Virus record (IMG/VR): IMGVR_UViG_3300005613_000080
Span: 1 to 55,130 of that record
Strand: one strand, 5' to 3'
DNA: 55,130 nt
Source: a virus
Part shown: positions 1 through 55,130 of the stretch, in pieces
Position numbering within the stretch: position 1 is the stretch's first letter
Layout: the number at the start of each line of letters is the position of its first letter
The notes under the pieces: generated by a model
Seen by the model: the letters and a program-made list of their open reading frames with translations, nothing else
What the model was told of the DNA's origin: nothing
Databases searched by the model: none
Made by a program: the position numbers and the translations under genes

Positions 1-159
1 GATCCCTGGTATCAGGCAGCCCAGACTCCGGGGGCGACCATCTACTATGTGCCGACCTTGGACTGGTACGACTCCCAGGGGGTGTGGGACGGATCTCACG
101 CATGGCCGGTGGCAATCCAGTGGGAACAAACCACTCTGCTCTGGCTCTGGTGGGAGTGA
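1..159 (+). CDS. C-terminal end of an unidentified protein (partial)
   Basis: An open frame enters from the left edge and stops at TGA 157-159, giving the last 52 residues of a protein. The tail is very rich in aromatic residues, including seven tryptophans, and ends LLWLWWE. It is the only likely gene on the plus strand. It points toward a strong hairpin (174-200) that also faces the minus-strand operon, the arrangement expected of convergent genes. Aromatic, glycine- and aspartate-rich C-termini are common in phage fibres, but nothing diagnostic is visible. It could equally be host DNA flanking a prophage. Reading back across the right-hand end of the window gives an open frame but no good start codon. 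Confidence 0.4.
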   Translation, partial: DPWYQAAQTPGATIYYVPTLDWYDSQGVWDGSHAWPVAIQWEQTTLLWLWWE

Positions 160-173
160 GATGAGAGGGAAGG

Positions 174-200
174 AAGGCGAAGTGATACGCACTTCGCCTT
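174..200. terminator. Perfect 11-bp hairpin between convergent genes
   Basis: AAGGCGAAGTG (174-184) pairs perfectly with CACTTCGCCTT (190-200) around the loop ATACG. On the minus strand the stem is followed by a pyrimidine-rich run (CCTTCCTTCCCTCTC). On the plus strand there is no T-tract. The position between a plus-strand stop at 159 and a minus-strand stop at 275 suggests a shared, bidirectional terminator. Confidence 0.6.
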
Positions 201-253
201 GTAGGTGCTCCTGACTCGCCCAGAGGAGAGAGAGAGTAGGCCAGCCAGGAGCG

Positions 254-275
254 GGGGGATCTGTCGCCATCCCCC
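254..275 (-). terminator. Hairpin directly after the last minus-strand stop codon
   Basis: GGGGGAT (254-260) pairs with ATCCCCC (269-275) around an 8-base loop. The far arm reaches the TAG stop of the 275-622 gene. There is no U-tract. With the 174-200 hairpin it forms a double structure that probably ends or protects the 3' end of the long minus-strand transcript. Nothing else is seen between 201 and 253. Confidence 0.4.
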
Positions 276-622
276 TAATCGGTGTTTCTAAGTATGGCGG
301 GAACATCGTTGAGCAGGAAGACCCGCTCCTCGCCAGCTCCATTCCGCACCCTGAATGTACCAGATCCGGTCGGCATCAGAGGCTCCGAGATCACGCTAGA
401 TACTGGGCCGTGATCGAAGGCACCGGGCCACAGCTTCTCAATCGCGAGCGACCGTTCCAGGTCGTTGAGCAGGGCGGCCTGCTGCTGCATCTGTTCGCGC
501 AGTAGTGCTATATGCTTCTCGATCAGCTTTTGACTGTCAAACATCTTCTCGCCCAGCCTCAGTAGTAGCGTCTCGCGGTTAGCGCGTGCGTGCGCTTCCA
601 GCGTCTTTCTCAGTTCGTGCAT
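275..622 (-). CDS. Small coiled-coil protein of unknown function
   Basis: This 115-residue protein begins MHELRKTLEAH and has a long, charged, heptad-like helix over about residues 1-65 (runs such as LREQMQQQAALLNDLERSL), followed by a short beta-type C-terminus containing GSGTFRVRNGAGEERVF. No known domain is recognised. It is the last gene of the minus-strand operon and overlaps the 3' end of the lysozyme-like gene by 44 bp, an unusually long overlap here. A predicted coiled coil at the end of the left arm could be structural or regulatory. I do not assign a role. Confidence 0.6.
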   Translation of the reverse strand: MHELRKTLEAHARANRETLLLRLGEKMFDSQKLIEKHIALLREQMQQQAALLNDLERSLAIEKLWPGAFDHGPVSSVISEPLMPTGSGTFRVRNGAGEERVFLLNDVPAILRNTD

Positions 623-1073
623 GGATCTTGTTGGTCCAGTGCTTGACGTTGCGGACCCAGTGCTTGTTGAGCCCGTGTGGGTCGTTGTCCGCGCCCACTG
701 GGCAGTAACGCCTGCCCAAAAAGGTGATGAAGTCTCCGGGCTTCCCGGCCTTCACCCAGCGGTCGTAGGTCTTTTGGACGGTGGCGGCGCACCAACCCGC
801 CTGCGGGCGGTAGGTGTCGCCCTTGCGCTTCATGTCGCGCTTGACGCCATCGCCCAGGACGCCGTACTCGCGGCCCGCGCTGCCGTTCTCGGCGTGACGG
901 ATGGCGGCGACGATGGGCGCGAGCTGGGCACGCAGGTCTTCGCGGACGTTGACCTGGATCGCATCCTCGAACTTCGCTGCGGCGGCAGCTCCGTCCTTGT
1001 CACGGATGGCGTCGGAGGCGTTGTCAGCGAGCGCCGGGCACGCCAGCGCGAGGAGAAGGAGTAGTGTTCGCAT
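579..1073 (-). CDS. Putative secreted lysozyme-like protein (candidate endolysin)
   Basis: The 164-residue product starts with a clear Sec signal peptide: a Leu-rich core at residues 3-12 and an ALA|D cleavage site near residue 16. The mature part contains AAIRHAENGSAGREYGVLG, where a glutamate precedes a short Gly/Tyr loop as in lysozyme and transglycosylase folds. It is followed by CAATVQKTYDRW, GDFITFLGRRYCP and NKHWVRNV. This pattern resembles lysozyme-like proteins exported without a separate holin step. The gene sits directly after two small membrane-protein genes, consistent with a lysis group. The fold is inferred from short motifs only. The role could instead be a different secreted hydrolase. 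Confidence 0.5.
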   Translation of the reverse strand: MRTLLLLLALACPALADNASDAIRDKDGAAAAAKFEDAIQVNVREDLRAQLAPIVAAIRHAENGSAGREYGVLGDGVKRDMKRKGDTYRPQAGWCAATVQKTYDRWVKAGKPGDFITFLGRRYCPVGADNDPHGLNKHWVRNVKHWTNKIHARTEKDAGSARTR

Positions 1074-1086
1074 CAGGACAGGTCTT

Positions 1087-1161
1087 TCAGATCCTCCTCC
1101 GGTGAAGCTCGAAGGCGATCACCAAGCCTACCACGGCAATCAACATCATCTCGGGCATCAT
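1087..1161 (-). CDS. 24-residue membrane peptide
   Basis: ATG at 1161 opens a 24-codon frame ending TGA at 1087. The product begins MMPEMM, continues with a hydrophobic helix LIAVVGLVIAF, and ends in a basic tail ELHRRRI, a typical single-span topology with the positive end inside. The start overlaps the stop of the 72-residue membrane-protein gene as ATGA, and a GGAGAG ribosome-binding site lies just upstream. Size, hydrophobicity and position next to a lysozyme-like gene fit a small lysis or lysis-regulating peptide. That role is inference. Confidence 0.5.
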   Translation of the reverse strand: MMPEMMLIAVVGLVIAFELHRRRI

Positions 1162-1376
1162 CTCACTCTCCCCGCTCGCGGCGCGATGCCCTCGAAGCCA
1201 TAGCCGTCGCGGTTGACGGCGGGGGGCGGTGGCACGAACGGCGAGGCGGCACGCGGCTCGGGTGCGGGCTCAGGCTCGCCCGCGGTCAGGCGACCGGCAA
1301 AGAAGCCGACCGCTAGGACGGCCGCGACGGCGATCGCCAGGCAGCCGATCTCGTACTTAGGTTCGGCGTGGTACAT
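1158..1376 (-). CDS. Small single-span membrane protein with Pro-rich tail
   Basis: The 72-residue product has one transmembrane helix (about residues 9-30, GCLAIAVAAVLAVGFFAG) and then a proline-rich outer segment (EPEPAPEPR, FVPPPP). The ATG at 1376 is preferred: it overlaps the upstream stop as TGATG and is preceded by AGGAGAG. A GTG three codons earlier is possible. Proline-rich, membrane-anchored small proteins beside lysozyme genes are sometimes spanins, but there is no lipobox and no overlapping Rz1-type frame I can confirm, so spanin is only a suggestion. Confidence 0.55.
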   Translation of the reverse strand: MYHAEPKYEIGCLAIAVAAVLAVGFFAGRLTAGEPEPAPEPRAASPFVPPPPAVNRDGYGFEGIAPRAGRVR

Positions 1377-1681
1377 CACTGGCACTCTCCTCCTCTAAGC
1401 GTTACCTCCCATCGGGCAATCGACGCACGCAGGTCTGCGAGTTCTCGTGCCAGGCTTTTGGCGACCTCTTCGGCGTGGTCTGCGCGCTCACGCTCTGCCG
1501 CTGCGGAGCGATTCTCGTTGCGCCGTTGTAGCCATGCCTGGAAGTCTGGCGCGTCGTCTGTCGATGCGTAGTTTTGACCGGCTATGAAGGCCGCCAGGAG
1601 GTCGTCGTCACACTCGCGCACGACCTTCTGCATCGCGTCGATCCACTCCCTGGCGTCCTGCACGCTTTGTTCTTCGTTCAT
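1376..1681 (-). CDS. Small helical protein of unknown function
   Basis: The 101-residue product starts at [13 protein letters not shown]. The frame is open further upstream, but this ATG overlaps the previous stop as TGATG, and the upstream extension would run through the neighbouring gene. The C-terminal half (about residues 50-95) is Arg/Glu/Ala-rich and coiled-coil-like (AEEVAKSLARELADLRASI). No domain is recognised. It belongs to the chain of small coupled accessory genes. Confidence 0.6.
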   Translation of the reverse strand: MNEEQSVQDAREWIDAMQKVVRECDDDLLAAFIAGQNYASTDDAPDFQAWLQRRNENRSAAAERERADHAEEVAKSLARELADLRASIARWEVTLRGGECQ

Positions 1682-2007
1682 CAGCCCACCTCCTGATCGC
1701 AGCGATCCCGGTTCTCCTGAGTGAGAGGCACTAGCAGATCCACGGGCACGTTCGCCCAACCAGAGTAGTTCTCCCGATCTAGGTGATAGTGGATCATCGC
1801 CAGTTGTTGTTCGCAGGCGTGCAGCCGACGTCGCAACCACGCGACCTGCTCAGCAGATGCCGGGCATCGGTGCTGCACATTGCCGCAGTTGCGACACATC
1901 ACTTCCGCGTTGGTCTGGTGGGCGTTGAACAAGATCATTTGCAGCCCGCAGACGCGGCACACCGCTGGGTTGCGTTGCGGTTCGTTGATCATCGGTTGGT
2001 CAGTCAT
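1681..2007 (-). CDS. Zinc-ribbon protein
   Basis: The 108-residue protein has an N-terminal four-cysteine knuckle: CRVC at residues 17-20 and CRNC at 38-41, separated by about 17 residues, followed by an H-x-C at 47-49. This is a classic zinc-ribbon layout. The remainder is helical ([26 protein letters not shown]). The ATG at 2007 overlaps the pentapeptide gene by 8 bp. Such proteins often bind nucleic acids or act as transcription adaptors. The specific role is unknown. Confidence 0.6.
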
Positions 2008-2446
2008 CGGAGCGGGCCTCCTTCACGATCTTCCAGCCGGGGAAGAACTTGGCCCCGATCAAGTCGGCACCGCTCAAGTCGGCACCGCTCAAGTCGGCAC
2101 CGCTCAAGTCGGCACCGCTCAAGTTGGCATCGCGCAAGTTGGCATCGCGCAAGTTGGCACCGCTCAAGTTGGCATCGCGCAAGTTGGCATCGCGCAAGTT
2201 GGCAGCGCTCAAGTCGGCCCCGCTCAAGTTGGCCCCGATCAAGTTGGCATCGCGCAAGTTGGCCCAGCTCAAGTAGGCCCGGCTCAAGTCGGCCCGGCTC
2301 AAGTCGGCCCGGCTCAAGTCGGCACCGATCAACTTGGCCTCGCGCAAGTCGCAATCGCTCAAGTCGGCCCTCTCGCCGCTCTTTCCTCCGCTCTTCCTCC
2401 AGAGATTGTGCGCTTCCAGAATCTCCCTCAGTTCTTCCGTCGTCAT
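2000..2446 (-). CDS. Pentapeptide-repeat protein with 22 tandem repeats
   Basis: After a helical N-terminus ([14 protein letters not shown]), this 148-residue protein consists of 22 consecutive A(D/N)LxX pentapeptides (such as [15 protein letters not shown]), about residues 26-135, then a capping tail with AKFFPGWKI. Such repeats form a right-handed quadrilateral beta-helix. In families such as Qnr and MfpA the rod mimics DNA and binds gyrase, but most members have unknown targets. The ATG at 2446 is chosen because it overlaps the upstream stop as ATGA; a frame extension to 2491 exists. At DNA level the gene is a run of near-identical 15-mers, prone to expansion or contraction. A short relative lies at 10153-10335. 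Confidence 0.85.
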
Positions 2447-3909
2447 CGGAGGTCCCCCGTCCACGAGTTCAGCGGGTGATCGCTCCACCACGGCGCGTTG
2501 TAGTTCTCCGTCGCCTCGACGACCTCACGCGAGGCCATGCCGCTGATCAGGTCGTCCCAGGTCGCCGACTTCGGCGAACTCCACTCGGGATGCTCGACGA
2601 CCTCAAGCTCGTGGTTGTTCTCGGGATAGCGGCGAGCGAGGACAGCGGCGCAGTCCCGCGCAACATCGGCGAACTCGAAGTCAGGGATCTCGGCAAGCCG
2701 ACGGAAGCCGAGGTAGACCAGCGAGTGCTCGAAGCCCTTGTAGATGTCGGGCGTGAGACCCTCGGGGATCATGTTCCCGAAGTGCTCCTGCCGCTTGTGT
2801 GCGTACTTGTTCGACGGCTTGCCAGCTTCGTCGAGGTAGCGGATCACATAGATCGCGTCGCGATCCTCGTCGATCATCCGTCGGGCGAAGGACAGCAGGC
2901 GCTTCGCCGCGATGCGGTAGCGGTCATAGATCTTCGGGTCGCGCTGTTCGAGGGAGGGCAGGAGCAGGCCCGCGCCGATGCCCTGGAGGGCTCCGGCGAA
3001 CTGGCGACCCGCGTGCGGAGTTCCGTTGTTTGCGGGCGTGAACCTCTCGATCCCGTCGCAGCTCCACCAATGCGACTTGTGCAGCTTGTCGTCAGAGGCG
3101 TTCGGCGTCGTCCAGCACGCAATCACATCCTCCGCAATCGACCGCACGCACAACTCACCGAAGGCGTAGCCGTGCAGCGCGGCGATGCGAGCAACGTGCG
3201 TCCAGCGGTTGAGGTGCGAGTGGTCGAGTTGCGAGTAGTTCTCGATCCTCACCGCACCGCCGTAGTCGTGCGCGGGGAAGGTGCGGGTCTGGTCGATGCC
3301 GGGGAAGCCAGCCGACCAGCGATGCGGCTCGATGCGGCCCTCCTCGTAGGCTGAACGATCCCATCTCCAGGTGCCCATCCGGTTAGCCCATCCGACGGCG
3401 AGGCGCAGCGCGTCCTCGATGCCCGCCGGGCAACCGACGGCCCAGTCGGACTCGTGATAGATGCCCTGTCCGCCGGGTCCGTTCGCGTCAGGCTTGCCCG
3501 CGATGGTAACGCCGCCGATCTCCACGAGTTGGGCTCGGTGGCGCTCGGCAAGGGCTCGACCCTTACGAGTCGCGGTGTGAGGATCCGGCGGCGTGCCGAT
3601 GTCTTCAATCGTCCAGCGCGCGTAGCCGGGGGGTAGGACCCAGCCGTCACCGACCACGGTGCCGTTGCCAGCAAAGGCGTTGACCTTACCGACGATCCGC
3701 GAGCCGTGCGAGGTGACGCGCACCCGCGCCAGCCCGTCTCGGCCAACGGGTTCGAGGGTCACGCCTCGACCACCGCCAGCCGCCCCTTCTTGATCCGCAA
3801 GTTGCCGGCGGATCTTGCGGATGCGAACCAAGTTACGCTCAAGGTCCTCCTCAGCAAGTCGGACAGACTGCAAGAGCATGGCAAGCCGTTGTTCGTTCCT
3901 ATCGTTCAT
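2443..3909 (-). CDS. Large accessory protein of unknown function with N-terminal coiled coil
   Basis: The 488-residue product begins [14 protein letters not shown] at 3909 is preferred because AAGGA lies about 10 bases upstream; a TTG at 3927 overlapping the preceding stop would add six residues. Residues ~5-45 form a strong coiled coil ([20 protein letters not shown]). The large C-terminal part is Trp-, His- and Tyr-rich and helical, reminiscent of alpha-toroid enzymes, with segments such as [20 protein letters not shown]. No catalytic signature is recognised. A coiled-coil head on a globular body occurs in receptor-binding proteins, but the gene is far from the tail module. I leave the function open. 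Confidence 0.7.
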
Positions 3910-3923
3910 CTTGTTATCGTCCT

Positions 3924-4334
3924 TCAATCCTGTTCGCCGCTAGGGCCTCCGATCTCATGCCAGTAGTGCTCGGTGCAGTGTTGCTCAATCTCGTCGGCCC
4001 AGTGCTTCGCGGCGAAGCGCCGGAACTGGCGGATCAGGCTCCGCTGCTGTCGAGCAGGGAAGTGCGCCCAGCGATCGTCCTGGACGCACCACTGGAGCAC
4101 ACGGAACGCCTTGCGCGTCATCCAGTCGCCTGTGGGATCCGTGGCAAAGAGCTGTTCCTGGATGGCCTCGAACAGCTCGTCGATGTCCTCAACATCGCTG
4201 ATCTCCCAGCCGTCGCAGAAACCACCCTCTGCGGGGTAGCCTGGATCTCCATTGGGGAGGTGGAGAACAGCGGGGATGTATTCATCGACCGTGTAGTCGA
4301 TCTGGAGTCCTTTGTATCTAGTAGTGAAACTCAT
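3924..4334 (-). CDS. Hypothetical protein
   Basis: The 136-residue product starts MSFTTRYKG at an ATG that overlaps the upstream zinc-ribbon stop as ATGA; an in-frame extension to 4436 runs through that gene and is not used. It has an acidic, beta-rich first half (residues ~1-65) and a helical, Arg/Trp-rich second half (QQRSLIRQFRRFAAKHWADEI). No family is recognised. Conserved coupling on both sides argues that it is real. Confidence 0.6.
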   Translation of the reverse strand: MSFTTRYKGLQIDYTVDEYIPAVLHLPNGDPGYPAEGGFCDGWEISDVEDIDELFEAIQEQLFATDPTGDWMTRKAFRVLQWCVQDDRWAHFPARQQRSLIRQFRRFAAKHWADEIEQHCTEHYWHEIGGPSGEQD

Positions 4335-4549
4335 CGCAGTAGATTTCGTAACCGTTGCAGCCACGACTGCTGGGCAGTCGCGTTGTCGCACTTCGAGCAG
4401 ACCACGAGGATATGAAACTGACCTTGCTGCTTGCAAGTCGTCCTCGTGAAGTTTTCACCGGGTTGTATGGCTGCTCCACAGTTGGAGCACTCGCCAGAAT
4501 GGGCAGCGACACGACGCATGGCAGCGCCGACCATCTGGGCATGGCACAT
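4331..4549 (-). CDS. Small zinc-ribbon protein
   Basis: The 72-residue product begins MCHAQMVGAAM four bases after the ssb stop codon. It carries CSNC (residues 21-24) and CSKC (51-54), a typical zinc-binding pair, within GECSNCGAAIQPGE and HILVVCSKCDN. The stop overlaps the next start as ATGA. It is one of several tiny CxxC proteins in this phage. A nucleic-acid-binding or protein-adaptor role is plausible but not shown. Confidence 0.6.
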   Translation of the reverse strand: MCHAQMVGAAMRRVAAHSGECSNCGAAIQPGENFTRTTCKQQGQFHILVVCSKCDNATAQQSWLQRLRNLLR

Positions 4550-4553
4550 CAGC

Positions 4554-4913
4554 CTAGAACGGTGCCTCGTTGTCGTTGTCGCTGGCGCTCGTCTCGCCGC
4601 TTGACACGAACTCCCATTCATCAACGACGACCTTGACCTTGGCGCGGGGATCGCCGTTCTTGTCCTCCCACTGATCGAGCTGGAGGTGCCCCTTGAGCAG
4701 CACGCTCGCGCCCTTGCCGTGGTGCCGGGCGAACGCTTCGCCGCGACGGCCCCAGATCGAGAAGTCAACGAAGGTGGCATCGTCCTCCCATACGTCGCCA
4801 CGTTTGACGCGGCGGTTGAGGGCGACGTTGCCGTTGACCACGGGCATCCCGCCCTTGGTCTGGCGGATCTCGGGGTCACGGGTGAGGTTGCCCTTGAGTA
4901 CGACGAGGTTCAT
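4554..4913 (-). CDS. ssb: Single-stranded DNA-binding protein
   Basis: At 119 residues this is a compact OB-fold SSB. It opens MNLVVLKGNLTRDPEIR, has the conserved VNGNVALNRR and FVDFSIWGRRGEAFARHHGKG strands, and ends with an acidic tip DNDNEAPF like the C-terminal peptide through which bacterial SSB recruits replication proteins. It coats and protects ssDNA at the phage fork. Unusually it lies in the accessory arm, far from polymerase and primase, behind a strong hairpin (4943-4974) that may give it separate control. Confidence 0.9.
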   Translation of the reverse strand: MNLVVLKGNLTRDPEIRQTKGGMPVVNGNVALNRRVKRGDVWEDDATFVDFSIWGRRGEAFARHHGKGASVLLKGHLQLDQWEDKNGDPRAKVKVVVDEWEFVSSGETSASDNDNEAPF

Positions 4914-4942
4914 GTATAGTTCCGTTCTCGTGGTGGGTGTCT

Positions 4943-4974
4943 GGGACTCGGGCAGTCATGCCCGCCCGAGTCCC
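4943..4974. promoter_or_regulatory. Perfect 11-bp hairpin in the ssb leader
   Basis: GGGACTCGGGC (4943-4953) pairs perfectly with GCCCGAGTCCC (4964-4974) around a 10-base loop. It fills most of the 73-bp gap between the stop at 4987 and the ssb start at 4913. No U-tract follows on the minus strand, so it is unlikely to be a simple terminator. An mRNA processing, stabilising or regulatory element for ssb fits better, by inference. Confidence 0.45.
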
Positions 4975-4986
4975 GGATGCAGCGGA

Positions 4987-5265
4987 TCACAGCGACCCTG
5001 CAATCAGCAGGAGCCCGCCCTGGACGATGCTCAGGACTCGGCTGGCCGCCTTGTCAGCTTGTCCGACAAGTTCCAGCCCAGCGCGTAGGGCGATCTCGTC
5101 ACGAGCCGCAATAGCCGCCTGATCGTAACCGGGAAGGCCGACGATGGTGGACAGCTCCGCAGCCCGCTGGGCCATCAGGGCGACGATCTCTTGGCTCCCT
5201 GATTTCAGGTCAGCGTTGGTATCGTCGAGCGCCGCTTGCAGGATGGTCTTGATGTCGTCGGTCAT
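4987..5265 (-). CDS. Small helical protein of unknown function
   Basis: The 92-residue, Ala- and Asp-rich protein (MTDDIKTILQAALDD) ends in a hydrophobic stretch (VQGGLLLIAGSL) that could be a membrane or interface helix. The start overlaps the upstream HTH gene as ATGA. No domain is recognised. Confidence 0.55.
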   Translation of the reverse strand: MTDDIKTILQAALDDTNADLKSGSQEIVALMAQRAAELSTIVGLPGYDQAAIAARDEIALRAGLELVGQADKAASRVLSIVQGGLLLIAGSL

Positions 5266-5444
5266 GCCTTCTTCCGTCGTCCGCGCTTGCGAAGCTCGAC
5301 GCCTTCGCGAAGCAGGTAGTTTCGGATGGTGGTGATCGCAACATTGTGCTCGTCTGCCAGTACCGCCAGGGACGCTCCCTTGCGGTAATGAGACACGATC
5401 TTGTTGATGGTTCGCTTATCGGTGATGGTACGGGGAGCAGCCAT
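5262..5444 (-). CDS. Small helix-turn-helix DNA-binding protein
   Basis: The 60-residue product starts MAAPRTITDKR at an ATG overlapping the upstream stop as TAATG; a longer frame exists but would run through that gene. Residues ~17-50 match a resolvase/transposase-type HTH: a first helix with IVSHYRKGASLAVLADEH and a recognition helix NVAITTIRNYLLREG, then a very basic end (RKRGRRKKA). It likely binds DNA as a small regulator. The target is unknown. Confidence 0.65.
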   Translation of the reverse strand: MAAPRTITDKRTINKIVSHYRKGASLAVLADEHNVAITTIRNYLLREGVELRKRGRRKKA

Positions 5445-5941
5445 TAGTTCTGAACAACGGCGACGAGGGGTAGCTTCCCTCGCGGGGTCGCCACCCGCGA
5501 GCGAAGGTCGGTCCGAATGGACACGACGGGCCAAGGCCCGCCTTGGGAAAGGATAGTGATCGACTCGTCAAAGTTCACGAGACGACGCCTCAGAAATACG
5601 GCGGCCTGTTCAACAAGCTCGCCGTCCTCGACACGATCCTCGATGCCGCGTTCGGCGTAGCCTTTCAGCACGGGCCAGGGCGAGAGTTTGATCATGTCGA
5701 TATCGAGTGTGGTGAGGGCGGCCTCGATCTCGTCAACGAAGCCGAGTAGGGCAGAGTCCTCTACCAGATCGCCATCTTCGACGGCATCCGCGATGCCACG
5801 CAGGGTATCTGACTTCACGCCATACGTCTCGTTGCCCCATGCCATGACGACAGTGGGCAGCAACGCCTCCTCACGGGCGGCTCTGCTCGTGCCGATGCAC
5901 GAGGTCAGCAGGGCGGTCAGAATGATGAGAGCAGCTTTCAT
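5444..5941 (-). CDS. Putative lipoprotein of unknown function
   Basis: The start is taken at MKAALIILTALLTSC, an ATG overlapping the upstream stop as ATGA. The N-terminus is a lipoprotein signal: short basic start, hydrophobic core, lipobox LTSC with the acylated cysteine near residue 15. The 165-residue product then has acidic repeats in which RGIADAVEDGDLVEDSALL and RGIEDRVEDGELVEQAAVF clearly echo each other, indicating an internal duplication. A membrane-anchored phage lipoprotein can act in lysis or superinfection exclusion. Neither is demonstrated. Confidence 0.6.
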   Translation of the reverse strand: MKAALIILTALLTSCIGTSRAAREEALLPTVVMAWGNETYGVKSDTLRGIADAVEDGDLVEDSALLGFVDEIEAALTTLDIDMIKLSPWPVLKGYAERGIEDRVEDGELVEQAAVFLRRRLVNFDESITILSQGGPWPVVSIRTDLRSRVATPRGKLPLVAVVQN

Positions 5942-6225
5942 GCGTCCTTCTCCTGTTTGGTCATGGCGACGGCGACGGCGACATCGCGCCGAGCGCGGAT
6001 TTCCAGGGCCTTGTTTCCTTGGCGCAGCGTAGCCCATAGCGCCTCAAGCGCGATAGCGATAAGTGCGGCGGTTTCTGCGTCCATCAGGACCGGATCCTTG
6101 CCCGCGTGTTCCAGCACGAGGTTGACGAGAGCGACGAGGCCCAGGACAACCTGCACAGTGATCTTGCCAGTGAACTCGGACGAGGACTTACCCGGCTTGA
6201 GTGCGATGTTTTCGTCGGTGGTCAT
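5938..6225 (-). CDS. Holin-like small membrane protein
   Basis: The 95-residue product begins MTTDENIALKPGK. It has one clear hydrophobic helix (ITVQVVLGLVALVNLVLEH, about 22-40) and a second weaker one (TAALIAIALEALWATLR, about 54-70), then a basic tail ending KQEKDA. This spacing resembles phage holin-type membrane proteins with helices separated by a short charged turn. It lies 22 bp after the kinase gene and overlaps the lipoprotein gene. A holin call rests on topology only, and the lysozyme-like gene is almost 5 kb away. Confidence 0.4.
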   Translation of the reverse strand: MTTDENIALKPGKSSSEFTGKITVQVVLGLVALVNLVLEHAGKDPVLMDAETAALIAIALEALWATLRQGNKALEIRARRDVAVAVAMTKQEKDA

Positions 6226-6247
6226 TTTAGTTGCCTGCCTGATGAGG

Positions 6248-6847
6248 TTACAGGTAGCGAGGGAGGCGCGTCGGTTGCTGTTTGGGCAGCACGTCATGGA
6301 GCTGTTCGATGAGGTCTTCGATGAAGTCGCTAGTTCCATTGTTGACCATCTCGATGGGTGTCACGCCCATGTAGGAGAGGTCGATGTACCCGCGACTGTC
6401 GTTCTTGAACGAGCAGCCGTCTCGGTGCAGGCGCACCAGCCTACAGTGCGCCGCCCCAAAATGATCAACAACTTTTTCGGCTTCTTCAACAAATCCACTG
6501 TCCGTCACGGCAGCGATTGGGGCATCCAAGTCGCGCAGCTCTTGGAGGAGAAGTTCGCCCAGCACGGCTTTCCCATGCTTGGGCTTCAGGTAGTCCTCGC
6601 TGACGGCGATGTATGCCTGCCGGGGTGTGAGGCCTAGGAACTCGTCTGAGGGCTCGTCCTTGCGGTCCTCGAACCAGTCGTGGGGCACCGGGCGTCCGCT
6701 GGTGTAGATGCCGTACAGGCCGTGGGTGCGCTCCTTGAGGATGCGGGCGAACTTCACGGTATGCGCTTCGGCGCACAGGGAAAGCACCGCTCTACCGGCG
6801 TAGTCCTTGCCGCTCCCCGGCGGCCCGTTGAAAAAGATGACCTTCAT
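6248..6847 (-). CDS. Deoxynucleoside monophosphate kinase-like P-loop protein
   Basis: The 199-residue protein opens with a beta strand and Walker A loop, MKVIFFNGPPGSGKD, the signature of NMP kinases. A further conserved phage dNMP-kinase segment is visible (LTPRQAYIAVSEDYLKPKHGK), followed by Arg-rich phosphate-contacting positions (RLVRLHRD). It would phosphorylate dNMPs to dNDPs using ATP, complementing the RNR, dCTP deaminase and deoxynucleotidase encoded elsewhere. ATG at 6847 overlaps the GGDEF stop as ATGA, which fixes the start five codons inside the longest frame. Confidence 0.8.
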   Translation of the reverse strand: MKVIFFNGPPGSGKDYAGRAVLSLCAEAHTVKFARILKERTHGLYGIYTSGRPVPHDWFEDRKDEPSDEFLGLTPRQAYIAVSEDYLKPKHGKAVLGELLLQELRDLDAPIAAVTDSGFVEEAEKVVDHFGAAHCRLVRLHRDGCSFKNDSRGYIDLSYMGVTPIEMVNNGTSDFIEDLIEQLHDVLPKQQPTRLPRYL

Positions 6848-7332
6848 CGACGCTTCTTGCATAGGTACAGGCTCGCGTCGGCTTCCGTCATCGTACTGCC
6901 CACGCCAGCGGAGGCTGACACCTTAGCATCGTCCGACGACCATTGCTGAACTAATCGGTAGATCCGTTGAGCGCCCTCCAGGGAGGGGCACCAGACGACG
7001 AACTCGTCGCCGCCCATGCGAGCTGCGATGCGATCCGTGCCCTGTCGGGTGCTCTGTAGCAGGAACTCGGCGAACTCCACGAGCACTCTGTCGCCGTAGC
7101 GATGCCCCTCGGGGTGTACGTCCTGGGCCTGCTTGAACCCATCGAGGTCGGCCACGACAAAGAACCCGCCGCGACCTTGGGTGCGCTCCTCGACGTAACG
7201 CCGGTTGTGGATGCCCGTGAGCGAGTCCGTGTAGGCGAGCGTGTAGAGCTTGCGGTTGGCCTCGGTCAGTGCCTCGACGGCACGCATCAGTTCAGAGGTA
7301 GTGTTGTTCATCATGTCAGAGTCATCGGCCAC
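6844..7332 (-). CDS. GGDEF-domain protein (putative diguanylate cyclase)
   Basis: The 162-residue protein is essentially a bare GGDEF domain. It shows TDSLTGIHNRR (35-45), the metal-binding ADLDGFK (61-67, Asp62), GHRYGDRVL (77-84), the active-site MGGDEF (106-111) and a shortened C-terminus SAGVG...ADASLY. Such enzymes join two GTP into cyclic di-GMP. Two features call for caution: the guanine-contacting Asn of FKxIND is Gln here (FKQAQD), and the RxxD inhibitory site is absent. Only a short N-terminal coiled helix precedes the domain, so dimerisation must be intrinsic. The start is a GTG; ATGs at 7314 and 7311 are alternatives. It is coupled to the dNMP kinase. Confidence 0.85.
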   Translation of the reverse strand: MADDSDMMNNTTSELMRAVEALTEANRKLYTLAYTDSLTGIHNRRYVEERTQGRGGFFVVADLDGFKQAQDVHPEGHRYGDRVLVEFAEFLLQSTRQGTDRIAARMGGDEFVVWCPSLEGAQRIYRLVQQWSSDDAKVSASAGVGSTMTEADASLYLCKKRR

Positions 7333-7347
7333 CCCCGCCCTGGGCCT

Positions 7348-7935
7348 TTAGTCCTTTTCGGACCAGATCGCGTCTACCACGCCCCACTCGATAGCCGTCT
7401 CGGAATCAAAGTAGCGGTCGGTCTTGGCGTCGAACAGTCGCCGCCAGTGTCGGCGGTCTTTGTTGGTGTAGCGAGCCAGCAGCTTGGCGTAGTTCTCCAT
7501 CATACCCTTTGCCATATCAGCTTCAACAACCAGCTCAACAGGGCGGCCCTCCACATCAGAGACGCGAACATCGTGCAGCATGAACGTCGTGCTTTCCGTG
7601 GTGTAGCGGTGGCCCTGCTTTCCGCACGCCACGAGCAGCGGCGCTGCCGACATACACTTGCCCAAGGCGCACGTCACCACGTCACACTTGATCGTGCGCG
7701 TCACATCGTGCAGGGCGAACGACTCATCAAGGTGGCCGCCGTAGGAAGAGACATACAGCTCGATGGGCTTGCGGCTGATGTCCGCGAGCATATACAGCCC
7801 ACGGATAGCCATGCCGATGGTGTTCTCGTCGATGGAGCCGTGCAACCAGATACGCCGACCAAAGATGTCGATGCCGTGCTCAAGCGCAGCCTCGATACCC
7901 GCTCTCTGGAACTCGTACCTGTCCTGGTCACTCAT
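7348..7935 (-). CDS. ClpP-like serine protease
   Basis: The 195-residue protein has the ClpP/crotonase fold signature: IELYVSSYGGHLDESFALHD, then the nucleophile Ser96 in LGKCMSAAP, His121 in FMLHDV, and Asp173 in KTDRYF. These numbers almost coincide with E. coli ClpP Ser97/His122/Asp171, so the triad looks intact. In many phages such enzymes are prohead proteases, but here a separate protease lies with the scaffold (43497-44378) and this gene sits among early accessory genes. It may form a mixed or alternative ClpP, possibly with host Clp ATPases. It overlaps the phosphoesterase gene by 8 bp. Confidence 0.85.
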   Translation of the reverse strand: MSDQDRYEFQRAGIEAALEHGIDIFGRRIWLHGSIDENTIGMAIRGLYMLADISRKPIELYVSSYGGHLDESFALHDVTRTIKCDVVTCALGKCMSAAPLLVACGKQGHRYTTESTTFMLHDVRVSDVEGRPVELVVEADMAKGMMENYAKLLARYTNKDRRHWRRLFDAKTDRYFDSETAIEWGVVDAIWSEKD

Positions 7936-9253
7936 ACGACGCCATGCGGGCCTTGGCCCGCTTCAGCCAGAACTTGCGCGTGTCTTCGACGCCGCTCGGG
8001 TATCGCCCTGTCGCACGGAACGACCAGCCGTTCGCGAAGCACTCGCCCAGCGTGGTATCGACGCCCGTGACGTTGATGGCGCGACGGCCCTTCTCAGCGA
8101 TCACGAATCCACGGCTCCAGGCGGGGCGGTTGCCCTTGACGTAGTATTTCGCCACCTCGTCGATGACGCCGCCATGCGAGCACGTCCAGCTCATGTGCCG
8201 CAGCCCGGAGTTCGGGCCGATGACTTGCTGGAAGCGGTGGACGTGCCCGGAGATGCCCGCTCCGTGACTGCCCTTGGGCAGCCCCATATCCACCCAGTCC
8301 AGTAGCTCGGCCATCGCCGGGAACTTGCCGACCTTGGTGCCGTGCGTGACCTGGATCTGCTCCCACAGGGTCGCCCTGGGCACCGCGTCCTCCTGCCCAG
8401 GGGGCGCTAGGAACGATCCGCCGTGAGCCAGCTCGATGTCGAGTTCTTCGAGGTTGAGCTGCTTGTCGATCCGCATCGAGCGCAGGTTCGCCAGCGCGGG
8501 GTCCGTCTGCGTCAGGTGACGAACGATGCGATCGGTCCAGTGGTTTGAGGCCGTCCAGACGAAGCGCGAGCTAGGACACAGCTCGCGGGCCTCTTCGAGC
8601 ATGGCCCGGAAGAAGTCCAGCTCGACCTGGAGCCGGGTGCTGAATCCATAGGGCTTCGGATGCGAGCTGATCTCGGAGCCGTCGATGTGGTCGCCGCCCC
8701 AGACGATCACGTCAGGCTGCGCGTGGTCGATGAAGTCCAGGAACGCGAGCCAAGTAACCGGGTCCATGAACAGCGAGTGCGTGTCGCTGATGAACGCCAG
8801 CAGCTTTGACTTCTCGGTCGCCCGCCGCAGCTCGGGGAACTGATCGACGTAGGGCAGCAGGTAGCGTTGGTAGTACCGCGCATCGTGCTCGCGGCGCGAG
8901 TCGAGCGTGCGGACGTGCAGCAGGCGTTGGTCGCCCACCGTGGGCACGAGGCCCGCCATCTGCTTGATGTGCTCGAAGCGCCCGTGTTCAAGAACGAACT
9001 CGATGGGGTAGTGCCCGTAAAGCTCGTAGCGCCGTCGAGAGATCGACCGGAACTCGTGGTACGGGTTGGTGTCCTTATCCTCCGCGACCCGCACCACGTC
9101 CGCGAGGATGTCTTCGAGCGATGGTGGCGTCTGGGCCTTGCCCGCCCGTTCCCGTTCCAGTCGAGCCTCATCGCGAGCCTTGCGCTCTTTGATCTTCTTT
9201 AGCTCGCGCTCGTTCTCGACCACCTCCTCGGGGGCCGAGAGAAACCTGTCCAC
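7928..9253 (-). CDS. Calcineurin-like metallophosphoesterase
   Basis: The 441-residue protein contains all metallophosphoesterase motifs in order: ISDTH, VIVWGGDHIDG, ASNHWTDR, VTHG and SGHVHR, which provide the two-metal ligands. A charged helical N-terminus (ERELKKIKERKARDEARLERER) precedes the domain. Substrates of the family range from nucleic acids (SbcD, LigD-type) to proteins and nucleotides. GTG at 9253 is chosen because AAGG lies about 11 bases upstream and it follows the previous stop; a TTG at 9286 is an alternative. Its place next to ClpP and GGDEF genes suggests a host-interaction or nucleotide role, by inference. Confidence 0.8.
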   Translation of the reverse strand: MDRFLSAPEEVVENERELKKIKERKARDEARLERERAGKAQTPPSLEDILADVVRVAEDKDTNPYHEFRSISRRRYELYGHYPIEFVLEHGRFEHIKQMAGLVPTVGDQRLLHVRTLDSRREHDARYYQRYLLPYVDQFPELRRATEKSKLLAFISDTHSLFMDPVTWLAFLDFIDHAQPDVIVWGGDHIDGSEISSHPKPYGFSTRLQVELDFFRAMLEEARELCPSSRFVWTASNHWTDRIVRHLTQTDPALANLRSMRIDKQLNLEELDIELAHGGSFLAPPGQEDAVPRATLWEQIQVTHGTKVGKFPAMAELLDWVDMGLPKGSHGAGISGHVHRFQQVIGPNSGLRHMSWTCSHGGVIDEVAKYYVKGNRPAWSRGFVIAEKGRRAINVTGVDTTLGECFANGWSFRATGRYPSGVEDTRKFWLKRAKARMASYE

Positions 9254-9266
9254 TGCTGATTCAGCC

Positions 9267-9545
9267 TTATTTCGTCTCGATGCCAAGACAGTCCCCTGCG
9301 TGTTTGAGCACCGCACGCCACTTGTACGGATAGTCAAAATCGCCGCGCACGATGACGTGCTCGGCGAAGGTTCGCCAGGGGACCGTGGTACGCCCATCCT
9401 CGCGGCACTGGGCAAAGTAGCGGAGCGCGTCGTCGATCTGCTGTCGATTCGATAGCTGGCAGGTAGCGCACACGCCGCCCCCCTGATGGCGTGCTGCTTC
9501 CGGCGAGCGAAGGAATGCTTCGACAGCTTGTTTCGGGTCAGCCAT
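9267..9545 (-). CDS. Small Cys/His protein, possible zinc finger
   Basis: The 92-residue product starts MADPKQAVEAFL, overlapping the upstream gene by 8 bp; a start 30 bases earlier is possible. It contains CATC near residue 26 and a distal HAGDC (residues ~82-86), the layout of a CCHC-type zinc site. Between them lie a helix RQQIDDALRYF and the aromatic motif VPWRTFAEHV. A DNA-binding or structural zinc module seems likely. No family name is assigned. Confidence 0.55.
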   Translation of the reverse strand: MADPKQAVEAFLRSPEAARHQGGGVCATCQLSNRQQIDDALRYFAQCREDGRTTVPWRTFAEHVIVRGDFDYPYKWRAVLKHAGDCLGIETK

Positions 9546-10149
9546 CGTTTGTGATGTATGCGCCCAGGACGGCACGGGGGCCGCCAGCCGAATCAGTGGC
9601 GTCTCTCACGTCGATCAGTCCGTGCTCCGCTTTGCAACATCCATCGGCGTCAACGGTAAACCGAAGTCTGACAGCCTCTTGGGCACCAATGGCACGGGAC
9701 AATCGTACAAGCAGTTCGGCATCCAGGCAAATCTCCACCGTGCGCCCAGATGACGATTCTGCATCTACCGTATCGAGGATAGCTCGAAACGGGGGCAGGT
9801 TGCCGGGCCACGGTCGCTCCATGCGGACCCAGGGCTTGTCGTCTGCCCGCTGGGCCTCGACGGCGAAGTCCGAGACGATGGACAGCCTGCCTTCTCCCTT
9901 CGTGCCCTGAGACGCCTCCTGGACGGCCTTGGTGGGCAGCAGGCCCGTGGGCGGGTCCTCGTCCATCTCAAGGCGCGGGAGGTCCGCACCGGGCCTCTCG
10001 TCGTGTCGTAGGACGGGCACGACTGCCAGCCCAGCTCCGAAGGTGGCGACGAGGTGATCCCCGTGCGCCTGTACCACATCACATTGGTACGGTTCGGTGG
10101 GCTTCGGGGCGGCGGCTTCGTGGAGCTTGATTCGTTTGGGCCAGCGCAT
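9538..10149 (-). CDS. Putative sliding-clamp-like protein
   Basis: The 203-residue protein shows a faint resemblance to phage proteins related to DNA polymerase III beta-clamp domains. It has GAGLAVVPVLRHDE (like the clamp ATDGHRLA-type strand), GLLPTKAVQEAS, FRAILDTVDAE and EICLDAELLVRLSRAIG, a beta-strand and helix order typical of one or two clamp domains. At this size it would need to trimerise to make a ring. It lies just downstream of the primase and HTH genes, which suits a replication factor. The assignment rests on pattern memory, so it should be treated as a hypothesis. Confidence 0.35.
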   Translation of the reverse strand: MRWPKRIKLHEAAAPKPTEPYQCDVVQAHGDHLVATFGAGLAVVPVLRHDERPGADLPRLEMDEDPPTGLLPTKAVQEASQGTKGEGRLSIVSDFAVEAQRADDKPWVRMERPWPGNLPPFRAILDTVDAESSSGRTVEICLDAELLVRLSRAIGAQEAVRLRFTVDADGCCKAEHGLIDVRDATDSAGGPRAVLGAYITNDG

Positions 10150-10152
10150 TAG

Positions 10153-10335
10153 TCATTCTCCTTGAGTCTGTCGATCGATCTCGCAGCCAGGGGAAAACTC
10201 GGCCCCGCGCAAGTCGGCCCCGACCAATCTGGCCTCGCGCAAGTCGGCTGTCGAGCAGCATGGCTTTGTGTGGGTGTCAGAGAAGGGGAGGACCGTTTGG
10301 CGATGCACCCAAGATAGCAAGCTATCGGAGGGCAT
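10153..10335 (-). CDS. Short pentapeptide-repeat protein or remnant
   Basis: The 60-residue product (ATG at 10335, TGATG overlap with the HTH gene; a TTG one codon earlier is also possible) ends with three or four pentapeptide units, ADLREARLVGADLRGAEF, and the cap SPGCEI. This cap matches the FFPGWKI end of the 22-repeat protein at 2000-2446. The N-terminal ~33 residues are unrelated and unrecognised. It is either a mini-member of the family or what remains after loss of repeats. It is separated from the clamp-like gene by 3 bp. Confidence 0.55.
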   Translation of the reverse strand: MPSDSLLSWVHRQTVLPFSDTHTKPCCSTADLREARLVGADLRGAEFSPGCEIDRQTQGE

Positions 10336-10733
10336 CAACGGTCATCTTGAACTTTTTTTCCGTCCTCGCCTCGGCCAGCTCGACGGGCCACGTTCTGCCG
10401 CCCCATCTGCTCCAAGCGGCTCACAGACTTCTTGAGCTTCAACTGGTGCGCCTTCGAGGCCACGCTCTTGACGGTGCGCCCGACCCGTCGAGCGATTTCC
10501 AGGTTGTCCGTGTCGGGGTACAGGTCAATCAGCATCGAAAGCTGTTCATGGGTCCATCGCGGCATCCGGCGACCCCTGAAAGCGGCCTTGTCCTTGCCCA
10601 ACGCAAGAGAGCGGGCCGTATCCTCAATGTGCGAGACCGTGACGCCAAAATACCGCGCCAGCTCGCGGTCGCTGCGTCGTCCGTAAAGCAGCTTGAGCTG
10701 CTGCACTTGCTCTTGCGTGAGTTGGTAGGTCAT
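10335..10733 (-). CDS. Double helix-turn-helix DNA-binding protein
   Basis: The 132-residue protein has two similar HTH/SANT-like units. The first is about residues 5-40 (LKLLYGRRSDRELARYFGVTVSHIEDTAR) and the second about 58-100 (WTHEQLSMLIDLYPDTDNLEIARRVGRTVKSVASKA). Each ends in the turn G(V/R)TV.(S/K)(H/S)(I/V). The tail is highly basic. Such proteins are common in phage replication modules and probably bind phage DNA as regulators or structural factors. It starts one base after the primase stop codon. Confidence 0.65.
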   Translation of the reverse strand: MTYQLTQEQVQQLKLLYGRRSDRELARYFGVTVSHIEDTARSLALGKDKAAFRGRRMPRWTHEQLSMLIDLYPDTDNLEIARRVGRTVKSVASKAHQLKLKKSVSRLEQMGRQNVARRAGRGEDGKKVQDDR

Positions 10734-10734
10734 C

Positions 10735-13095
10735 CTAGAACGGCTCGTAATGGATTGGGTCCTGGTTGATCGTTTCGAGACTCAGGTGCCAGTTGTGCGG
10801 TCCCCCGAAGTCGGAGTCGAAGTGCGCTCGCGCTTCTTCCAGAGTAGGCAACCTATAGGCACGGGGCCTGTCAATCGTTCGCTGATCTCCTGTCTCTGTC
10901 ACCACCATCATCTGCCGCCCAAGCTGAACGCGATTCACTCCATTCGGCAATAGACGCTTTAGCGCCTGTCCCAGCTTGGTCGCGCCGGATCGATAGTGAA
11001 TGTTATATGTCCGAAGATACTGCACAAAGTCATATGCCAAGTTTGAGCATACGACATAGGGGGGCCAGCCCTCGCCAGGGAAAAGCTCACCATCCAGCAG
11101 CTTGGAGTACCACCACTGTTCTTCGGGACTCATTGAATGCACCTGTTGCTGGCGCAGGGCGTCGGTGTGGGGCACGGCCCGCACATCAAAGCCGTCAAGG
11201 TCAGTATGCAGCAGGTAGTGGAGCAGGGCCTCCTGGCCCCCGTTCTCCATCTCGTCGTCGATGGCCGAGAAGAAAGCCCTGTCTTGCAGGTTCTCGTCGC
11301 TCACTTCCAGCATCAAGAAGCGCCGCTCGTCCGTCCCGGCAGGCACGACCCACTCCTCGTTCGAGGCCATGATGATGTGCAGGTAGTTCCGGGCCGTAAT
11401 CGCGTTGACGCCCTTGCCCTCGATCATCAGCGTGTCTTCGGTGATAAGCGACTTCAGGATCGACTCGTGCTTCTTGTCGCCCGCGTAGAACGCCTCGTCG
11501 GCGAACAGGATCGAGCAGTCCCGCAGATGGGCGTTGAAGCTACCGACGAGGTGCTTGGCATCGACGACCTGGAGGTAGTGCCTGCCGAACAGCCGTCCAA
11601 AGGTGTTTGCGAACTTGCCCTTGCCCGCGCCCTTCTTGCCCTTGAGTACGACCGCGACGTGGCCCTGGCGATCCGGGTGCTGCACGGCGGTCGCCATCCA
11701 GCCCACCAGGTAGCGGTACACGTCCTCGTTGCCAGAGCAGATATTGCGGCGGCAGTGGTCGAGGAACTTCTCGCACGCCCCTGGGCGAGCCTCGACGGAA
11801 AAGCCTTTCCACAGGTTGAAGGCGTCAGGCACGTCGCGACCGGGCACGAACACCACGCGGTCGTACTGCCGCCGCTGCCCGTGGCGAATCCACCAGAGCC
11901 CAAGCGGCATCTCCTTGTCCTCGCCCATCGGGATCAGCACGTTCGAGTAGCGGTTCTTGAAGTCCTCGAACGTCTGGTACGAGAGCACCGACCGTCGCAT
12001 CCCATCGTCGAACGTCTCGCTGATGATGCGGCACTTGCCGCCGATATCGCCGATGACCGCGTGCCGCTCGTTGATCTTGCGGAGCCAGGGGTCGATGGCC
12101 TCTTCCTTCGCCCGCTCGATCTGCCGCAGGGCATATCGCTCGGCACGGCGGCCCTGCTCGATGATCGACTCCGCGATGGCGAACTTGGGGTCCGTCAGGA
12201 CCGAGTAGATCACCGCGTCATCTACGCCCGCCCGCACCAGGGCGCAACAGACGTAGAACACCGCCTCGGAGCGCGACGGGAACCGCTGCGGGTCGTCGGG
12301 GTCGTCGCCCTGGACGATGATCTGCTTGCACTGCTCGGGCACGTTGTCGCCCAGATCATCGACGTGCTCTAGGCGCTGGACGTTCTCGCTCTGGATCTGG
12401 ACGAGGTTGCCCTGAAAGCCCAGGTCGCTGCTGGACTGGACGAGCGGCGCGGGGGTGAACGCCGAGAGCGGATAGACCCGCTCACCGTCGTGGGCGACGA
12501 CCGCCGCGAGCCGGGCGCTGCGGCCCTTGGCGATCTTGTTCGCGTCTGGGCGGTTGATCGTGCCCGGCAGCCGCATGATGCGGTCCACGTTGTGGCACGC
12601 ATCGCCGTCGAACAGGATCTCAAGCTGCTGGTTGTACCGCTTGGCCTCCTCGTACTTCGAGGAGCTGCCCTCGATGGGCATCGGCTCGTCGAGCGTCCAG
12701 TAGGCGTGGTAGCCCCCGCCGCTGTCGATCACCCATGTAGGGGGCGGAACAGACTCAGGAAGCCGCTCCGTCAACAGCTCCAGCGCCCGCGCCCTCTCGA
12801 CCTCTAGCTCTTGCCCAGGGCGCGGGTCGATATCGACGTGCAAGAAGGCCAGGGCTGCGATGTCCTCGCGCTCGGCCTTCTTGCGAACAGGCTTCAGCGT
12901 CGGGTTGACGCTGAAGTAGATGTTGTGATCCTGGCCCCTGCTCTCCAGCCACGCCAGCGCATCGTCAACTTCCGCTGTCGCAAAGGAGCGAGTCTCGATG
13001 CTCTTTTTGTCGGGCTTGATTGCGGTGAGAACCCAGTAGCCAGCAGGCCGGAACGCCTGAAGGAACTCAATGGAGGCGCGGTAGTTGGGAATCAT
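10735..13095 (-). CDS. Primase-helicase (AEP primase plus SF3-type helicase)
   Basis: The 786-residue protein combines priming and unwinding. The N-terminal archaeo-eukaryotic primase domain has HVDID (86-90), SGGGYH (125-130) and the RIMRLPGTIN motif (about 173-182). The C-terminal ATPase has Walker A GKKGAGKG (486-493), Walker B FADEAF (531-536), sensor Asn579 in MASNEE and the arginine finger in GTDERR (587-592), typical of phage and plasmid SF3 helicases of the D5/DUF5906 kind. It would unwind and prime the fork for the family A polymerase. It overlaps the nuclease gene by 4 bp. Motifs are complete, so activity is expected. Confidence 0.9.
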   Translation of the reverse strand: MIPNYRASIEFLQAFRPAGYWVLTAIKPDKKSIETRSFATAEVDDALAWLESRGQDHNIYFSVNPTLKPVRKKAEREDIAALAFLHVDIDPRPGQELEVERARALELLTERLPESVPPPTWVIDSGGGYHAYWTLDEPMPIEGSSSKYEEAKRYNQQLEILFDGDACHNVDRIMRLPGTINRPDANKIAKGRSARLAAVVAHDGERVYPLSAFTPAPLVQSSSDLGFQGNLVQIQSENVQRLEHVDDLGDNVPEQCKQIIVQGDDPDDPQRFPSRSEAVFYVCCALVRAGVDDAVIYSVLTDPKFAIAESIIEQGRRAERYALRQIERAKEEAIDPWLRKINERHAVIGDIGGKCRIISETFDDGMRRSVLSYQTFEDFKNRYSNVLIPMGEDKEMPLGLWWIRHGQRRQYDRVVFVPGRDVPDAFNLWKGFSVEARPGACEKFLDHCRRNICSGNEDVYRYLVGWMATAVQHPDRQGHVAVVLKGKKGAGKGKFANTFGRLFGRHYLQVVDAKHLVGSFNAHLRDCSILFADEAFYAGDKKHESILKSLITEDTLMIEGKGVNAITARNYLHIIMASNEEWVVPAGTDERRFLMLEVSDENLQDRAFFSAIDDEMENGGQEALLHYLLHTDLDGFDVRAVPHTDALRQQQVHSMSPEEQWWYSKLLDGELFPGEGWPPYVVCSNLAYDFVQYLRTYNIHYRSGATKLGQALKRLLPNGVNRVQLGRQMMVVTETGDQRTIDRPRAYRLPTLEEARAHFDSDFGGPHNWHLSLETINQDPIHYEPF

Positions 13096-13517
13096 TCGGC
13101 ATCAGGCTGTGGCGCGTGCCGACGTAAGGCCGCACCAAGTTCGCGTTTCATGTTGACCTGGGTACACCACGCAGCGCAGGCGACACGCTCCAACTCACGC
13201 CGAGGCACGCGCCCAAGGTGTTCCGCAGCGACAGGACCCGTGAATAGTAGCCAATCAGTCCGCACTTGCAACAACAGGAAGACGGCTCCTCCCTTTCGCC
13301 ATCGCTCGGTCAGGAAGAGGCGCTGTTGCGGCGTGAAGTGCGGAACAGAGACTCTGGATCGCTCCTGCGCGGGCCATCGCGGCAGCCACTTCAGCTCGAT
13401 CCATCCGTCGATGTAGTTGAGGTCCGGCGTGCCGGGAAGGCAGGGGTTCTCCACCGCAAAGCCGTCAAGGCCCCGGAGCGCCTTGACGACCTTTCCCCTC
13501 ATCGCCGACTCGCTCAC
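13092..13517 (-). CDS. VRR-NUC/resolvase-type nuclease
   Basis: The 141-residue protein starts at a GTG (overlap GTGA with the upstream stop). Residues ~29-45 give GTPDLNYIDGWIELKW, the PD-(D/E)xK core with Asp in PD, then E-L-K on the next strand, followed by FTPQQRLFLTERW, a hallmark of VRR-NUC-like endonucleases and Holliday-junction resolvases in phages. It probably cuts branched or flapped DNA during replication or recombination. It is coupled to the primase-helicase gene. Confidence 0.75.
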   Translation of the reverse strand: MSESAMRGKVVKALRGLDGFAVENPCLPGTPDLNYIDGWIELKWLPRWPAQERSRVSVPHFTPQQRLFLTERWRKGGAVFLLLQVRTDWLLFTGPVAAEHLGRVPRRELERVACAAWCTQVNMKRELGAALRRHAPQPDAE

Positions 13518-14071
13518 AGAGTTGATTCAAACAGGTTGGCGTGGAAGCCGTACGGGTGTGCAACCGCGTCGATGTTCTCTACACGGATCAGGTAGGCCGT
13601 GGACGCCGCCAGAATCCACTCCGTGAAGCCACCGCCGCCTTCGCCGCCAGATGCGTGAGGACCGCCGCCGCCCAGTACCAGCTCCTCGTCAATCTTCGTG
13701 CCGTCTGCCGACAGGGTGGGCGTGTGCGTCACCGTCGAGAGCAGGGTGTTCGAGGACGACCTGTTCTTGTTGTAGGCCGTCAGGGTCGTACCCGCTGCCG
13801 TGATCGTCGGGCCTTCAAAGATTTGCAGGAGGCCGTTGCCGCCACCTGAGATCGAGAAATCGAGGTGGACCTTTGAGGTGCCCGTCTGGATCAGCACCTC
13901 TAGCGTTCCGCTCGAAGCGATGGACTGATCCACGAAGGTCACGTCGAACAGCCTGCCACGGTGGACGTTGGCGCTGATCGACGGCTCGATGACCAGCGCC
14001 TCGTTGATGGCGTCAACATCTACTGTTGCGCCATCGCCATCGAAATCACGAATCAGGACTTTTCCAGCCAT
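13514..14071 (-). CDS. Beta-rich structural-type protein inside the replication module
   Basis: The 185-residue protein has no enzymatic motifs. It is Gly/Thr/Ser-rich with strands such as GTLEVLIQTGTSKVHLDFSI, then EGPTITAAGTTLTAYNKNRSS, a glycine run GGGGPHASGGEGGGG, and an ending AYLIRVENIDAVAHPYGFHANLFE. This pattern, EGPTxTAAGTxLTxxNxxR then a poly-Gly loop then YLIRVEN, recurs in phage virion decoration or structural proteins. Its place between dCTP deaminase and nuclease genes, coupled on both sides, is odd for a virion protein. Confidence 0.55.
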   Translation of the reverse strand: MAGKVLIRDFDGDGATVDVDAINEALVIEPSISANVHRGRLFDVTFVDQSIASSGTLEVLIQTGTSKVHLDFSISGGGNGLLQIFEGPTITAAGTTLTAYNKNRSSSNTLLSTVTHTPTLSADGTKIDEELVLGGGGPHASGGEGGGGFTEWILAASTAYLIRVENIDAVAHPYGFHANLFESTL

Positions 14072-14523
14072 TACTCAAACCTCGCTTCTTGCGGTGTGTC
14101 TTCTTGGTTCTGGTACTTACCGTCGTAGGGCTGCTCGGTGGGCTCATCGAGCTGGTGACAGACGATCTGCGCGATAGGATCGCCAGGGGTAAGCACGACG
14201 GCTGCTTTGCCGTGATTGGTGATCTCTAGCGTGAGATAGCCCTTCCAGCCGGGTTCGATCACCGTGTTCTGCACGGCGATACCCTGCCGCGCCCAGGTGC
14301 TCTTGTCGTGGACAATGCCCAGCACATCGCTGGGCATATCGAAGTGCTCCAAGGTCACGGCCAAGATGAAGTCGCCCGGATACAGCGTGACCTGTTCCTT
14401 CAGAGAGACACGCACGTCATACCCAGCCATCGAGAGGCCATACGACATCCCGTTGTGCTTCGTGCGTTCGTGGAACGGCGTGAAGATGCCGCGCTTTCGG
14501 ATGCTCTGTCCCGACAGGATCAT
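14071..14523 (-). CDS. dcd: dCTP deaminase
   Basis: The 150-residue protein has the trimeric dUTPase/dCTP-deaminase fold: GYDVRVS (34-40), GDFILAVTLE (50-59), the phosphate-binding DKSTWARQG (73-81), and PGWKGYLTLEITN (91-103) with catalytic Glu100, then a C-terminal YDGKYQNQ. The Glu in TLEI distinguishes deaminases from plain dUTPases. It converts dCTP to dUTP (or dUMP if bifunctional), feeding thymidylate synthesis. No thymidylate synthase or dUTPase is visible in the window. It overlaps the polymerase stop as ATGA. Confidence 0.9.
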   Translation of the reverse strand: MILSGQSIRKRGIFTPFHERTKHNGMSYGLSMAGYDVRVSLKEQVTLYPGDFILAVTLEHFDMPSDVLGIVHDKSTWARQGIAVQNTVIEPGWKGYLTLEITNHGKAAVVLTPGDPIAQIVCHQLDEPTEQPYDGKYQNQEDTPQEARFE

Positions 14524-16493
14524 TTGATGTCTCCCCAGTTGGGGCCAACTTCGATGTCAACACGGTGCGGCACGTTGCAGGGTACGCACGTCCGCATGAT
14601 CTGGGCGAGGTGTTCCGCCTCGTCCCGGCTGTAGATGGTCAGGTCCAGTTCGTCATGGACCTGGAGCTGCAAGTTGATGCCCGCCTCGTGGGCCAGCACC
14701 ATCGCCTTCTTGGTCTGGTCTGCCGACGAGCCCTGGATCAGACGGTTGAGCGCCTTGTGCGTCCAGTCGAAGCCCGACCCCTCAGCGGCAGCCGGGAAGT
14801 GGCAGCGACGGCCCAGAACAGTACGGATGTAGCCGCGCTCCTTGGCGACCTTCTCTGCACGACGCGACAGGTCACGGATGAAGGGCACCTTCGAGTCGAA
14901 GGTGTCGAGGAGCTGCTGCCCCTCGGGACCAGCGCCCTCGTACTGCCGCCCGTCCCGTGTCTGCCTCCACTCGGTCGGCAGGCCCAGCGACTTGCACAGT
15001 TTGCCGCCGCCCATCGAGTAGCAGAGCCCAAGGTAGATGGTCTTGGCGTTGCCCCGGTGCTGCTTGCGCTCCTTGGGGCTCCACGAGTCCCACTGCTCCT
15101 GACCGTGGATCAGGATGGTCATCATGTCGTGGTTGTCCGTCTTCGGGTCGTGGCGGTAGCGTTCCGCCGCCTCGCGGGCTCCTCGGCAGTTCGCCATCTC
15201 CGCAAAGTGAACCAGCCACCTGGGCTCTTGCTGCGAGAAGTCGAGGCACGCCCACTCACCGCCCTCGTCGGGCAGGTAGATCGAGCGCCACAACGGCCCA
15301 AGGACAGGATCGCGAGCAGGCTGGTTCTGGAGGTTCGGGTCGGAACTCGACAGCCGCCCAGAGACCGTGCCCTTCGCGTCGCCGCTACCGTCTGGGGTGC
15401 TGCGAAGCTGATGGAACGTCGTGTGGATGCGCCCGTTGACCTGATGCTTGCGGATTGACTCCACGAACGTCGTCCGCACCTTGTTGTATTTCTTGGCCGC
15501 GATCAGCGCATCGGCTGCCGGGTGCTGGAGGCTTTGCAGTGTGGCACTTTTCAGCTCGACCTGTCCCGTCTTTGTCCTGGGCAGCGTGCCCACGGCGGCT
15601 TCGAGCGCAGGGCCGATGACCGACGATCTGTTGAGGTCCTCAATCGTGACTTTGTGCCCAGTCAGGCGCGAAAACTCGGCCAGCGAGTCTGCCTCTTCAC
15701 GCAGGGCCTTGGCCTCGACGAGATCGAGTTTGCTCAGGTCGATCTTCACGCCGCGTCGGCGCATCGCCAGCAGTGCGGGAAGGCAGCGGCTTTCGAGGTC
15801 GTACAGGTCCCACAGGCGCGGCCCATACGGGTCGGCAGCGTCCTCAGCCTCGATGCGCTTCTCCTGCACGTTGATGAGCTGGAGCGGCAGCCTCGCATCC
15901 ATCTCCGCATAAGGCCCGACGTGACGAGCGGGGAGCTTCCACATCTCGGCCTTCGGATCGACGTTGAACATCTTGGCGGCTGCCTGGAGATGCGTCTCAT
16001 CCTTGCCGGGGAAGCCGTTGTATTTCGCCACGTTGTTCAGCGAGTAGCTGCGCTGAAGCTCGTCGAGCAGCGGCTCCGCGATCTGCACGTCGCGGAAGAA
16101 GCGAGGCTCGAACACAATGCCCAGCTCCGCGAGGTAGTCGAGATCATACGGCAGGTTCGCGCCCACAATGTCGCCACGGAACACTGCCGCCTGATCCTTG
16201 AGGTATTGGATGACGTGCTGCGCGTCGAGGTTGTCGCCGCCCTGATGGGCGATGGGCAGATAGTACGCGGGCGCGTGCTCCAGATCAGCTCGCGTGTCTT
16301 CCGGGCGCTGGATCGCGAACGAGATGCCCGTGACGAAGCCACGACGACGGACCCCGATCCCAGTCTTCTTGAGATCGGGGTCACACGTCTCGATATCGAC
16401 GGCAACGCGCATGGCCCCCTCCCATGAAGGGAGGTTGGCAATGGTCGGCGGCGTCCAGGTCGAGTTCGGCAGGTACAGGGGTAGCTGAACCAT
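14520..16493 (-). CDS. polA: Family A DNA polymerase with 3'-5' exonuclease
   Basis: The 657-residue replicative polymerase has an intact proofreading domain: Exo I DIET (33-36), Exo II NLPYD (113-117), Exo III YAEMD (195-199). The polymerase domain has motif A LDFSQQEPR (Asp418), motif B RGNAKTIYLGL (480-490, Lys484) and motif C VHDE (612-615). The position matching E. coli Phe762 is Leu488, a substitution reported to associate with temperate or slowly replicating phages. Motif A has Pro where DYSQIELR has Leu. There is no 5'-3' nuclease domain. Start ATG 16493 overlaps the upstream stop as TGATG. Confidence 0.95.
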   Translation of the reverse strand: MVQLPLYLPNSTWTPPTIANLPSWEGAMRVAVDIETCDPDLKKTGIGVRRRGFVTGISFAIQRPEDTRADLEHAPAYYLPIAHQGGDNLDAQHVIQYLKDQAAVFRGDIVGANLPYDLDYLAELGIVFEPRFFRDVQIAEPLLDELQRSYSLNNVAKYNGFPGKDETHLQAAAKMFNVDPKAEMWKLPARHVGPYAEMDARLPLQLINVQEKRIEAEDAADPYGPRLWDLYDLESRCLPALLAMRRRGVKIDLSKLDLVEAKALREEADSLAEFSRLTGHKVTIEDLNRSSVIGPALEAAVGTLPRTKTGQVELKSATLQSLQHPAADALIAAKKYNKVRTTFVESIRKHQVNGRIHTTFHQLRSTPDGSGDAKGTVSGRLSSSDPNLQNQPARDPVLGPLWRSIYLPDEGGEWACLDFSQQEPRWLVHFAEMANCRGAREAAERYRHDPKTDNHDMMTILIHGQEQWDSWSPKERKQHRGNAKTIYLGLCYSMGGGKLCKSLGLPTEWRQTRDGRQYEGAGPEGQQLLDTFDSKVPFIRDLSRRAEKVAKERGYIRTVLGRRCHFPAAAEGSGFDWTHKALNRLIQGSSADQTKKAMVLAHEAGINLQLQVHDELDLTIYSRDEAEHLAQIMRTCVPCNVPHRVDIEVGPNWGDIK

Positions 16494-17017
16494 CAGACGG
16501 GAAACTCGTCAGGGGTGCGCGTCCAGACGTGCTCGTCCACGAACTCCGCAAGCTCTTGCGGCATCCGGTTGTTCTGGAGCCACACGACCGTCTTGGCGAG
16601 CGTCGTCTGGGCGTTCTGGTTGCCCATCGCAATCTGCTCCTTGGCCCAGAGGTGATACTCGACCACATCGAGGCCCACCAGCCAGAACCGCTCCAGCTCG
16701 TCAAGCTGGACGGTCCAGCCCAGGCGCTTCGAGACGCGGGCCTCGACTTGCGCCAGCCGCTTGCCGAACTCGCCGTCCGACAGCTTCGCAGGCTGCGGGA
16801 TGTCGCCAGTCCATCGCTCCGCGAGATCGTGGAACATGACCGCCAGCATCAGCTCTTTCGAGCAGTCCGGGTACAGCGTGATCAGGAGGGTCAGCATATC
16901 GAAAGAATGCTGACCCACCGTGTAGCTGCCGTGGTGCGGCATCGTGTGCGACCGCTCCACCCGTGACGCCTCGCGCAACCGCTGCACGAGCGTTGTCATC
17001 GGGGTGATGTCGGTCAT
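16493..17017 (-). CDS. HD-domain 5'-deoxynucleotidase (YfbR-like)
   Basis: The 174-residue protein carries the HD metal site: H37 in VGQHS, H63-D64 in FHDLAE with Glu67, followed by TGDIPQPAK, the run typical of YfbR/HDDC2 deoxynucleotidases, and a later Asp/Glu pair in GLDVVEY. It dephosphorylates dNMPs, balancing pools made by RNR and the dNMP kinase. ATG at 17017 is chosen for its AGGAGAG site 6 bases upstream and ATGA overlap with the RNR stop. Longer in-frame starts, including one at 17041, lie inside RNR. Confidence 0.8.
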   Translation of the reverse strand: MTDITPMTTLVQRLREASRVERSHTMPHHGSYTVGQHSFDMLTLLITLYPDCSKELMLAVMFHDLAERWTGDIPQPAKLSDGEFGKRLAQVEARVSKRLGWTVQLDELERFWLVGLDVVEYHLWAKEQIAMGNQNAQTTLAKTVVWLQNNRMPQELAEFVDEHVWTRTPDEFPV

Positions 17018-18696
17018 TCGCACTCTCCTGTGATTCGACATGATGTTGCCTCCTCTGCTTTGGCTTTCAGAATCCCCATGCGCTTGCCGCCGGGGTTGAA
17101 GGTCGTACAGCCTTTTGCGCCACCTTTCCAGGCACGCACATATAGCCCTTTGAAGTCTTCCCACGGCATCTCCGGTGATACGTTGCACGTCTTCGAGACC
17201 GCCGAATCGACGAACTCCTGGGCACAGCACAGCACGTCAACGTGCTCTTGGGCCGTCACCCTGTCTGCCGTCTTGCCCCGGACGCCAAAGAACTTGGCCC
17301 CGTAGTCCTCGATGGTGTAGTTGACCGCGCCATCGAACTCCTGGACGGTGCGCTCGACCGACAGCGCGAAGACGGGCTCAATACCCGACGAGACGTTATC
17401 GGCTGCCAGCGAGATCGTGCCCGTGGGCGCGATAGAGGTCAGGTGCGAGTTTCGGATCCCGTGCTTGCGGATCAGATCGCGCACATCCTCGGGGAGCGTC
17501 TGCACGAACTCGCCCGCGAGGTAGTCCTCCGTGACGAACTCGGGGAACGCGCCGCGTTTCGCAGCAAGCAGGGCCGAGGCGCGGTAGGTGCTGTCGCGCA
17601 GGATAGTGAGGATCTTGCGCTGCACCTCAAGGTACGGACCCGTGCCGTACTCGTAGCCCAGCGCCTCGATGGCGTTCGCCATGCCCGTGACGCCCAGGCC
17701 CATGCGACGCTTGGACTTCGCCTCTTTCTCCTGCTCGTAAAGCGGGTAGCGGGCCACGTCGATCACGCGATCCATCGCTGCGACGACAGGCGCGATGTCC
17801 TTGGCGAGCCCAAGGGAGTTGAACTCGAAGATGTCGTGGTTCCGCACGACGTACTTCGTCATGTTGAAGCTGCCCAGGAGGCACGCACCGAACGGCGGCA
17901 GTGGTTGCTCGCCACACGGGTTCGTGGCGACGATCTCCTCGCAGTAGCGCAGGTTGTTCATCTCGTTGATGCGGTCGATGAACAGCACGCCGGGCTCGGC
18001 CCAATCCCAGGTCGAGCGCATGATCTTGTCCCACAGGGCGCAGGCGCGAACGGTGCGGTAGACCTGTCCTCCGAAGCGCAGCTCAAACTCTGCGTCGTTC
18101 TCAACCGCAAGCATGAACTCGTCGGTGACGCCGACCGAGACGTTGAAGCCCGTCAGCGAGGTCGCGTTCTGCTTCGCATGGATGAACTCCTCGATGTCCG
18201 GGTGGTCCACGCGCATCACGCCCATCTGGGCACCACGGCGATGACCCGCCGACGCGATGGTCTGGCAGATGGCGTTGAAGATGCCCATGAAGCTGATCGG
18301 CCCCGAAGAACGCGAGCCCAGCTTGCGGATCTCGGAGCCACGAGGGCGCAGCGTCGAGAAATCGTAGCCGATGCCGCCGCCCATCTGCATCGTGCGGGCG
18401 GCCTGCTTCGCGCGCGACATGATCGACCCCTGGCCGTCCGTCAGGGAGTCCTCGATGGTGCCCGAGACGTAGCAGTTGTACGGAGTGGTGTCCCTGCTCG
18501 ATCCAATGGCGCTCTGGATCCGTCCACCGGGCAGGAATCGCTGGCTGAGGAGGATGTCCCGGAACGTGTGGAAGTCCTCCTGGTCCGTCAGGGCCGCCGC
18601 TACGCGGTTGGCGTACTCACGAAAGCTCTCCCCCGGAGTGCGGTACTTGTCGGCGTGGAGATTGTCAGCGAACGGTGTTTGCGGGCCTTCGGTCAT
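17014..18696 (-). CDS. nrdJ: Class II (adenosylcobalamin-dependent) ribonucleotide reductase
   Basis: This single 560-residue subunit has the finger-loop motif NPCGEQPLPPFGACLLGS (259-276): Asn259, Cys261, Glu263 and Cys272, with the same spacing as N406/C408/E410/C419 of the Lactobacillus class II enzyme. Cys75 in PYNCYVSG is the other redox partner. A late APTGTISL and a C-terminal CRITGEC pair for re-reduction are also present. No NrdB-type subunit is nearby. The enzyme makes deoxyribonucleotides using host B12 cofactor, with or without oxygen. ATG at 18696 is preferred because of ATGA overlap; the frame extends 36 codons further upstream. Confidence 0.92.
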   Translation of the reverse strand: MTEGPQTPFADNLHADKYRTPGESFREYANRVAAALTDQEDFHTFRDILLSQRFLPGGRIQSAIGSSRDTTPYNCYVSGTIEDSLTDGQGSIMSRAKQAARTMQMGGGIGYDFSTLRPRGSEIRKLGSRSSGPISFMGIFNAICQTIASAGHRRGAQMGVMRVDHPDIEEFIHAKQNATSLTGFNVSVGVTDEFMLAVENDAEFELRFGGQVYRTVRACALWDKIMRSTWDWAEPGVLFIDRINEMNNLRYCEEIVATNPCGEQPLPPFGACLLGSFNMTKYVVRNHDIFEFNSLGLAKDIAPVVAAMDRVIDVARYPLYEQEKEAKSKRRMGLGVTGMANAIEALGYEYGTGPYLEVQRKILTILRDSTYRASALLAAKRGAFPEFVTEDYLAGEFVQTLPEDVRDLIRKHGIRNSHLTSIAPTGTISLAADNVSSGIEPVFALSVERTVQEFDGAVNYTIEDYGAKFFGVRGKTADRVTAQEHVDVLCCAQEFVDSAVSKTCNVSPEMPWEDFKGLYVRAWKGGAKGCTTFNPGGKRMGILKAKAEEATSCRITGECE

Positions 18697-19901
18697 TGGA
18701 TCAAGGTGAGTTGGTCGGCTGCGCGGGTGATGGCGGTGTATAGCCACTTCGACGACTGTTCGCGGAAGCAGTGCGACTCGTTCACAATCGCCACTTTCCC
18801 CCACTGTGACCCCTGGGCCTTGTGACAGGTGACGGCGTAGCCGAAATCGAAATGTTCGGCTTCACGCATCTCGTAGAACGGAATGTCGTCTTGTCGGTCC
18901 TCGAAGTAGTGCCGAAAGGCTACCACATCAAAGGTGTACGGATCATCACTGTCGAACGAATGGACCCATAGCTTGATCCGGTCATCATCCAGCACCTCGC
19001 AGTCGTCAACGACCCATTGTGAGCCGTTCAATAGCCCGCTGTTGCGATTGTTGCGAAGACAGACCAGCTTGTCGCCAGCCACCGGAAGCCCAGATGCAAA
19101 GCCCTTGACAGTCTCGCGGATCATGTGGTTGATCGTGCGCCGTGTGGCGTTACGCCCCACAATGATTTGGTCGTGGGCTGCCAGCTCCTCAATGCCCAAG
19201 GTGCCCTTCTCCACGACCCTGGAGTCACCGTAGCTCCCATAGGCGATGCGCTCGCCGTTCCGCACGGAGGTCGCCATGCTGACGATGGGGCTGCCCTCTG
19301 CCTGCCGGTGAATCTCCGTCAGCATGATGTCGGGCTCCGCGTCGGTGAAGTACCCGCCATCCTTGACCGGGGGAAGCTGGGCAGGGTCGCCCAGCGCGAG
19401 GATGCGCGTGCCGTACTCCAGCAGATCCTCGGCGATCTGCCTGCCGACCATCGACACCTCATCGAGCACGACGAGGCTGGCGTGACGCACGGGAGACTCC
19501 AGGTTGCGCGTGAACGTGGGCCGCTTGAGGTTGTCTTTCTCCTCGGCCAGCTCGGCAGCGATCTCGCGCCTCCTGTCGGCGTCCTGCTCCGCGTTCAGGT
19601 CGGCCTGGAGCTGTGCCAAACGCTCCTGACTGCGCTCACGCGGCAGGTAGATCATCTGGTGGATGGTCATCGCGTTCTCGCAGCCCTTGGACTGCAAGAC
19701 GAGCGCGGCCTTGCCCGTGTATGCGCCGAAAAGGACTGGCCCAGATACCTCTGAAACGAGGTGCTGCGCGAGCGTCGTCTTGCCCGTACCGGCGTAGCCG
19801 AAGAGGCGGAAGACCTGTTGTTCACCATCCTGGAGCCACGAGCGGACTCCCTGGATGGCCTGTTCTTGCTGGGGCGACCAGGAATGCAGTGTCGAGAGCA
19901 T
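18693..19901 (-). CDS. SF1B DNA helicase (RecD/Dda-like)
   Basis: The 402-residue helicase has motif I LFGYAGTGKTTLA (about 34-46), motif Ia YTGKAALVL, motif II VVLDEVSMV, motif III LALGDPAQLPPV, motif IV MLTEIHRQ, and motifs V-VI AVTCHKAQGSQW and YTAITRAADQL. This is the Dda/RecD2 arrangement. It translocates 5'-3' and probably assists replication restart or recombination. The start ATG 19901 is preferred over a further upstream in-frame start, since that extension would overlap the QueC-like frame. It is coupled to RNR by ATGA. Confidence 0.9.
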   Translation of the reverse strand: MLSTLHSWSPQQEQAIQGVRSWLQDGEQQVFRLFGYAGTGKTTLAQHLVSEVSGPVLFGAYTGKAALVLQSKGCENAMTIHQMIYLPRERSQERLAQLQADLNAEQDADRRREIAAELAEEKDNLKRPTFTRNLESPVRHASLVVLDEVSMVGRQIAEDLLEYGTRILALGDPAQLPPVKDGGYFTDAEPDIMLTEIHRQAEGSPIVSMATSVRNGERIAYGSYGDSRVVEKGTLGIEELAAHDQIIVGRNATRRTINHMIRETVKGFASGLPVAGDKLVCLRNNRNSGLLNGSQWVVDDCEVLDDDRIKLWVHSFDSDDPYTFDVVAFRHYFEDRQDDIPFYEMREAEHFDFGYAVTCHKAQGSQWGKVAIVNESHCFREQSSKWLYTAITRAADQLTLIQ

Positions 19902-19903
19902 CC

Positions 19904-20170
19904 CTAGTCCTCCCTCTCCGCAACACACGCAGCACAACGACGACAAGGGAATGAGCCATCATTCGTCTGCTGTGGGCTGTAGCACGTCCAAGTAGCATCG
20001 TATGGCGCATCGCTGCTCTTGAGTTCCGCAACAATCGCCGCCTTGCTCAAGCTAATCAACGGCGTATGTACCGCAACGCCGGGAAGCGCAGTCCAGCTGC
20101 ATCGAGCATGTCGGTTATCTCTTCCGTCTTCGTTACCACTCCTTGACCCACCTGTGGCGGCGATTGCCAC
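19904..20170 (-). CDS. QueC C-terminal-like zinc module (truncated 7-cyano-7-deazaguanine synthase?)
   Basis: The last ~55 residues of this 88-codon frame read like the end of QueC: HTPLISLSKAAIV, then TWTCYSP, then PCRRCAACVAER, supplying the four zinc cysteines (C plus CxxCxxC). QueC makes preQ0 for queuosine or 7-deazaguanine DNA modification. The whole N-terminal PP-loop ATPase domain, with its SGGxDS motif, is missing, and I cannot find it in any frame upstream. The start is uncertain: GTG 20170 lies inside the Mom-like gene. An alternative 27-codon frame from GTG 20139 ends at 20056. Either a remnant of a lost queC or a stand-alone zinc peptide. Confidence 0.5.
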   Translation of the reverse strand: MAIAATGGSRSGNEDGRDNRHARCSWTALPGVAVHTPLISLSKAAIVAELKSSDAPYDATWTCYSPQQTNDGSFPCRRCAACVAERED

Positions 20171-20774
20171 TCTTCCAGACCTTGTTCATCGGAACTCTCT
20201 TCCAACCAAATGACTCCATGTGCTCCCTCTCACTTCCGAGGTCACACACCCTGTGGACGAAGCGGATAATCTCGGACCTGCCCGCCAACTGGATCCCTTC
20301 TTTTCGCGTACCGCCATTGGAGTAGACGGACCTTCGGCTTCCGCTGGCGTCGATCCACTTCTGGCTCATGCGACTCCCGTCTCGGCTCATGCCCGCACAC
20401 TTGTATACGTTGCCACAGTGGCCCTCTCCCACATCAGCATAGGTCACGACGACAGGATATCTTCCGCGATCAATGCCGTTCTTCAGAATCCACCTCAAGG
20501 GCTTCGAGATGTGCCAGTTTCTCTCAGACTTAGGTACAGCGACCATGCGCGACAAACTGGTAGCCCCTTGAGGTTCGCCAGGACTAACGGCCTTTGCGGA
20601 ACCGTAAGGGGGGGGCTGGAAGATCCAGGCAGCTACGACCTGGGAGTTCGAGTCGCGGCACACCCACACATGACCTGTAGAACCCATACTCTTGTAGGGG
20701 TGATACTTATCGATCAGATCCCGCACACTATCGAAAGTTGACGGTTCGGGCAAAGGCCACTTCCTATCCATCAT
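20133..20774 (-). CDS. Mom-like GNAT-fold DNA-modification protein
   Basis: The 213-residue protein fits the phage Mom-like family: an N-terminal strand GHVWVCRDSNSQVVAAWIF, then TSLSRMVAVPKSERNWHISKPLRWIL, then VVVTYADVGEGHCGNVYKC, and a C-terminus ending RHRWVKEW. In phage Mu, Mom converts adenine to a carbamoylmethyl form that blocks restriction. Relatives in many phages are uncharacterised. ATG at 20774 overlaps the stop of the 47-codon gene as ATGA; a GTG at 20783 is also open. Nearby Dam-like methylase and QueC-like fragment make a DNA-modification island likely. Substrate and product are inference. Confidence 0.6.
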   Translation of the reverse strand: MMDRKWPLPEPSTFDSVRDLIDKYHPYKSMGSTGHVWVCRDSNSQVVAAWIFQPPPYGSAKAVSPGEPQGATSLSRMVAVPKSERNWHISKPLRWILKNGIDRGRYPVVVTYADVGEGHCGNVYKCAGMSRDGSRMSQKWIDASGSRRSVYSNGGTRKEGIQLAGRSEIIRFVHRVCDLGSEREHMESFGWKRVPMNKVWKSGNRRHRWVKEW

Positions 20775-20914
20775 ACGCTCCACTCGTCAGATGCTTCTCT
20801 GGTGCCAGCGAACTCCTGATCACCACCCACGCCACTCATCGCCAGCAGGTCGGCGGCGGTTCTTGTGGTGTTGTTCACAGCGCGTCTCATCTCCTCGAAA
20901 CCAGCCCGTGCCAT
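20771..20914 (-). CDS. 47-residue protein of unknown function
   Basis: The frame from ATG 20914 (MARAGFEEMRRAVNN) ends SDEWSV with its TGA overlapping the Mom-like start as ATGA. The overlap is the main reason to accept it. The product has a helical basic first half and an acidic tail. It begins only about 23 bases after a hairpin with a poly-U tract, so it may be made only when that terminator is bypassed. In Mu, com, a small protein, is coupled to mom translation; this gene has the same relative position but no zinc finger. Confidence 0.4.
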   Translation of the reverse strand: MARAGFEEMRRAVNNTTRTAADLLAMSGVGGDQEFAGTREASDEWSV

Positions 20915-20936
20915 CGCACGACTCGACTGCGTAATG

Positions 20937-20963
20937 AAAAAAAAGTGCGGGCCTTTCACCCGC
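20937..20963 (-). terminator. Rho-independent terminator
   Basis: On the minus strand GCGGG (20963-20959) pairs with CCCGC (20951-20947) around the loop TGAAAGG. It is followed by AC and then eight T's (20944-20937). It lies 30 bases after the stop of the 20993-21832 gene and 23 bases before the next start. It probably limits transcription into the Mom-like gene. A related hairpin with a compensating base change lies at 53641-53657. Confidence 0.75.
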
Positions 20964-20992
20964 TCGGCTGCCTAGCAGCTTGGAGGGTAGTC

Positions 20993-21832
20993 TCAGAAAA
21001 CGGTGTCGTCGCTGCTCTCAGCAGCCACGCCGTCCTGCGAGTCGTAGGCGATGTTGGCCGAACCCGCCATCACATCGTCCTTGAAGTGCCGGGCAGCCTC
21101 AAGCAGCGCGGCCTGCGGCCCACTGGGGTCGATCAGCGACGGCAGCACGCCGTTGCGGAAGACCGGATCGCCTTCGGGCTGGTTCACCGGGCGAAGAACC
21201 CAGTTGTACCAAGTGCCTTCGCTGTTGGACTGCTCCTCGGTGCTGACGCGCAGACGGTGAGCAAACAGCGGAGCACCAGGGAACTTCCGAAGCTCGCCAA
21301 TCGACTTCTTGTAGGGCTGGATGCCCGACGACGTGAACGCGAGCATGGCGAAGCCAGCGGGCACCACATCGTCCGAGTCTGCGAGCATCATGCACGCGAG
21401 GTAAAACGTCTCGACCAGCTCATGCCCCTCGGGGGTGATGAGACGGCCCTTCTCGTTCTTCTTGCACTGGGCAACCACGGGATCGTGAAGCCCACAGCGA
21501 CCGACGAAGCCGCCGCCTTGGCTGCGGGGACGCCACTCGACGTACAGGTGCTCGGTGATGCACGGCACGATCACGATGTCCTCGTGCAGCTCGCGGGTCA
21601 CGGTGTCGAGCAGGAGGCCCGGCTCCGCGCCGGGGATCTTGGAGTCCTTCTTCGCAACCTCGGGGCTGAGGGCCTGGAGGATGCGGATGAAGGGTACAGC
21701 CTGATCGGCTGCGGTCATGTTCTCCATGCCCTCCCCCGCCATCTCGCCGAAGTCGAAGGGCATCGCCACAGCGCCAGTGGAAGAGGGGGTGGTGGCGACC
21801 GCCTTGGTCGCAGAGTCTTTTCTCGTAGTCAT
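20993..21832 (-). CDS. Conserved phage replication-module protein (function unknown)
   Basis: The 279-residue protein has a disordered Thr/Ala N-terminus (about 1-40), then FIRILQALSPEVAKK, an EPGLLLDTVTRELHEDIVIVPC strand block, YVEWRPRSQGGGFVGRCG, and an acidic disordered C-terminus ending SSDDTVF. I recognise this pattern from phage proteins that sit next to recombination and helicase genes and are often listed as ssDNA-binding or unknown. The acidic tip would suit an SSB-like partner. A separate OB-fold SSB exists at 4554-4913, so its role may be different. Confidence 0.6.
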   Translation of the reverse strand: MTTRKDSATKAVATTPSSTGAVAMPFDFGEMAGEGMENMTAADQAVPFIRILQALSPEVAKKDSKIPGAEPGLLLDTVTRELHEDIVIVPCITEHLYVEWRPRSQGGGFVGRCGLHDPVVAQCKKNEKGRLITPEGHELVETFYLACMMLADSDDVVPAGFAMLAFTSSGIQPYKKSIGELRKFPGAPLFAHRLRVSTEEQSNSEGTWYNWVLRPVNQPEGDPVFRNGVLPSLIDPSGPQAALLEAARHFKDDVMAGSANIAYDSQDGVAAESSDDTVF

Positions 21833-21889
21833 GTCAAAATCCAGGTTATGCAGCGCCCACTTTTACGGCTGGCGGTGCGGTGAGCCGCG

Positions 21890-22450
21890 TCACTTCTTCG
21901 GTGACTTCACCTCGGCCTTGTCGTAGGTAGACGCGCCGAAGATGTCCATCGGAACCCGATTCGCCGGGTCGGCGAGCAGCCGCCGCAGCAGCGCCCGCAG
22001 GGAGCTGGACTCTACCTTCCGGCGAGCGCCCACGCTCATGTCTTGTGCTTGCAGCTCCTCCATGAGCTGCTGGGCCTTGTCGTCCTCGCCCATCGCGAAG
22101 GCAACCTCGACCGTGCGCTTGATGAGGCCGCCCTGTCCGTTCTGCTCCAGCCAGCGGAACGCCTCGGTCTCCCGTGCCTTCGGGATCGACGCTCGCACGT
22201 CGGACTTGATCTTGACCTTGTAGCCCGACGTGGTGGTGAACTCAGCCATGCCCGCTTCGCGCATAGCCTCGGGGATCAGATGCTCCTCGTAGTGGCGCAC
22301 GCGCTTCATGCGCTCCTTGTATTCGGCTTCCGCTTGGGCAGCATCCACCTGAGCATCCAGGTAGGCATCCACGGCGTCGGTGATCTTGCGGAGCTGATCG
22401 ACCGTCGGGCCGTCGGTGTAGGCCGAGAAGTCGGGTAGTTGGTCAGTCAT
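21890..22450 (-). CDS. Conserved helical phage protein
   Basis: The 186-residue protein begins MTDQLPDFSAYTD at an ATG overlapping the methylase stop as TAATG. It has a long helix with Glu/Arg heptads (about 22-65), then an alpha/beta section with HYEEHLIPEAMREAGMAEFTTTSGYKVKIK and AFRWLEQNGQGGLIKRTVEVAF. This combination is frequent in phage replication modules, but I know no function. It lies 57 bp upstream of the 20993-21832 gene, and the two probably work together. Confidence 0.6.
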   Translation of the reverse strand: MTDQLPDFSAYTDGPTVDQLRKITDAVDAYLDAQVDAAQAEAEYKERMKRVRHYEEHLIPEAMREAGMAEFTTTSGYKVKIKSDVRASIPKARETEAFRWLEQNGQGGLIKRTVEVAFAMGEDDKAQQLMEELQAQDMSVGARRKVESSSLRALLRRLLADPANRVPMDIFGASTYDKAEVKSPKK

Positions 22451-23145
22451 TAGTCGTTGGTCCAGATCATCTCGGGACTCTTCTTGTTCTGGCATGTCCT
22501 CGCGTCCAGGAGATACTCAAACGGAAGCCAGTCGGCATCCTGCCCCTCGCACACGATGACTTGCCCAGGGAGGGCTCGGCACCACGCGCCGAGTCGCGCG
22601 TAGTCGATGTCGCGTTCCTTGTAACAGTATCCCTTGACGCGGTACGGCGGATCAACGTACCACGTTGCCGGGTTGCCGACCTCGATGTCCTCGTAGGACC
22701 CGTGCAGCACTCGCCAGTGACGGATGGCGTGGAGCTGGGACGCGATGCGTTGACGACGAGCCGAGTTCCAGAACTTCACTGAGTTCGGATTGGCTCGTGT
22801 CCACGACGAAATCTTGGAACGCGGTGTGAAGTCCGCGCCACCGATACAGAACCCCATCAACCAGCGCGCTTCCTGCGGAAGCTCAGGGATGTCGTCGATC
22901 TGCACTCCGTCAGGCACGTCCGGCAGCGCGAGGATCTCTTCCTCGCTGACTCGGATCAGGTACGACCAGATCGCCGCGAGCACGTCGTACTTCTCCACGA
23001 GAAGCACGTCGCGGTCCGGGTAGCGCAGACTGTAGCCAGCGGACCCGGCGAACGGTTCGACGATGGTCGAGTAGCGCGGCGCCGGGTACTTCGGCGCGAT
23101 GCGCCACTTGCCGCCGTAGTAGGAGAAGAAGGGTTTTAGGGTCAT
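22450..23145 (-). CDS. D12-class DNA adenine methyltransferase (Dam-like)
   Basis: The 231-residue enzyme has the D12 signature: KPFFSYYGGKWR (4-15), SAM-binding motif I VEPFAGSAGYSLRY (29-42), and catalytic motif IV DPPYRVKGY (about 167-175). Dam-type enzymes methylate N6 of adenine, and in phages this commonly protects against host restriction or marks the genome for packaging. The target site cannot be read from the sequence. It lies directly downstream of the SNF2-type helicase and upstream of the Mom-like protein. Confidence 0.88.
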   Translation of the reverse strand: MTLKPFFSYYGGKWRIAPKYPAPRYSTIVEPFAGSAGYSLRYPDRDVLLVEKYDVLAAIWSYLIRVSEEEILALPDVPDGVQIDDIPELPQEARWLMGFCIGGADFTPRSKISSWTRANPNSVKFWNSARRQRIASQLHAIRHWRVLHGSYEDIEVGNPATWYVDPPYRVKGYCYKERDIDYARLGAWCRALPGQVIVCEGQDADWLPFEYLLDARTCQNKKSPEMIWTND

Positions 23146-23150
23146 GGGGG

Positions 23151-24611
23151 TTAGATCCAGTTTCGCAGGTCGTCGCCTTGAACGGTAGCCGCCATCTCGA
23201 ACTTGTTTCGGAGGGCGTCGATGATCTGCTCGTCCACCGTGTCCTGGGCACAGAGGTCGATGATCTGGACAGGATGTTCCTGCCCAATGCGGTGGGCGCG
23301 GTCCTCGGATTGGAGGCGCTTCGACAGCTTGTAGCTGTTGTTGAAGTAAACAACCGTCTTCGCACAGGTGAGCGTGATGCCCTCTGCTCCCTTGGCAGGG
23401 TTGGCAACGAAGACGCGAGCCTCCCCTCTCTTGAAGGCATCGACGGCCTCACCGGCCTCGGCCTCCGTGCATTGACCGTCGTAGCGTACAGCGTCCACCT
23501 TGGCATCATGCAGTGCCGCGAGGATGTGGTCAATGTCGTATCGGTACTTTGCCCAGACGATCACTTGCTGGCCGTCTGCCTCGTCCAGCACGTTCAAGAG
23601 CGCGTCGATCCGAGGGTTCTTGTCGCCCAGCGGCACGAGCTGCTGCTCGTCCGTGTCCGGGTCCTCGGTGGGCAGGTAGCCCGACGTGACTTGTTGCAGG
23701 CGAAGGCGCATGGTGATCGCGAGCGCGGCGGTGATCGGCTGCCCGTCGATCCAGGTCAGCATCTCGTCGCGAAGCTCGGTGTAGGCCCGCCACTGGGCGG
23801 GGGTCATCTCAAAGTAGCGTTTCGAGTAGAGCTTCGGAGGCAAATCCAAGACATTTTCTTTCAGGAGCCTCGATCCATACCGTGCCACCACCTCGTTCAG
23901 CATCGGAAGGTTGCGGAAGCGGACCAGCTCGGGGAACTGCCTGCCGTTGCCCAGTTGGCGCGTCTGCCAGACGCCGAACGTGGCCTTGAACGCCGAGTAG
24001 TCGCCGCAGCCGACGCTGTTCCAGGCTTTCTCGTCCAGCCACTTGATCTGGGTGTAGACATCGAAGGGCTTGTCATCGACGACTGTGCCCGTCAGGATCC
24101 GGCGATAGGGCAGGTACTTTGCCAGGGCCATGATGCGCTTCGTGCGCTTGGCCCCCGGCGACTTGATGTAGGGCGATTCGTCGAGCACGCCCATACACTG
24201 ACGGTCCTCAACGAACCGCCTGATGAACTTCGCGCCCTTGTCCGTCATTATGCCGTTGTAGGACATACAGACGACAGATAGCCCCCTATGGGCAAGCACG
24301 GCTGCGGCCTCGTCGGCGTGGGCCTTGTTGCCCGCCTTCGAGGTCATCCAGTGCATGACACGCATCTGGTCCTGCACCTCGTCGGGCATATGGGTGGGTA
24401 GTTCGTCCACCACCCAGTTTCGGTGGACCCCGTTAGGGGCGAGGACGAGGAGCCCGCGAATGGCACCCTCTTGGTAGAGATGCGCGGCGGTGTCGATGCA
24501 CGGCTTGGTCTTGCCGCATCCCATCTCCCAGAACAGCCCACGGGCCGCTAGGTCGCGGGAGTGGTGGTACTCGTCGAGCTGGTGCGCGTAGGGGGTGGTC
24601 TTGAACTTCAC
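23151..24611 (-). CDS. SNF2/DEAD-type helicase
   Basis: The 486-residue ATPase begins with a Q-motif-like TPYAHQLDEYHHSRDLAARG, Walker A EMGCGKT (29-35) and a DESPYIKSP box (about 140). Late motifs VFVANPAKGAEGITLTC and QSEDRAHRIGQEHPV are the classic SNF2-type motifs V and VI with the R-x-H-R-I-G-Q signature. Phage SNF2 proteins probably remodel or translocate on dsDNA during replication or recombination. The start is a GTG at 24611 with no clear ribosome-binding site, and a terminator lies 22 bases upstream, so expression of this whole operon may be regulated there. Confidence 0.88.
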   Translation of the reverse strand: MKFKTTPYAHQLDEYHHSRDLAARGLFWEMGCGKTKPCIDTAAHLYQEGAIRGLLVLAPNGVHRNWVVDELPTHMPDEVQDQMRVMHWMTSKAGNKAHADEAAAVLAHRGLSVVCMSYNGIMTDKGAKFIRRFVEDRQCMGVLDESPYIKSPGAKRTKRIMALAKYLPYRRILTGTVVDDKPFDVYTQIKWLDEKAWNSVGCGDYSAFKATFGVWQTRQLGNGRQFPELVRFRNLPMLNEVVARYGSRLLKENVLDLPPKLYSKRYFEMTPAQWRAYTELRDEMLTWIDGQPITAALAITMRLRLQQVTSGYLPTEDPDTDEQQLVPLGDKNPRIDALLNVLDEADGQQVIVWAKYRYDIDHILAALHDAKVDAVRYDGQCTEAEAGEAVDAFKRGEARVFVANPAKGAEGITLTCAKTVVYFNNSYKLSKRLQSEDRAHRIGQEHPVQIIDLCAQDTVDEQIIDALRNKFEMAATVQGDDLRNWI

Positions 24612-24632
24612 GCTGTCAGAAATCGAGGGTAG

Positions 24633-24660
24633 AAAAACCCGGACCCCAGAGAGATCCGGG
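24633..24660 (-). terminator. Rho-independent terminator ending the structural operon
   Basis: On the minus strand CCCGGA (24660-24655) pairs with TCCGGG (24643-24638) around an 11-base loop and is followed by five T's (24637-24633). It separates the late structural genes (24724 upward) from the replication operon beginning at 24611. It stands only 22 bases before the next start codon, much as the 20937-20963 terminator does. Confidence 0.7.
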
Positions 24661-24723
24661 CCGGTAGCCCTGCGCCATGCTACCCCCTCATGGCGGTCCA
24701 GGCCACCTGATTGTGGCGTTCTG
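24661..24723. promoter_or_regulatory. Structured intergenic region with competing hairpins
   Basis: Three stems can form. GGTAGC (24663-24668) pairs with GCTACC (24679-24684). GCCATG (24674-24679) pairs with CATGGC (24689-24694). GCCAC (24702-24706) pairs with GTGGC (24713-24717). The first two share base 24679 and interleave, so they exclude each other, as in attenuators. With the downstream terminator, the region looks like a control point for the replication operon. No sigma-70 promoter is recognisable. Confidence 0.45.
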
Positions 24724-25056
24724 CTAGTCCCCGACCGGAAAGGTCGGGACTACAAGGTCTGCGTTATCCTCGTTACGGGCACGCATGAGGTTGACCCAGG
24801 CCCGAACCTCGGTTCGGAGTTTTGCCCCATCAGCCTCCACTCGGCCTTCAATCTCTCGGAGCCGAGAGTCGATCCGGATTTGCAAGCCGTCGATTCGAGC
24901 ATCAAGCGTGCGAATCGAGTAGTCGATCGCTAGGAGCTGTGAGTTGAGCGCAACAGCTCCACCTGAGATCGCCACAATCAAAGCTACCGCGACCCCCACT
25001 GGAAGCCAGACATTCTTGGGTGTCGCCAAATAGGTTGCTTCTTCGTGCTCAATCAT
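24724..25056 (-). CDS. Membrane protein with coiled-coil tail
   Basis: The 110-residue product has one transmembrane helix (about 16-37, VWLPVGVAVALIVAISGGAVAL) followed by a coiled coil with RIDGLQIRIDSRLREIEGRVEADG. It is the last gene of the tail module, TGATG-coupled to the tail-tip gene, and directly precedes the terminator. Small membrane/coiled-coil proteins at this position are common in siphophages. Roles include holin-related or host-range functions, none of which is evident here. Confidence 0.6.
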   Translation of the reverse strand: MIEHEEATYLATPKNVWLPVGVAVALIVAISGGAVALNSQLLAIDYSIRTLDARIDGLQIRIDSRLREIEGRVEADGAKLRTEVRAWVNLMRARNEDNADLVVPTFPVGD

Positions 25057-27974
25057 CAGACATAAAGGACCGCATAGCCGTCCGTGCCGCCGCTGGCCGC
25101 CGTCATGGTGAGTAGTTTGAGACTACCAGAAACAGAGCTTTGATGCCTGATCTCAATAGTATCTCCGATACTCACTCCCGAAATCGAGCCGACTGTCGCA
25201 CCAGCGGCAATCAGGGTTGATGAGCCGCCCCCATTGAGCCGATAGGTCACGTTCCCCGTCGCGAAGCTGCTGGAGAGCGTGAAGGAGTGGCTTCCGGCAG
25301 CGTCCGCCGTGTAGGACGCCGACCACTCCAAGGTATCAAGGGCACCAAAGTTGAAGTCGCCCGTGAGCGCCGATGTGACCGTGAAACTGTGCTCAAGCTC
25401 GTACAGGCTCGTGTAGCTCGTCCCCTCGAAGTCATGCCGCGACCGCAGGCGGAACTCGAGCTCCGTCGGCAAAACTCCGTCGGTGGCCTTAAGGATCTCA
25501 AGGCGGGGGACTTCGCCACTCGCGGCCGATCCGAGGTCATAGGTCAGGAGGGTCGTCGGAGTGCCCGAGGGGTCGTCGATCACGACGACCTCGTGCGTCG
25601 TGTTGTTGATGGTCGGGAAGTCCGCGTAGAGCGTCGCCGCGTCGGTGAGGAGCGACTCGACCTCGTTCCCGTTGCGGAAGTCCCGACGGATGAAGTCCAT
25701 CGGGATCCCGTCAGCTTCTCCGGTTCCGCCGGCCTCGAGCGAGACGGATGCCGGATAGCTCAGGCTGTTGATCTCCCAGGCCGTCGGCGGATACGGGCGC
25801 CGCGTCCGGTTCTGCATCGAGAAGGAGATGGCGGTCGCATCGCCCTCGGCAACCGTGTCCGAGTAGTTCCGAGGCAGCAGGAGCACGTCCACGTTGTGAC
25901 CCGCAGGGATCGACTCGTTAGAAGTGTTAGCACCAGTGAACGCGAAGTAGACCGGCGTTCCAGCGGCGTGCTCACCTTGGACGGAATCCAGCGCGCCCCG
26001 ATAGACGTTGAGGAGATCGACTTCCGTGCCGGATCCGGCGACGGCATAACTCACGAGCATCCACTCGTTGCCAACAAGGACCAGGCCGCGCAGACCGATT
26101 CCCATTTCTTCCGCAGTTGGTGCATCAGCACTCGCGTTCGGAAGGGTGGCGAGTAGCGTAGCTTGCCCGTCCGGCGTCGAGTCGATCGTCAGGTTCGAAT
26201 CGAGAGCGGTGGACGAAGGAGTCAGGGCATCGGCGAGCTCGCCGATCTTGCAGAAACCGTAGCAGGTTCCGATGTCCGAGTACGCTCCCGAAGGCGTGCC
26301 GGCCGAGTGCCGCGCACGAATGATGAACTGCGAGGCCACGCTCTGCTGCCTGGCGAAAGCGTACACCTTATCGTCAGTCGGCCCGTTGCCGAAGAGGTCG
26401 CGTGCCGTGATTGCACGCGGCGCCTCGATGGCGACCTGTTCGGCAACGGGGAACGGCTCGAGGTCATCCGTCGGCGGTTCCCATGCGGTGCCGGGAGGAG
26501 GTCCGAAGCCGCCAGTCGTGGCGCGGAAAACGTCTTCCACGAGGTCGAAGGTGATCTTCCCATCGGCCAGGCTCCCACGGTCGATCTGCTTGACCCGCAT
26601 GACGAGTTCGTCGACCACCAGCCCACCGCTCGTGAATGAGAGCTTCACCGGGTCGAGCGGGTTGATGAGGTAGGTGCTCCGATCAGCCACGACGCGCGCC
26701 TGGGCGAGCGGACTCGACAAGGTGCGGATGTCGCGCCACGCGATGTTATCGGCGAGGGTCGGATCCTTGACGCCAGGGAAGAAGTCCGAAGCGCCGATCT
26801 GGCGCCCGTTCTGAATCGTCAGGTTCGCATCGTTCTGAGCCGTAGCGCTCGTCCTCTTGTAGTCGTCGGCACGATCGACGAAGCCGGCCTTGTAGATGTT
26901 GACCGTCTCCTGCCATGTGCCACGGGTGAAGACCTCGACGCTGATGACGTTCTCTCCGAGCTCGAGGTGCGGGATCGTCGCAACGTCGAAATCGTCTCGG
27001 GCAAGGTTGATCGACCACTTGCCAAGTCCGAGGTCGTAGTAGATCACGCCGTCGATCTGCTCGCTGACTCGCTGGATCATCGCGCTGATCGGCTCCTCTC
27101 GGTCGACGATCATCGAGAAGCCGTTGCCCTCGGTTCGGAGGATTTCGGCCGCAGCCTCGAAGCTCGCGGTGTCGATATCGGTCGAGGAGATGCCCATGCC
27201 CCACCGCTGATTCGTCATGCACTCGTAGATGACGTTCATCGGGTTAGCGTCGAGCTCGTTCACGTAAGGATCGGCCAGGCCCAGCCCATTTGCATCCGCG
27301 CTTGCGATGCGCTGGACCTCGGCAAACACGCCCTCGATGCTCGTCGAGTTGCCGACATAGTGGCGGCGCTGAATAGTCGGATCCACGAGGTCGAGATCCT
27401 GCGGAGCGAGATAGGCGTAGCCCCTATACGCCGGCATCACGCCGGACTCGCTGATGAACTGCGCGAGGTAAGTCGAAGCGGACTGCGACGAGTTGCCATC
27501 GAAGACCTGGAAGGTTCCCCCGTATCCGCCTGATCCGAGGTCGTCGCCACCAAAGAGATCTGGCTTGTTGATGGTGATGGTGTCGCCACCCGCGAACAGA
27601 GATGGTGACGCATCCGCAACCAGATTGTCGCCAATCCACAAGCGGCGGAACCCGTCAATCTGCCCCTCGCAGAACACGAGCTGCACGCCCATGTAGTAGC
27701 GGTATCCCTTGATGAACTCCTCCTTCGACCACAACCCAGTCTGAACTTCCTCGATGATCGGCTCTTGATAGAGGTCCCCATACCATACGACGTTAGGACC
27801 CTTGATCTTGACGGTGCCCCAGAGGAGAGGAACGCGACGATCCTCGCTCGCCGTCGGGAACTGGAAGTCGCCGATGCCCGAGGGCTTCGCGTCCTTGAGG
27901 TCTGGCTTCGGCCGCAAGACCTCCATCAGCACCGTGAAGAAGGCGTAGAGGAAAAGGGTCAGCCAGAAGCCCAC
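25056..27974 (-). CDS. Tail tip/host-specificity protein (J-like)
   Basis: The 972-residue protein starts at GTG 27974, overlapping the previous TAG as TAGTG. A hydrophobic N-terminus (FWLTLFLYAFFTVLME) precedes the conserved tail-hub entry FPTASEDRRVPLLWGTVKIKGPNVVWYGDLYQE. The middle has beta-sandwich and FNIII-like strand content; the far C-terminus (last ~150 residues) is Ser/Thr/Gly-rich and probably the receptor-contacting part. Long N-terminal hub plus variable C-terminus is the architecture of gpJ-type central fibres. It follows the BR0599 gene, as in gene-transfer-agent-like tails. Confidence 0.75.
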   Translation of the reverse strand: MGFWLTLFLYAFFTVLMEVLRPKPDLKDAKPSGIGDFQFPTASEDRRVPLLWGTVKIKGPNVVWYGDLYQEPIIEEVQTGLWSKEEFIKGYRYYMGVQLVFCEGQIDGFRRLWIGDNLVADASPSLFAGGDTITINKPDLFGGDDLGSGGYGGTFQVFDGNSSQSASTYLAQFISESGVMPAYRGYAYLAPQDLDLVDPTIQRRHYVGNSTSIEGVFAEVQRIASADANGLGLADPYVNELDANPMNVIYECMTNQRWGMGISSTDIDTASFEAAAEILRTEGNGFSMIVDREEPISAMIQRVSEQIDGVIYYDLGLGKWSINLARDDFDVATIPHLELGENVISVEVFTRGTWQETVNIYKAGFVDRADDYKRTSATAQNDANLTIQNGRQIGASDFFPGVKDPTLADNIAWRDIRTLSSPLAQARVVADRSTYLINPLDPVKLSFTSGGLVVDELVMRVKQIDRGSLADGKITFDLVEDVFRATTGGFGPPPGTAWEPPTDDLEPFPVAEQVAIEAPRAITARDLFGNGPTDDKVYAFARQQSVASQFIIRARHSAGTPSGAYSDIGTCYGFCKIGELADALTPSSTALDSNLTIDSTPDGQATLLATLPNASADAPTAEEMGIGLRGLVLVGNEWMLVSYAVAGSGTEVDLLNVYRGALDSVQGEHAAGTPVYFAFTGANTSNESIPAGHNVDVLLLPRNYSDTVAEGDATAISFSMQNRTRRPYPPTAWEINSLSYPASVSLEAGGTGEADGIPMDFIRRDFRNGNEVESLLTDAATLYADFPTINNTTHEVVVIDDPSGTPTTLLTYDLGSAASGEVPRLEILKATDGVLPTELEFRLRSRHDFEGTSYTSLYELEHSFTVTSALTGDFNFGALDTLEWSASYTADAAGSHSFTLSSSFATGNVTYRLNGGGSSTLIAAGATVGSISGVSIGDTIEIRHQSSVSGSLKLLTMTAASGGTDGYAVLYV

Positions 27975-28792
27975 TACTGCACTCCGTCGGTGAAGGGGTT
28001 GCGCGTGGGAACCGCGTGGAAGCCGCGGAAGTTTGTCCCCTGCGCGAACTTGGAAACGCAGACCGGGAGAGTGTGCGCGCAGCCGGCGCGGAGCGTGACT
28101 AACGTCGGCGTCTGCGGGAATGTCGTCAGGAGCTCGATCGTGTTCCCGACGTGCGAGATCACCATGCGGTGATCGCTGTCGCCGTCGATCGACGCGCGAC
28201 CCGCCTGAAACCATCCGTCAGGGTAAGCGGCAGCACCGGCCACCGTGAGCGTCCGGCCCGAGGACGACACCACGGAAGCGTTCTCGAGGCGGTTCGCCGA
28301 ACTGTTAGGGTCCGCCTGGCAGTAGCCCTCGTAGAGCACGTTGTTGCATTGAGACTGGTAGCCGTCGATCGGCATGGTCCGCCCTGATGCTGCGATGCGC
28401 GGCCTTGCCGTCGTCTTCGCCCGGTGCCCGTTCTGCGTGAACTGAACCGACTCTACCGCGCCCTCGAAGAACGTGCGGAGCTCAGGAGTCGGTAGGTCGT
28501 CGCGGTGATAGCGCGCCACGGTGACGGTGACGAGCTTGCCCGGCAAGGTCTGCGCGTAGTTCAGGACGAAAGGGTCATCGCCAGGCAGCTCGATCTCATA
28601 CTCCTGCGGAGTTTGCTCGCCGGCCTTGGTCTTGCCGGACTTGATCGCCTTCGGCGTATAGGTGTTGCCAGCCACGGTCACTTCGTCCTCGGCCGAGGTG
28701 TACCGATAGGGAATGTCTGAACCGATCTGGAAGGTATACACCTCGACCGGCTGGCCGCCCTCCGCGCTGACCTCGAAAGCGTCGAAGGTCAT
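27974..28792 (-). CDS. Phage BR0599-family distal tail/hub protein
   Basis: The 272-residue protein carries the BR0599/DUF2163 signature. It begins with FQIGSDIPYRYTSAEDEV, continues GEQTPQEYEIELPGDDPFV, and ends GCAHTLPVC...KFAQGTNFRGFHAVPTRNPF, the conserved Cys and NFxG...NPF closing motif. In gene transfer agents and similar siphophages this protein lies at the tail tip between distal tail and fibre proteins, with a possible Cys metal site. It overlaps the upstream tail gene by 4 bp (ATGA). Confidence 0.85.
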   Translation of the reverse strand: MTFDAFEVSAEGGQPVEVYTFQIGSDIPYRYTSAEDEVTVAGNTYTPKAIKSGKTKAGEQTPQEYEIELPGDDPFVLNYAQTLPGKLVTVTVARYHRDDLPTPELRTFFEGAVESVQFTQNGHRAKTTARPRIAASGRTMPIDGYQSQCNNVLYEGYCQADPNSSANRLENASVVSSSGRTLTVAGAAAYPDGWFQAGRASIDGDSDHRMVISHVGNTIELLTTFPQTPTLVTLRAGCAHTLPVCVSKFAQGTNFRGFHAVPTRNPFTDGVQ

Positions 28793-30534
28793 TCGAGAAC
28801 TCCCCGCACTCCTGCGGTGAAGCGAGCGGCACGGCCGCCTCGCTGATGTTGGATTCGGATGGTGTCCGAATCGAATCGGACCTTCTGCAAGAACATGATG
28901 CGAGCCACGTCCTCGATCGCGACATCACTCGGCCAGGTGTCGCCGAGCGTCAGCGTCTCAGTCGATCGGTCAGGAGCCTCGCTTGCAGATGTGATCGTTC
29001 GGTCGTAGGTCGTTCCGTCGTTGAGCTCGACTCGGAGCGCGGCGTTCGGCTCCTGCACGTTGACATCCTGGAGGTAGCCCGACCAGAAAACCGTCATCTT
29101 GTCGCTGCCGCTAACGAGGGCATCGCTCAGGACCAAATCCTCGCGGAAGGTCGGAAGGTAGAACGAGATGTGCCGGCCCCCGAGTGCGTGGAGGAGGCGC
29201 CGCACATTCCATCGAGCCTCGGGACCTATCGCGAAAAAGGACTTCGAGCGCGTGTTACGGGATCGCGGCTCGAAGGGCGTGATGTAGCGCACGCCGGTCT
29301 GCGAATCGACCTCGTAGAACGTCGTGGCGAGGCCGTCCCGAGTCGTCGTGCGCTGGGCATTGAAGTCGTCGAGGAGCACTTTCCCATTGAACGAAGAGAA
29401 GGCCGACGTTTCAGCGATGTCCACATCATTGTCGAGCACCTCGAAGTCGATGTTGAGCTCCCCGAGGTTGACCGGATAGCGCGCTCCCTCGAGGTTCGGG
29501 CGCAGTCGCGCCGGGACGACAGGAACGACGCGGGCGCCGACGGGATAACTCGCCGACAGGCCCGAGGCCAGCGTCAGCGTCGTCGAGGTCAGGGAGTTGA
29601 TCGTGCGGATCTCATAGTCGCCATCGGGCACGAAGATCAGCACGAGTCCGTCGACGCGGTAGTCCCGGAACTCGGTCGAGTTGACCGTGATCGTGGAGCT
29701 GCCGGCCGAAGCAGCGACCGCGAGCCGAACTTCGTGTTCCCACAACGGGCATCCCCACTGCGCCGTCTGCGCGGCCGCCAGCTTGCGGTCGATCTCAGAG
29801 CGGCGGCGGTCATCGTCAATGAGGTAGCGGTGCGAGAGGATCGCGCGAGGATTCTTGCGGAGTCTGATCCGTTGCTCTTTGCCTGCCTTATCGAGCACGT
29901 CCGTCAGGAAGATCATTGACTCGTCAATCTCGTCCTCCGGCACGAGGACGCCCTGAGACGTTGCGAACGGGACGATCCGCGTGAACTCGATGACGACCGG
30001 GCAGACTCCAGCGCTCCAGGTGAAGTCGATGGTCGAATCTACGACCGCATCGCCCTCGAGGAGAAAGCGCACCTTGACGTCATCGAGCTGAGTGAAGGCA
30101 GCGATCGTCGTCGGCAGCGAGGGCTCGTCTACAATGTCGATCCCAGGCCCGTCGTTGTTCGTCCACGAGTTCCAAGTCTGATCCGTTCGCCGATAGGCGT
30201 TGACGAGCTCCATGACCGTATCGGTGACTCCACCGATAATGCCGGGGCGGATAACTCGCGGGAGCACATGGACATCCTCGAACCAAATCGAGGTCGAAAC
30301 CGAATCGTCTCGAACTTGGCCGTTCAGCTCGCGCCCAGCGATCACCCTCGTCGGGTCATCGTTGGCAGCATCCGAGAATGCGCCGGGCAGACCACCGAGC
30401 ACCGTAGACTCGGGAAGCCACTCGTAGGCGTCGAAGGTTGGCGACGTTTCGACATGAAGCGAGATCCGGCGCCACGAGGGCGTGCCCAGCCCGTAGACGC
30501 TCTGGATCTCGGCCCCATCGTCTGCGATAGCCAT
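28789..30534 (-). CDS. Distal tail protein
   Basis: The 581-residue protein is beta-rich and lacks enzyme motifs. It starts IQSVYGLGTPSWRRISLHV and has an internal segment with GSSTITVNSTEFRDYRVDGLVLIF and PARLRPNLEGARYPVNLGELNIDFEV, typical of phage distal-tail proteins that sit next to BR0599 members. Its position between a tape-measure group and the tip proteins supports a tail-hub role. Exact function is inferred from order. Confidence 0.65.
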   Translation of the reverse strand: MAIADDGAEIQSVYGLGTPSWRRISLHVETSPTFDAYEWLPESTVLGGLPGAFSDAANDDPTRVIAGRELNGQVRDDSVSTSIWFEDVHVLPRVIRPGIIGGVTDTVMELVNAYRRTDQTWNSWTNNDGPGIDIVDEPSLPTTIAAFTQLDDVKVRFLLEGDAVVDSTIDFTWSAGVCPVVIEFTRIVPFATSQGVLVPEDEIDESMIFLTDVLDKAGKEQRIRLRKNPRAILSHRYLIDDDRRRSEIDRKLAAAQTAQWGCPLWEHEVRLAVAASAGSSTITVNSTEFRDYRVDGLVLIFVPDGDYEIRTINSLTSTTLTLASGLSASYPVGARVVPVVPARLRPNLEGARYPVNLGELNIDFEVLDNDVDIAETSAFSSFNGKVLLDDFNAQRTTTRDGLATTFYEVDSQTGVRYITPFEPRSRNTRSKSFFAIGPEARWNVRRLLHALGGRHISFYLPTFREDLVLSDALVSGSDKMTVFWSGYLQDVNVQEPNAALRVELNDGTTYDRTITSASEAPDRSTETLTLGDTWPSDVAIEDVARIMFLQKVRFDSDTIRIQHQRGGRAARFTAGVRGVLE

Positions 30535-30537
30535 GCC

Positions 30538-31545
30538 CTACGAGAGCTCCTTGCGATAGGCGACGCCCATATAGCGGGTGCCGCCGACTTCCGTTTTTTC
30601 CACCGAAGGGAAGCAGACCCAAGTTTCCGATCCGATGGTGAGTTCTTCGCCCGGACTGATGCCGTCGAGAATGACTCCGCGCACGTCGGGATGCTCGCCC
30701 ATGTAGCGCAGTCGATCCGGCGTCGGTGAGACTTGCTCCGAGTAGGCCCAGAGCTGAATCGGCAGGAGGTTGATGAACCCGTTGATCCGGCCGCGCTTGA
30801 TGCTCCCGAGCGAGTGCATCAGAGGGCCGCCTCGGTAGCCTCCTTGGATCCTCATGCGAGGATTGCCCGCGCTGTCGGTCGTGTCGTCGCCAGCGAGCGC
30901 GCCTTTTACCGTTCCCCACTTCGAGGAGGGGTCTTGATCCGGGAACGATTCGACATGAATCGTAGGAAGCGAGCCGAAGTAGACGCTACTTGTCGGGCGT
31001 CTACTTCCATCCAGCAGATAGAGGCTGCCCTGTGAGGATCCGTTCGGAGCCTCAATCTGCCCGTAGCAATACTCGCCGCCGGTCCAGGTGCCGAACTTCT
31101 CCAACTCGCCGAAACCGAAGTGCGCGTGAGTCCCATCTGTTCGAGCGATCACGCAGTGGATGTAGGCAGGCGAGGCGTCTTGCTCGAAGAAGTAGTAGGT
31201 GTTTGCGAGCTCGTCAGTCGATCGCTTGAGGTTGACGTGACGCTCACGGTTGAGGAACGACGCCGCGACCGATGAGTTCGTGTTGTAGCCCGATCCAGAG
31301 TCGTCGGGATGGGCTCCGGGATCGTTGCCGGGGGTGTGACCGAGCGCCTGGTGGATCGAAGCGTACTGATCTCCCGTCGTCGCAGTCGCGTCGTAGCGGA
31401 AGGAGACGTAGATCGAGTTCTTGCTCAGGGCGAACTTGTTGGAACCCACCGAGTCGTCGATCGTCCATCCGTTCGCGCTGGCGAAGGTTTCCAGCTTGGC
31501 GAGTAGGTCAGCCGCGCCGTCCGTCGTTCCGGTCTGATAGGCCAT
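30538..31545 (-). CDS. Tail-associated structural protein (shorter paralogue)
   Basis: The 335-residue protein begins MAYQTGTTDGAADLLAKLETFASANGWTID, continues with aromatic beta segments (NTYYFFEQDASPAYIHCVI) and ends RYMGVAYRKEL. The next gene upstream (31550-33214) shares this start (HTGNADGYLELLQDL), a GWT motif and a related closing strand, so both belong to one family of tail proteins. They probably decorate the tail or form side fibres. No function is assigned. Confidence 0.6.
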   Translation of the reverse strand: MAYQTGTTDGAADLLAKLETFASANGWTIDDSVGSNKFALSKNSIYVSFRYDATATTGDQYASIHQALGHTPGNDPGAHPDDSGSGYNTNSSVAASFLNRERHVNLKRSTDELANTYYFFEQDASPAYIHCVIARTDGTHAHFGFGELEKFGTWTGGEYCYGQIEAPNGSSQGSLYLLDGSRRPTSSVYFGSLPTIHVESFPDQDPSSKWGTVKGALAGDDTTDSAGNPRMRIQGGYRGGPLMHSLGSIKRGRINGFINLLPIQLWAYSEQVSPTPDRLRYMGEHPDVRGVILDGISPGEELTIGSETWVCFPSVEKTEVGGTRYMGVAYRKELS

Positions 31546-31549
31546 CGTC

Positions 31550-33214
31550 TTACTCCTCGCGAATCACCATGTAAGAGGTGTTCGGCTGCGTTCGGTTTCC
31601 CTGCGAGAAGACGCGATACCGGGCCGAACCGATCAGGAAAGTATCCCTGGTCGTGATATCGCCGACAGGGTAGGCGGCGACGTAGTAGACCGACTCCAGC
31701 TCGCCGAAGATGTCGTCGAGCATCGTCGCATTCGCTTCGGTGAGGTCGTGGCCGACGAGAGTTGCAGGGATGAGCAAGTATTTGTCGGATGCCCCATCTG
31801 GAGTCGGGAGGAGCTGAACCCGAGGCGCAGCCGGCAGTTGGTGGTCGATGATCTCGTCGTACCACTGTACCGCATTGTTGCTGTTGTTGAACACATCAAA
31901 CGGTTCGGGCGTCGATTCCTGATAGGGTGCGATGATCGGGTAGACCCCATGATGCTGAAAGCCATCCTGGTCATCATTCTGTCCCGTCCCGGCGTCGCTC
32001 ATGTCCATATTCAGCAGGCCGATCCACTGCGCTGATCCCGTGTCGTAGATGTGCGAGGAGCAAATGCCTCCAGGATCGAGGGAGTTCGCAGCTGCGGCAC
32101 CCACGCACTCGACAATGCCGGTGATGACCGGAGTGGTCTCTGCGTACTGCGTCTTTGTCCTCCACCCGCTCTGACCAATGAGCATCGGGTAGGGGAACTC
32201 GACCCGGCTGCCTGCCTGCGCGTAGAGCCCAGCGTACATCGACGGGTAGTGGAACACTGGAGTCGAGTCCGTGACCTCGAAGACCCCGACGATCCTTCGG
32301 TCGTTGATGCCGAACCAGAACGTAATCGGATAGCTCGCGTCCGTGTCCTTGAGAGGGATGCACGGGCAGTATGTGCCCAGGTTGCCGCCATTGTCGATGC
32401 CCGGCGACTTGTTCGGGTGCGCGTGAAGCGCCAGGCCCGGACTGTATGCAGGAAGCCCGACGATGTGCCAGTTCCTAACCGGCTCACTCCCCAAGAAGGC
32501 ATCTACCGTCGTGTAAGTTCGGATGGCGATGTAGGGGTCCGTGAAGCTGCCCGCAGTCGTGTGCATGATGACGACCTGATCCTGCGTGGTCGCATCTTGC
32601 CAGGTGACGGTTAGTTCGCATCCAGTCCCGGTCCCGCCGGAGACGATGACGTCATTCGAGGGAACCTCCTCGTAGTTCCCCTCGCTCACGAGAGTCACGG
32701 CAGTCACGACGCCGCCGGAAGTCGACGCGACCTCGAAGACCGCAGCGGGCGCGGCCGTGTCGACGCTAATGATGCCGCGCACACCGCCGACGAGGGTGAG
32801 CTGATCGCCGACCGTGTAGCCTGTTCCGCCGGCCCCGATCGTCGCGCTGACCGCTTCCTGACTCCTGCGATCCAGCGTCCAGCCTGTAGAGGCGATGGTC
32901 GTGGTGATCGTGCATCCGCTGCCGCCTCCGGTTTCAGCGGTCGTCGTTGCGCTCGCGCCAGGGTTCGCCGTATAGGCCCCGCCCCGCGCAATCCGAACGG
33001 TCGCAACGGCAGAGCCCGAAAGGGTCAGCACCTCAACGGCTGCGGTATGGCCTCCGACGACCGTACCACCGTTGATGGCAAGGATGTCCCCCACGGCGTA
33101 TCCCGATCCGCCCGCGCTGACCGTGACGGAATCTACATGGGCGTTGGTCGCAAGCTCGATCAGGTCTTGGAGCAGTTCCAAGTACCCGTCTGCGTTTCCG
33201 GTGTGCCAAGTCAT
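31550..33214 (-). CDS. Tail-associated structural protein with inserted beta-repeats (longer paralogue)
   Basis: The 554-residue protein is a relative of its downstream neighbour with an insertion near the N-terminus. Residues ~28-210 hold repeats built on GGSGYAVGDILAINGG, GGTGYTVGDQLTLVGG and a degenerate third copy, a module seen in fibre and carbohydrate-binding repeats. Residues beyond ~220 resemble the family core (RTYTTVDAFLG; YMVIREE end). Overlap with the tape-measure stop is ATGA. A host-contact or saccharide-binding role is plausible. Confidence 0.6.
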   Translation of the reverse strand: MTWHTGNADGYLELLQDLIELATNAHVDSVTVSAGGSGYAVGDILAINGGTVVGGHTAAVEVLTLSGSAVATVRIARGGAYTANPGASATTTAETGGGSGCTITTTIASTGWTLDRRSQEAVSATIGAGGTGYTVGDQLTLVGGVRGIISVDTAAPAAVFEVASTSGGVVTAVTLVSEGNYEEVPSNDVIVSGGTGTGCELTVTWQDATTQDQVVIMHTTAGSFTDPYIAIRTYTTVDAFLGSEPVRNWHIVGLPAYSPGLALHAHPNKSPGIDNGGNLGTYCPCIPLKDTDASYPITFWFGINDRRIVGVFEVTDSTPVFHYPSMYAGLYAQAGSRVEFPYPMLIGQSGWRTKTQYAETTPVITGIVECVGAAAANSLDPGGICSSHIYDTGSAQWIGLLNMDMSDAGTGQNDDQDGFQHHGVYPIIAPYQESTPEPFDVFNNSNNAVQWYDEIIDHQLPAAPRVQLLPTPDGASDKYLLIPATLVGHDLTEANATMLDDIFGELESVYYVAAYPVGDITTRDTFLIGSARYRVFSQGNRTQPNTSYMVIREE

Positions 33215-36200
33215 AGCCGCTGAAGAAGGCTAGGGTTCTTACGGATCACGTTGATGATTGCACGCTCGCCAGCCGGCGATTCCATCGTCTGAGTGATCTT
33301 GGACTCATCCTCGACAACATAGGTATTTACCACCGGCTGTGCAGGAGGAACGCTCACATTCACCACTGTTTCCCGAGGACTGCTCGCATTTGCAAGAGCA
33401 CCAACGGTCTGATCCGTGGGTGTGATACTGCCCGTCTGGCCCGGCGTGAACAGCTCCGGGCCTTCCTCACCCACAAGGAAGGGCTTGTTGGCAACAGCCA
33501 TCGTCGAGCCCGTAGCGGCAGCTTCAGGCGCTCCACCTGCAACGCCTGCCAGATCGCCAAAGAAGTTCCCGACCGGCCCGCCAACACCAGCGGCGGCCTG
33601 GAGCGCCTGTAGGAGGAGCAGGCGGGTAATGAGCCGCAAAATATCCTTGATCAGACTCGACGCGAACTCCCTGAAGGTCACAGAGCCGCCAGTGGCGAAA
33701 GCCACGAGCGCGTCCTCTGCTGCGGAGAACGCATTGACAAAGGCGGTTTCTGCAAGGGATGCCACGTCATTCAGCGAATCCGAGACTTTCTGCATCCCGG
33801 TCACGAGCCCATCGGAAACTGAGGTGCCCAGCTCGGCCTGCTCGAGCTTGACTCGGCGAAGCGCCTCCTCGTACTGCTGAAGGGTAAGGATACCCTCTGC
33901 ACGAGCTTGGAGAATCAAGGCTTCTTTCTCAGCCAGTTGCTCTTGCGGGCTGATCAGTTCGTTCTGAAGTTCGGCATACTGCCGCAGCACATCGTTTCGC
34001 TTGATAAGCGCCGCGATCTCCCCTTCCTGGGTCGGAGTCAGCGGAGCCTCACCAGCGCCCGCCAACTCCTCTTGTAGCGCAAGCAGTTCGCGCTGGATGT
34101 CGGCCTGAAGCTGCCCCTGCAACAGCGTAGTTCCGAGGACAAGCTGCTGTTCCTTGAGCGCCCGGGTGAAGTCATCGACCGCTGTGGTTCCCAGTTCGAT
34201 CTGTTCGAGCTTCACCCGACGAAGCGCCTCTTTGTACTGCTGAAGTGTGATGACGTCCTCATCGCGCGCCTGACGGATCAGGGCCTCTTTCTCGGCCAGT
34301 TTCTCTTGAGGGCTGACCAGTTCGTTCTGAAGCTCAATGAACTTACGAAGCTGGTCGTTTCGCCTGATGAGTGCCGCAATATCCTCTTCCTGAGTCGGAG
34401 TCAGCGGAGCCAAGCGCTCCTCGGCCAACTGTGCTCGAAGAGTGATCAGCTCGCGCTGGATATCCGCCTGGAGCTGCCCACTCGCCAAGGCAGTTTGCAG
34501 AACGCTCTGCTCGTCTCGGAGAGCCTGCGTGACCTTCGCCACCTCGTCGGCCTGAGCCTTGGCGGCGGCTGCTGCCTTGTTGCGTACCTCCGCTTCCTTT
34601 TCAAGCTGCTCGTTGGCAGTGCGCTGGCGTCCAATGGCTTCGGCTTCATCAAACAAGCCCGTCACGGCATCACCGAAGAACGTGAACTCGGTGAACTGCT
34701 TGGAGAAGGCACCCGCAGCCTCTTTACCAATCTCCCCAAACGTCTTACCCGCAGGCTCCTCAAGACGCGGAATCAAGCCGTTGAAGAAGTTGTCGTCAAA
34801 GTTCTCCCTGAAACGACCGCCAATGTCGCTGGTGGCCTTGTCGAACCCCTCCGAGATGGCATCGCCTGCCTCAGCAGCCAACTTCGCAGCCTTGGCGAAG
34901 TCTTGATCGAACAATGCGTCCAGAACTTGCCCGAACTTCGTCACAGCCGTCAGAATACCACCGAGGAAATCGCCCAGGACGCCCGCGCCCGTGTTGACGA
35001 TGGCGAGAATAGTCCGAGGAAGGAACTCCAGCGCCGAGGCGGCAAAGTTGACCGCCTTTCGGAAAGCCCTGTCAAAGATATCTGGAATGTTGCCAATAAG
35101 GCTGGCAATCGCAGACACCACCCCAAAGATCACCCCGTAAATAGTGTCGAAATACGTCGCAATCGCCTCAGCAAAACCCCGGAAGCTGAAGTCGATGTCG
35201 TCAATAATGCCTACGATGAAGTCGTATGCAGGACCAAGCGTTTCTTTGATTACCGAGAATATCGTTGAGAAGACATTGGAAACTCGATTACCAAATGCCC
35301 GGAACAGGTCGCCCAGAGTGGTGATACCGTCTCCGCTGATCAGGAGCCTATCGCGGAAGACGACCAAGGCCACGATCACAGCGGTCAGGGCCACCACGAT
35401 TGCGCCAATCGGGTTGGCAGCAATCGCAGCATTGACCGACAGCAACGCGGCTCTGGCCTTGGCAAGCGTTCGAGTAAAGATATTGGCCTGTGCGTTGGCC
35501 GCCGCCGTTGCACTAGCCAGTCGCGTCTCTGCTGCGGCAAGCGCAGCGTTATCCGCCGTGAGCTTCTTCTTCAGCGCAGCTTCTTTCTGAAGCAGCGAGT
35601 TCTCGACGACCTTTTGCTCATTGACAGCAGCCGTCGCGGAAGCCAGTCGCGTCTCTGCTGCGGCAAGCGCAGCGTTGTCAGCTATGAGCTGCTTCTCCAG
35701 CTTCTCAATAGCAATCAACTGCACAACACCATCACCAAAAATGGCGTTCGTGCCTGCTCGGGTGCTCGCCAGTTGCAGCTCTGCCTTTTGTGCTCCAATC
35801 GCCGCCTGCGTTTTGTTCGCAAGCGCCGCAGCACTCAACAGTTCAGCCTCGGCTTGCGCCAACGCCTGCGTAGTGCCCGCCACAGTCACGACGCCTCGCT
35901 GACGCTGGACTGCAAGATCCGACAGCGCCGTGCGCGTCTTTTGCACCTCGGCACCCGCCGCCTGTAACGCGGCTGCGGCCTGATCACGATCAAAGATCGC
36001 TTTCTGCTTCGCAGCCGCAGCCGATCCCAGAATCACGGCCCTGCCCGCCGCCACCGCCTGACGAAGCTCCACAAACGCCTGGATAGTCGGCGCGAGGCGC
36101 AGTGCAGCGAACGTCGCAGCAGCGACCGTCAGGCTTCGAGCCAAGGCATCGACGTTGTTCCCGACGAACCGAATAGCGGCTCCAAGGACCTGGAGGACGC

Positions 36201-36942
36201 CGGTTCCCTTGTTCAGCTCGCCGAAGAAGACCGTCAGGTTGTTCTTCAAGACGGTGAAGCTCTGCGAGAGCGTAGGCACCGTCTTGGCGAACTTGTCTTC
36301 CAGCTCCTCGCGGGCGTTGCGGAAGGCGTCAATGATGATGTCGCCCGTGATCTTGCCCTCGGCACCCAGCGTGCGAAGCTCGCCACGGGTCACGCCCAGC
36401 TCACGGGCAATCACGTCGGCCACAGCGGGAAGCTGCTCAAGAGTTGAGCGCAGCTCGTCACCGCCCAGGCGGTTCGCCGCGATACCCTGCGAAAGCTGGA
36501 TCAGGCCGTTGTTCGCTTCTTTGGCCGAGGCTCCTGACAGAATCAGGGCTTGGTTGATCGACCTGACAACGCCGATCAGATCGTCGCCGCCGATGCCCAG
36601 CTCCCGAGTCGCGAGACCAAGACGCTGATACAGGATCACTGTGCCCTCGAAGGCCGTGCGAGTATCGTTCGCGACCTTCAGCAGATCACGGGTCGTCCGC
36701 ACCAGCTCGGCCTCGGCAGGAACGAGCAGTCGAAGCCTGTTCTGGAGGTCGGTGAACGCCTCTGCGAACTGGACGACCTCCTTGATGGCAAAGGCAATCG
36801 AGAGGCCCGCGAATGCCTTGCGAAGCGCCAACTGCACCTTGTTGGCCTGTGTCTCTACCCGCCCAAGCTGGCGCTCGACAGCCTTCCCACCCGAAGTAGC
36901 ACCCCTCGGGTCGATGATGACGTTGATGCGAAAGTCAGTCAT
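33211..36942 (-). CDS. Tape measure protein
   Basis: At 1243 residues this is the longest gene, and its length sets tail length. The N-terminus is the classic tape-measure region (FEGTVILYQRLGLATRELG; SGASAKEANNGLIQLSQGIAANRLGGDELRS). The middle is helical with hydrophobic spans (IGAIVVALTAVIVALVVF). Tandem repeats occur at two levels: AETRLASATAA units and a ~121-residue duplication. The C-terminus has the lambda-type TFREFASSLIKDILRLITRLLLLQAL. Coupling is ATGA on both sides. Length suggests a tail of perhaps 170-190 nm at about 0.15 nm per residue. Confidence 0.95.
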   Translation of the reverse strand: MTDFRINVIIDPRGATSGGKAVERQLGRVETQANKVQLALRKAFAGLSIAFAIKEVVQFAEAFTDLQNRLRLLVPAEAELVRTTRDLLKVANDTRTAFEGTVILYQRLGLATRELGIGGDDLIGVVRSINQALILSGASAKEANNGLIQLSQGIAANRLGGDELRSTLEQLPAVADVIARELGVTRGELRTLGAEGKITGDIIIDAFRNAREELEDKFAKTVPTLSQSFTVLKNNLTVFFGELNKGTGVLQVLGAAIRFVGNNVDALARSLTVAAATFAALRLAPTIQAFVELRQAVAAGRAVILGSAAAAKQKAIFDRDQAAAALQAAGAEVQKTRTALSDLAVQRQRGVVTVAGTTQALAQAEAELLSAAALANKTQAAIGAQKAELQLASTRAGTNAIFGDGVVQLIAIEKLEKQLIADNAALAAAETRLASATAAVNEQKVVENSLLQKEAALKKKLTADNAALAAAETRLASATAAANAQANIFTRTLAKARAALLSVNAAIAANPIGAIVVALTAVIVALVVFRDRLLISGDGITTLGDLFRAFGNRVSNVFSTIFSVIKETLGPAYDFIVGIIDDIDFSFRGFAEAIATYFDTIYGVIFGVVSAIASLIGNIPDIFDRAFRKAVNFAASALEFLPRTILAIVNTGAGVLGDFLGGILTAVTKFGQVLDALFDQDFAKAAKLAAEAGDAISEGFDKATSDIGGRFRENFDDNFFNGLIPRLEEPAGKTFGEIGKEAAGAFSKQFTEFTFFGDAVTGLFDEAEAIGRQRTANEQLEKEAEVRNKAAAAAKAQADEVAKVTQALRDEQSVLQTALASGQLQADIQRELITLRAQLAEERLAPLTPTQEEDIAALIRRNDQLRKFIELQNELVSPQEKLAEKEALIRQARDEDVITLQQYKEALRRVKLEQIELGTTAVDDFTRALKEQQLVLGTTLLQGQLQADIQRELLALQEELAGAGEAPLTPTQEGEIAALIKRNDVLRQYAELQNELISPQEQLAEKEALILQARAEGILTLQQYEEALRRVKLEQAELGTSVSDGLVTGMQKVSDSLNDVASLAETAFVNAFSAAEDALVAFATGGSVTFREFASSLIKDILRLITRLLLLQALQAAAGVGGPVGNFFGDLAGVAGGAPEAAATGSTMAVANKPFLVGEEGPELFTPGQTGSITPTDQTVGALANASSPRETVVNVSVPPAQPVVNTYVVEDESKITQTMESPAGERAIINVIRKNPSLLQRL

Positions 36943-37379
36943 CTAGGCTTTTTTGTCTTGTTGCGACCGACCGGGATCTCAGGCTGAGAGTTGGCCTTTC
37001 GGGCTCTCGTTTGCTGCTCAGACGACCACTCGATGTAGGCAGAGTCCATGTATCGGATGACCGCTTCAAACAGCGGCATTGTACCCGAATCTAGTCCCGC
37101 CTCATAGCCATACGCCAGGATCTTGCTATGGGGGATTGGACCCATCGCGAAGCCAATGGATCGCTCCGTCGAGAGCCGCCAAAAGGCGTTGTGATAGAAG
37201 AAGTCCCAGCTCTCCAGAGTGGGCTCATCACGATACCACTCTGGAAGGCTGTTGTAGGCCACGCCACGCTCTATCAGCGTGTCGATGGAGTGCCCATCAC
37301 GCTGGTATCGCAGCTCCCATCGCAAGTGCTGCACGAGGCGGCTCTGGACCGCCTCGATGTCTTCCTCTCCCGGTACGTC
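36939..37379 (-). CDS. Tail assembly chaperone T part (frameshift extension, GT)
   Basis: The T frame is open from 37379 down to the stop at 36939. It reads DVPGEEDIEAVQSRL directly from the G stop codon region and continues LRWELRYQRDG to SSEQQTRARKAN. The only plausible start inside it, GTG 37334, has no good ribosome-binding site and would skip conserved-looking upstream sequence. In siphophages G and GT chaperones bind the tape measure, and GT arises by ribosomal frameshifting. Here the fusion would be about 288 residues (142 + 146). The frame change required is +1 (or -2), not the usual -1. Confidence 0.7.
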   Translation of the reverse strand, partial: DVPGEEDIEAVQSRLVQHLRWELRYQRDGHSIDTLIERGVAYNSLPEWYRDEPTLESWDFFYHNAFWRLSTERSIGFAMGPIPHSKILAYGYEAGLDSGTMPLFEAVIRYMDSAYIEWSSEQQTRARKANSQPEIPVGRNKTKKPR

Positions 37380-37383
37380 AGGA
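37377..37383 (-). other. Candidate +1 programmed frameshift site (TCC-TGA-C)
   Basis: The G gene ends ...CGA TCC TGA C. Skipping the T of TGA gives TCC-(T)-GAC and enters the T frame directly. A slow UGA followed by C, after a codon that can slip, is the arrangement of the prfB site (CUU UGA C) and of the CCC UGA site used by Listeria phage PSA tail/capsid genes. The slip of Ser-tRNA from UCC to CCU is not ideal, so the mechanism remains inference. Confidence 0.5.
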
Positions 37384-37806
37384 TCGAAAGTTGTGCAGCT
37401 CGTTGCAGAACGCCCTCATCTCATCAAACTCGTCGATGGGAAGCTGGCTCAGTAGCTCACGAGCGGCCTCTTCCGAATACGGAACTTCCTCGCCCGTCTC
37501 GTCGTCGAGCCAGCCACCCCAGTTGCCCGTCATCACGAACTTGGGGTACAGCTCACGATCCTGCTCGCGGTTCTCTTCCAGCATCCGGGCGTCGATCTTG
37601 CCCTTGGTCAGACGCCGACGATTCCGCGCCTGCTGAGAAAGCACCGCGTTGATGTAGGGGCGGTTGATCTCGCCCACGGGGCGGACCTCCACCCACGGCA
37701 CCATCGTCGAGCCGTCTTTCAGCTCGTACTCCAGAGAAAAGAACTCGTATCGAGCAGTAGACTGCCGAGTGATCTCCTCGGAACCTGAAAAGTTGCGAAA
37801 CTTCAT
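37378..37806 (-). CDS. Tail assembly chaperone G
   Basis: The 142-residue protein has an N-terminal beta-sheet of the tail-chaperone type (MKFRNFSGSEEITRQSTARYEFFSLEYE), a basic middle (ARNRRRLTKGKIDAR), and an acidic helical end (EEAARELLSQLPIDEFDEMRAF). Its place between the tail tube and tape-measure genes, and the overlapping downstream frame, identify it as the G homologue. It wraps the tape measure during tail assembly and leaves the mature virion. Confidence 0.8.
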   Translation of the reverse strand: MKFRNFSGSEEITRQSTARYEFFSLEYELKDGSTMVPWVEVRPVGEINRPYINAVLSQQARNRRRLTKGKIDARMLEENREQDRELYPKFVMTGNWGGWLDDETGEEVPYSEEAARELLSQLPIDEFDEMRAFCNELHNFRS

Positions 37807-37830
37807 GTCGGGGTAGGTGGTGATGAATAA

Positions 37831-37854
37831 GGGGACAGGCGCTACGCCTGCCCC
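37831..37854 (-). terminator. Terminator-like hairpin after the major tail gene
   Basis: On the minus strand GGGG-CAGGCG pairs with CGCCTG-T-CCCC around the loop TAG (37854-37831), with one bulged base, followed by TTATTC. It lies 14 bases after the major tail gene stop, in the 62-bp gap before the G chaperone. Partial termination here would keep tail-tube mRNA in excess over chaperones and tape measure, a common phage strategy. Confidence 0.6.
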
Positions 37855-37868
37855 CTCAGATTAGCGTA

Positions 37869-39344
37869 TCAGGGAGTGACCGGGAAGAGGCTGATCCCGA
37901 TGGAGGTGCCAAACGTGGGGTCCTGGAACGCCTGACCACTCAGGTTGACCAGCACCGACTCGTTCACGGGAAGTTCCTTGTCACCACCGCCGATGGTCAT
38001 CGAGGGGATGTCAAAGGCGATGGCCCCGTTGTCGTTGGTGATAATGAAGTCCATCGTGACCGTGGTGTTGTTACGCACCGCCGAGATGACATCCGAGTTG
38101 GTGAAGAGAACCTGCGCCTCCAGGTCCACCTGGAAGATGCCCGTGTTGAGGGCGAAGGCTCCCAGGGTACCCAGGCACTTCTCAGGCGTGACGTTGTTGT
38201 TGAGCGTCAGCGTGATGTCCTTGAAGCACGTCGTCAGGCCAGTGGAGTCTTCGAGCAGGCGAAGACGGGCGATATCCGACGAAGTGTTGAACGCGGTCGT
38301 CTGGACCGGATCCACGGCACTGGCCGCGTTCGTCTTGCGCGTGGTCGTGGGGACCTCAGTGTCAGTACCCACGAAGCCGAAGGTCACGGTGGACTTATCG
38401 GCAAGGGGCAGCGCAATCGCCATCGTGTTGGCGCGGTTGCCCTTGGAGTATTCGTATTCATCGACGCCCACGCTATCGAGATCCGGGTAAGCGGCCTCGA
38501 ACTGGAAACTCCGCTCCAGGAAGTCAGCATCGTCCACGTTGACGTTCTTCAGGAACCGTCCGAAGAGGAGGTCCACCGTCTCACCCGTACCAGGGTCAGT
38601 TGCGAGGGTACTGTCCAGCTTGTCAAGGGTGATGGTGGTGTTGTCTACCGCCGTCACACGACCGTAACCAGCACCCGCACTGAACTGACGCCCAGCGGTG
38701 GTGCCGCCGACGTGGATCATTTGACCCACTTCGATGTACCCACTGAGAGCGCCAATCGAGCTAGTGCTGGCCGTATAGGTCAGGGTAGCCACGCTACCAC
38801 TGACACTGATCGCCAGCTCGCCAGTCTCGAAGCGAAGGCCAGCAGCCTCCAGCAGCGCATTGGCGGGCGGCGTCTCGTCGGTGAGCGAACTCGTCACCAC
38901 CACCGTAGTCGCGGTGCCCGAAGCAACCTCGTGGATGCCGTTGTTGGCCGAGTTGGTGAAACCACGGGCAAAGACGAGCTGGTTCGCTTCCAGCGTCGGA
39001 CCTGAGCCAACAGTGAACGTGCTAGACGCCGCAGTCACCGCCGTAGGGGCCTCAATCGTGTCGCCTTTGAAGTTGGCGAACGCGAAAGCCTCCACAAACG
39101 AGATGAAGGCATCGAGCGTGAGGTCGTGCTCGAACTCCGCTGCGCTTTCGAGGTCCGTGACCGTACCCTTCCGACGGCCACGGTCCTTGGAGATAGGCTC
39201 ACGAGCAACAGTGGTGATCGACGCACCGAAGGTCGTGATGTCGTTGGGCTCCAGGACATACCACGTAGGCGATCCCGGCAGCGTTCCAAGCGTGTCCTCG
39301 ACCGCGTAGGCGAGCGAGATGTTGTTAGTCTTTACGATTGCCAT
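37869..39344 (-). CDS. Major tail tube protein
   Basis: The 491-residue protein opens MAIVKTNNISLAYAVEDTLGTLP, with a conserved tube-protein region (ISKDRGRRKGTVTDLESAAEFEHDLT), a long insertion rich in Thr/Ser/Gly (about 95-240, including LEANQLVFARGFTNSANNGIHEV), and a returning tube segment (NVNVDDADFLERSFQFEAAYPDL). It is large for the family because of this inserted domain, possibly displayed on the tube surface. Location between tail-terminator and chaperone genes supports the call. The start is preceded by GGAG. Confidence 0.85.
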   Translation of the reverse strand: MAIVKTNNISLAYAVEDTLGTLPGSPTWYVLEPNDITTFGASITTVAREPISKDRGRRKGTVTDLESAAEFEHDLTLDAFISFVEAFAFANFKGDTIEAPTAVTAASSTFTVGSGPTLEANQLVFARGFTNSANNGIHEVASGTATTVVVTSSLTDETPPANALLEAAGLRFETGELAISVSGSVATLTYTASTSSIGALSGYIEVGQMIHVGGTTAGRQFSAGAGYGRVTAVDNTTITLDKLDSTLATDPGTGETVDLLFGRFLKNVNVDDADFLERSFQFEAAYPDLDSVGVDEYEYSKGNRANTMAIALPLADKSTVTFGFVGTDTEVPTTTRKTNAASAVDPVQTTAFNTSSDIARLRLLEDSTGLTTCFKDITLTLNNNVTPEKCLGTLGAFALNTGIFQVDLEAQVLFTNSDVISAVRNNTTVTMDFIITNDNGAIAFDIPSMTIGGGDKELPVNESVLVNLSGQAFQDPTFGTSIGISLFPVTP

Positions 39345-39361
39345 GTTTGGGCTCCGGGTTG

Positions 39362-39775
39362 TTACTTGGTTTCCAGGTACTTACCGAAAACTTCGACGTT
39401 GAACTGGCGGGACTTGTCACCGTCCCTGACGGGCAGCTCGTTGATCAGCCCATCGTTGAGATACGCCTCATCATCGAGACGAACTCCCTCGAAGATGGCG
39501 CGAGCTGTTTGCGCGTAGGTCGCCCCAGACTTCATGCCTCCCGTTACAGGCACGAACACTTGGACGAAGATGGAGAAATCGCGCTCGTACTTTCGATCTC
39601 CTACAGCTCCGAGAGTCGATTGACCGCCTCCGGTGTTCCGCACGCTCAGACGAGCCCATTCGATGTCGGGAGCAGGCTCAGTGAACGGATGTCCCTCATA
39701 ATGCACATAGCTCGTAGACGACCAGTTCGCATAGAACCTGTCGTACACGGCCTTACGCAGTTCGTCGGGAGTCAT
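39362..39775 (-). CDS. Tail terminator/minor tail protein (DUF4128-like)
   Basis: The 137-residue alpha/beta protein (MTPDELRKAVYDRFYANW ... DFSIFVQVFVPVTGG ... RQFNVEVFGKYLETK) matches the size and position of tail terminators: it directly precedes the tail tube gene and follows the head-tail connector. Tail terminators cap the growing tube. The call rests mainly on gene order and fold pattern. Confidence 0.65.
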   Translation of the reverse strand: MTPDELRKAVYDRFYANWSSTSYVHYEGHPFTEPAPDIEWARLSVRNTGGGQSTLGAVGDRKYERDFSIFVQVFVPVTGGMKSGATYAQTARAIFEGVRLDDEAYLNDGLINELPVRDGDKSRQFNVEVFGKYLETK

Positions 39776-40173
39776 CGGGTGTTTGAAACCGTTTGCCGTA
39801 CCGCCGTCAGGATTGCGGCTTGAACGAATCCAGCAGGCGCTTGCTTGGAGCTGCCGCTGTTCAGTCGCTCAATATACGGCACGTTGTTTGTTTGGTGGAT
39901 AGTTGGGCCGGTCTTGTATGCCGTCGCAATCTCAGCAACGCCAGCCTGCTGCGTTGCAGTGTCGATACGCCCCTCTTCGGCATCAGCCCTGGTGCCTGCG
40001 GTGCCCTCGAAAGGCCCACCGATATTGGGCACCCAGTTGGCACGCGCCCAGCCCGTGTCAATCGGAGTTCTCGTGATGAGTTCAGCGTTGATGTTCAGCG
40101 CAAGGCGCTTGATGAACTTCGTTGTGAACGCATCGAGATCACTCACGACGACACGGACTGAGCGGCTAGTCAT
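39772..40173 (-). CDS. Head-tail/neck protein (HK97 gp10-like)
   Basis: The 133-residue protein has the sequence style of HK97 gp10 neck proteins: a helical N-terminus VVVSDLDAFTTKFIKRLALNINAELI, a RTPIDTGWARANW motif (the TPVDTGxLRxSW signature), and a C-terminal helix PAGFVQAAILTAVRQTV. It joins the connector to the tail. The start ATG overlaps the upstream stop, and the stop overlaps the next start by 4 bp. Confidence 0.75.
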   Translation of the reverse strand: MTSRSVRVVVSDLDAFTTKFIKRLALNINAELITRTPIDTGWARANWVPNIGGPFEGTAGTRADAEEGRIDTATQQAGVAEIATAYKTGPTIHQTNNVPYIERLNSGSSKQAPAGFVQAAILTAVRQTVSNTR

Positions 40174-40466
40174 CAGTCGAGGTGGTCTTCTCCGTAGAGG
40201 GTTTCCTCAGCCGCCTCTTCGACAACAACCTCCTCGATGATCTCCTCGATCATGGGGAGTTCTTCAAGCTGCTCCTCGACAGGAGAACTACCATCTACCA
40301 TGCCGATGCAGCCGTCACGCCAGAGCTTGTCCAGGCGATGACGAGGCACGTCCCCTCGGGTGTCGAACGTACCACCGACCTCGTACCGCCGACCGTTGTA
40401 ACGGAAGGGGTAGAGGACAGCGAACGCCTGCACCTTGAGGGGTGCCCTGCGATCAGCAGCGGACAT
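40173..40466 (-). CDS. Small acidic protein after the major capsid gene
   Basis: The 97-residue product starts MSAADRRAPLKVQAF at an ATG overlapping the capsid stop as TGATG. The first half is beta-like (YPFRYNGRRYEVGGTFD), the second strongly acidic (EEQLEELPMIEEIIEEVVVEEAAEETL). The reading frame extends upstream into the capsid gene but is not used. It may be a head decoration or connector component. No homologue is named. Confidence 0.5.
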   Translation of the reverse strand: MSAADRRAPLKVQAFAVLYPFRYNGRRYEVGGTFDTRGDVPRHRLDKLWRDGCIGMVDGSSPVEEQLEELPMIEEIIEEVVVEEAAEETLYGEDHLD

Positions 40467-41452
40467 CAGGCAACCGCGTTGATGAGGATCGAACCCAGCT
40501 CGGGAGCGATGACTTTCTGGTCGTAGGCCGACTCGATCTCGATGCGACGAGAAGCCGTGTGGGGCATCTCGAAACGCTTGATGCGAGTACCGGCAGCCGA
40601 AGCACCAGAGAAGCCCTGCCACGCGAAGGTGTAGCCCGCCGAGGGGGTGTAGCGGCCCGGACGCTCCGGGACGTACAGCATCAGCAGGTTCTTGCCGTAC
40701 AGGAAGTCGAAGTCATCGGTAGCGCCCTCGACCGCCGCGTTGTAGATCGCGGACGGAACAAGGATGCGGTCCACCTCAAGCAGCTCGGCAAGGTTCTGCT
40801 GGAGAACCTTGGCCGGGCCACTGGTCTGACCACGGTTGAGGCGGTCAACGAGATCCGGGTGGTTCTTGAGCTGCTGCCACACACGCGGACCCATGACGAT
40901 GGTGTTCGGGGCGAAGCCCGTCAGCTCCATCATGTCCACACGCTTGCTCTCGATCAGGCCCAGCGGATCCGAGTTGGTGTAATCGCTGAACTGGGCGGTG
41001 CCCGAAAGCGTCTGCTCGCCCGTCCAGATGCTCGCACCAAAGAAGGTGGTCGCCCAGTTGCGGTCGCGGTTGATGCGAGCCGCCTGAGCGAGAAGCATGG
41101 TGGCCTCAAGGTCGAGATCCACCTCCTCGTCAGCGTTCTCCTCCGTCTGCTCGTCGATGTCCACAGCGAGGCTGTAAACGTCGGCGTAGTACGGAGTGGT
41201 CGAGGTGCTGTAGCCGATGGTGCTCGACTCAGCGCCCGGAGCACGCTTGTTCATCTCGTCCCGCTGGAACGAGCCGCGATCATAGGTCCGGTACAGGTCG
41301 GACTGCTTGTTGACGGGGATCACCGGGAACACGGAGTCCGCGATGAAGCCCTCTTCGGACATGACCGCCACGCTCATGTTGGTGAGCGTGCGATCAACGT
41401 GAACGGCGCTGGGAGTCGGCTGCGCCTTGGTAACCGGCTGGCTGAACTTCAT
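40466..41452 (-). CDS. Major capsid protein (HK97 fold)
   Basis: The 328-residue protein shows phage capsid features: SVFPVIPVNKQSDLYRTYDRG (E-loop region), RINRDRNWATTFFG, the spine segment APNTIVMGPRVWQQLKNHPDLVDRL, and a C-terminal P-domain with RIEIESAYDQKVIAPELG. It has a strong GGAGG ribosome-binding site 7 bases before the ATG, as expected for the most abundant virion protein. It follows the decoration, scaffold and protease genes in classic order. Confidence 0.9.
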   Translation of the reverse strand: MKFSQPVTKAQPTPSAVHVDRTLTNMSVAVMSEEGFIADSVFPVIPVNKQSDLYRTYDRGSFQRDEMNKRAPGAESSTIGYSTSTTPYYADVYSLAVDIDEQTEENADEEVDLDLEATMLLAQAARINRDRNWATTFFGASIWTGEQTLSGTAQFSDYTNSDPLGLIESKRVDMMELTGFAPNTIVMGPRVWQQLKNHPDLVDRLNRGQTSGPAKVLQQNLAELLEVDRILVPSAIYNAAVEGATDDFDFLYGKNLLMLYVPERPGRYTPSAGYTFAWQGFSGASAAGTRIKRFEMPHTASRRIEIESAYDQKVIAPELGSILINAVA

Positions 41453-41470
41453 TGTGATTTACCTCCAGGA

Positions 41471-41848
41471 TCAGGCGAGGATGTGCTCGCTCAGAAGCAG
41501 CACTTCGATGATCTCGCCAGCAGCGGAAGCCGCCTGGAGAGCAGTGCCTTGAACGTGATCGCCCGTGGCCGCCGTGATGGCACGACCCGAGGCGTCGGAC
41601 TGGACCTTGGCGTCCTGAGCCACCGCAGCACCAGCCACGATCTTGACGATCTGGCCGTCGCTACAAGCGACTTCCACGGCCTTGCCTTGGGCATCAGCCG
41701 GGGTGATCAGCACGCCCGCGCACGAGCCGCCAGCGGTGTCCTGTTGGACAACCTGACCGCTCGACAGTTTGACGAAACGGAACTGCGCCGAGGACAGGTC
41801 AGCACCCGCCTCGAACGTAAGGCACCGCTTTTTGTTCATAGAAGCCAT
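41471..41848 (-). CDS. Capsid decoration protein (DUF2190-like)
   Basis: The 125-residue Ala/Gly/Val-rich beta protein (FVKLSSGQVVQQDTAGGSCAGVLITPADAQGKAVEV...GEIIEVLLL) matches the DUF2190-type decoration proteins encoded directly before the major capsid gene. It probably stabilises the capsid exterior. A strong GGAGG site precedes the ATG at 41848, similar to the capsid gene, in keeping with high expression. Confidence 0.75.
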   Translation of the reverse strand: MASMNKKRCLTFEAGADLSSAQFRFVKLSSGQVVQQDTAGGSCAGVLITPADAQGKAVEVACSDGQIVKIVAGAAVAQDAKVQSDASGRAITAATGDHVQGTALQAASAAGEIIEVLLLSEHILA

Positions 41849-41868
41849 GATTGGTTCCTCCGTGGTTA

Positions 41869-42546
41869 TCAGCGGGTCTGAGCGTAAAGGGAACGACCCT
41901 CAGCGGTGCTCAGAACCGCGAAGAGGGCTTTGTCACTGGACTCACCAGTCTCGGCAACGCGCTTGCTGACGAGTTCATCGAGCTTGGTTTCCGCGTCAAC
42001 AGCAGAGGCAGACTTGGCAGCCGTGCCCAGGCTCTTGAAGACGGCGCTTCCGCGCTCGTTGGCGGCCTTCAGGATCTCACCCACAGCGCCGCGAACCGTC
42101 TCGTCGGTGATGGTGTCCACAGCACGAAGCAGGGCCACCTTGGCAACATCATCGCCAGGAAGGTTCTCCAGCTCCGACTCGGCACGCTTGGCAAGCAGTT
42201 CGTCGGCGCGGGCGGCCTTCTCAACAGCAAGCTCACGAGTCGCCTCGTCGGCTTGCTTGGCAAGACGAATCACCAGCTCACCCGCACTTTTGCGGATCTC
42301 AGTGCCGTCGATGCAGGTGTAGGCGACCGGATCGGCCTCCTGCGCCTTCTCGACGAGACGCTGGCGCTCGTCATCGGACTTGGTGATAAAGGCATCGCGC
42401 TCCTCACCTTCAGCAAGGTTATTGGCGAACGCCTTTTGAGCGTCGGTCAGTTGACCATACGCCTTGGCGAGCTGCAACTCGGCCTGGAGGGCGTCAAGCT
42501 GCTGATCGACCGCCTGCTCGCTGACGGCATCGGTTTGTTTGGTCAT
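41869..42546 (-). CDS. Nested scaffold (internal start of the scaffold gene)
   Basis: ATG 42546 is in frame with the long scaffold gene and follows GAGGAAGA with suitable spacing. The 225-residue product (MTKQTDAVSEQAVDQQLDAL...) would be the pure coiled-coil scaffold without the N-terminal domains. Lambda makes Nu3 from an internal start of gene C in the same way. The purine-rich site could also be just the codons for Glu-Glu, so the second product is a prediction. Confidence 0.5.
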   Translation of the reverse strand: MTKQTDAVSEQAVDQQLDALQAELQLAKAYGQLTDAQKAFANNLAEGEERDAFITKSDDERQRLVEKAQEADPVAYTCIDGTEIRKSAGELVIRLAKQADEATRELAVEKAARADELLAKRAESELENLPGDDVAKVALLRAVDTITDETVRGAVGEILKAANERGSAVFKSLGTAAKSASAVDAETKLDELVSKRVAETGESSDKALFAVLSTAEGRSLYAQTR

Positions 42547-43500
42547 GGTTTCTTCCTCAGTTCGACCTTTGGAACCGGCATCAGGACCGGCGGAATCAGA
42601 ATCAGACATTTGGGTCATGCTTACTTCGTGAGTATGTCCATCGGCCATGCCAATGGTAATACTCCCGTCTTCGTTCAATACCCACGGATGGTGATGACCC
42701 ATTTCGTCATCCGGGGCGAAGTCGTGAGTGCTCTGACCACCTTCCGCATCCAAATGGATGAGGTGAGAGTGACCATTCACAACAGAGAGGAGGTGGAATG
42801 CTCGCTTCTCTGTGCGCTCTGCTCGGAACTGCTGATTGGCAACCGCAGTCCTCTGTGCTTCGTCGGGGAACTCCTTACGGGCCTCTTCGTCAGCCATGAA
42901 GCGACTAACAAAGTCCGCCCGCGACTCACCCTCTTTGGGAGCCGGAAGGACCTTCATCGCATCCTCGCCCTTGGCAGCACGAGGATGCCCCTTGGGAAGC
43001 AGATCGTTGTCCGTGGTGTATTTCGAGTTCTTGGGAGAGCCCGTCTTGACCAGATGGAGGAAGGCGTTGACACGAGCCATCGCCCACTGGTTGCGCGACT
43101 GGGCGCGGGCGCTGGTCGAGTACGCACCAGCACCTCGGCGGTAGACCGCCTTTAGCATCCCGAGAGTGACCTTTCGATCGCTGCCCTCGTTGTGGCCGCT
43201 GACCTTGTTCTTGAGGGCCGTCTCGACAGAATCACTGATCGAGATACCTCCGCGAGAATCACTTGCAGAACCTTCGGGGTTGCGGTCGCTGCCACGACGA
43301 CCCGTGCCAGGAGGATCTTCGGCTTTGTAGTCGTAGCCCTTCTCCTCCTCGTCATCGTAGTCGTAACTTTTCTCCTCGTCCTCGTCCTCGTCGTCTGAGT
43401 AACGCTTGAGGATCGTCACTTTGGCATGAGCCTGAGCCGGGAAATCAACACCGCTGATCTCCTCCAACTCAAACTCCTCCATGATGCGCTGCTCAGTCAT
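41869..43500 (-). CDS. Capsid scaffold with N-terminal accessory domains
   Basis: The 543-residue product has parts in this order: ISGVDFPAQAHAKVTILKR (tail of the protease module), an acidic, Tyr-rich linker, a conserved helical block RGAGAYSTSARAQSRNQWAMARVNAFLH...DNDLLPKGHPRA (about 128-180), a His-rich, possibly metal-binding stretch HSHLIHL...MGHHHPW...GHTHEV (about 244-290), and a C-terminal coiled scaffold (QQLDALQAELQLAK onward). Scaffold direct capsid assembly and are then removed by the protease encoded just upstream. ATG 42546 probably gives a second, shorter product. Confidence 0.75.
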   Translation of the reverse strand: MTEQRIMEEFELEEISGVDFPAQAHAKVTILKRYSDDEDEDEEKSYDYDDEEEKGYDYKAEDPPGTGRRGSDRNPEGSASDSRGGISISDSVETALKNKVSGHNEGSDRKVTLGMLKAVYRRGAGAYSTSARAQSRNQWAMARVNAFLHLVKTGSPKNSKYTTDNDLLPKGHPRAAKGEDAMKVLPAPKEGESRADFVSRFMADEEARKEFPDEAQRTAVANQQFRAERTEKRAFHLLSVVNGHSHLIHLDAEGGQSTHDFAPDDEMGHHHPWVLNEDGSITIGMADGHTHEVSMTQMSDSDSAGPDAGSKGRTEEETMTKQTDAVSEQAVDQQLDALQAELQLAKAYGQLTDAQKAFANNLAEGEERDAFITKSDDERQRLVEKAQEADPVAYTCIDGTEIRKSAGELVIRLAKQADEATRELAVEKAARADELLAKRAESELENLPGDDVAKVALLRAVDTITDETVRGAVGEILKAANERGSAVFKSLGTAAKSASAVDAETKLDELVSKRVAETGESSDKALFAVLSTAEGRSLYAQTR

Positions 43501-44378
43501 GCAGGAACGTCCTTGATTCGTTTGCCGCCAATGCTGAAACCCCGAAGCTCACCCGACTTGAACTTCTCAAGCATTTCGGCGTCCGGGGCCATGCCAATAA
43601 TCAGGCCCGTTCGGTCAGGATCCTGGATCCCCAGAGACTTGGCGATCTCTTCAGTGAACGGGAGCATGAAGACGACGGTTCCGCGATCACCGGAAACGTG
43701 CATCTCCCTGGCGACTCGTGCGCCTTTGGCAAAGTTGGTCGCGGCCTTCAACATTGACTGCTCCGGGATATGATCACCCTGGAGGTCAAAGTAAGGTTGG
43801 CCCATTTCCTTGCAGATGATAGCCCATCCAAAGACGAGCCCAAGCTCGTCGTGAACCTTGGCGACTTCGCAGTTGAGCTGAAATGAGTCCGTCATTCCAT
43901 CCGTAGTAGATACCACTATACCATCCTCAATCAAGTCTGTCCAATCTGATTCTTTATTAGCGGCATCCTTTGTAAAGAAGTCATCAGGATCTCCGGGAGC
44001 TTGGCGAACGTCTCGCGGACCTTCGTGACAGAACTTCAAAACCCCTTCGCGGCGAAGCACGCCATTCGCCCAGCGGCGACCAGCATCCCCACCCCACAGG
44101 AGCCAAGCAATCATGCCAGCTCCAGGCTCGCCCGACTCCGTGCGACTGTCCTTGTTACGCTCGTGACGCTCGAAGAAGGCCCGCATCCGGCGAATGGTCG
44201 CCAGTGACAGGCTCTTGCCGTTGGCAAGATCACGAGCCCGCGCCACGCCCGACCGGATGCCCTGACGGCCCGCTTCCTGGGTCGAGAGGCCGCCTCGACC
44301 GTACCTCTCGCGCATCTCCAGGCCACGCTTGGCGTTGCTCTGTACGCCCTTGGGGGGCTTGAACGACTTTTTGTCCAT
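43497..44378 (-). CDS. XkdF-type prohead protease
   Basis: The 293-residue protein has an N-terminal conserved block (PPKGVQSNAKRGLE..., LSLATIRRMRAFFERHE, GMIAWLLWGGDAGRRWANG) and a C-terminal protease domain similar to PBSX XkdF/Peptidase S78_2 (VFGWAIICKEMGQPYFDLQGD; His in REMHVSGDRG; a Ser in GFSIGGKRI). It matures the prohead by cleaving scaffold and capsid proteins. Position directly before the scaffold gene, with a 4-bp overlap, fits. Confidence 0.8.
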   Translation of the reverse strand: MDKKSFKPPKGVQSNAKRGLEMRERYGRGGLSTQEAGRQGIRSGVARARDLANGKSLSLATIRRMRAFFERHERNKDSRTESGEPGAGMIAWLLWGGDAGRRWANGVLRREGVLKFCHEGPRDVRQAPGDPDDFFTKDAANKESDWTDLIEDGIVVSTTDGMTDSFQLNCEVAKVHDELGLVFGWAIICKEMGQPYFDLQGDHIPEQSMLKAATNFAKGARVAREMHVSGDRGTVVFMLPFTEEIAKSLGIQDPDRTGLIIGMAPDAEMLEKFKSGELRGFSIGGKRIKDVPA

Positions 44379-45340
44379 CAGGCTTCAGCCGGAACGGCAT
44401 CCATAGCGAATCGAGTAGTCAGAACGCAACGACACTGGATTGTCTCCGATCCCGGAGCGTCAATGTCTCCCGGATATCGGATCAGGTTGCCCGCACCGGA
44501 CAGGAAAGGCTGGCCGATAGGGCGCTGCTGGCCGTGCATGAATGAATGCGAGTTTCGCACCCGTTCGTCCGTGGCGGTGATCCACTCCTGCACCAGCTCG
44601 TCCGCGTCCAATACGCCCTCTGAGATGGCCTGCCGATACGCCTCCTGAGCCCCCTCGTGGACGGATCGAAGGGCCTCCGTGCGAGCAATCACCTCGCTCC
44701 GGTAGCGAATATACCGCTCGCGATAGCGAGCCACCATACGATCCACCTGATCGCTGGTAAGCGGGCGCTCACCCGATACAGCAGCTCGCACACTGGGATC
44801 AAATCGACGGTCGCGCAGCGCCCGCTGGAGCGCAGCCGCGTCTCCCGCCTCCAGCAGTCTGCGGTAGTTCAGCACAGCCTGCGCCTGTCGGCGCGTAAGC
44901 CCAAGGGTCTGGCGGAACAGGAGCGCCTGTTGGCGGGGGTTGAGCCCCTGCGCGATGCCCTCGACCATCGCATATCGAGTGGCGAGTCGCTGCTCACGAG
45001 TGAACTCTCTGACAAGGCGAAGCTGGTTACGCCGCATCATATCGACAGCCCCCTCATTGGTGCGGTCGAAGTTCACAATCACGTTGATCGAGTTTGCGAT
45101 GAACCGCATGGTGTCGTCAGCCGAAGCCAAGAACGACATGGAATAAGCGGTTCCAAGGTTGGCTGCCGCGATCTCAGCAACGACCAACGCCTCATCATAA
45201 CGGCCCGCGGACAAGAGATCTTCGAGCTGCGCCAGCGTCACGCTGTCCGTGATCTGCTGAACCGTCTCAAGGAACCGACGGCGGAAGCTGATAGCTGCTG
45301 CCGCCAGCAGCCCCTCCATCCGTTCTTCGTCGTCTTCCAT
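44378..45340 (-). CDS. Phage minor head protein (Mu F/SPP1 gp7-like)
   Basis: The 320-residue protein is helical in its first two thirds and ends with the family signature: EVIARTEALRSVHEG, EWITATDERVRNSHSFMHGQ, and IQCRCVLTTRF. The Cys/His-rich C-terminus probably binds metal. Such proteins enter the head with DNA and sit at the portal interior. Start TGATG overlap with the connector gene. Confidence 0.88.
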   Translation of the reverse strand: MEDDEERMEGLLAAAAISFRRRFLETVQQITDSVTLAQLEDLLSAGRYDEALVVAEIAAANLGTAYSMSFLASADDTMRFIANSINVIVNFDRTNEGAVDMMRRNQLRLVREFTREQRLATRYAMVEGIAQGLNPRQQALLFRQTLGLTRRQAQAVLNYRRLLEAGDAAALQRALRDRRFDPSVRAAVSGERPLTSDQVDRMVARYRERYIRYRSEVIARTEALRSVHEGAQEAYRQAISEGVLDADELVQEWITATDERVRNSHSFMHGQQRPIGQPFLSGAGNLIRYPGDIDAPGSETIQCRCVLTTRFAMDAVPAEA

Positions 45341-45714
45341 CAGGCCCTCACGGCAGCAGTGTATGTCGCCGCATCCGGGTCGCGCTCAACCGGACCCACG
45401 ATCTCGAACGTCTGGCCCTCGATCACTACGCGATCATCGGGCTCAGGCACGATGTTGTTCGGCAGCGTGCTGCCCAGGATCAGCACGACTCGCGATCCCT
45501 GCTGAATCGCCGTGCCCGGCGTGCGGCTGGTATCGTAGGTGTCGAGGATGCCGCGACAGGTGTAGGTGCGCGTGCTTGAAGGCTGCGGCCCCGTAAGGTT
45601 CGAGGGATCCACGGGGCGAACAGTCGTCTTCTTCAACAGCACCGGCAGCAGGCTCGGCCCAAGGGCCTTGCCTACCTTCTCCGCGATGCGTGCTCCGAAT
45701 AGATTGTTACCCAT
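45340..45714 (-). CDS. Head-tail connector (stopper-like) protein
   Basis: The 124-residue beta-rich protein (MGNNLFGARIAEKVG ... TRTYTCRGILDTYDTS ... RVVLILGSTLPNN ... FEIVGPVERDPDAATYTAAV) matches the size and strand pattern of siphophage head-completion/stopper proteins, and lies between the adaptor and minor head genes. Function is inferred from order and style. Confidence 0.6.
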   Translation of the reverse strand: MGNNLFGARIAEKVGKALGPSLLPVLLKKTTVRPVDPSNLTGPQPSSTRTYTCRGILDTYDTSRTPGTAIQQGSRVVLILGSTLPNNIVPEPDDRVVIEGQTFEIVGPVERDPDAATYTAAVRA

Positions 45715-46289
45715 CAGGACAGGGGCTCATCAAGATTGTAGGTATCGCAGTTGTCAAACTGCGAGGTGTCCGAAGTCCCGAAGGCCGATGGCGTGCCCTT
45801 GGCGTTCCCGCACAGGTACTCTCGGATGCACTCCATCACAACCACCGGGAATCGCGTGATGCCATCTGTCCCCATCACACCACCCGGACGGAAATACTCG
45901 ATCTCCACACTACCAGCGCGGTATCGCTTATCGTTGCTTCCGGTGTTCTTTGACGTTTCCAGCTCTGCGTTCTGCGACAACTCATAGGCCAGCTCGATGC
46001 AGCCGTTGATGATCCCGGTAGGCACCGTGTCGTCGGCCACCGCGTTGCCGTCAGCGTCCGTGACACCCGTGCGGGGCCACTCCAGCGTTTGCGACGATGC
46101 GGTCTTCGAGCCGATGAAGCACTGCTTGTCGAGGAGTCGCGTAGCGGTGATCAAGGACCGCGCCTTGGTGTCGGTATCGACAGCCTTCCAGCTCAGACCT
46201 GCTCGGACGGAATCGTCCAGGTAGGTGTCCGCCGTGGCGATGTTTGCGTAGCTGTTACCAGATGCTCCGGTCGTGGGCGTACTAGGCAT
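45714..46289 (-). CDS. Head-tail adaptor (DnaT-like superfamily)
   Basis: The 191-residue protein begins MPSTPTTGASGNSYANIATADTYLDD and has the adaptor pattern ARSLITATRLLDKQCF...LEWPRTGVTDADGN...TGIINGCIELAYEL, widely seen in phage connector proteins that resemble the DnaT ssDNA-binding superfamily. ATG 46289 is preferred to a TTG at 46307. It attaches to the portal to receive the tail. Confidence 0.75.
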   Translation of the reverse strand: MPSTPTTGASGNSYANIATADTYLDDSVRAGLSWKAVDTDTKARSLITATRLLDKQCFIGSKTASSQTLEWPRTGVTDADGNAVADDTVPTGIINGCIELAYELSQNAELETSKNTGSNDKRYRAGSVEIEYFRPGGVMGTDGITRFPVVVMECIREYLCGNAKGTPSAFGTSDTSQFDNCDTYNLDEPLS

Positions 46290-46665
46290 TGTCGATGTTG
46301 GGTTCAATGGTCAGCGTTCCAACAGCAAACACCTCGCTGTTAGCACTGGCGTCCACACCTTCAAGTTCGATGTAGTAGGTGCCAGGGGTGAGGCTCGTGG
46401 TGTCGGCTTCCAAGAGCGTCACATCAACAACCCCACTGGCAGGCGTGATCTTGACCACTTGCGTCGGATCGTCCGTGGTGTTCAGGTCGATGACGGCACC
46501 CGACTCAATGGGATTGCCCGACGCATCCGTTCGCGTAGCCGCCCAGCGGATCGTATACGTTGTGATGTCCAACGCCGCATTTGCGTTGTCTTCGTCGGTG
46601 ACGGTGTAGCGCAGAACCTTGCGGTTGCCTCGGTACACAGTCGCGTTTTGGTCTGTCTTCGCCAT
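46282..46665 (-). CDS. Small Ig-like/BppU-type structural protein
   Basis: The 127-residue beta-rich protein (RKVLRYTVTDEDNANAALDI...IRWAATRTDASGNPI...LTPGTYYIELEGVD) looks like an Ig/BppU N-terminal domain that anchors fibres. It lies next to the large head-fibre gene, so it could be a collar or fibre-anchoring component. Confidence 0.55.
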   Translation of the reverse strand: MAKTDQNATVYRGNRKVLRYTVTDEDNANAALDITTYTIRWAATRTDASGNPIESGAVIDLNTTDDPTQVVKITPASGVVDVTLLEADTTSLTPGTYYIELEGVDASANSEVFAVGTLTIEPNIDNA

Positions 46666-49331
46666 TAGGCTTTGGTGCCTCCGAGGTCGATAATCCCTTC
46701 CGAACTGGCGCTAAGTCCTACACTCATATCAGAGCTGGCCGATAGCGCAATCAGTGTGTCTTTTGAGGCGGCAAGTTCCGCGAGCGTTTTCTTCGTCGCC
46801 ACTAGATCCGTCCTGGTGTTTTTGGAGCCAAAAAGATCCGTGTCCGCGCCAAGAGGGAGGGAATCAAACGACAGCTCCGCGCTAACAGTAGCCGATCCAA
46901 GAACCAGCGCCGACAGATCGCCCGTCGCAACCAGGGTGGTCGTTCCGACAACGGCAAGGCCGTAGACCTGCCCCCCGATGATCGCGATCCCAGCAAGGTC
47001 CGCAGCAGGGACAGTCGCCCCAGCCTGAATGGTGTCCGCCAGCGCCCCAACGCCCACGAGCGAGGCTGCTGCCGACGAAAGCCCAGAGGCCGTTCCCGAG
47101 ATGAGAGCAGTAGCCGCAAACGACGCGGTAACCGCAGCGGAGCCCTGAATGGTTCCAGAGAGGGAGCCCGAACCCGTGAGCGAACCACTGACAGATGCCG
47201 CGCCCGTTGCGGAGCCACTTCGCGAAACAATCGCAACAAGCTCCGCATCCGGGACCACCGCCCCAGCTCGGACCCGATCCACCAGCGCCCCGATTCCGGT
47301 GAGCGCACCGGAGATCGTGGAAGCCCCGGCAATCGTCCCTGAGAGCGAAACTCCTGCCGCGAAGCTGCCTGAGACGGTCGCAACACCCTGGATAAGCCCA
47401 GAGAGCGCCCCCAGGCCGCTGAGAGCGCCCGTAGCCGTGGATGAGCCAAGGGATTGAGCAGAGCCCGAAGCCGTCGCCAGGAGAGCGCCAAGGACCGTAG
47501 CAGAACCCTGAGAGGATCCGACGAGGGTGCCCGTCCCGATCAGCGCCCCGCTCGCGGTCGCCTCCCCGGCGATGGTCGAAGCAAGGATGCCCGCCCCGAT
47601 CAGGGTGCCGCTCGCGGAACCGATACCCTGCACTGTCGAGGAGAGCGCCCCATCCCCAACAATGACCGCCGTGGCCGTTGCCACCCCCGTCAGGGTGCCC
47701 GCAATCGGCTTGATCAAGCCGATGGGGGTGGCATTGACCATCGTTCCGGCAGGCAGCACGCTCGATGCCGTCAGGGTCGCCGAGATCGCCGCGAAGCCGA
47801 TCAGCTCCGATTTGCCGATGATCGCTTCGGCCTGGACAGTTCCAGCGAGCGCCCCGATCGGAGACATCGAAGCCGCCGGAACAGTGGCCGCGCCCTGGAT
47901 CGTTCCGCTGATAGATCCAGGCCGCAATAGCGACGCCACCTCTATCAGATAGAGCGCCGTGTCTCCAGCAGCCCAGGCCGTCGAGGAGTCGGCGGTGGTG
48001 TTCATCGCAAGACCACCCACCTCGAAGTAGGTCCCCGAGAAGTCAAGGACCCCGGCAGCCGATGCTCCAGCAGTCCATGTTCCCGTGGTGGACTGATCTC
48101 CACGGTTCTGGTTGTCCGCCAAACCGTAGGCAACGACTGTAGAGCCGTCGAACCGATACAAGGCGCGAGGACGCTTCCGAGTCGCGTCTACCCCTGTCCG
48201 TACCTGAAGGAAGGTCGTCGCTGCGAAGATCCGCCCAGAGGATGCAGGGGTTACGCGAGACGGGTTCGTTACCGTCGAGTGCGTCCACGCCGAGTCGATC
48301 CAGTCCTGCGTGTCGAACTCGATGGGATCAAAGGTCGCGGAGTTGTGGTCATGGTCCGCGCTTTGTCGCAGCTTGGCGGTATTCGTCCAGCTTCCAAGTT
48401 CGACGATAGTGATGGCCGCCGAGGCGACATCCAGGGTAGCGGTGCCCTCTTGGTCGCAAGCCGCCTCGACCTTGAGCACGCGACTGGAGGCCGACGCAAA
48501 GACAATCGCGATGCCCGACGCAATCCCGTCTTGGACGCCGTTCGTTCCTCGGCAATAAGCGGTGGAGTACGACCCCGGAACCACCGCCCCGTTCCACGAC
48601 AGACGGGCCATGCCGTTGACCCGAACGCTCGAACTCGTGTTGTTGAACTTGACCTGATAGCAGACGAGATACCGCTTTCGGTCGATCAGCGTGATCTCGG
48701 CGGGGTTGACCGTCGTGGAGTGCGAGTACCCGGTCGCCCCGTTGTCAAGCTCGTCCTGGATGCGGAACTGAACGTCCTGCCACTCGAAGGAAGCGCCCGT
48801 TACCGGAGGACTCTCACCGCTCGCATGAGTCAGGCTTTGCGTCGTGGTGTCCCTGAGACGACAGTAGTTGAGATCGTCGTCAAGGCGAATCAGGGACAGA
48901 CCCGATTCGTTCGCTACCTGCGTGCAGGTTGCGCTGCCGGTGTTTGAGTCCGTTCGGGCCTTCTCAATCGACACCTCATCCGTCGCCGATAGATCCAGAA
49001 TCGTGCCCGCGCATTGGGCACTTTCAAAGTCCTGTGTGCGACGGATGTAGCCGGTGCTCCATCCATAGGGCTCGGTCGCCACGTTGTTGACTGCGACACG
49101 CGCAGTCAGCTCAGAGCGGTTGGACCCCGTACCTACATACCCGAGGTTGTAGACAACGAGGTAATGCCCAGCCTCGTTGACCTCGATGGCCTCAGTCGGA
49201 CTGGCGACCCGGTTGAAGGTCGCCGTGTCCTCGTGAACCGTCGTGTCGAAGGTGAACGGCGTGTAGGTCGCTGAGTTGTCGGTGTCCCCAGCAGTCGCCT
49301 CACGGACGATGATTGAGTCGCCTGCTGCCAC
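46665..49331 (-). CDS. Head fibre-like protein with three jelly-roll units and long Gly/Ala repeats
   Basis: The 888-residue protein (GTG start) has three related ~150-residue N-terminal units, each with an SATYxPFxFDT-type start (SATYTPFTFDT; SATFDPIEFDT) and a TGYIRR/aromatic beta core, suggesting C1q/TNF-like jelly rolls that trimerise. Residues ~475-810 are low-complexity repeats such as SGTIQGAATV, ATVSGSF, GALSGLIQG, with Gly at regular spacing and a period near 20 residues. The tail has repeats of the type ALSASSD. It is probably a trimeric fibre on the head or collar. The repeat region is the most unusual protein sequence in the window. Confidence 0.65.
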   Translation of the reverse strand: MAAGDSIIVREATAGDTDNSATYTPFTFDTTVHEDTATFNRVASPTEAIEVNEAGHYLVVYNLGYVGTGSNRSELTARVAVNNVATEPYGWSTGYIRRTQDFESAQCAGTILDLSATDEVSIEKARTDSNTGSATCTQVANESGLSLIRLDDDLNYCRLRDTTTQSLTHASGESPPVTGASFEWQDVQFRIQDELDNGATGYSHSTTVNPAEITLIDRKRYLVCYQVKFNNTSSSVRVNGMARLSWNGAVVPGSYSTAYCRGTNGVQDGIASGIAIVFASASSRVLKVEAACDQEGTATLDVASAAITIVELGSWTNTAKLRQSADHDHNSATFDPIEFDTQDWIDSAWTHSTVTNPSRVTPASSGRIFAATTFLQVRTGVDATRKRPRALYRFDGSTVVAYGLADNQNRGDQSTTGTWTAGASAAGVLDFSGTYFEVGGLAMNTTADSSTAWAAGDTALYLIEVASLLRPGSISGTIQGAATVPAASMSPIGALAGTVQAEAIIGKSELIGFAAISATLTASSVLPAGTMVNATPIGLIKPIAGTLTGVATATAVIVGDGALSSTVQGIGSASGTLIGAGILASTIAGEATASGALIGTGTLVGSSQGSATVLGALLATASGSAQSLGSSTATGALSGLGALSGLIQGVATVSGSFAAGVSLSGTIAGASTISGALTGIGALVDRVRAGAVVPDAELVAIVSRSGSATGAASVSGSLTGSGSLSGTIQGSAAVTASFAATALISGTASGLSSAAASLVGVGALADTIQAGATVPAADLAGIAIIGGQVYGLAVVGTTTLVATGDLSALVLGSATVSAELSFDSLPLGADTDLFGSKNTRTDLVATKKTLAELAASKDTLIALSASSDMSVGLSASSEGIIDLGGTKA

Positions 49332-49360
49332 GGGACACCAACTTCGGGGTCATCCCCCGA

Positions 49361-49813
49361 TCACGCCTCCTCGACGACCAGAGCCCCGGCGTTGAACTGA
49401 GGAGTGATCCCCGTCGAAACCGCAAGCGAAGCAGACAGCGTTCCGTAGTAAAGCATCTCCCCAGCAGCCGTGCCCGCTGAACTCTTGCAGATGGCGAAGT
49501 GACTGATCGTTGCCGATCCACCAGTGCATTGGGGGAAGGTAATCGCGGCAGCGTTCTCCACTTGCGTCGGAGCCGTACCACTGACCGTCCAGGCACCGGA
49601 GGTACGCGCAACCGCGACACGGGCGTAGCTGCTATAGGTCGTCTCGTTCGTGAAACTAGCCGCCTCACCAGGATCAGCGGTGAACAGCGCGATGTAAATC
49701 GAGCCAGCGGAAGTGGACCCCTGAACTCCAGTCACATCGCCCAGGTTGGCGATGTTGTCGTTGTTGAAGATCAGGGACAGAACGGCGTCCTCGAAGTCAT
49801 TAGTCTTGCTCAT
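49361..49813 (-). CDS. Phage structural protein (head-fibre associated)
   Basis: The 150-residue protein has the pattern IYIALFTADPGEAASFTNETTYSSYARVAVART, found in many phage fibre-associated or virion proteins encoded beside portal genes, and a Ser/Thr/Ala-rich C-terminus. It overlaps the portal gene by 14 bp and precedes the long fibre gene. It may form part of the same fibre complex. Confidence 0.65.
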   Translation of the reverse strand: MSKTNDFEDAVLSLIFNNDNIANLGDVTGVQGSTSAGSIYIALFTADPGEAASFTNETTYSSYARVAVARTSGAWTVSGTAPTQVENAAAITFPQCTGGSATISHFAICKSSAGTAAGEMLYYGTLSASLAVSTGITPQFNAGALVVEEA

Positions 49814-51254
49814 CTGTATCCGTGGAAGTCGGTTGCGACTCGGTTATTTCGGCATCCATCGGATCGTCCGTGCCCAGTGCAGCGTCCATATCCGAAGCGA
49901 TCTCAATCGGGCGCGTCAGACCCATCAGGTCACGCACCTCGAAGATTGCAGGGTCATCAGGAGCCAGCACCGCACCAGCTCGCGCCATCTGCTCCAGGCT
50001 CGTCGTGACTTCCTCGACGCTACGGTACTGGAGCTTGTCCGTCTTCACTGTCGGCCTGAGCTTCATATCCCAGCCGTTCAGCTCGAAGATGCGATTCACA
50101 TAATCAGCGGCAAACGCCTCGGCCAGCTCATGCAGCGTCGAGTCGATGATCAGCGCGAAGTTGTGCGACTTCTCCTTCGCCATCGCGAACGAGCCCACCC
50201 CGTTGTCACCCAGGAGTAGCTGCTCGACACCCAGCACACGAGCAATCTCGCGGTTCAAGCGATCCACCGTCCTGGCGATCTCTGCCTGCGTGCTCGACGA
50301 CGCCTTCAGCAGCTCCATGTCCCACTGCTTCGCGTTCGAGGGCCGCTGCGCCTCGTCCTGCGTCTCATACGTCATCGAGTCGAGCAGCAAACCCAGCTTC
50401 GGGTTGCGAATGTGCGACTCCATGAACGTCTTGAGCGGCTGGAGCGTCGCAGCCTTTTGCGCCTCCGACATATCGCCGTTCCGCACAGCTCGATCCAGTT
50501 CAGCCAGCGGAGCACGAGCCAGCGGAATACCTCGCAGATCGCTCTCAAAGCCATAGCCCTCAAGCTGCTCATATCGCTTGAGGCGGCGGCATGACTCCGC
50601 GACGTGCCGGAACAACCCCAGCCCCTCGGGACTGTCGTTCAGGCTGTCATCGACGACATAGATCAACTTCGGTCGCGGCAGGTAGATTTCCGAGTAGTCC
50701 TGCGGACTGCGCTGAAGTACGCCCAGCAGCGTACCGTCAGCAGCCACATCCCACTTCTCAATCGTCTGCTGAGGACGAGGAGCGATGTCCAACAGGCCCA
50801 GGGAGCCATCATCCCGACGCTTCGCCGTCCACTCCTGGATGCTGAACCCGTAAAAGCGGTACATGGCCGCACGACGCACCACACGACGCCACGGCGTCAT
50901 CATGTCCGTCGTCATGTCGGCAAGCAGCTCGGCGTACTCCTCGCCCTGCGGCCCTCCATTTTGCGGAGGCTCGAACTTCCAGCCCGGCTTCGCGACAAGG
51001 TTCAGGAAGTACCGGACGCCCGCCGCGACAATGCTGACGTTCGCCAGCATGTTCGAGTACGTCTCGTACTTCTTGCGACCCTGGAGGTCAGAGTCCCGCT
51101 CCTTCTCCTCGACGTACCCGCCGATGATCGCCGTGCCGGGTGCGCCTGCCGTGACGGTCGGAGGGTACTTACGGCGGGATCGCTCGATACCGCGATCACG
51201 GTACGAGGCGGCGCGCTTGGTGTCGTAGACACCCGCTCCAAAAGTTTCACTCAT
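49800..51254 (-). CDS. Portal protein (DUF935-like)
   Basis: The 484-residue protein has the Mu gp29/DUF935 portal pattern: MYRFYGFSIQEWTAKRR, LDIAPRPQQTIEKWDVAADG, LPRPKLIYVVDDS, and a helix ending REIARVLGVEQLLLGDNGVGSFAMAKEKSH. Twelve copies form the ring through which DNA enters the head and to which the tail connectors bind. It follows terL, overlapping by 4 bp (ATGA). The C-terminus is acidic and disordered. Confidence 0.92.
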   Translation of the reverse strand: MSETFGAGVYDTKRAASYRDRGIERSRRKYPPTVTAGAPGTAIIGGYVEEKERDSDLQGRKKYETYSNMLANVSIVAAGVRYFLNLVAKPGWKFEPPQNGGPQGEEYAELLADMTTDMMTPWRRVVRRAAMYRFYGFSIQEWTAKRRDDGSLGLLDIAPRPQQTIEKWDVAADGTLLGVLQRSPQDYSEIYLPRPKLIYVVDDSLNDSPEGLGLFRHVAESCRRLKRYEQLEGYGFESDLRGIPLARAPLAELDRAVRNGDMSEAQKAATLQPLKTFMESHIRNPKLGLLLDSMTYETQDEAQRPSNAKQWDMELLKASSSTQAEIARTVDRLNREIARVLGVEQLLLGDNGVGSFAMAKEKSHNFALIIDSTLHELAEAFAADYVNRIFELNGWDMKLRPTVKTDKLQYRSVEEVTTSLEQMARAGAVLAPDDPAIFEVRDLMGLTRPIEIASDMDAALGTDDPMDAEITESQPTSTDTDEQD

Positions 51255-52762
51255 CCGATTGTCTCCGGCCTAGCAGCCAGGGTGCGCGAACGCCGACGAA
51301 TCAGCTTGCTGTACGCCCGACTCGCGGCATCGACCTGATCCTTGAATCGACCATTAGGGAAGTTCTCAACCTCAGCCAAGAATGCTCCATTCCAAGGAGC
51401 ACGCACAAGGTAGATACTACCCGCTTCTACTTGCGATGCAAATGGACGAGCACGATCCTCTTTGGATCCAGATTCAGGGCTGAACGTGAAGTTGTAGCCG
51501 TCCAACAGAGCCGCAAAATGAGCCATCTGGCTCTTGCCCGCCTGCCCCGGATCCTGCGGGAAATCCTGCACGCAGTTGCGCCCGTCCCTGTCGGCTGCTT
51601 CCTTGATCTTTTGATCAACCTGATGAGCACTCCACTGCCCACGGGATACGTCTTCGATGTAATACGAAACCTTGTCTCCCTGCTCCACGCGCTTCATCCG
51701 AAGGCCCACCGTGTATGCGGCACGCCCATCCCGCGTGGCCGCGAGGTCCCACCCCCTGACCGTGACCCCTCCTCCGGGCACGTCGGCAGGCTCGATCAAC
51801 TGGAAATCATCTCGCTTGAACATCCCGCCCTCGCGGGGCGCGGGCCGCTGCTGGAGCTGACCCGCGACGGCATAGTCCCCGCCCACTGACCGGAACGTCT
51901 TTTCCAGCGCCGTGACCGCCTTCTCCGGGAACCTGTCCGGCCACAGCAGCTCGCCCTCCTCGCTTCGCCAGTCCTCGAAGCCCAAGCTCGTCTTGGACCG
52001 ATAGGGATGCTCCGGCTCGTACCGCATCGGCAAGCACAGGTGCTCCCAGTCGTCCGCCAAGTTCTCGCAGATGTGCCCCGCCACGTCGGCCTCATGCACT
52101 CTCTGCATAATCAGGACCATCGCCGACTTCTCCTGATCGTTCACACGAGTCGGCAACGTCTCGCCAAACCACATAACAGCGGCGGTCCTCTTCGCCTCGG
52201 ACTCGCCCTCCCTGACGTTGTGAGGGTCGTCGATGATGATGAAGTCGCCGCGCTCTCCCGTACCAACGCCTCCGATTGACGTTGCCAGCTTGAAGCCCGT
52301 TGCGCTGTTGCCCAGCTTTTCCTTTCCCCATTCCTTCGCGTCGGGCTGGAAGACATGACCCCAATGCCTCTGGAACCGATCCGACTCGATCAACTTCCGC
52401 ATCTTCGAGTTGTCACGGATCGTCAGGTCTTCCGAGTATGCGAACGCCACGAACCGCGCCCACGGCTTGTGGATCCACGTCCACGTCGGCCAGAACACAC
52501 TCGTCGTCAGCGACTTCATGCAGCCGGGCGGCACGTTGATGTTGATGCGGGTGATGTCCCCCCGCGTCACCGCCTCCAGATGCTCGCACAGCACCTCGAC
52601 CACTCGCCCACGCTTGAACTCGCGGCCCGGCTCCAGCTCGGACCACATGAACTCGACGAACTCGATCAAAGAGTTCTCGGCACGCTTGGCGCGAACCTTC
52701 TCAAGCACCGCATCGGGATCTGACAGCCCAGCAGCAGCGAGCTTCTTGAGAAGGTCCGTCAT
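51251..52762 (-). CDS. terL: Terminase large subunit
   Basis: The 503-residue motor has Walker A VPPGCMKS (77-84), Walker B FIIIDDPH (174-181) with Asp178/Asp179, and an RNase H-like nuclease with GWDLAAT, FPQDPGQAGKS and a closing DQVDAASRA, the three metal-binding positions. It packages DNA into the prohead with TerS and the portal. Order terS-zinc protein-terL-portal is standard except for the zinc protein. Confidence 0.95.
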   Translation of the reverse strand: MTDLLKKLAAAGLSDPDAVLEKVRAKRAENSLIEFVEFMWSELEPGREFKRGRVVEVLCEHLEAVTRGDITRININVPPGCMKSLTTSVFWPTWTWIHKPWARFVAFAYSEDLTIRDNSKMRKLIESDRFQRHWGHVFQPDAKEWGKEKLGNSATGFKLATSIGGVGTGERGDFIIIDDPHNVREGESEAKRTAAVMWFGETLPTRVNDQEKSAMVLIMQRVHEADVAGHICENLADDWEHLCLPMRYEPEHPYRSKTSLGFEDWRSEEGELLWPDRFPEKAVTALEKTFRSVGGDYAVAGQLQQRPAPREGGMFKRDDFQLIEPADVPGGGVTVRGWDLAATRDGRAAYTVGLRMKRVEQGDKVSYYIEDVSRGQWSAHQVDQKIKEAADRDGRNCVQDFPQDPGQAGKSQMAHFAALLDGYNFTFSPESGSKEDRARPFASQVEAGSIYLVRAPWNGAFLAEVENFPNGRFKDQVDAASRAYSKLIRRRSRTLAARPETIG

Positions 52763-52993
52763 TCACTCCTCCTCTCCGTACATCACTCCGCGATGCTCGG
52801 GCCATCCACGATCAAAAGCATCAACAACACACATAGCGCAACAATAGATACCACTAAGGCGGTCAATGTCGAAAACGGAGGTGTCTGCTTCTTCAATATC
52901 TGAAAGAAGCGTGCTGTAGTCACTGACCGTCACAAAATGGCGTGGGTCGATGATTGACCCACACTCAGGGCACGTCGGTCTCGGATCCTCCAC
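52763..52993 (-). CDS. Small zinc-finger protein between terS and terL
   Basis: The 76-residue product begins at GTG 52993 with a good AGGAGAGG site; the frame extends further upstream inside terS. It has CPEC near residue 8 and CCAMC near 50, giving a CxxC...CxxC zinc site, with an acidic loop between (SDIEEADTSVFDIDR). It overlaps the end of terS by 29 bp and ends one base before the terL start. Possibly an adaptor in packaging or a regulator. Confidence 0.55.
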   Translation of the reverse strand: MEDPRPTCPECGSIIDPRHFVTVSDYSTLLSDIEEADTSVFDIDRLSGIYCCAMCVVDAFDRGWPEHRGVMYGEEE

Positions 52994-53576
52994 CCTCTTT
53001 CCTCTCCTTGACCTTCTCCAGAAACGACTGGAGCTGCTCAAGCTCATCAGGGGTGAGATCCGAAAGGTCGCCAAAGCCCTGGTCGTCCTGCACGTTCTGG
53101 ACGATCTGCTTGTCAGCGAACTCGGGAAGATGGGCTTTCAGTAGTGAATGAAGAAGCGAATCTGAGTATCGCCTCACTTTCGCCGGAACAAGACGCTGCT
53201 CCGGTTCCGGCAAGTGCTCGTCCTCGGGATGGATGTCCAGCGCACGGCGGCCTCGGCTGAAGATGGGCTCGTCAATGCCCTGCACGCCCCGGCGCACCGC
53301 CTCCGACACCAGCGACTCGCGGAAGTAGAGCATCGCCTCCTCGAACTCCCGCTTGAAGTCCGGATCGTCCTTCAGATGTCGCTCGACTGTACCTCGGTGA
53401 ACACCGATCTTGACGTTGGCAACAGCACGGCGACCTGTCTTACGAATGATCTCCAGCCACTCGGCCTGCCTCTTTTGATCAAAGGGGATGCCTAGACAGC
53501 CCGATACGTTGGGGCCTTTTTCGCCCGCGTGGCGATTAGGGCCGCGAGCGCCTTCGGAACCGTGAAGCATTCCCAT
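52965..53576 (-). CDS. terS: Terminase small subunit
   Basis: The 203-residue protein has an N-terminal HTH (IRKTGRRAVANVKIGVHRGTVERHL), a helical oligomerisation region (FKREFEEAMLYFRESLVSEAV), and a C-terminal acidic coiled part (DLTPDELEQLQSFLEKVKERKEGG). This is the small terminase layout. It selects the packaging site (pac/cos), which usually lies close to this gene. Start ATG 53576; a second ATG is at 53570. No clear ribosome-binding site is seen. Confidence 0.85.
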   Translation of the reverse strand: MGMLHGSEGARGPNRHAGEKGPNVSGCLGIPFDQKRQAEWLEIIRKTGRRAVANVKIGVHRGTVERHLKDDPDFKREFEEAMLYFRESLVSEAVRRGVQGIDEPIFSRGRRALDIHPEDEHLPEPEQRLVPAKVRRYSDSLLHSLLKAHLPEFADKQIVQNVQDDQGFGDLSDLTPDELEQLQSFLEKVKERKEGGGSETDVP

Positions 53577-53607
53577 TGGTCTGGACGGTCTCTTCGTGCG
53601 ATGTTAT

Positions 53608-53683
53608 CCTGCGTTCGAGCAGGAGGTGACTTTTATCCGGGTGGGTGAAAGGCCCACGTTGGGGGGGAGCTTTATAGCTCCCC
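53608..53683. promoter_or_regulatory. Three hairpins between terS and recombinase
   Basis: CCTGC (53608-53612) pairs with GCAGG (53619-53623). GTGGG (53641-53645) pairs with CCCAC (53653-53657) around TGAAAGG, a relative of the terminator at 20937-20963 with one compensating base pair, on the opposite strand. GGGGAGC (53664-53670) pairs with GCTCCCC (53677-53683) around TTTATA. None has a strong U-tract, though TCTTCT follows the last on the plus strand. They may be terminator or packaging elements. Confidence 0.5.
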
Positions 53684-53700
53684 TCTTCTAACGGCGCAGT

Positions 53701-54357
53701 TTACTTGCTACCTGCACGGCGTGCAAGTCGGCGCACCATAGCGGCTTGCCAGGGACCTCCCAGGTGGGTCTTGTACCCCTCCTTGTCCATGCGCTCTGCA
53801 ATCTTGCGGTAGGTCATCCCCCTGTCCCGTAGCTCCGCTGCTCGCTCCGCAACCTGATCGGAATACACCGGGTAGCGGCTGAATCGCTTTCCCTCTGCCC
53901 GGAGCTGGGAGAGGGCCATCCGCGTCCGCTCGCTGATCTGGTCCCGCTCGAACTCTGCCAGGACCGCCAGCATACGGAAGACCATCTTGCCCGCAGCCGT
54001 CGTCGTGTCGATCTTCTCCGACAGCGACACCAGCTCGCACTTGGCCTTCTCCAGCTTCTCGGCCAACCACAGCGTGTGCTTCGTCGAGCGGGACAGGCGA
54101 GAGAGACTGTAAATGACAAGTGCGGCATCCTTGGTCTTCCCGACCTTCTCCAGCGCCTCCAGCAGCGCAGGACGGGTCGAGAGCTTCGTACCTGAGATGC
54201 CCCTGTCCTCGTAGAAGTGGACCTCGGCCTCGGGCGCGTTCAGTGAGACCCAGGCGCGGATCTTCTTCCGCTGGGCGCTCAGGCTGATGCCCTCGCGGGC
54301 CTGCTCCTCGGTCGAGACTCTCAGATAGGCGATGACGTGCTTGATGTGTGTGTCCAT
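53701..54357 (-). CDS. Small serine recombinase (resolvase/invertase type)
   Basis: The 218-residue protein has catalytic Ser15 in AYLRVSTEEQ, further conserved region LVIYSLSRLSRS with the essential arginines, the helix AEFERDQISERTRMAL (E-helix), and a short C-terminal DNA-binding tail with HTH residues YRKIAERMDKEG. At this size it is a resolvase/invertase, not a large serine integrase. It could mediate integration, inversion or dimer resolution. ATG 54357 is chosen because the first residues then match the family; longer frame is open to 54405. Half-site repeats lie just upstream. Confidence 0.88.
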   Translation of the reverse strand: MDTHIKHVIAYLRVSTEEQAREGISLSAQRKKIRAWVSLNAPEAEVHFYEDRGISGTKLSTRPALLEALEKVGKTKDAALVIYSLSRLSRSTKHTLWLAEKLEKAKCELVSLSEKIDTTTAAGKMVFRMLAVLAEFERDQISERTRMALSQLRAEGKRFSRYPVYSDQVAERAAELRDRGMTYRKIAERMDKEGYKTHLGGPWQAAMVRRLARRAGSK

Positions 54358-54405
54358 GTGTGTAACCGTAGACACAGTTGTGTCCAAGGTCAAGGGAGCG
54401 GACAC
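54347..54405. promoter_or_regulatory. GGACAC/GTGTCC half-site cluster with palindrome
   Basis: GACACAGTTGTGTC (54371-54384) is a perfect palindrome. More half-sites, GTGTCC (54350-54355), TGTGTCC (54379-54385) and GGACAC (54400-54405), surround it, overlapping the recombinase start. On the minus strand TTGACC followed 17 bases later by TACGGT could be a weak promoter with the palindrome in its spacer. It could be an operator or the recombination site of the adjacent recombinase. Confidence 0.5.
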
Positions 54406-54649
54406 GATTTCTTGGGCGGGGTCGGGGCGGCGGCCCAGGTCGGGGCGAGGGCGAAATCAGGGGTTTGGAGGGTGATTCCTCACCGGGTTGCCCAGGGTAG
54501 TGAGCTGTGAGTGAGGGATAGTGAAAAACTAAGTGCTTGTACGAGGCGGAGTTGCGTCGATTTTCACTGGCTCACAACCTCACCGCCTGAAAACACATTT
54601 CCCCAGACTACAGAGGTACACACAGTACATAGGGTATATGTAGGGTCTG

Positions 54650-54683
54650 TATAATATATATATTATAGTAGTGAGGTAGTGAG
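54650..54683. repeat. AT palindrome plus tandem GTAGTGAG (origin-like)
   Basis: TATAATATATATATTATA (54650-54667) is a perfect 18-bp palindrome in an otherwise GC-rich genome. It is immediately followed by GTAGTGAG twice in tandem (54668-54683). A third copy of GTAGTGAG is at 54497-54504. AT-rich unwinding sequence beside short repeats is the layout of replication origins with iteron-like binding sites. This is inference. Confidence 0.5.
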
Positions 54684-54981
54684 AATAGATATAGGTGTGC
54701 CAGAAATAAGGACTTACGACTCACCACCCGTTTCTGAGGATGTGGTGATGGGGTGGTGATGTGGGGCGGGGGTGGTGAGGATCGGGGTTCTAGGGGCCGC
54801 CAGGGCCGTTTTGGGCCTCATTGGGCAGACGGGGTGATCTGGGTGGTACGATTGTGCAAAGTACCTGTGGCTGAGAATGTGGGTAAGATGGTGCAAAGTA
54901 GGTCGGGGCCAGGATGGGGCAGATTTTGTCGGGGTGACAAAGGAACCCCTCCGAGGGGTCGGGGTCTTACGATTCTGAGCT

Positions 54982-55025
54982 GCCGACCCAATGCGACATC
55001 CTAGCCGACCGAATGCGACATCCTA
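54982..55025. repeat. 22-bp tandem repeat (two copies)
   Basis: Two adjacent copies of a 22-base unit (54982-55003 and 55004-55025) differ at one base, GCCGACC(C/G)AATGCGACATCCTA. They are the only tight tandem repeats of this length outside coding sequence. They could be protein-binding sites near the packaging or attachment region. Confidence 0.6.
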
Positions 55026-55130
55026 TCGGCCCTCCTGGAGCCTCTCTCCGGCTCTCCACGGGCTCCGGAGCCTCCTCCGTGGGCTCTCCTCCGTCCCGCT
55101 TGTGGACGGGCTCTCGCGGGCTCCTGGAGC

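Follow-up and report, generated by a model that had tools for sequence, protein, structure and literature searches.

A bare GGDEF protein encoded by a phage is, as such, already known: gp44 of YuA, gp43 of MP1412, and gp39 of Bordetella phage CN2 (Yuavirus, Vojvodinavirus) are stand-alone GGDEF proteins of about 150 residues. The annotation of YuA gp44 reads "contains diguanylate-cyclase domain; putative role in host cell conversion." With respect to such a role, the data from Bordetella LK3 lysogens carrying a YuA-like GGDEF gene pull both ways, in that biofilm is overproduced and yet the lysogens are more motile (PMC8471281). The [SA]GDEF motif of the YuA-type proteins falls inside the accepted signature, because this is given as [GAS]G[DE]E[FY] (PMC6456294). 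Phage products acting on host c-di-GMP also include the YIP peptides of PB1-like phages, which bind the host cyclase YfiN and, unlike the protein considered here, are not proposed cyclases (PMC9145820).

In GGDEF enzymes, specificity for GTP is attributed to N335 and D344 (PleD numbering; PMC7186502). A cross-dimer Arg stacks on the base and favors guanine, and the Glu at the fourth position of the GGDEF motif is the proposed general base across the dimer; in the Hypr enzyme GacA, a cGAMP synthase with a changed base pocket, Asn339 and Ser348 (Asp in diguanylate cyclases) contact the base (PMC6456294). The mCpol enzyme OptS of the Panoptes system and the Cas10 palm have a related palm fold, in which the product depends on a Ser/Asn site in contact with the base (PMC12657218).

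Source of the sequence

The window analyzed here is the whole stretch of 55,130 nucleotides of IMG/VR record IMGVR_UViG_3300005613_000080. By gene content, its source is a tailed phage, since terminase, single-stranded DNA-binding protein (SSB), primase, DNA polymerase, ribonucleotide reductase, and serine recombinase genes are all carried. The primase shares about 52% identity with its counterparts in Pseudomonas phages such as PaMx11, Ab18, and Epa5, which we take to belong to the Mesyanzhinovviridae, and the window phage is thus Mesyanzhinovviridae-like; the phages encoding YuA gp44-type proteins are of the same family as these closest named relatives. A primase scan also returned two contigs from other metagenomes (L008 and L009) whose primases share 95% and 90% identity with that of the window, and both contigs stop before the GGDEF region. 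A serine recombinase/integrase-like gene (positions 53701-54405, minus strand; phrog_95, 9e-56) adjoins the terminase end, suggesting that the phage may be temperate. The protein encoded at 20133-20783 (minus strand) matches Mom-like proteins of DNA modification (phrog_1384, E = 5e-7), a hint that the phage DNA is modified.

PADLOC gave no defense family match for the window GGDEF protein or its two neighbors; a marginal Cas5 match was recorded at positions 579-1073. An Rfam scan of the window was empty, with no c-di-GMP riboswitch seen, as was a tRNA scan, and the annotated genes yielded no c-di-GMP receptor or phosphodiesterase.

The GGDEF gene and its predicted structure

The features of the locus are as follows.

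7348..7935, minus strand: ClpP-like protease gene, upstream of the GGDEF gene (Pfam CLP_protease, 1.8e-27)
6844..7332, minus strand: gene for the bare GGDEF protein, start GTG at 7332, stop TGA at 6846-6844, 162 aa
7231..7305, minus strand: N-terminal helix, residues 10-34 (helix 3-27 of the 155-aa model)
7090..7149, minus strand: base/metal segment, D62 to D81, with Gln at the PleD N335 position and a 2-aa insertion
7000..7017, minus strand: M-GGDEF motif, residues 106-111, GGDEF being intact in 13/13 related proteins
6845..6847, minus strand: start ATG of the dNMP kinase gene, overlapping the GGDEF stop (ATGA), read from the sequence

An earlier sequence-only reading had reported a GGDEF open reading frame at 6844-7332 without naming a strand; the frame is genuine and lies on the minus strand. 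Assignment of its product to the GGDEF family is far above chance, because the scores exceed the cut-offs for both Pfam GGDEF PF00990 (E = 7.4e-17; 62 bits versus 23.8) and TIGR00254 (60.9 bits versus 37.4). The score for GTP cyclohydrolase III (13.8 bits) falls below its cut-off of 21.3. In the alignment, the relatives begin where the window protein has Met8 (ATG 7311), and so the real product is probably about 155 aa long, starting from this conserved ATG. Of the earlier statement that all core motifs fit within 162 residues, the motifs stand and the length is probably an overestimate. In its second half the domain is compact and shorter than in canonical GGDEF proteins, and the position of the Arg446-type residue falls past the C terminus.

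An AlphaFold2 model, built from an input of 38 rows comprising only the window and viral contigs, showed a 25-residue N-terminal helix followed by a compact GGDEF fold (pLDDT 96; pTM 0.87). The closest solved structures found with Foldseek were WspR, DgcB, SiaD, and PleD (probability of 1.00 for the first three), and among viral models the Bordetella CN1 GGDEF protein was close to the window protein. The window protein shares with these four cellular enzymes the fold, the DxLT, DxD, FK, GD, and GGDEF motifs, and a helical N-terminal linker; it differs from them in the lack of a sensor domain and of a canonical I-site, in the change of Asn335 to Gln with a 2-aa insertion, and in its shorter C-terminal half. 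Diguanylate cyclase coiled-coil linkers change register (PMC8041772). Ala33 of the window protein lies at -3 from DxLT, the Ala at this position is conserved among the relatives, and our mapping suggests that it corresponds to the register-switch position.

A virus-only clade of GGDEF proteins

A scan of viral contigs with the window GGDEF protein as the single query gave no matches. Entry to the family came instead through a viral-contig scan with the neighboring ClpP, which led to contig L089, whose GGDEF protein is 47% identical to that of the window and has the same Gln and the same 2-residue insertion (AQD.HP.GH.YGD). Signature and profile scans then enlarged the clade to 13 independent members, one of them from the window, with the near-copies L102 and L103 counted as one. 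Gln, the 2-residue insertion, and an intact GGDEF motif occur together in 13/13 members, whereas the other aligned GGDEF proteins, from phage records and viral contigs, have Asn in 31/31 cases and the insertion in 0/31. The proposed search for relatives with the same Asn-to-Gln change thus found them, the Gln being a fixed trait of the clade, and degraded GGDEF motifs, which had been considered part of an argument against a signaling role, were not seen in the family.

Pattern searches returned no match for Gln without the insertion in 2.9 million viral contigs and none for the clade signature in about 85,000 prokaryote species genomes; these zero counts come from exact patterns, so that a bacterial copy deviating at one fixed position would escape. 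The general pattern was matched by every known relative other than the window. A tree placed the 13 members in one clade (support, 94/90, or 94/95 after removal of the odd base-recognition segment) and the YuA-type proteins in a separate one (support, 100/100). The clade is under purifying selection, with dN/dS values of 0.12-0.40 (about 0.2 in most of the 15 related pairs). Judged by these comparisons, it is a previously undescribed virus-only GGDEF clade distinct from the known bare phage GGDEF proteins. The latter resemble the window protein in the short loop preceding the last helix and are 35-40% identical to it, but they keep Asn335, lack the insertion, have [SA]GDEF rather than GGDEF, and have other gene neighbors. 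Two other matches were dropped as kin: a gut scaffold (L004) with the best tblastn E-value, which looks bacterial and where the match is a large fusion protein encoded next to housekeeping genes, and a match in Pseudomonas phage Y10, which is an ordinary sensor-GGDEF protein.

Catalytic residues, base pocket, and feedback site

The base/metal segment of the window protein reads D62-L-D-G-F-K67-Q-A-Q70-D-V-H-P-E-G-H-R-Y-G-D81. MGGDEF at residues 106-111 and the metal ligand Asp62 were found as the sequence-only reading had given them, and its replacement of the guanine-contacting Asn by Gln is borne out, with Q70 occupying the PleD N335 position. Two further changes, absent from that reading and common to the whole clade, are the 2-residue insertion directly on the C-terminal side of the Gln and a 1-residue shift ahead of GGDEF. 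The metal and catalytic residues of diguanylate cyclases (PleD D327, K332, R366, and GG[DE]EF; window D62, K67, and R105) are present in 13/13 members, and K159 (PleD Lys442) is Lys in 12/13 and Arg in one. Among the guanine contacts, D344 (D81) is kept in all 13, as is R44, which from its spacing to DxLT would be the cross-dimer Arg. Because N335 is Gln with a 2-aa insertion in 13/13 members, the window protein is filed as a variant GGDEF protein and a putative diguanylate cyclase. No description of Gln at N335 was found in the literature searched; the change could weaken GTP binding.

The RxxD feedback site is common in diguanylate cyclases and is not essential. Its absence, noted earlier, was confirmed for the window, where no RxxD occurs at -9 to -6 from GGDEF or shifted by one residue. 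By alignment, the canonical site is absent in 13/13 members, and in 9/13 an RxxD lies one residue further upstream, followed by a one-residue insertion, so product inhibition may persist in some clade members; neither form occurs in the window, L095, L096, or L098.

Proposed mechanism and competing explanations

We consider it somewhat probable that the gene encodes an active, sensor-less minimal GGDEF cyclase that most likely makes c-di-GMP through a co-adapted base pocket, since all base and catalytic residues except the Asn are kept. Two copies would form a dimer, probably by way of the short N-terminal helix, and each would hold one purine nucleoside triphosphate with metal ions by means of D62, D109/E110, K67, R105, and K159. 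E110 of one chain would then activate the 3'-OH of the nucleotide held by its partner, yielding a cyclic dinucleotide. Of the possible products c-di-GMP would be the likeliest, because D81, which faces the Watson-Crick side of the base, and R44, the arginine of the NRR motif, are kept and Gln still supplies an amide at the position where the sugar edge is read, and the 2-residue-longer loop probably offsets the longer Gln side chain. Output would track the level of expression, as there is no input domain and, in the window member, no I-site, and the host would be pushed to a high c-di-GMP state. Points that count against this reading are the Gln, with its possible weakening of GTP binding, the compact second half of the domain, and the negative outcome for a c-di-GMP riboswitch in the window and for a receptor or phosphodiesterase among the annotated genes. 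The earlier suggestion that a phage GGDEF protein could act on host cyclic-dinucleotide signaling is supported by the catalytic residues in 13/13 members, the purifying selection, and the confident fold.

The co-occurrence of Gln and the insertion at the base-reading site in 13/13 members, with no viral match for Gln alone, could instead indicate an active enzyme with a retuned pocket, whose product is not c-di-GMP but 3',3'-cGAMP, c-di-AMP, or an unusual or modified purine derivative and might serve as a decoy or competitor in cyclic-nucleotide defense. Indeed, a Ser/Asn swap in mCpol OptS shifts the adenine/guanine product ratio (PMC12657218). OptS differs in that its GGDEF motif is nearly gone and it is a bacterial defense gene with an effector partner, whereas the motif of the window protein is intact. 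We regard such retuning as unlikely, although it is the first alternative to be weighed: the guanine-favoring D81 and R44 are kept in 13/13 members, whereas Hypr enzymes have Asp344 changed to Ser and the cross-dimer Arg changed to Tyr, and GacA keeps the Asn (Asn339) that the window protein changes (PMC6456294). Moreover, neither the GGDEF protein nor its neighbors gave a defense-system match. That a phage-only clade with a rebuilt pocket makes another dinucleotide or uses a non-standard purine against host signaling or cyclic-nucleotide defense is, in this specific form, quite doubtful.

Also rather unlikely is a dead or very weak GGDEF protein that acts as a sponge for GTP or c-di-GMP or as a binder and regulator of a host diguanylate cyclase. 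The changed base contact, the shortened C-terminal half, and the precedent of phage peptides that bind YfiN (PMC9145820) would fit such a protein. Against it, every catalytic residue, E110 as the general base among them, is retained by 13/13 members under purifying selection, and the window protein lacks an RxxD site for binding c-di-GMP. Degenerate GGDEF proteins usually lose catalytic residues.

Gene neighborhood

The 13 genes fall in two groups of phages without common neighbors. In group 1 (the window and L095-L098), the gene order over the stretches that the contigs cover is metallophosphoesterase, ClpP, GGDEF, dNMP kinase, SSB. ClpP adjoins the GGDEF gene in 4/5 of these phages, the fifth contig stopping short of the site. 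By eye, the window ClpP retains the Ser and His positions of its motifs (GKCMSAAP and MLHD), and its gene lies outside any head-gene cluster. In group 2 (L099-L102, L104, L111, L112, and L114), none of the window's other proteins was found near the GGDEF gene, there was no related large terminase, the flanks examined held no homologue of the window dNMP kinase, and two contigs carry phage tail and DNA polymerase or helicase genes. Because the gene occurs in two phage groups that share no neighbors, it likely works alone, without a fixed partner. Four group 2 contigs have a small open reading frame shortly upstream of GGDEF (L100, 9708-9983; L101, 1140-1550; L102, 9346-9678; L104, 9111-9398), with a common C-terminal PD.[MVL]P..L-like tail.

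The gene downstream of GGDEF in the window is a dNMP kinase gene (phrog_139, E = 2e-30). The translational coupling proposed earlier is present as the ATGA overlap, but the early expression deduced from it is weakly founded, because only the window has the overlap: L095-L098 keep the gene order, but with 1.1-3.6 kb between the GGDEF and kinase genes. In L089, MazG-like and GIY-YIG-like open reading frames (identified by eye) lie between GGDEF and the kinase gene at 9089-10869, showing how the spacing changes.

PopA is a GGDEF protein that serves ClpXP in Caulobacter, and ClpP lies just upstream in the window and 32-46 bases upstream in L095, L097, and L098, where the order is kept; a PopA-like adaptor or regulator of the phage ClpP is nonetheless very improbable, since ClpP is not adjacent in any of the eight relatives from other phages, and only one of these has a ClpP anywhere on its contig. 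Equally hard to credit is a nucleotide-metabolism enzyme that would process (d)NTPs with the GGDEF fold: genes for a dNMP kinase, a dCTP deaminase, and a dNMP phosphatase are nearby, and nucleotide-metabolism genes lie some kilobases away in both groups, but such genes are common in most phage early regions, the GTP cyclohydrolase III match is under its cut-off, and the GGDEF motif is intact.

Implications

At about 155 residues, the window protein is a very small complete GGDEF protein. A clade with a fixed Gln and the same insertion under purifying selection amounts to a natural experiment on GGDEF base specificity, and a small phage GGDEF protein of this kind is useful for asking whether phages write second-messenger signals or merely read or block them.
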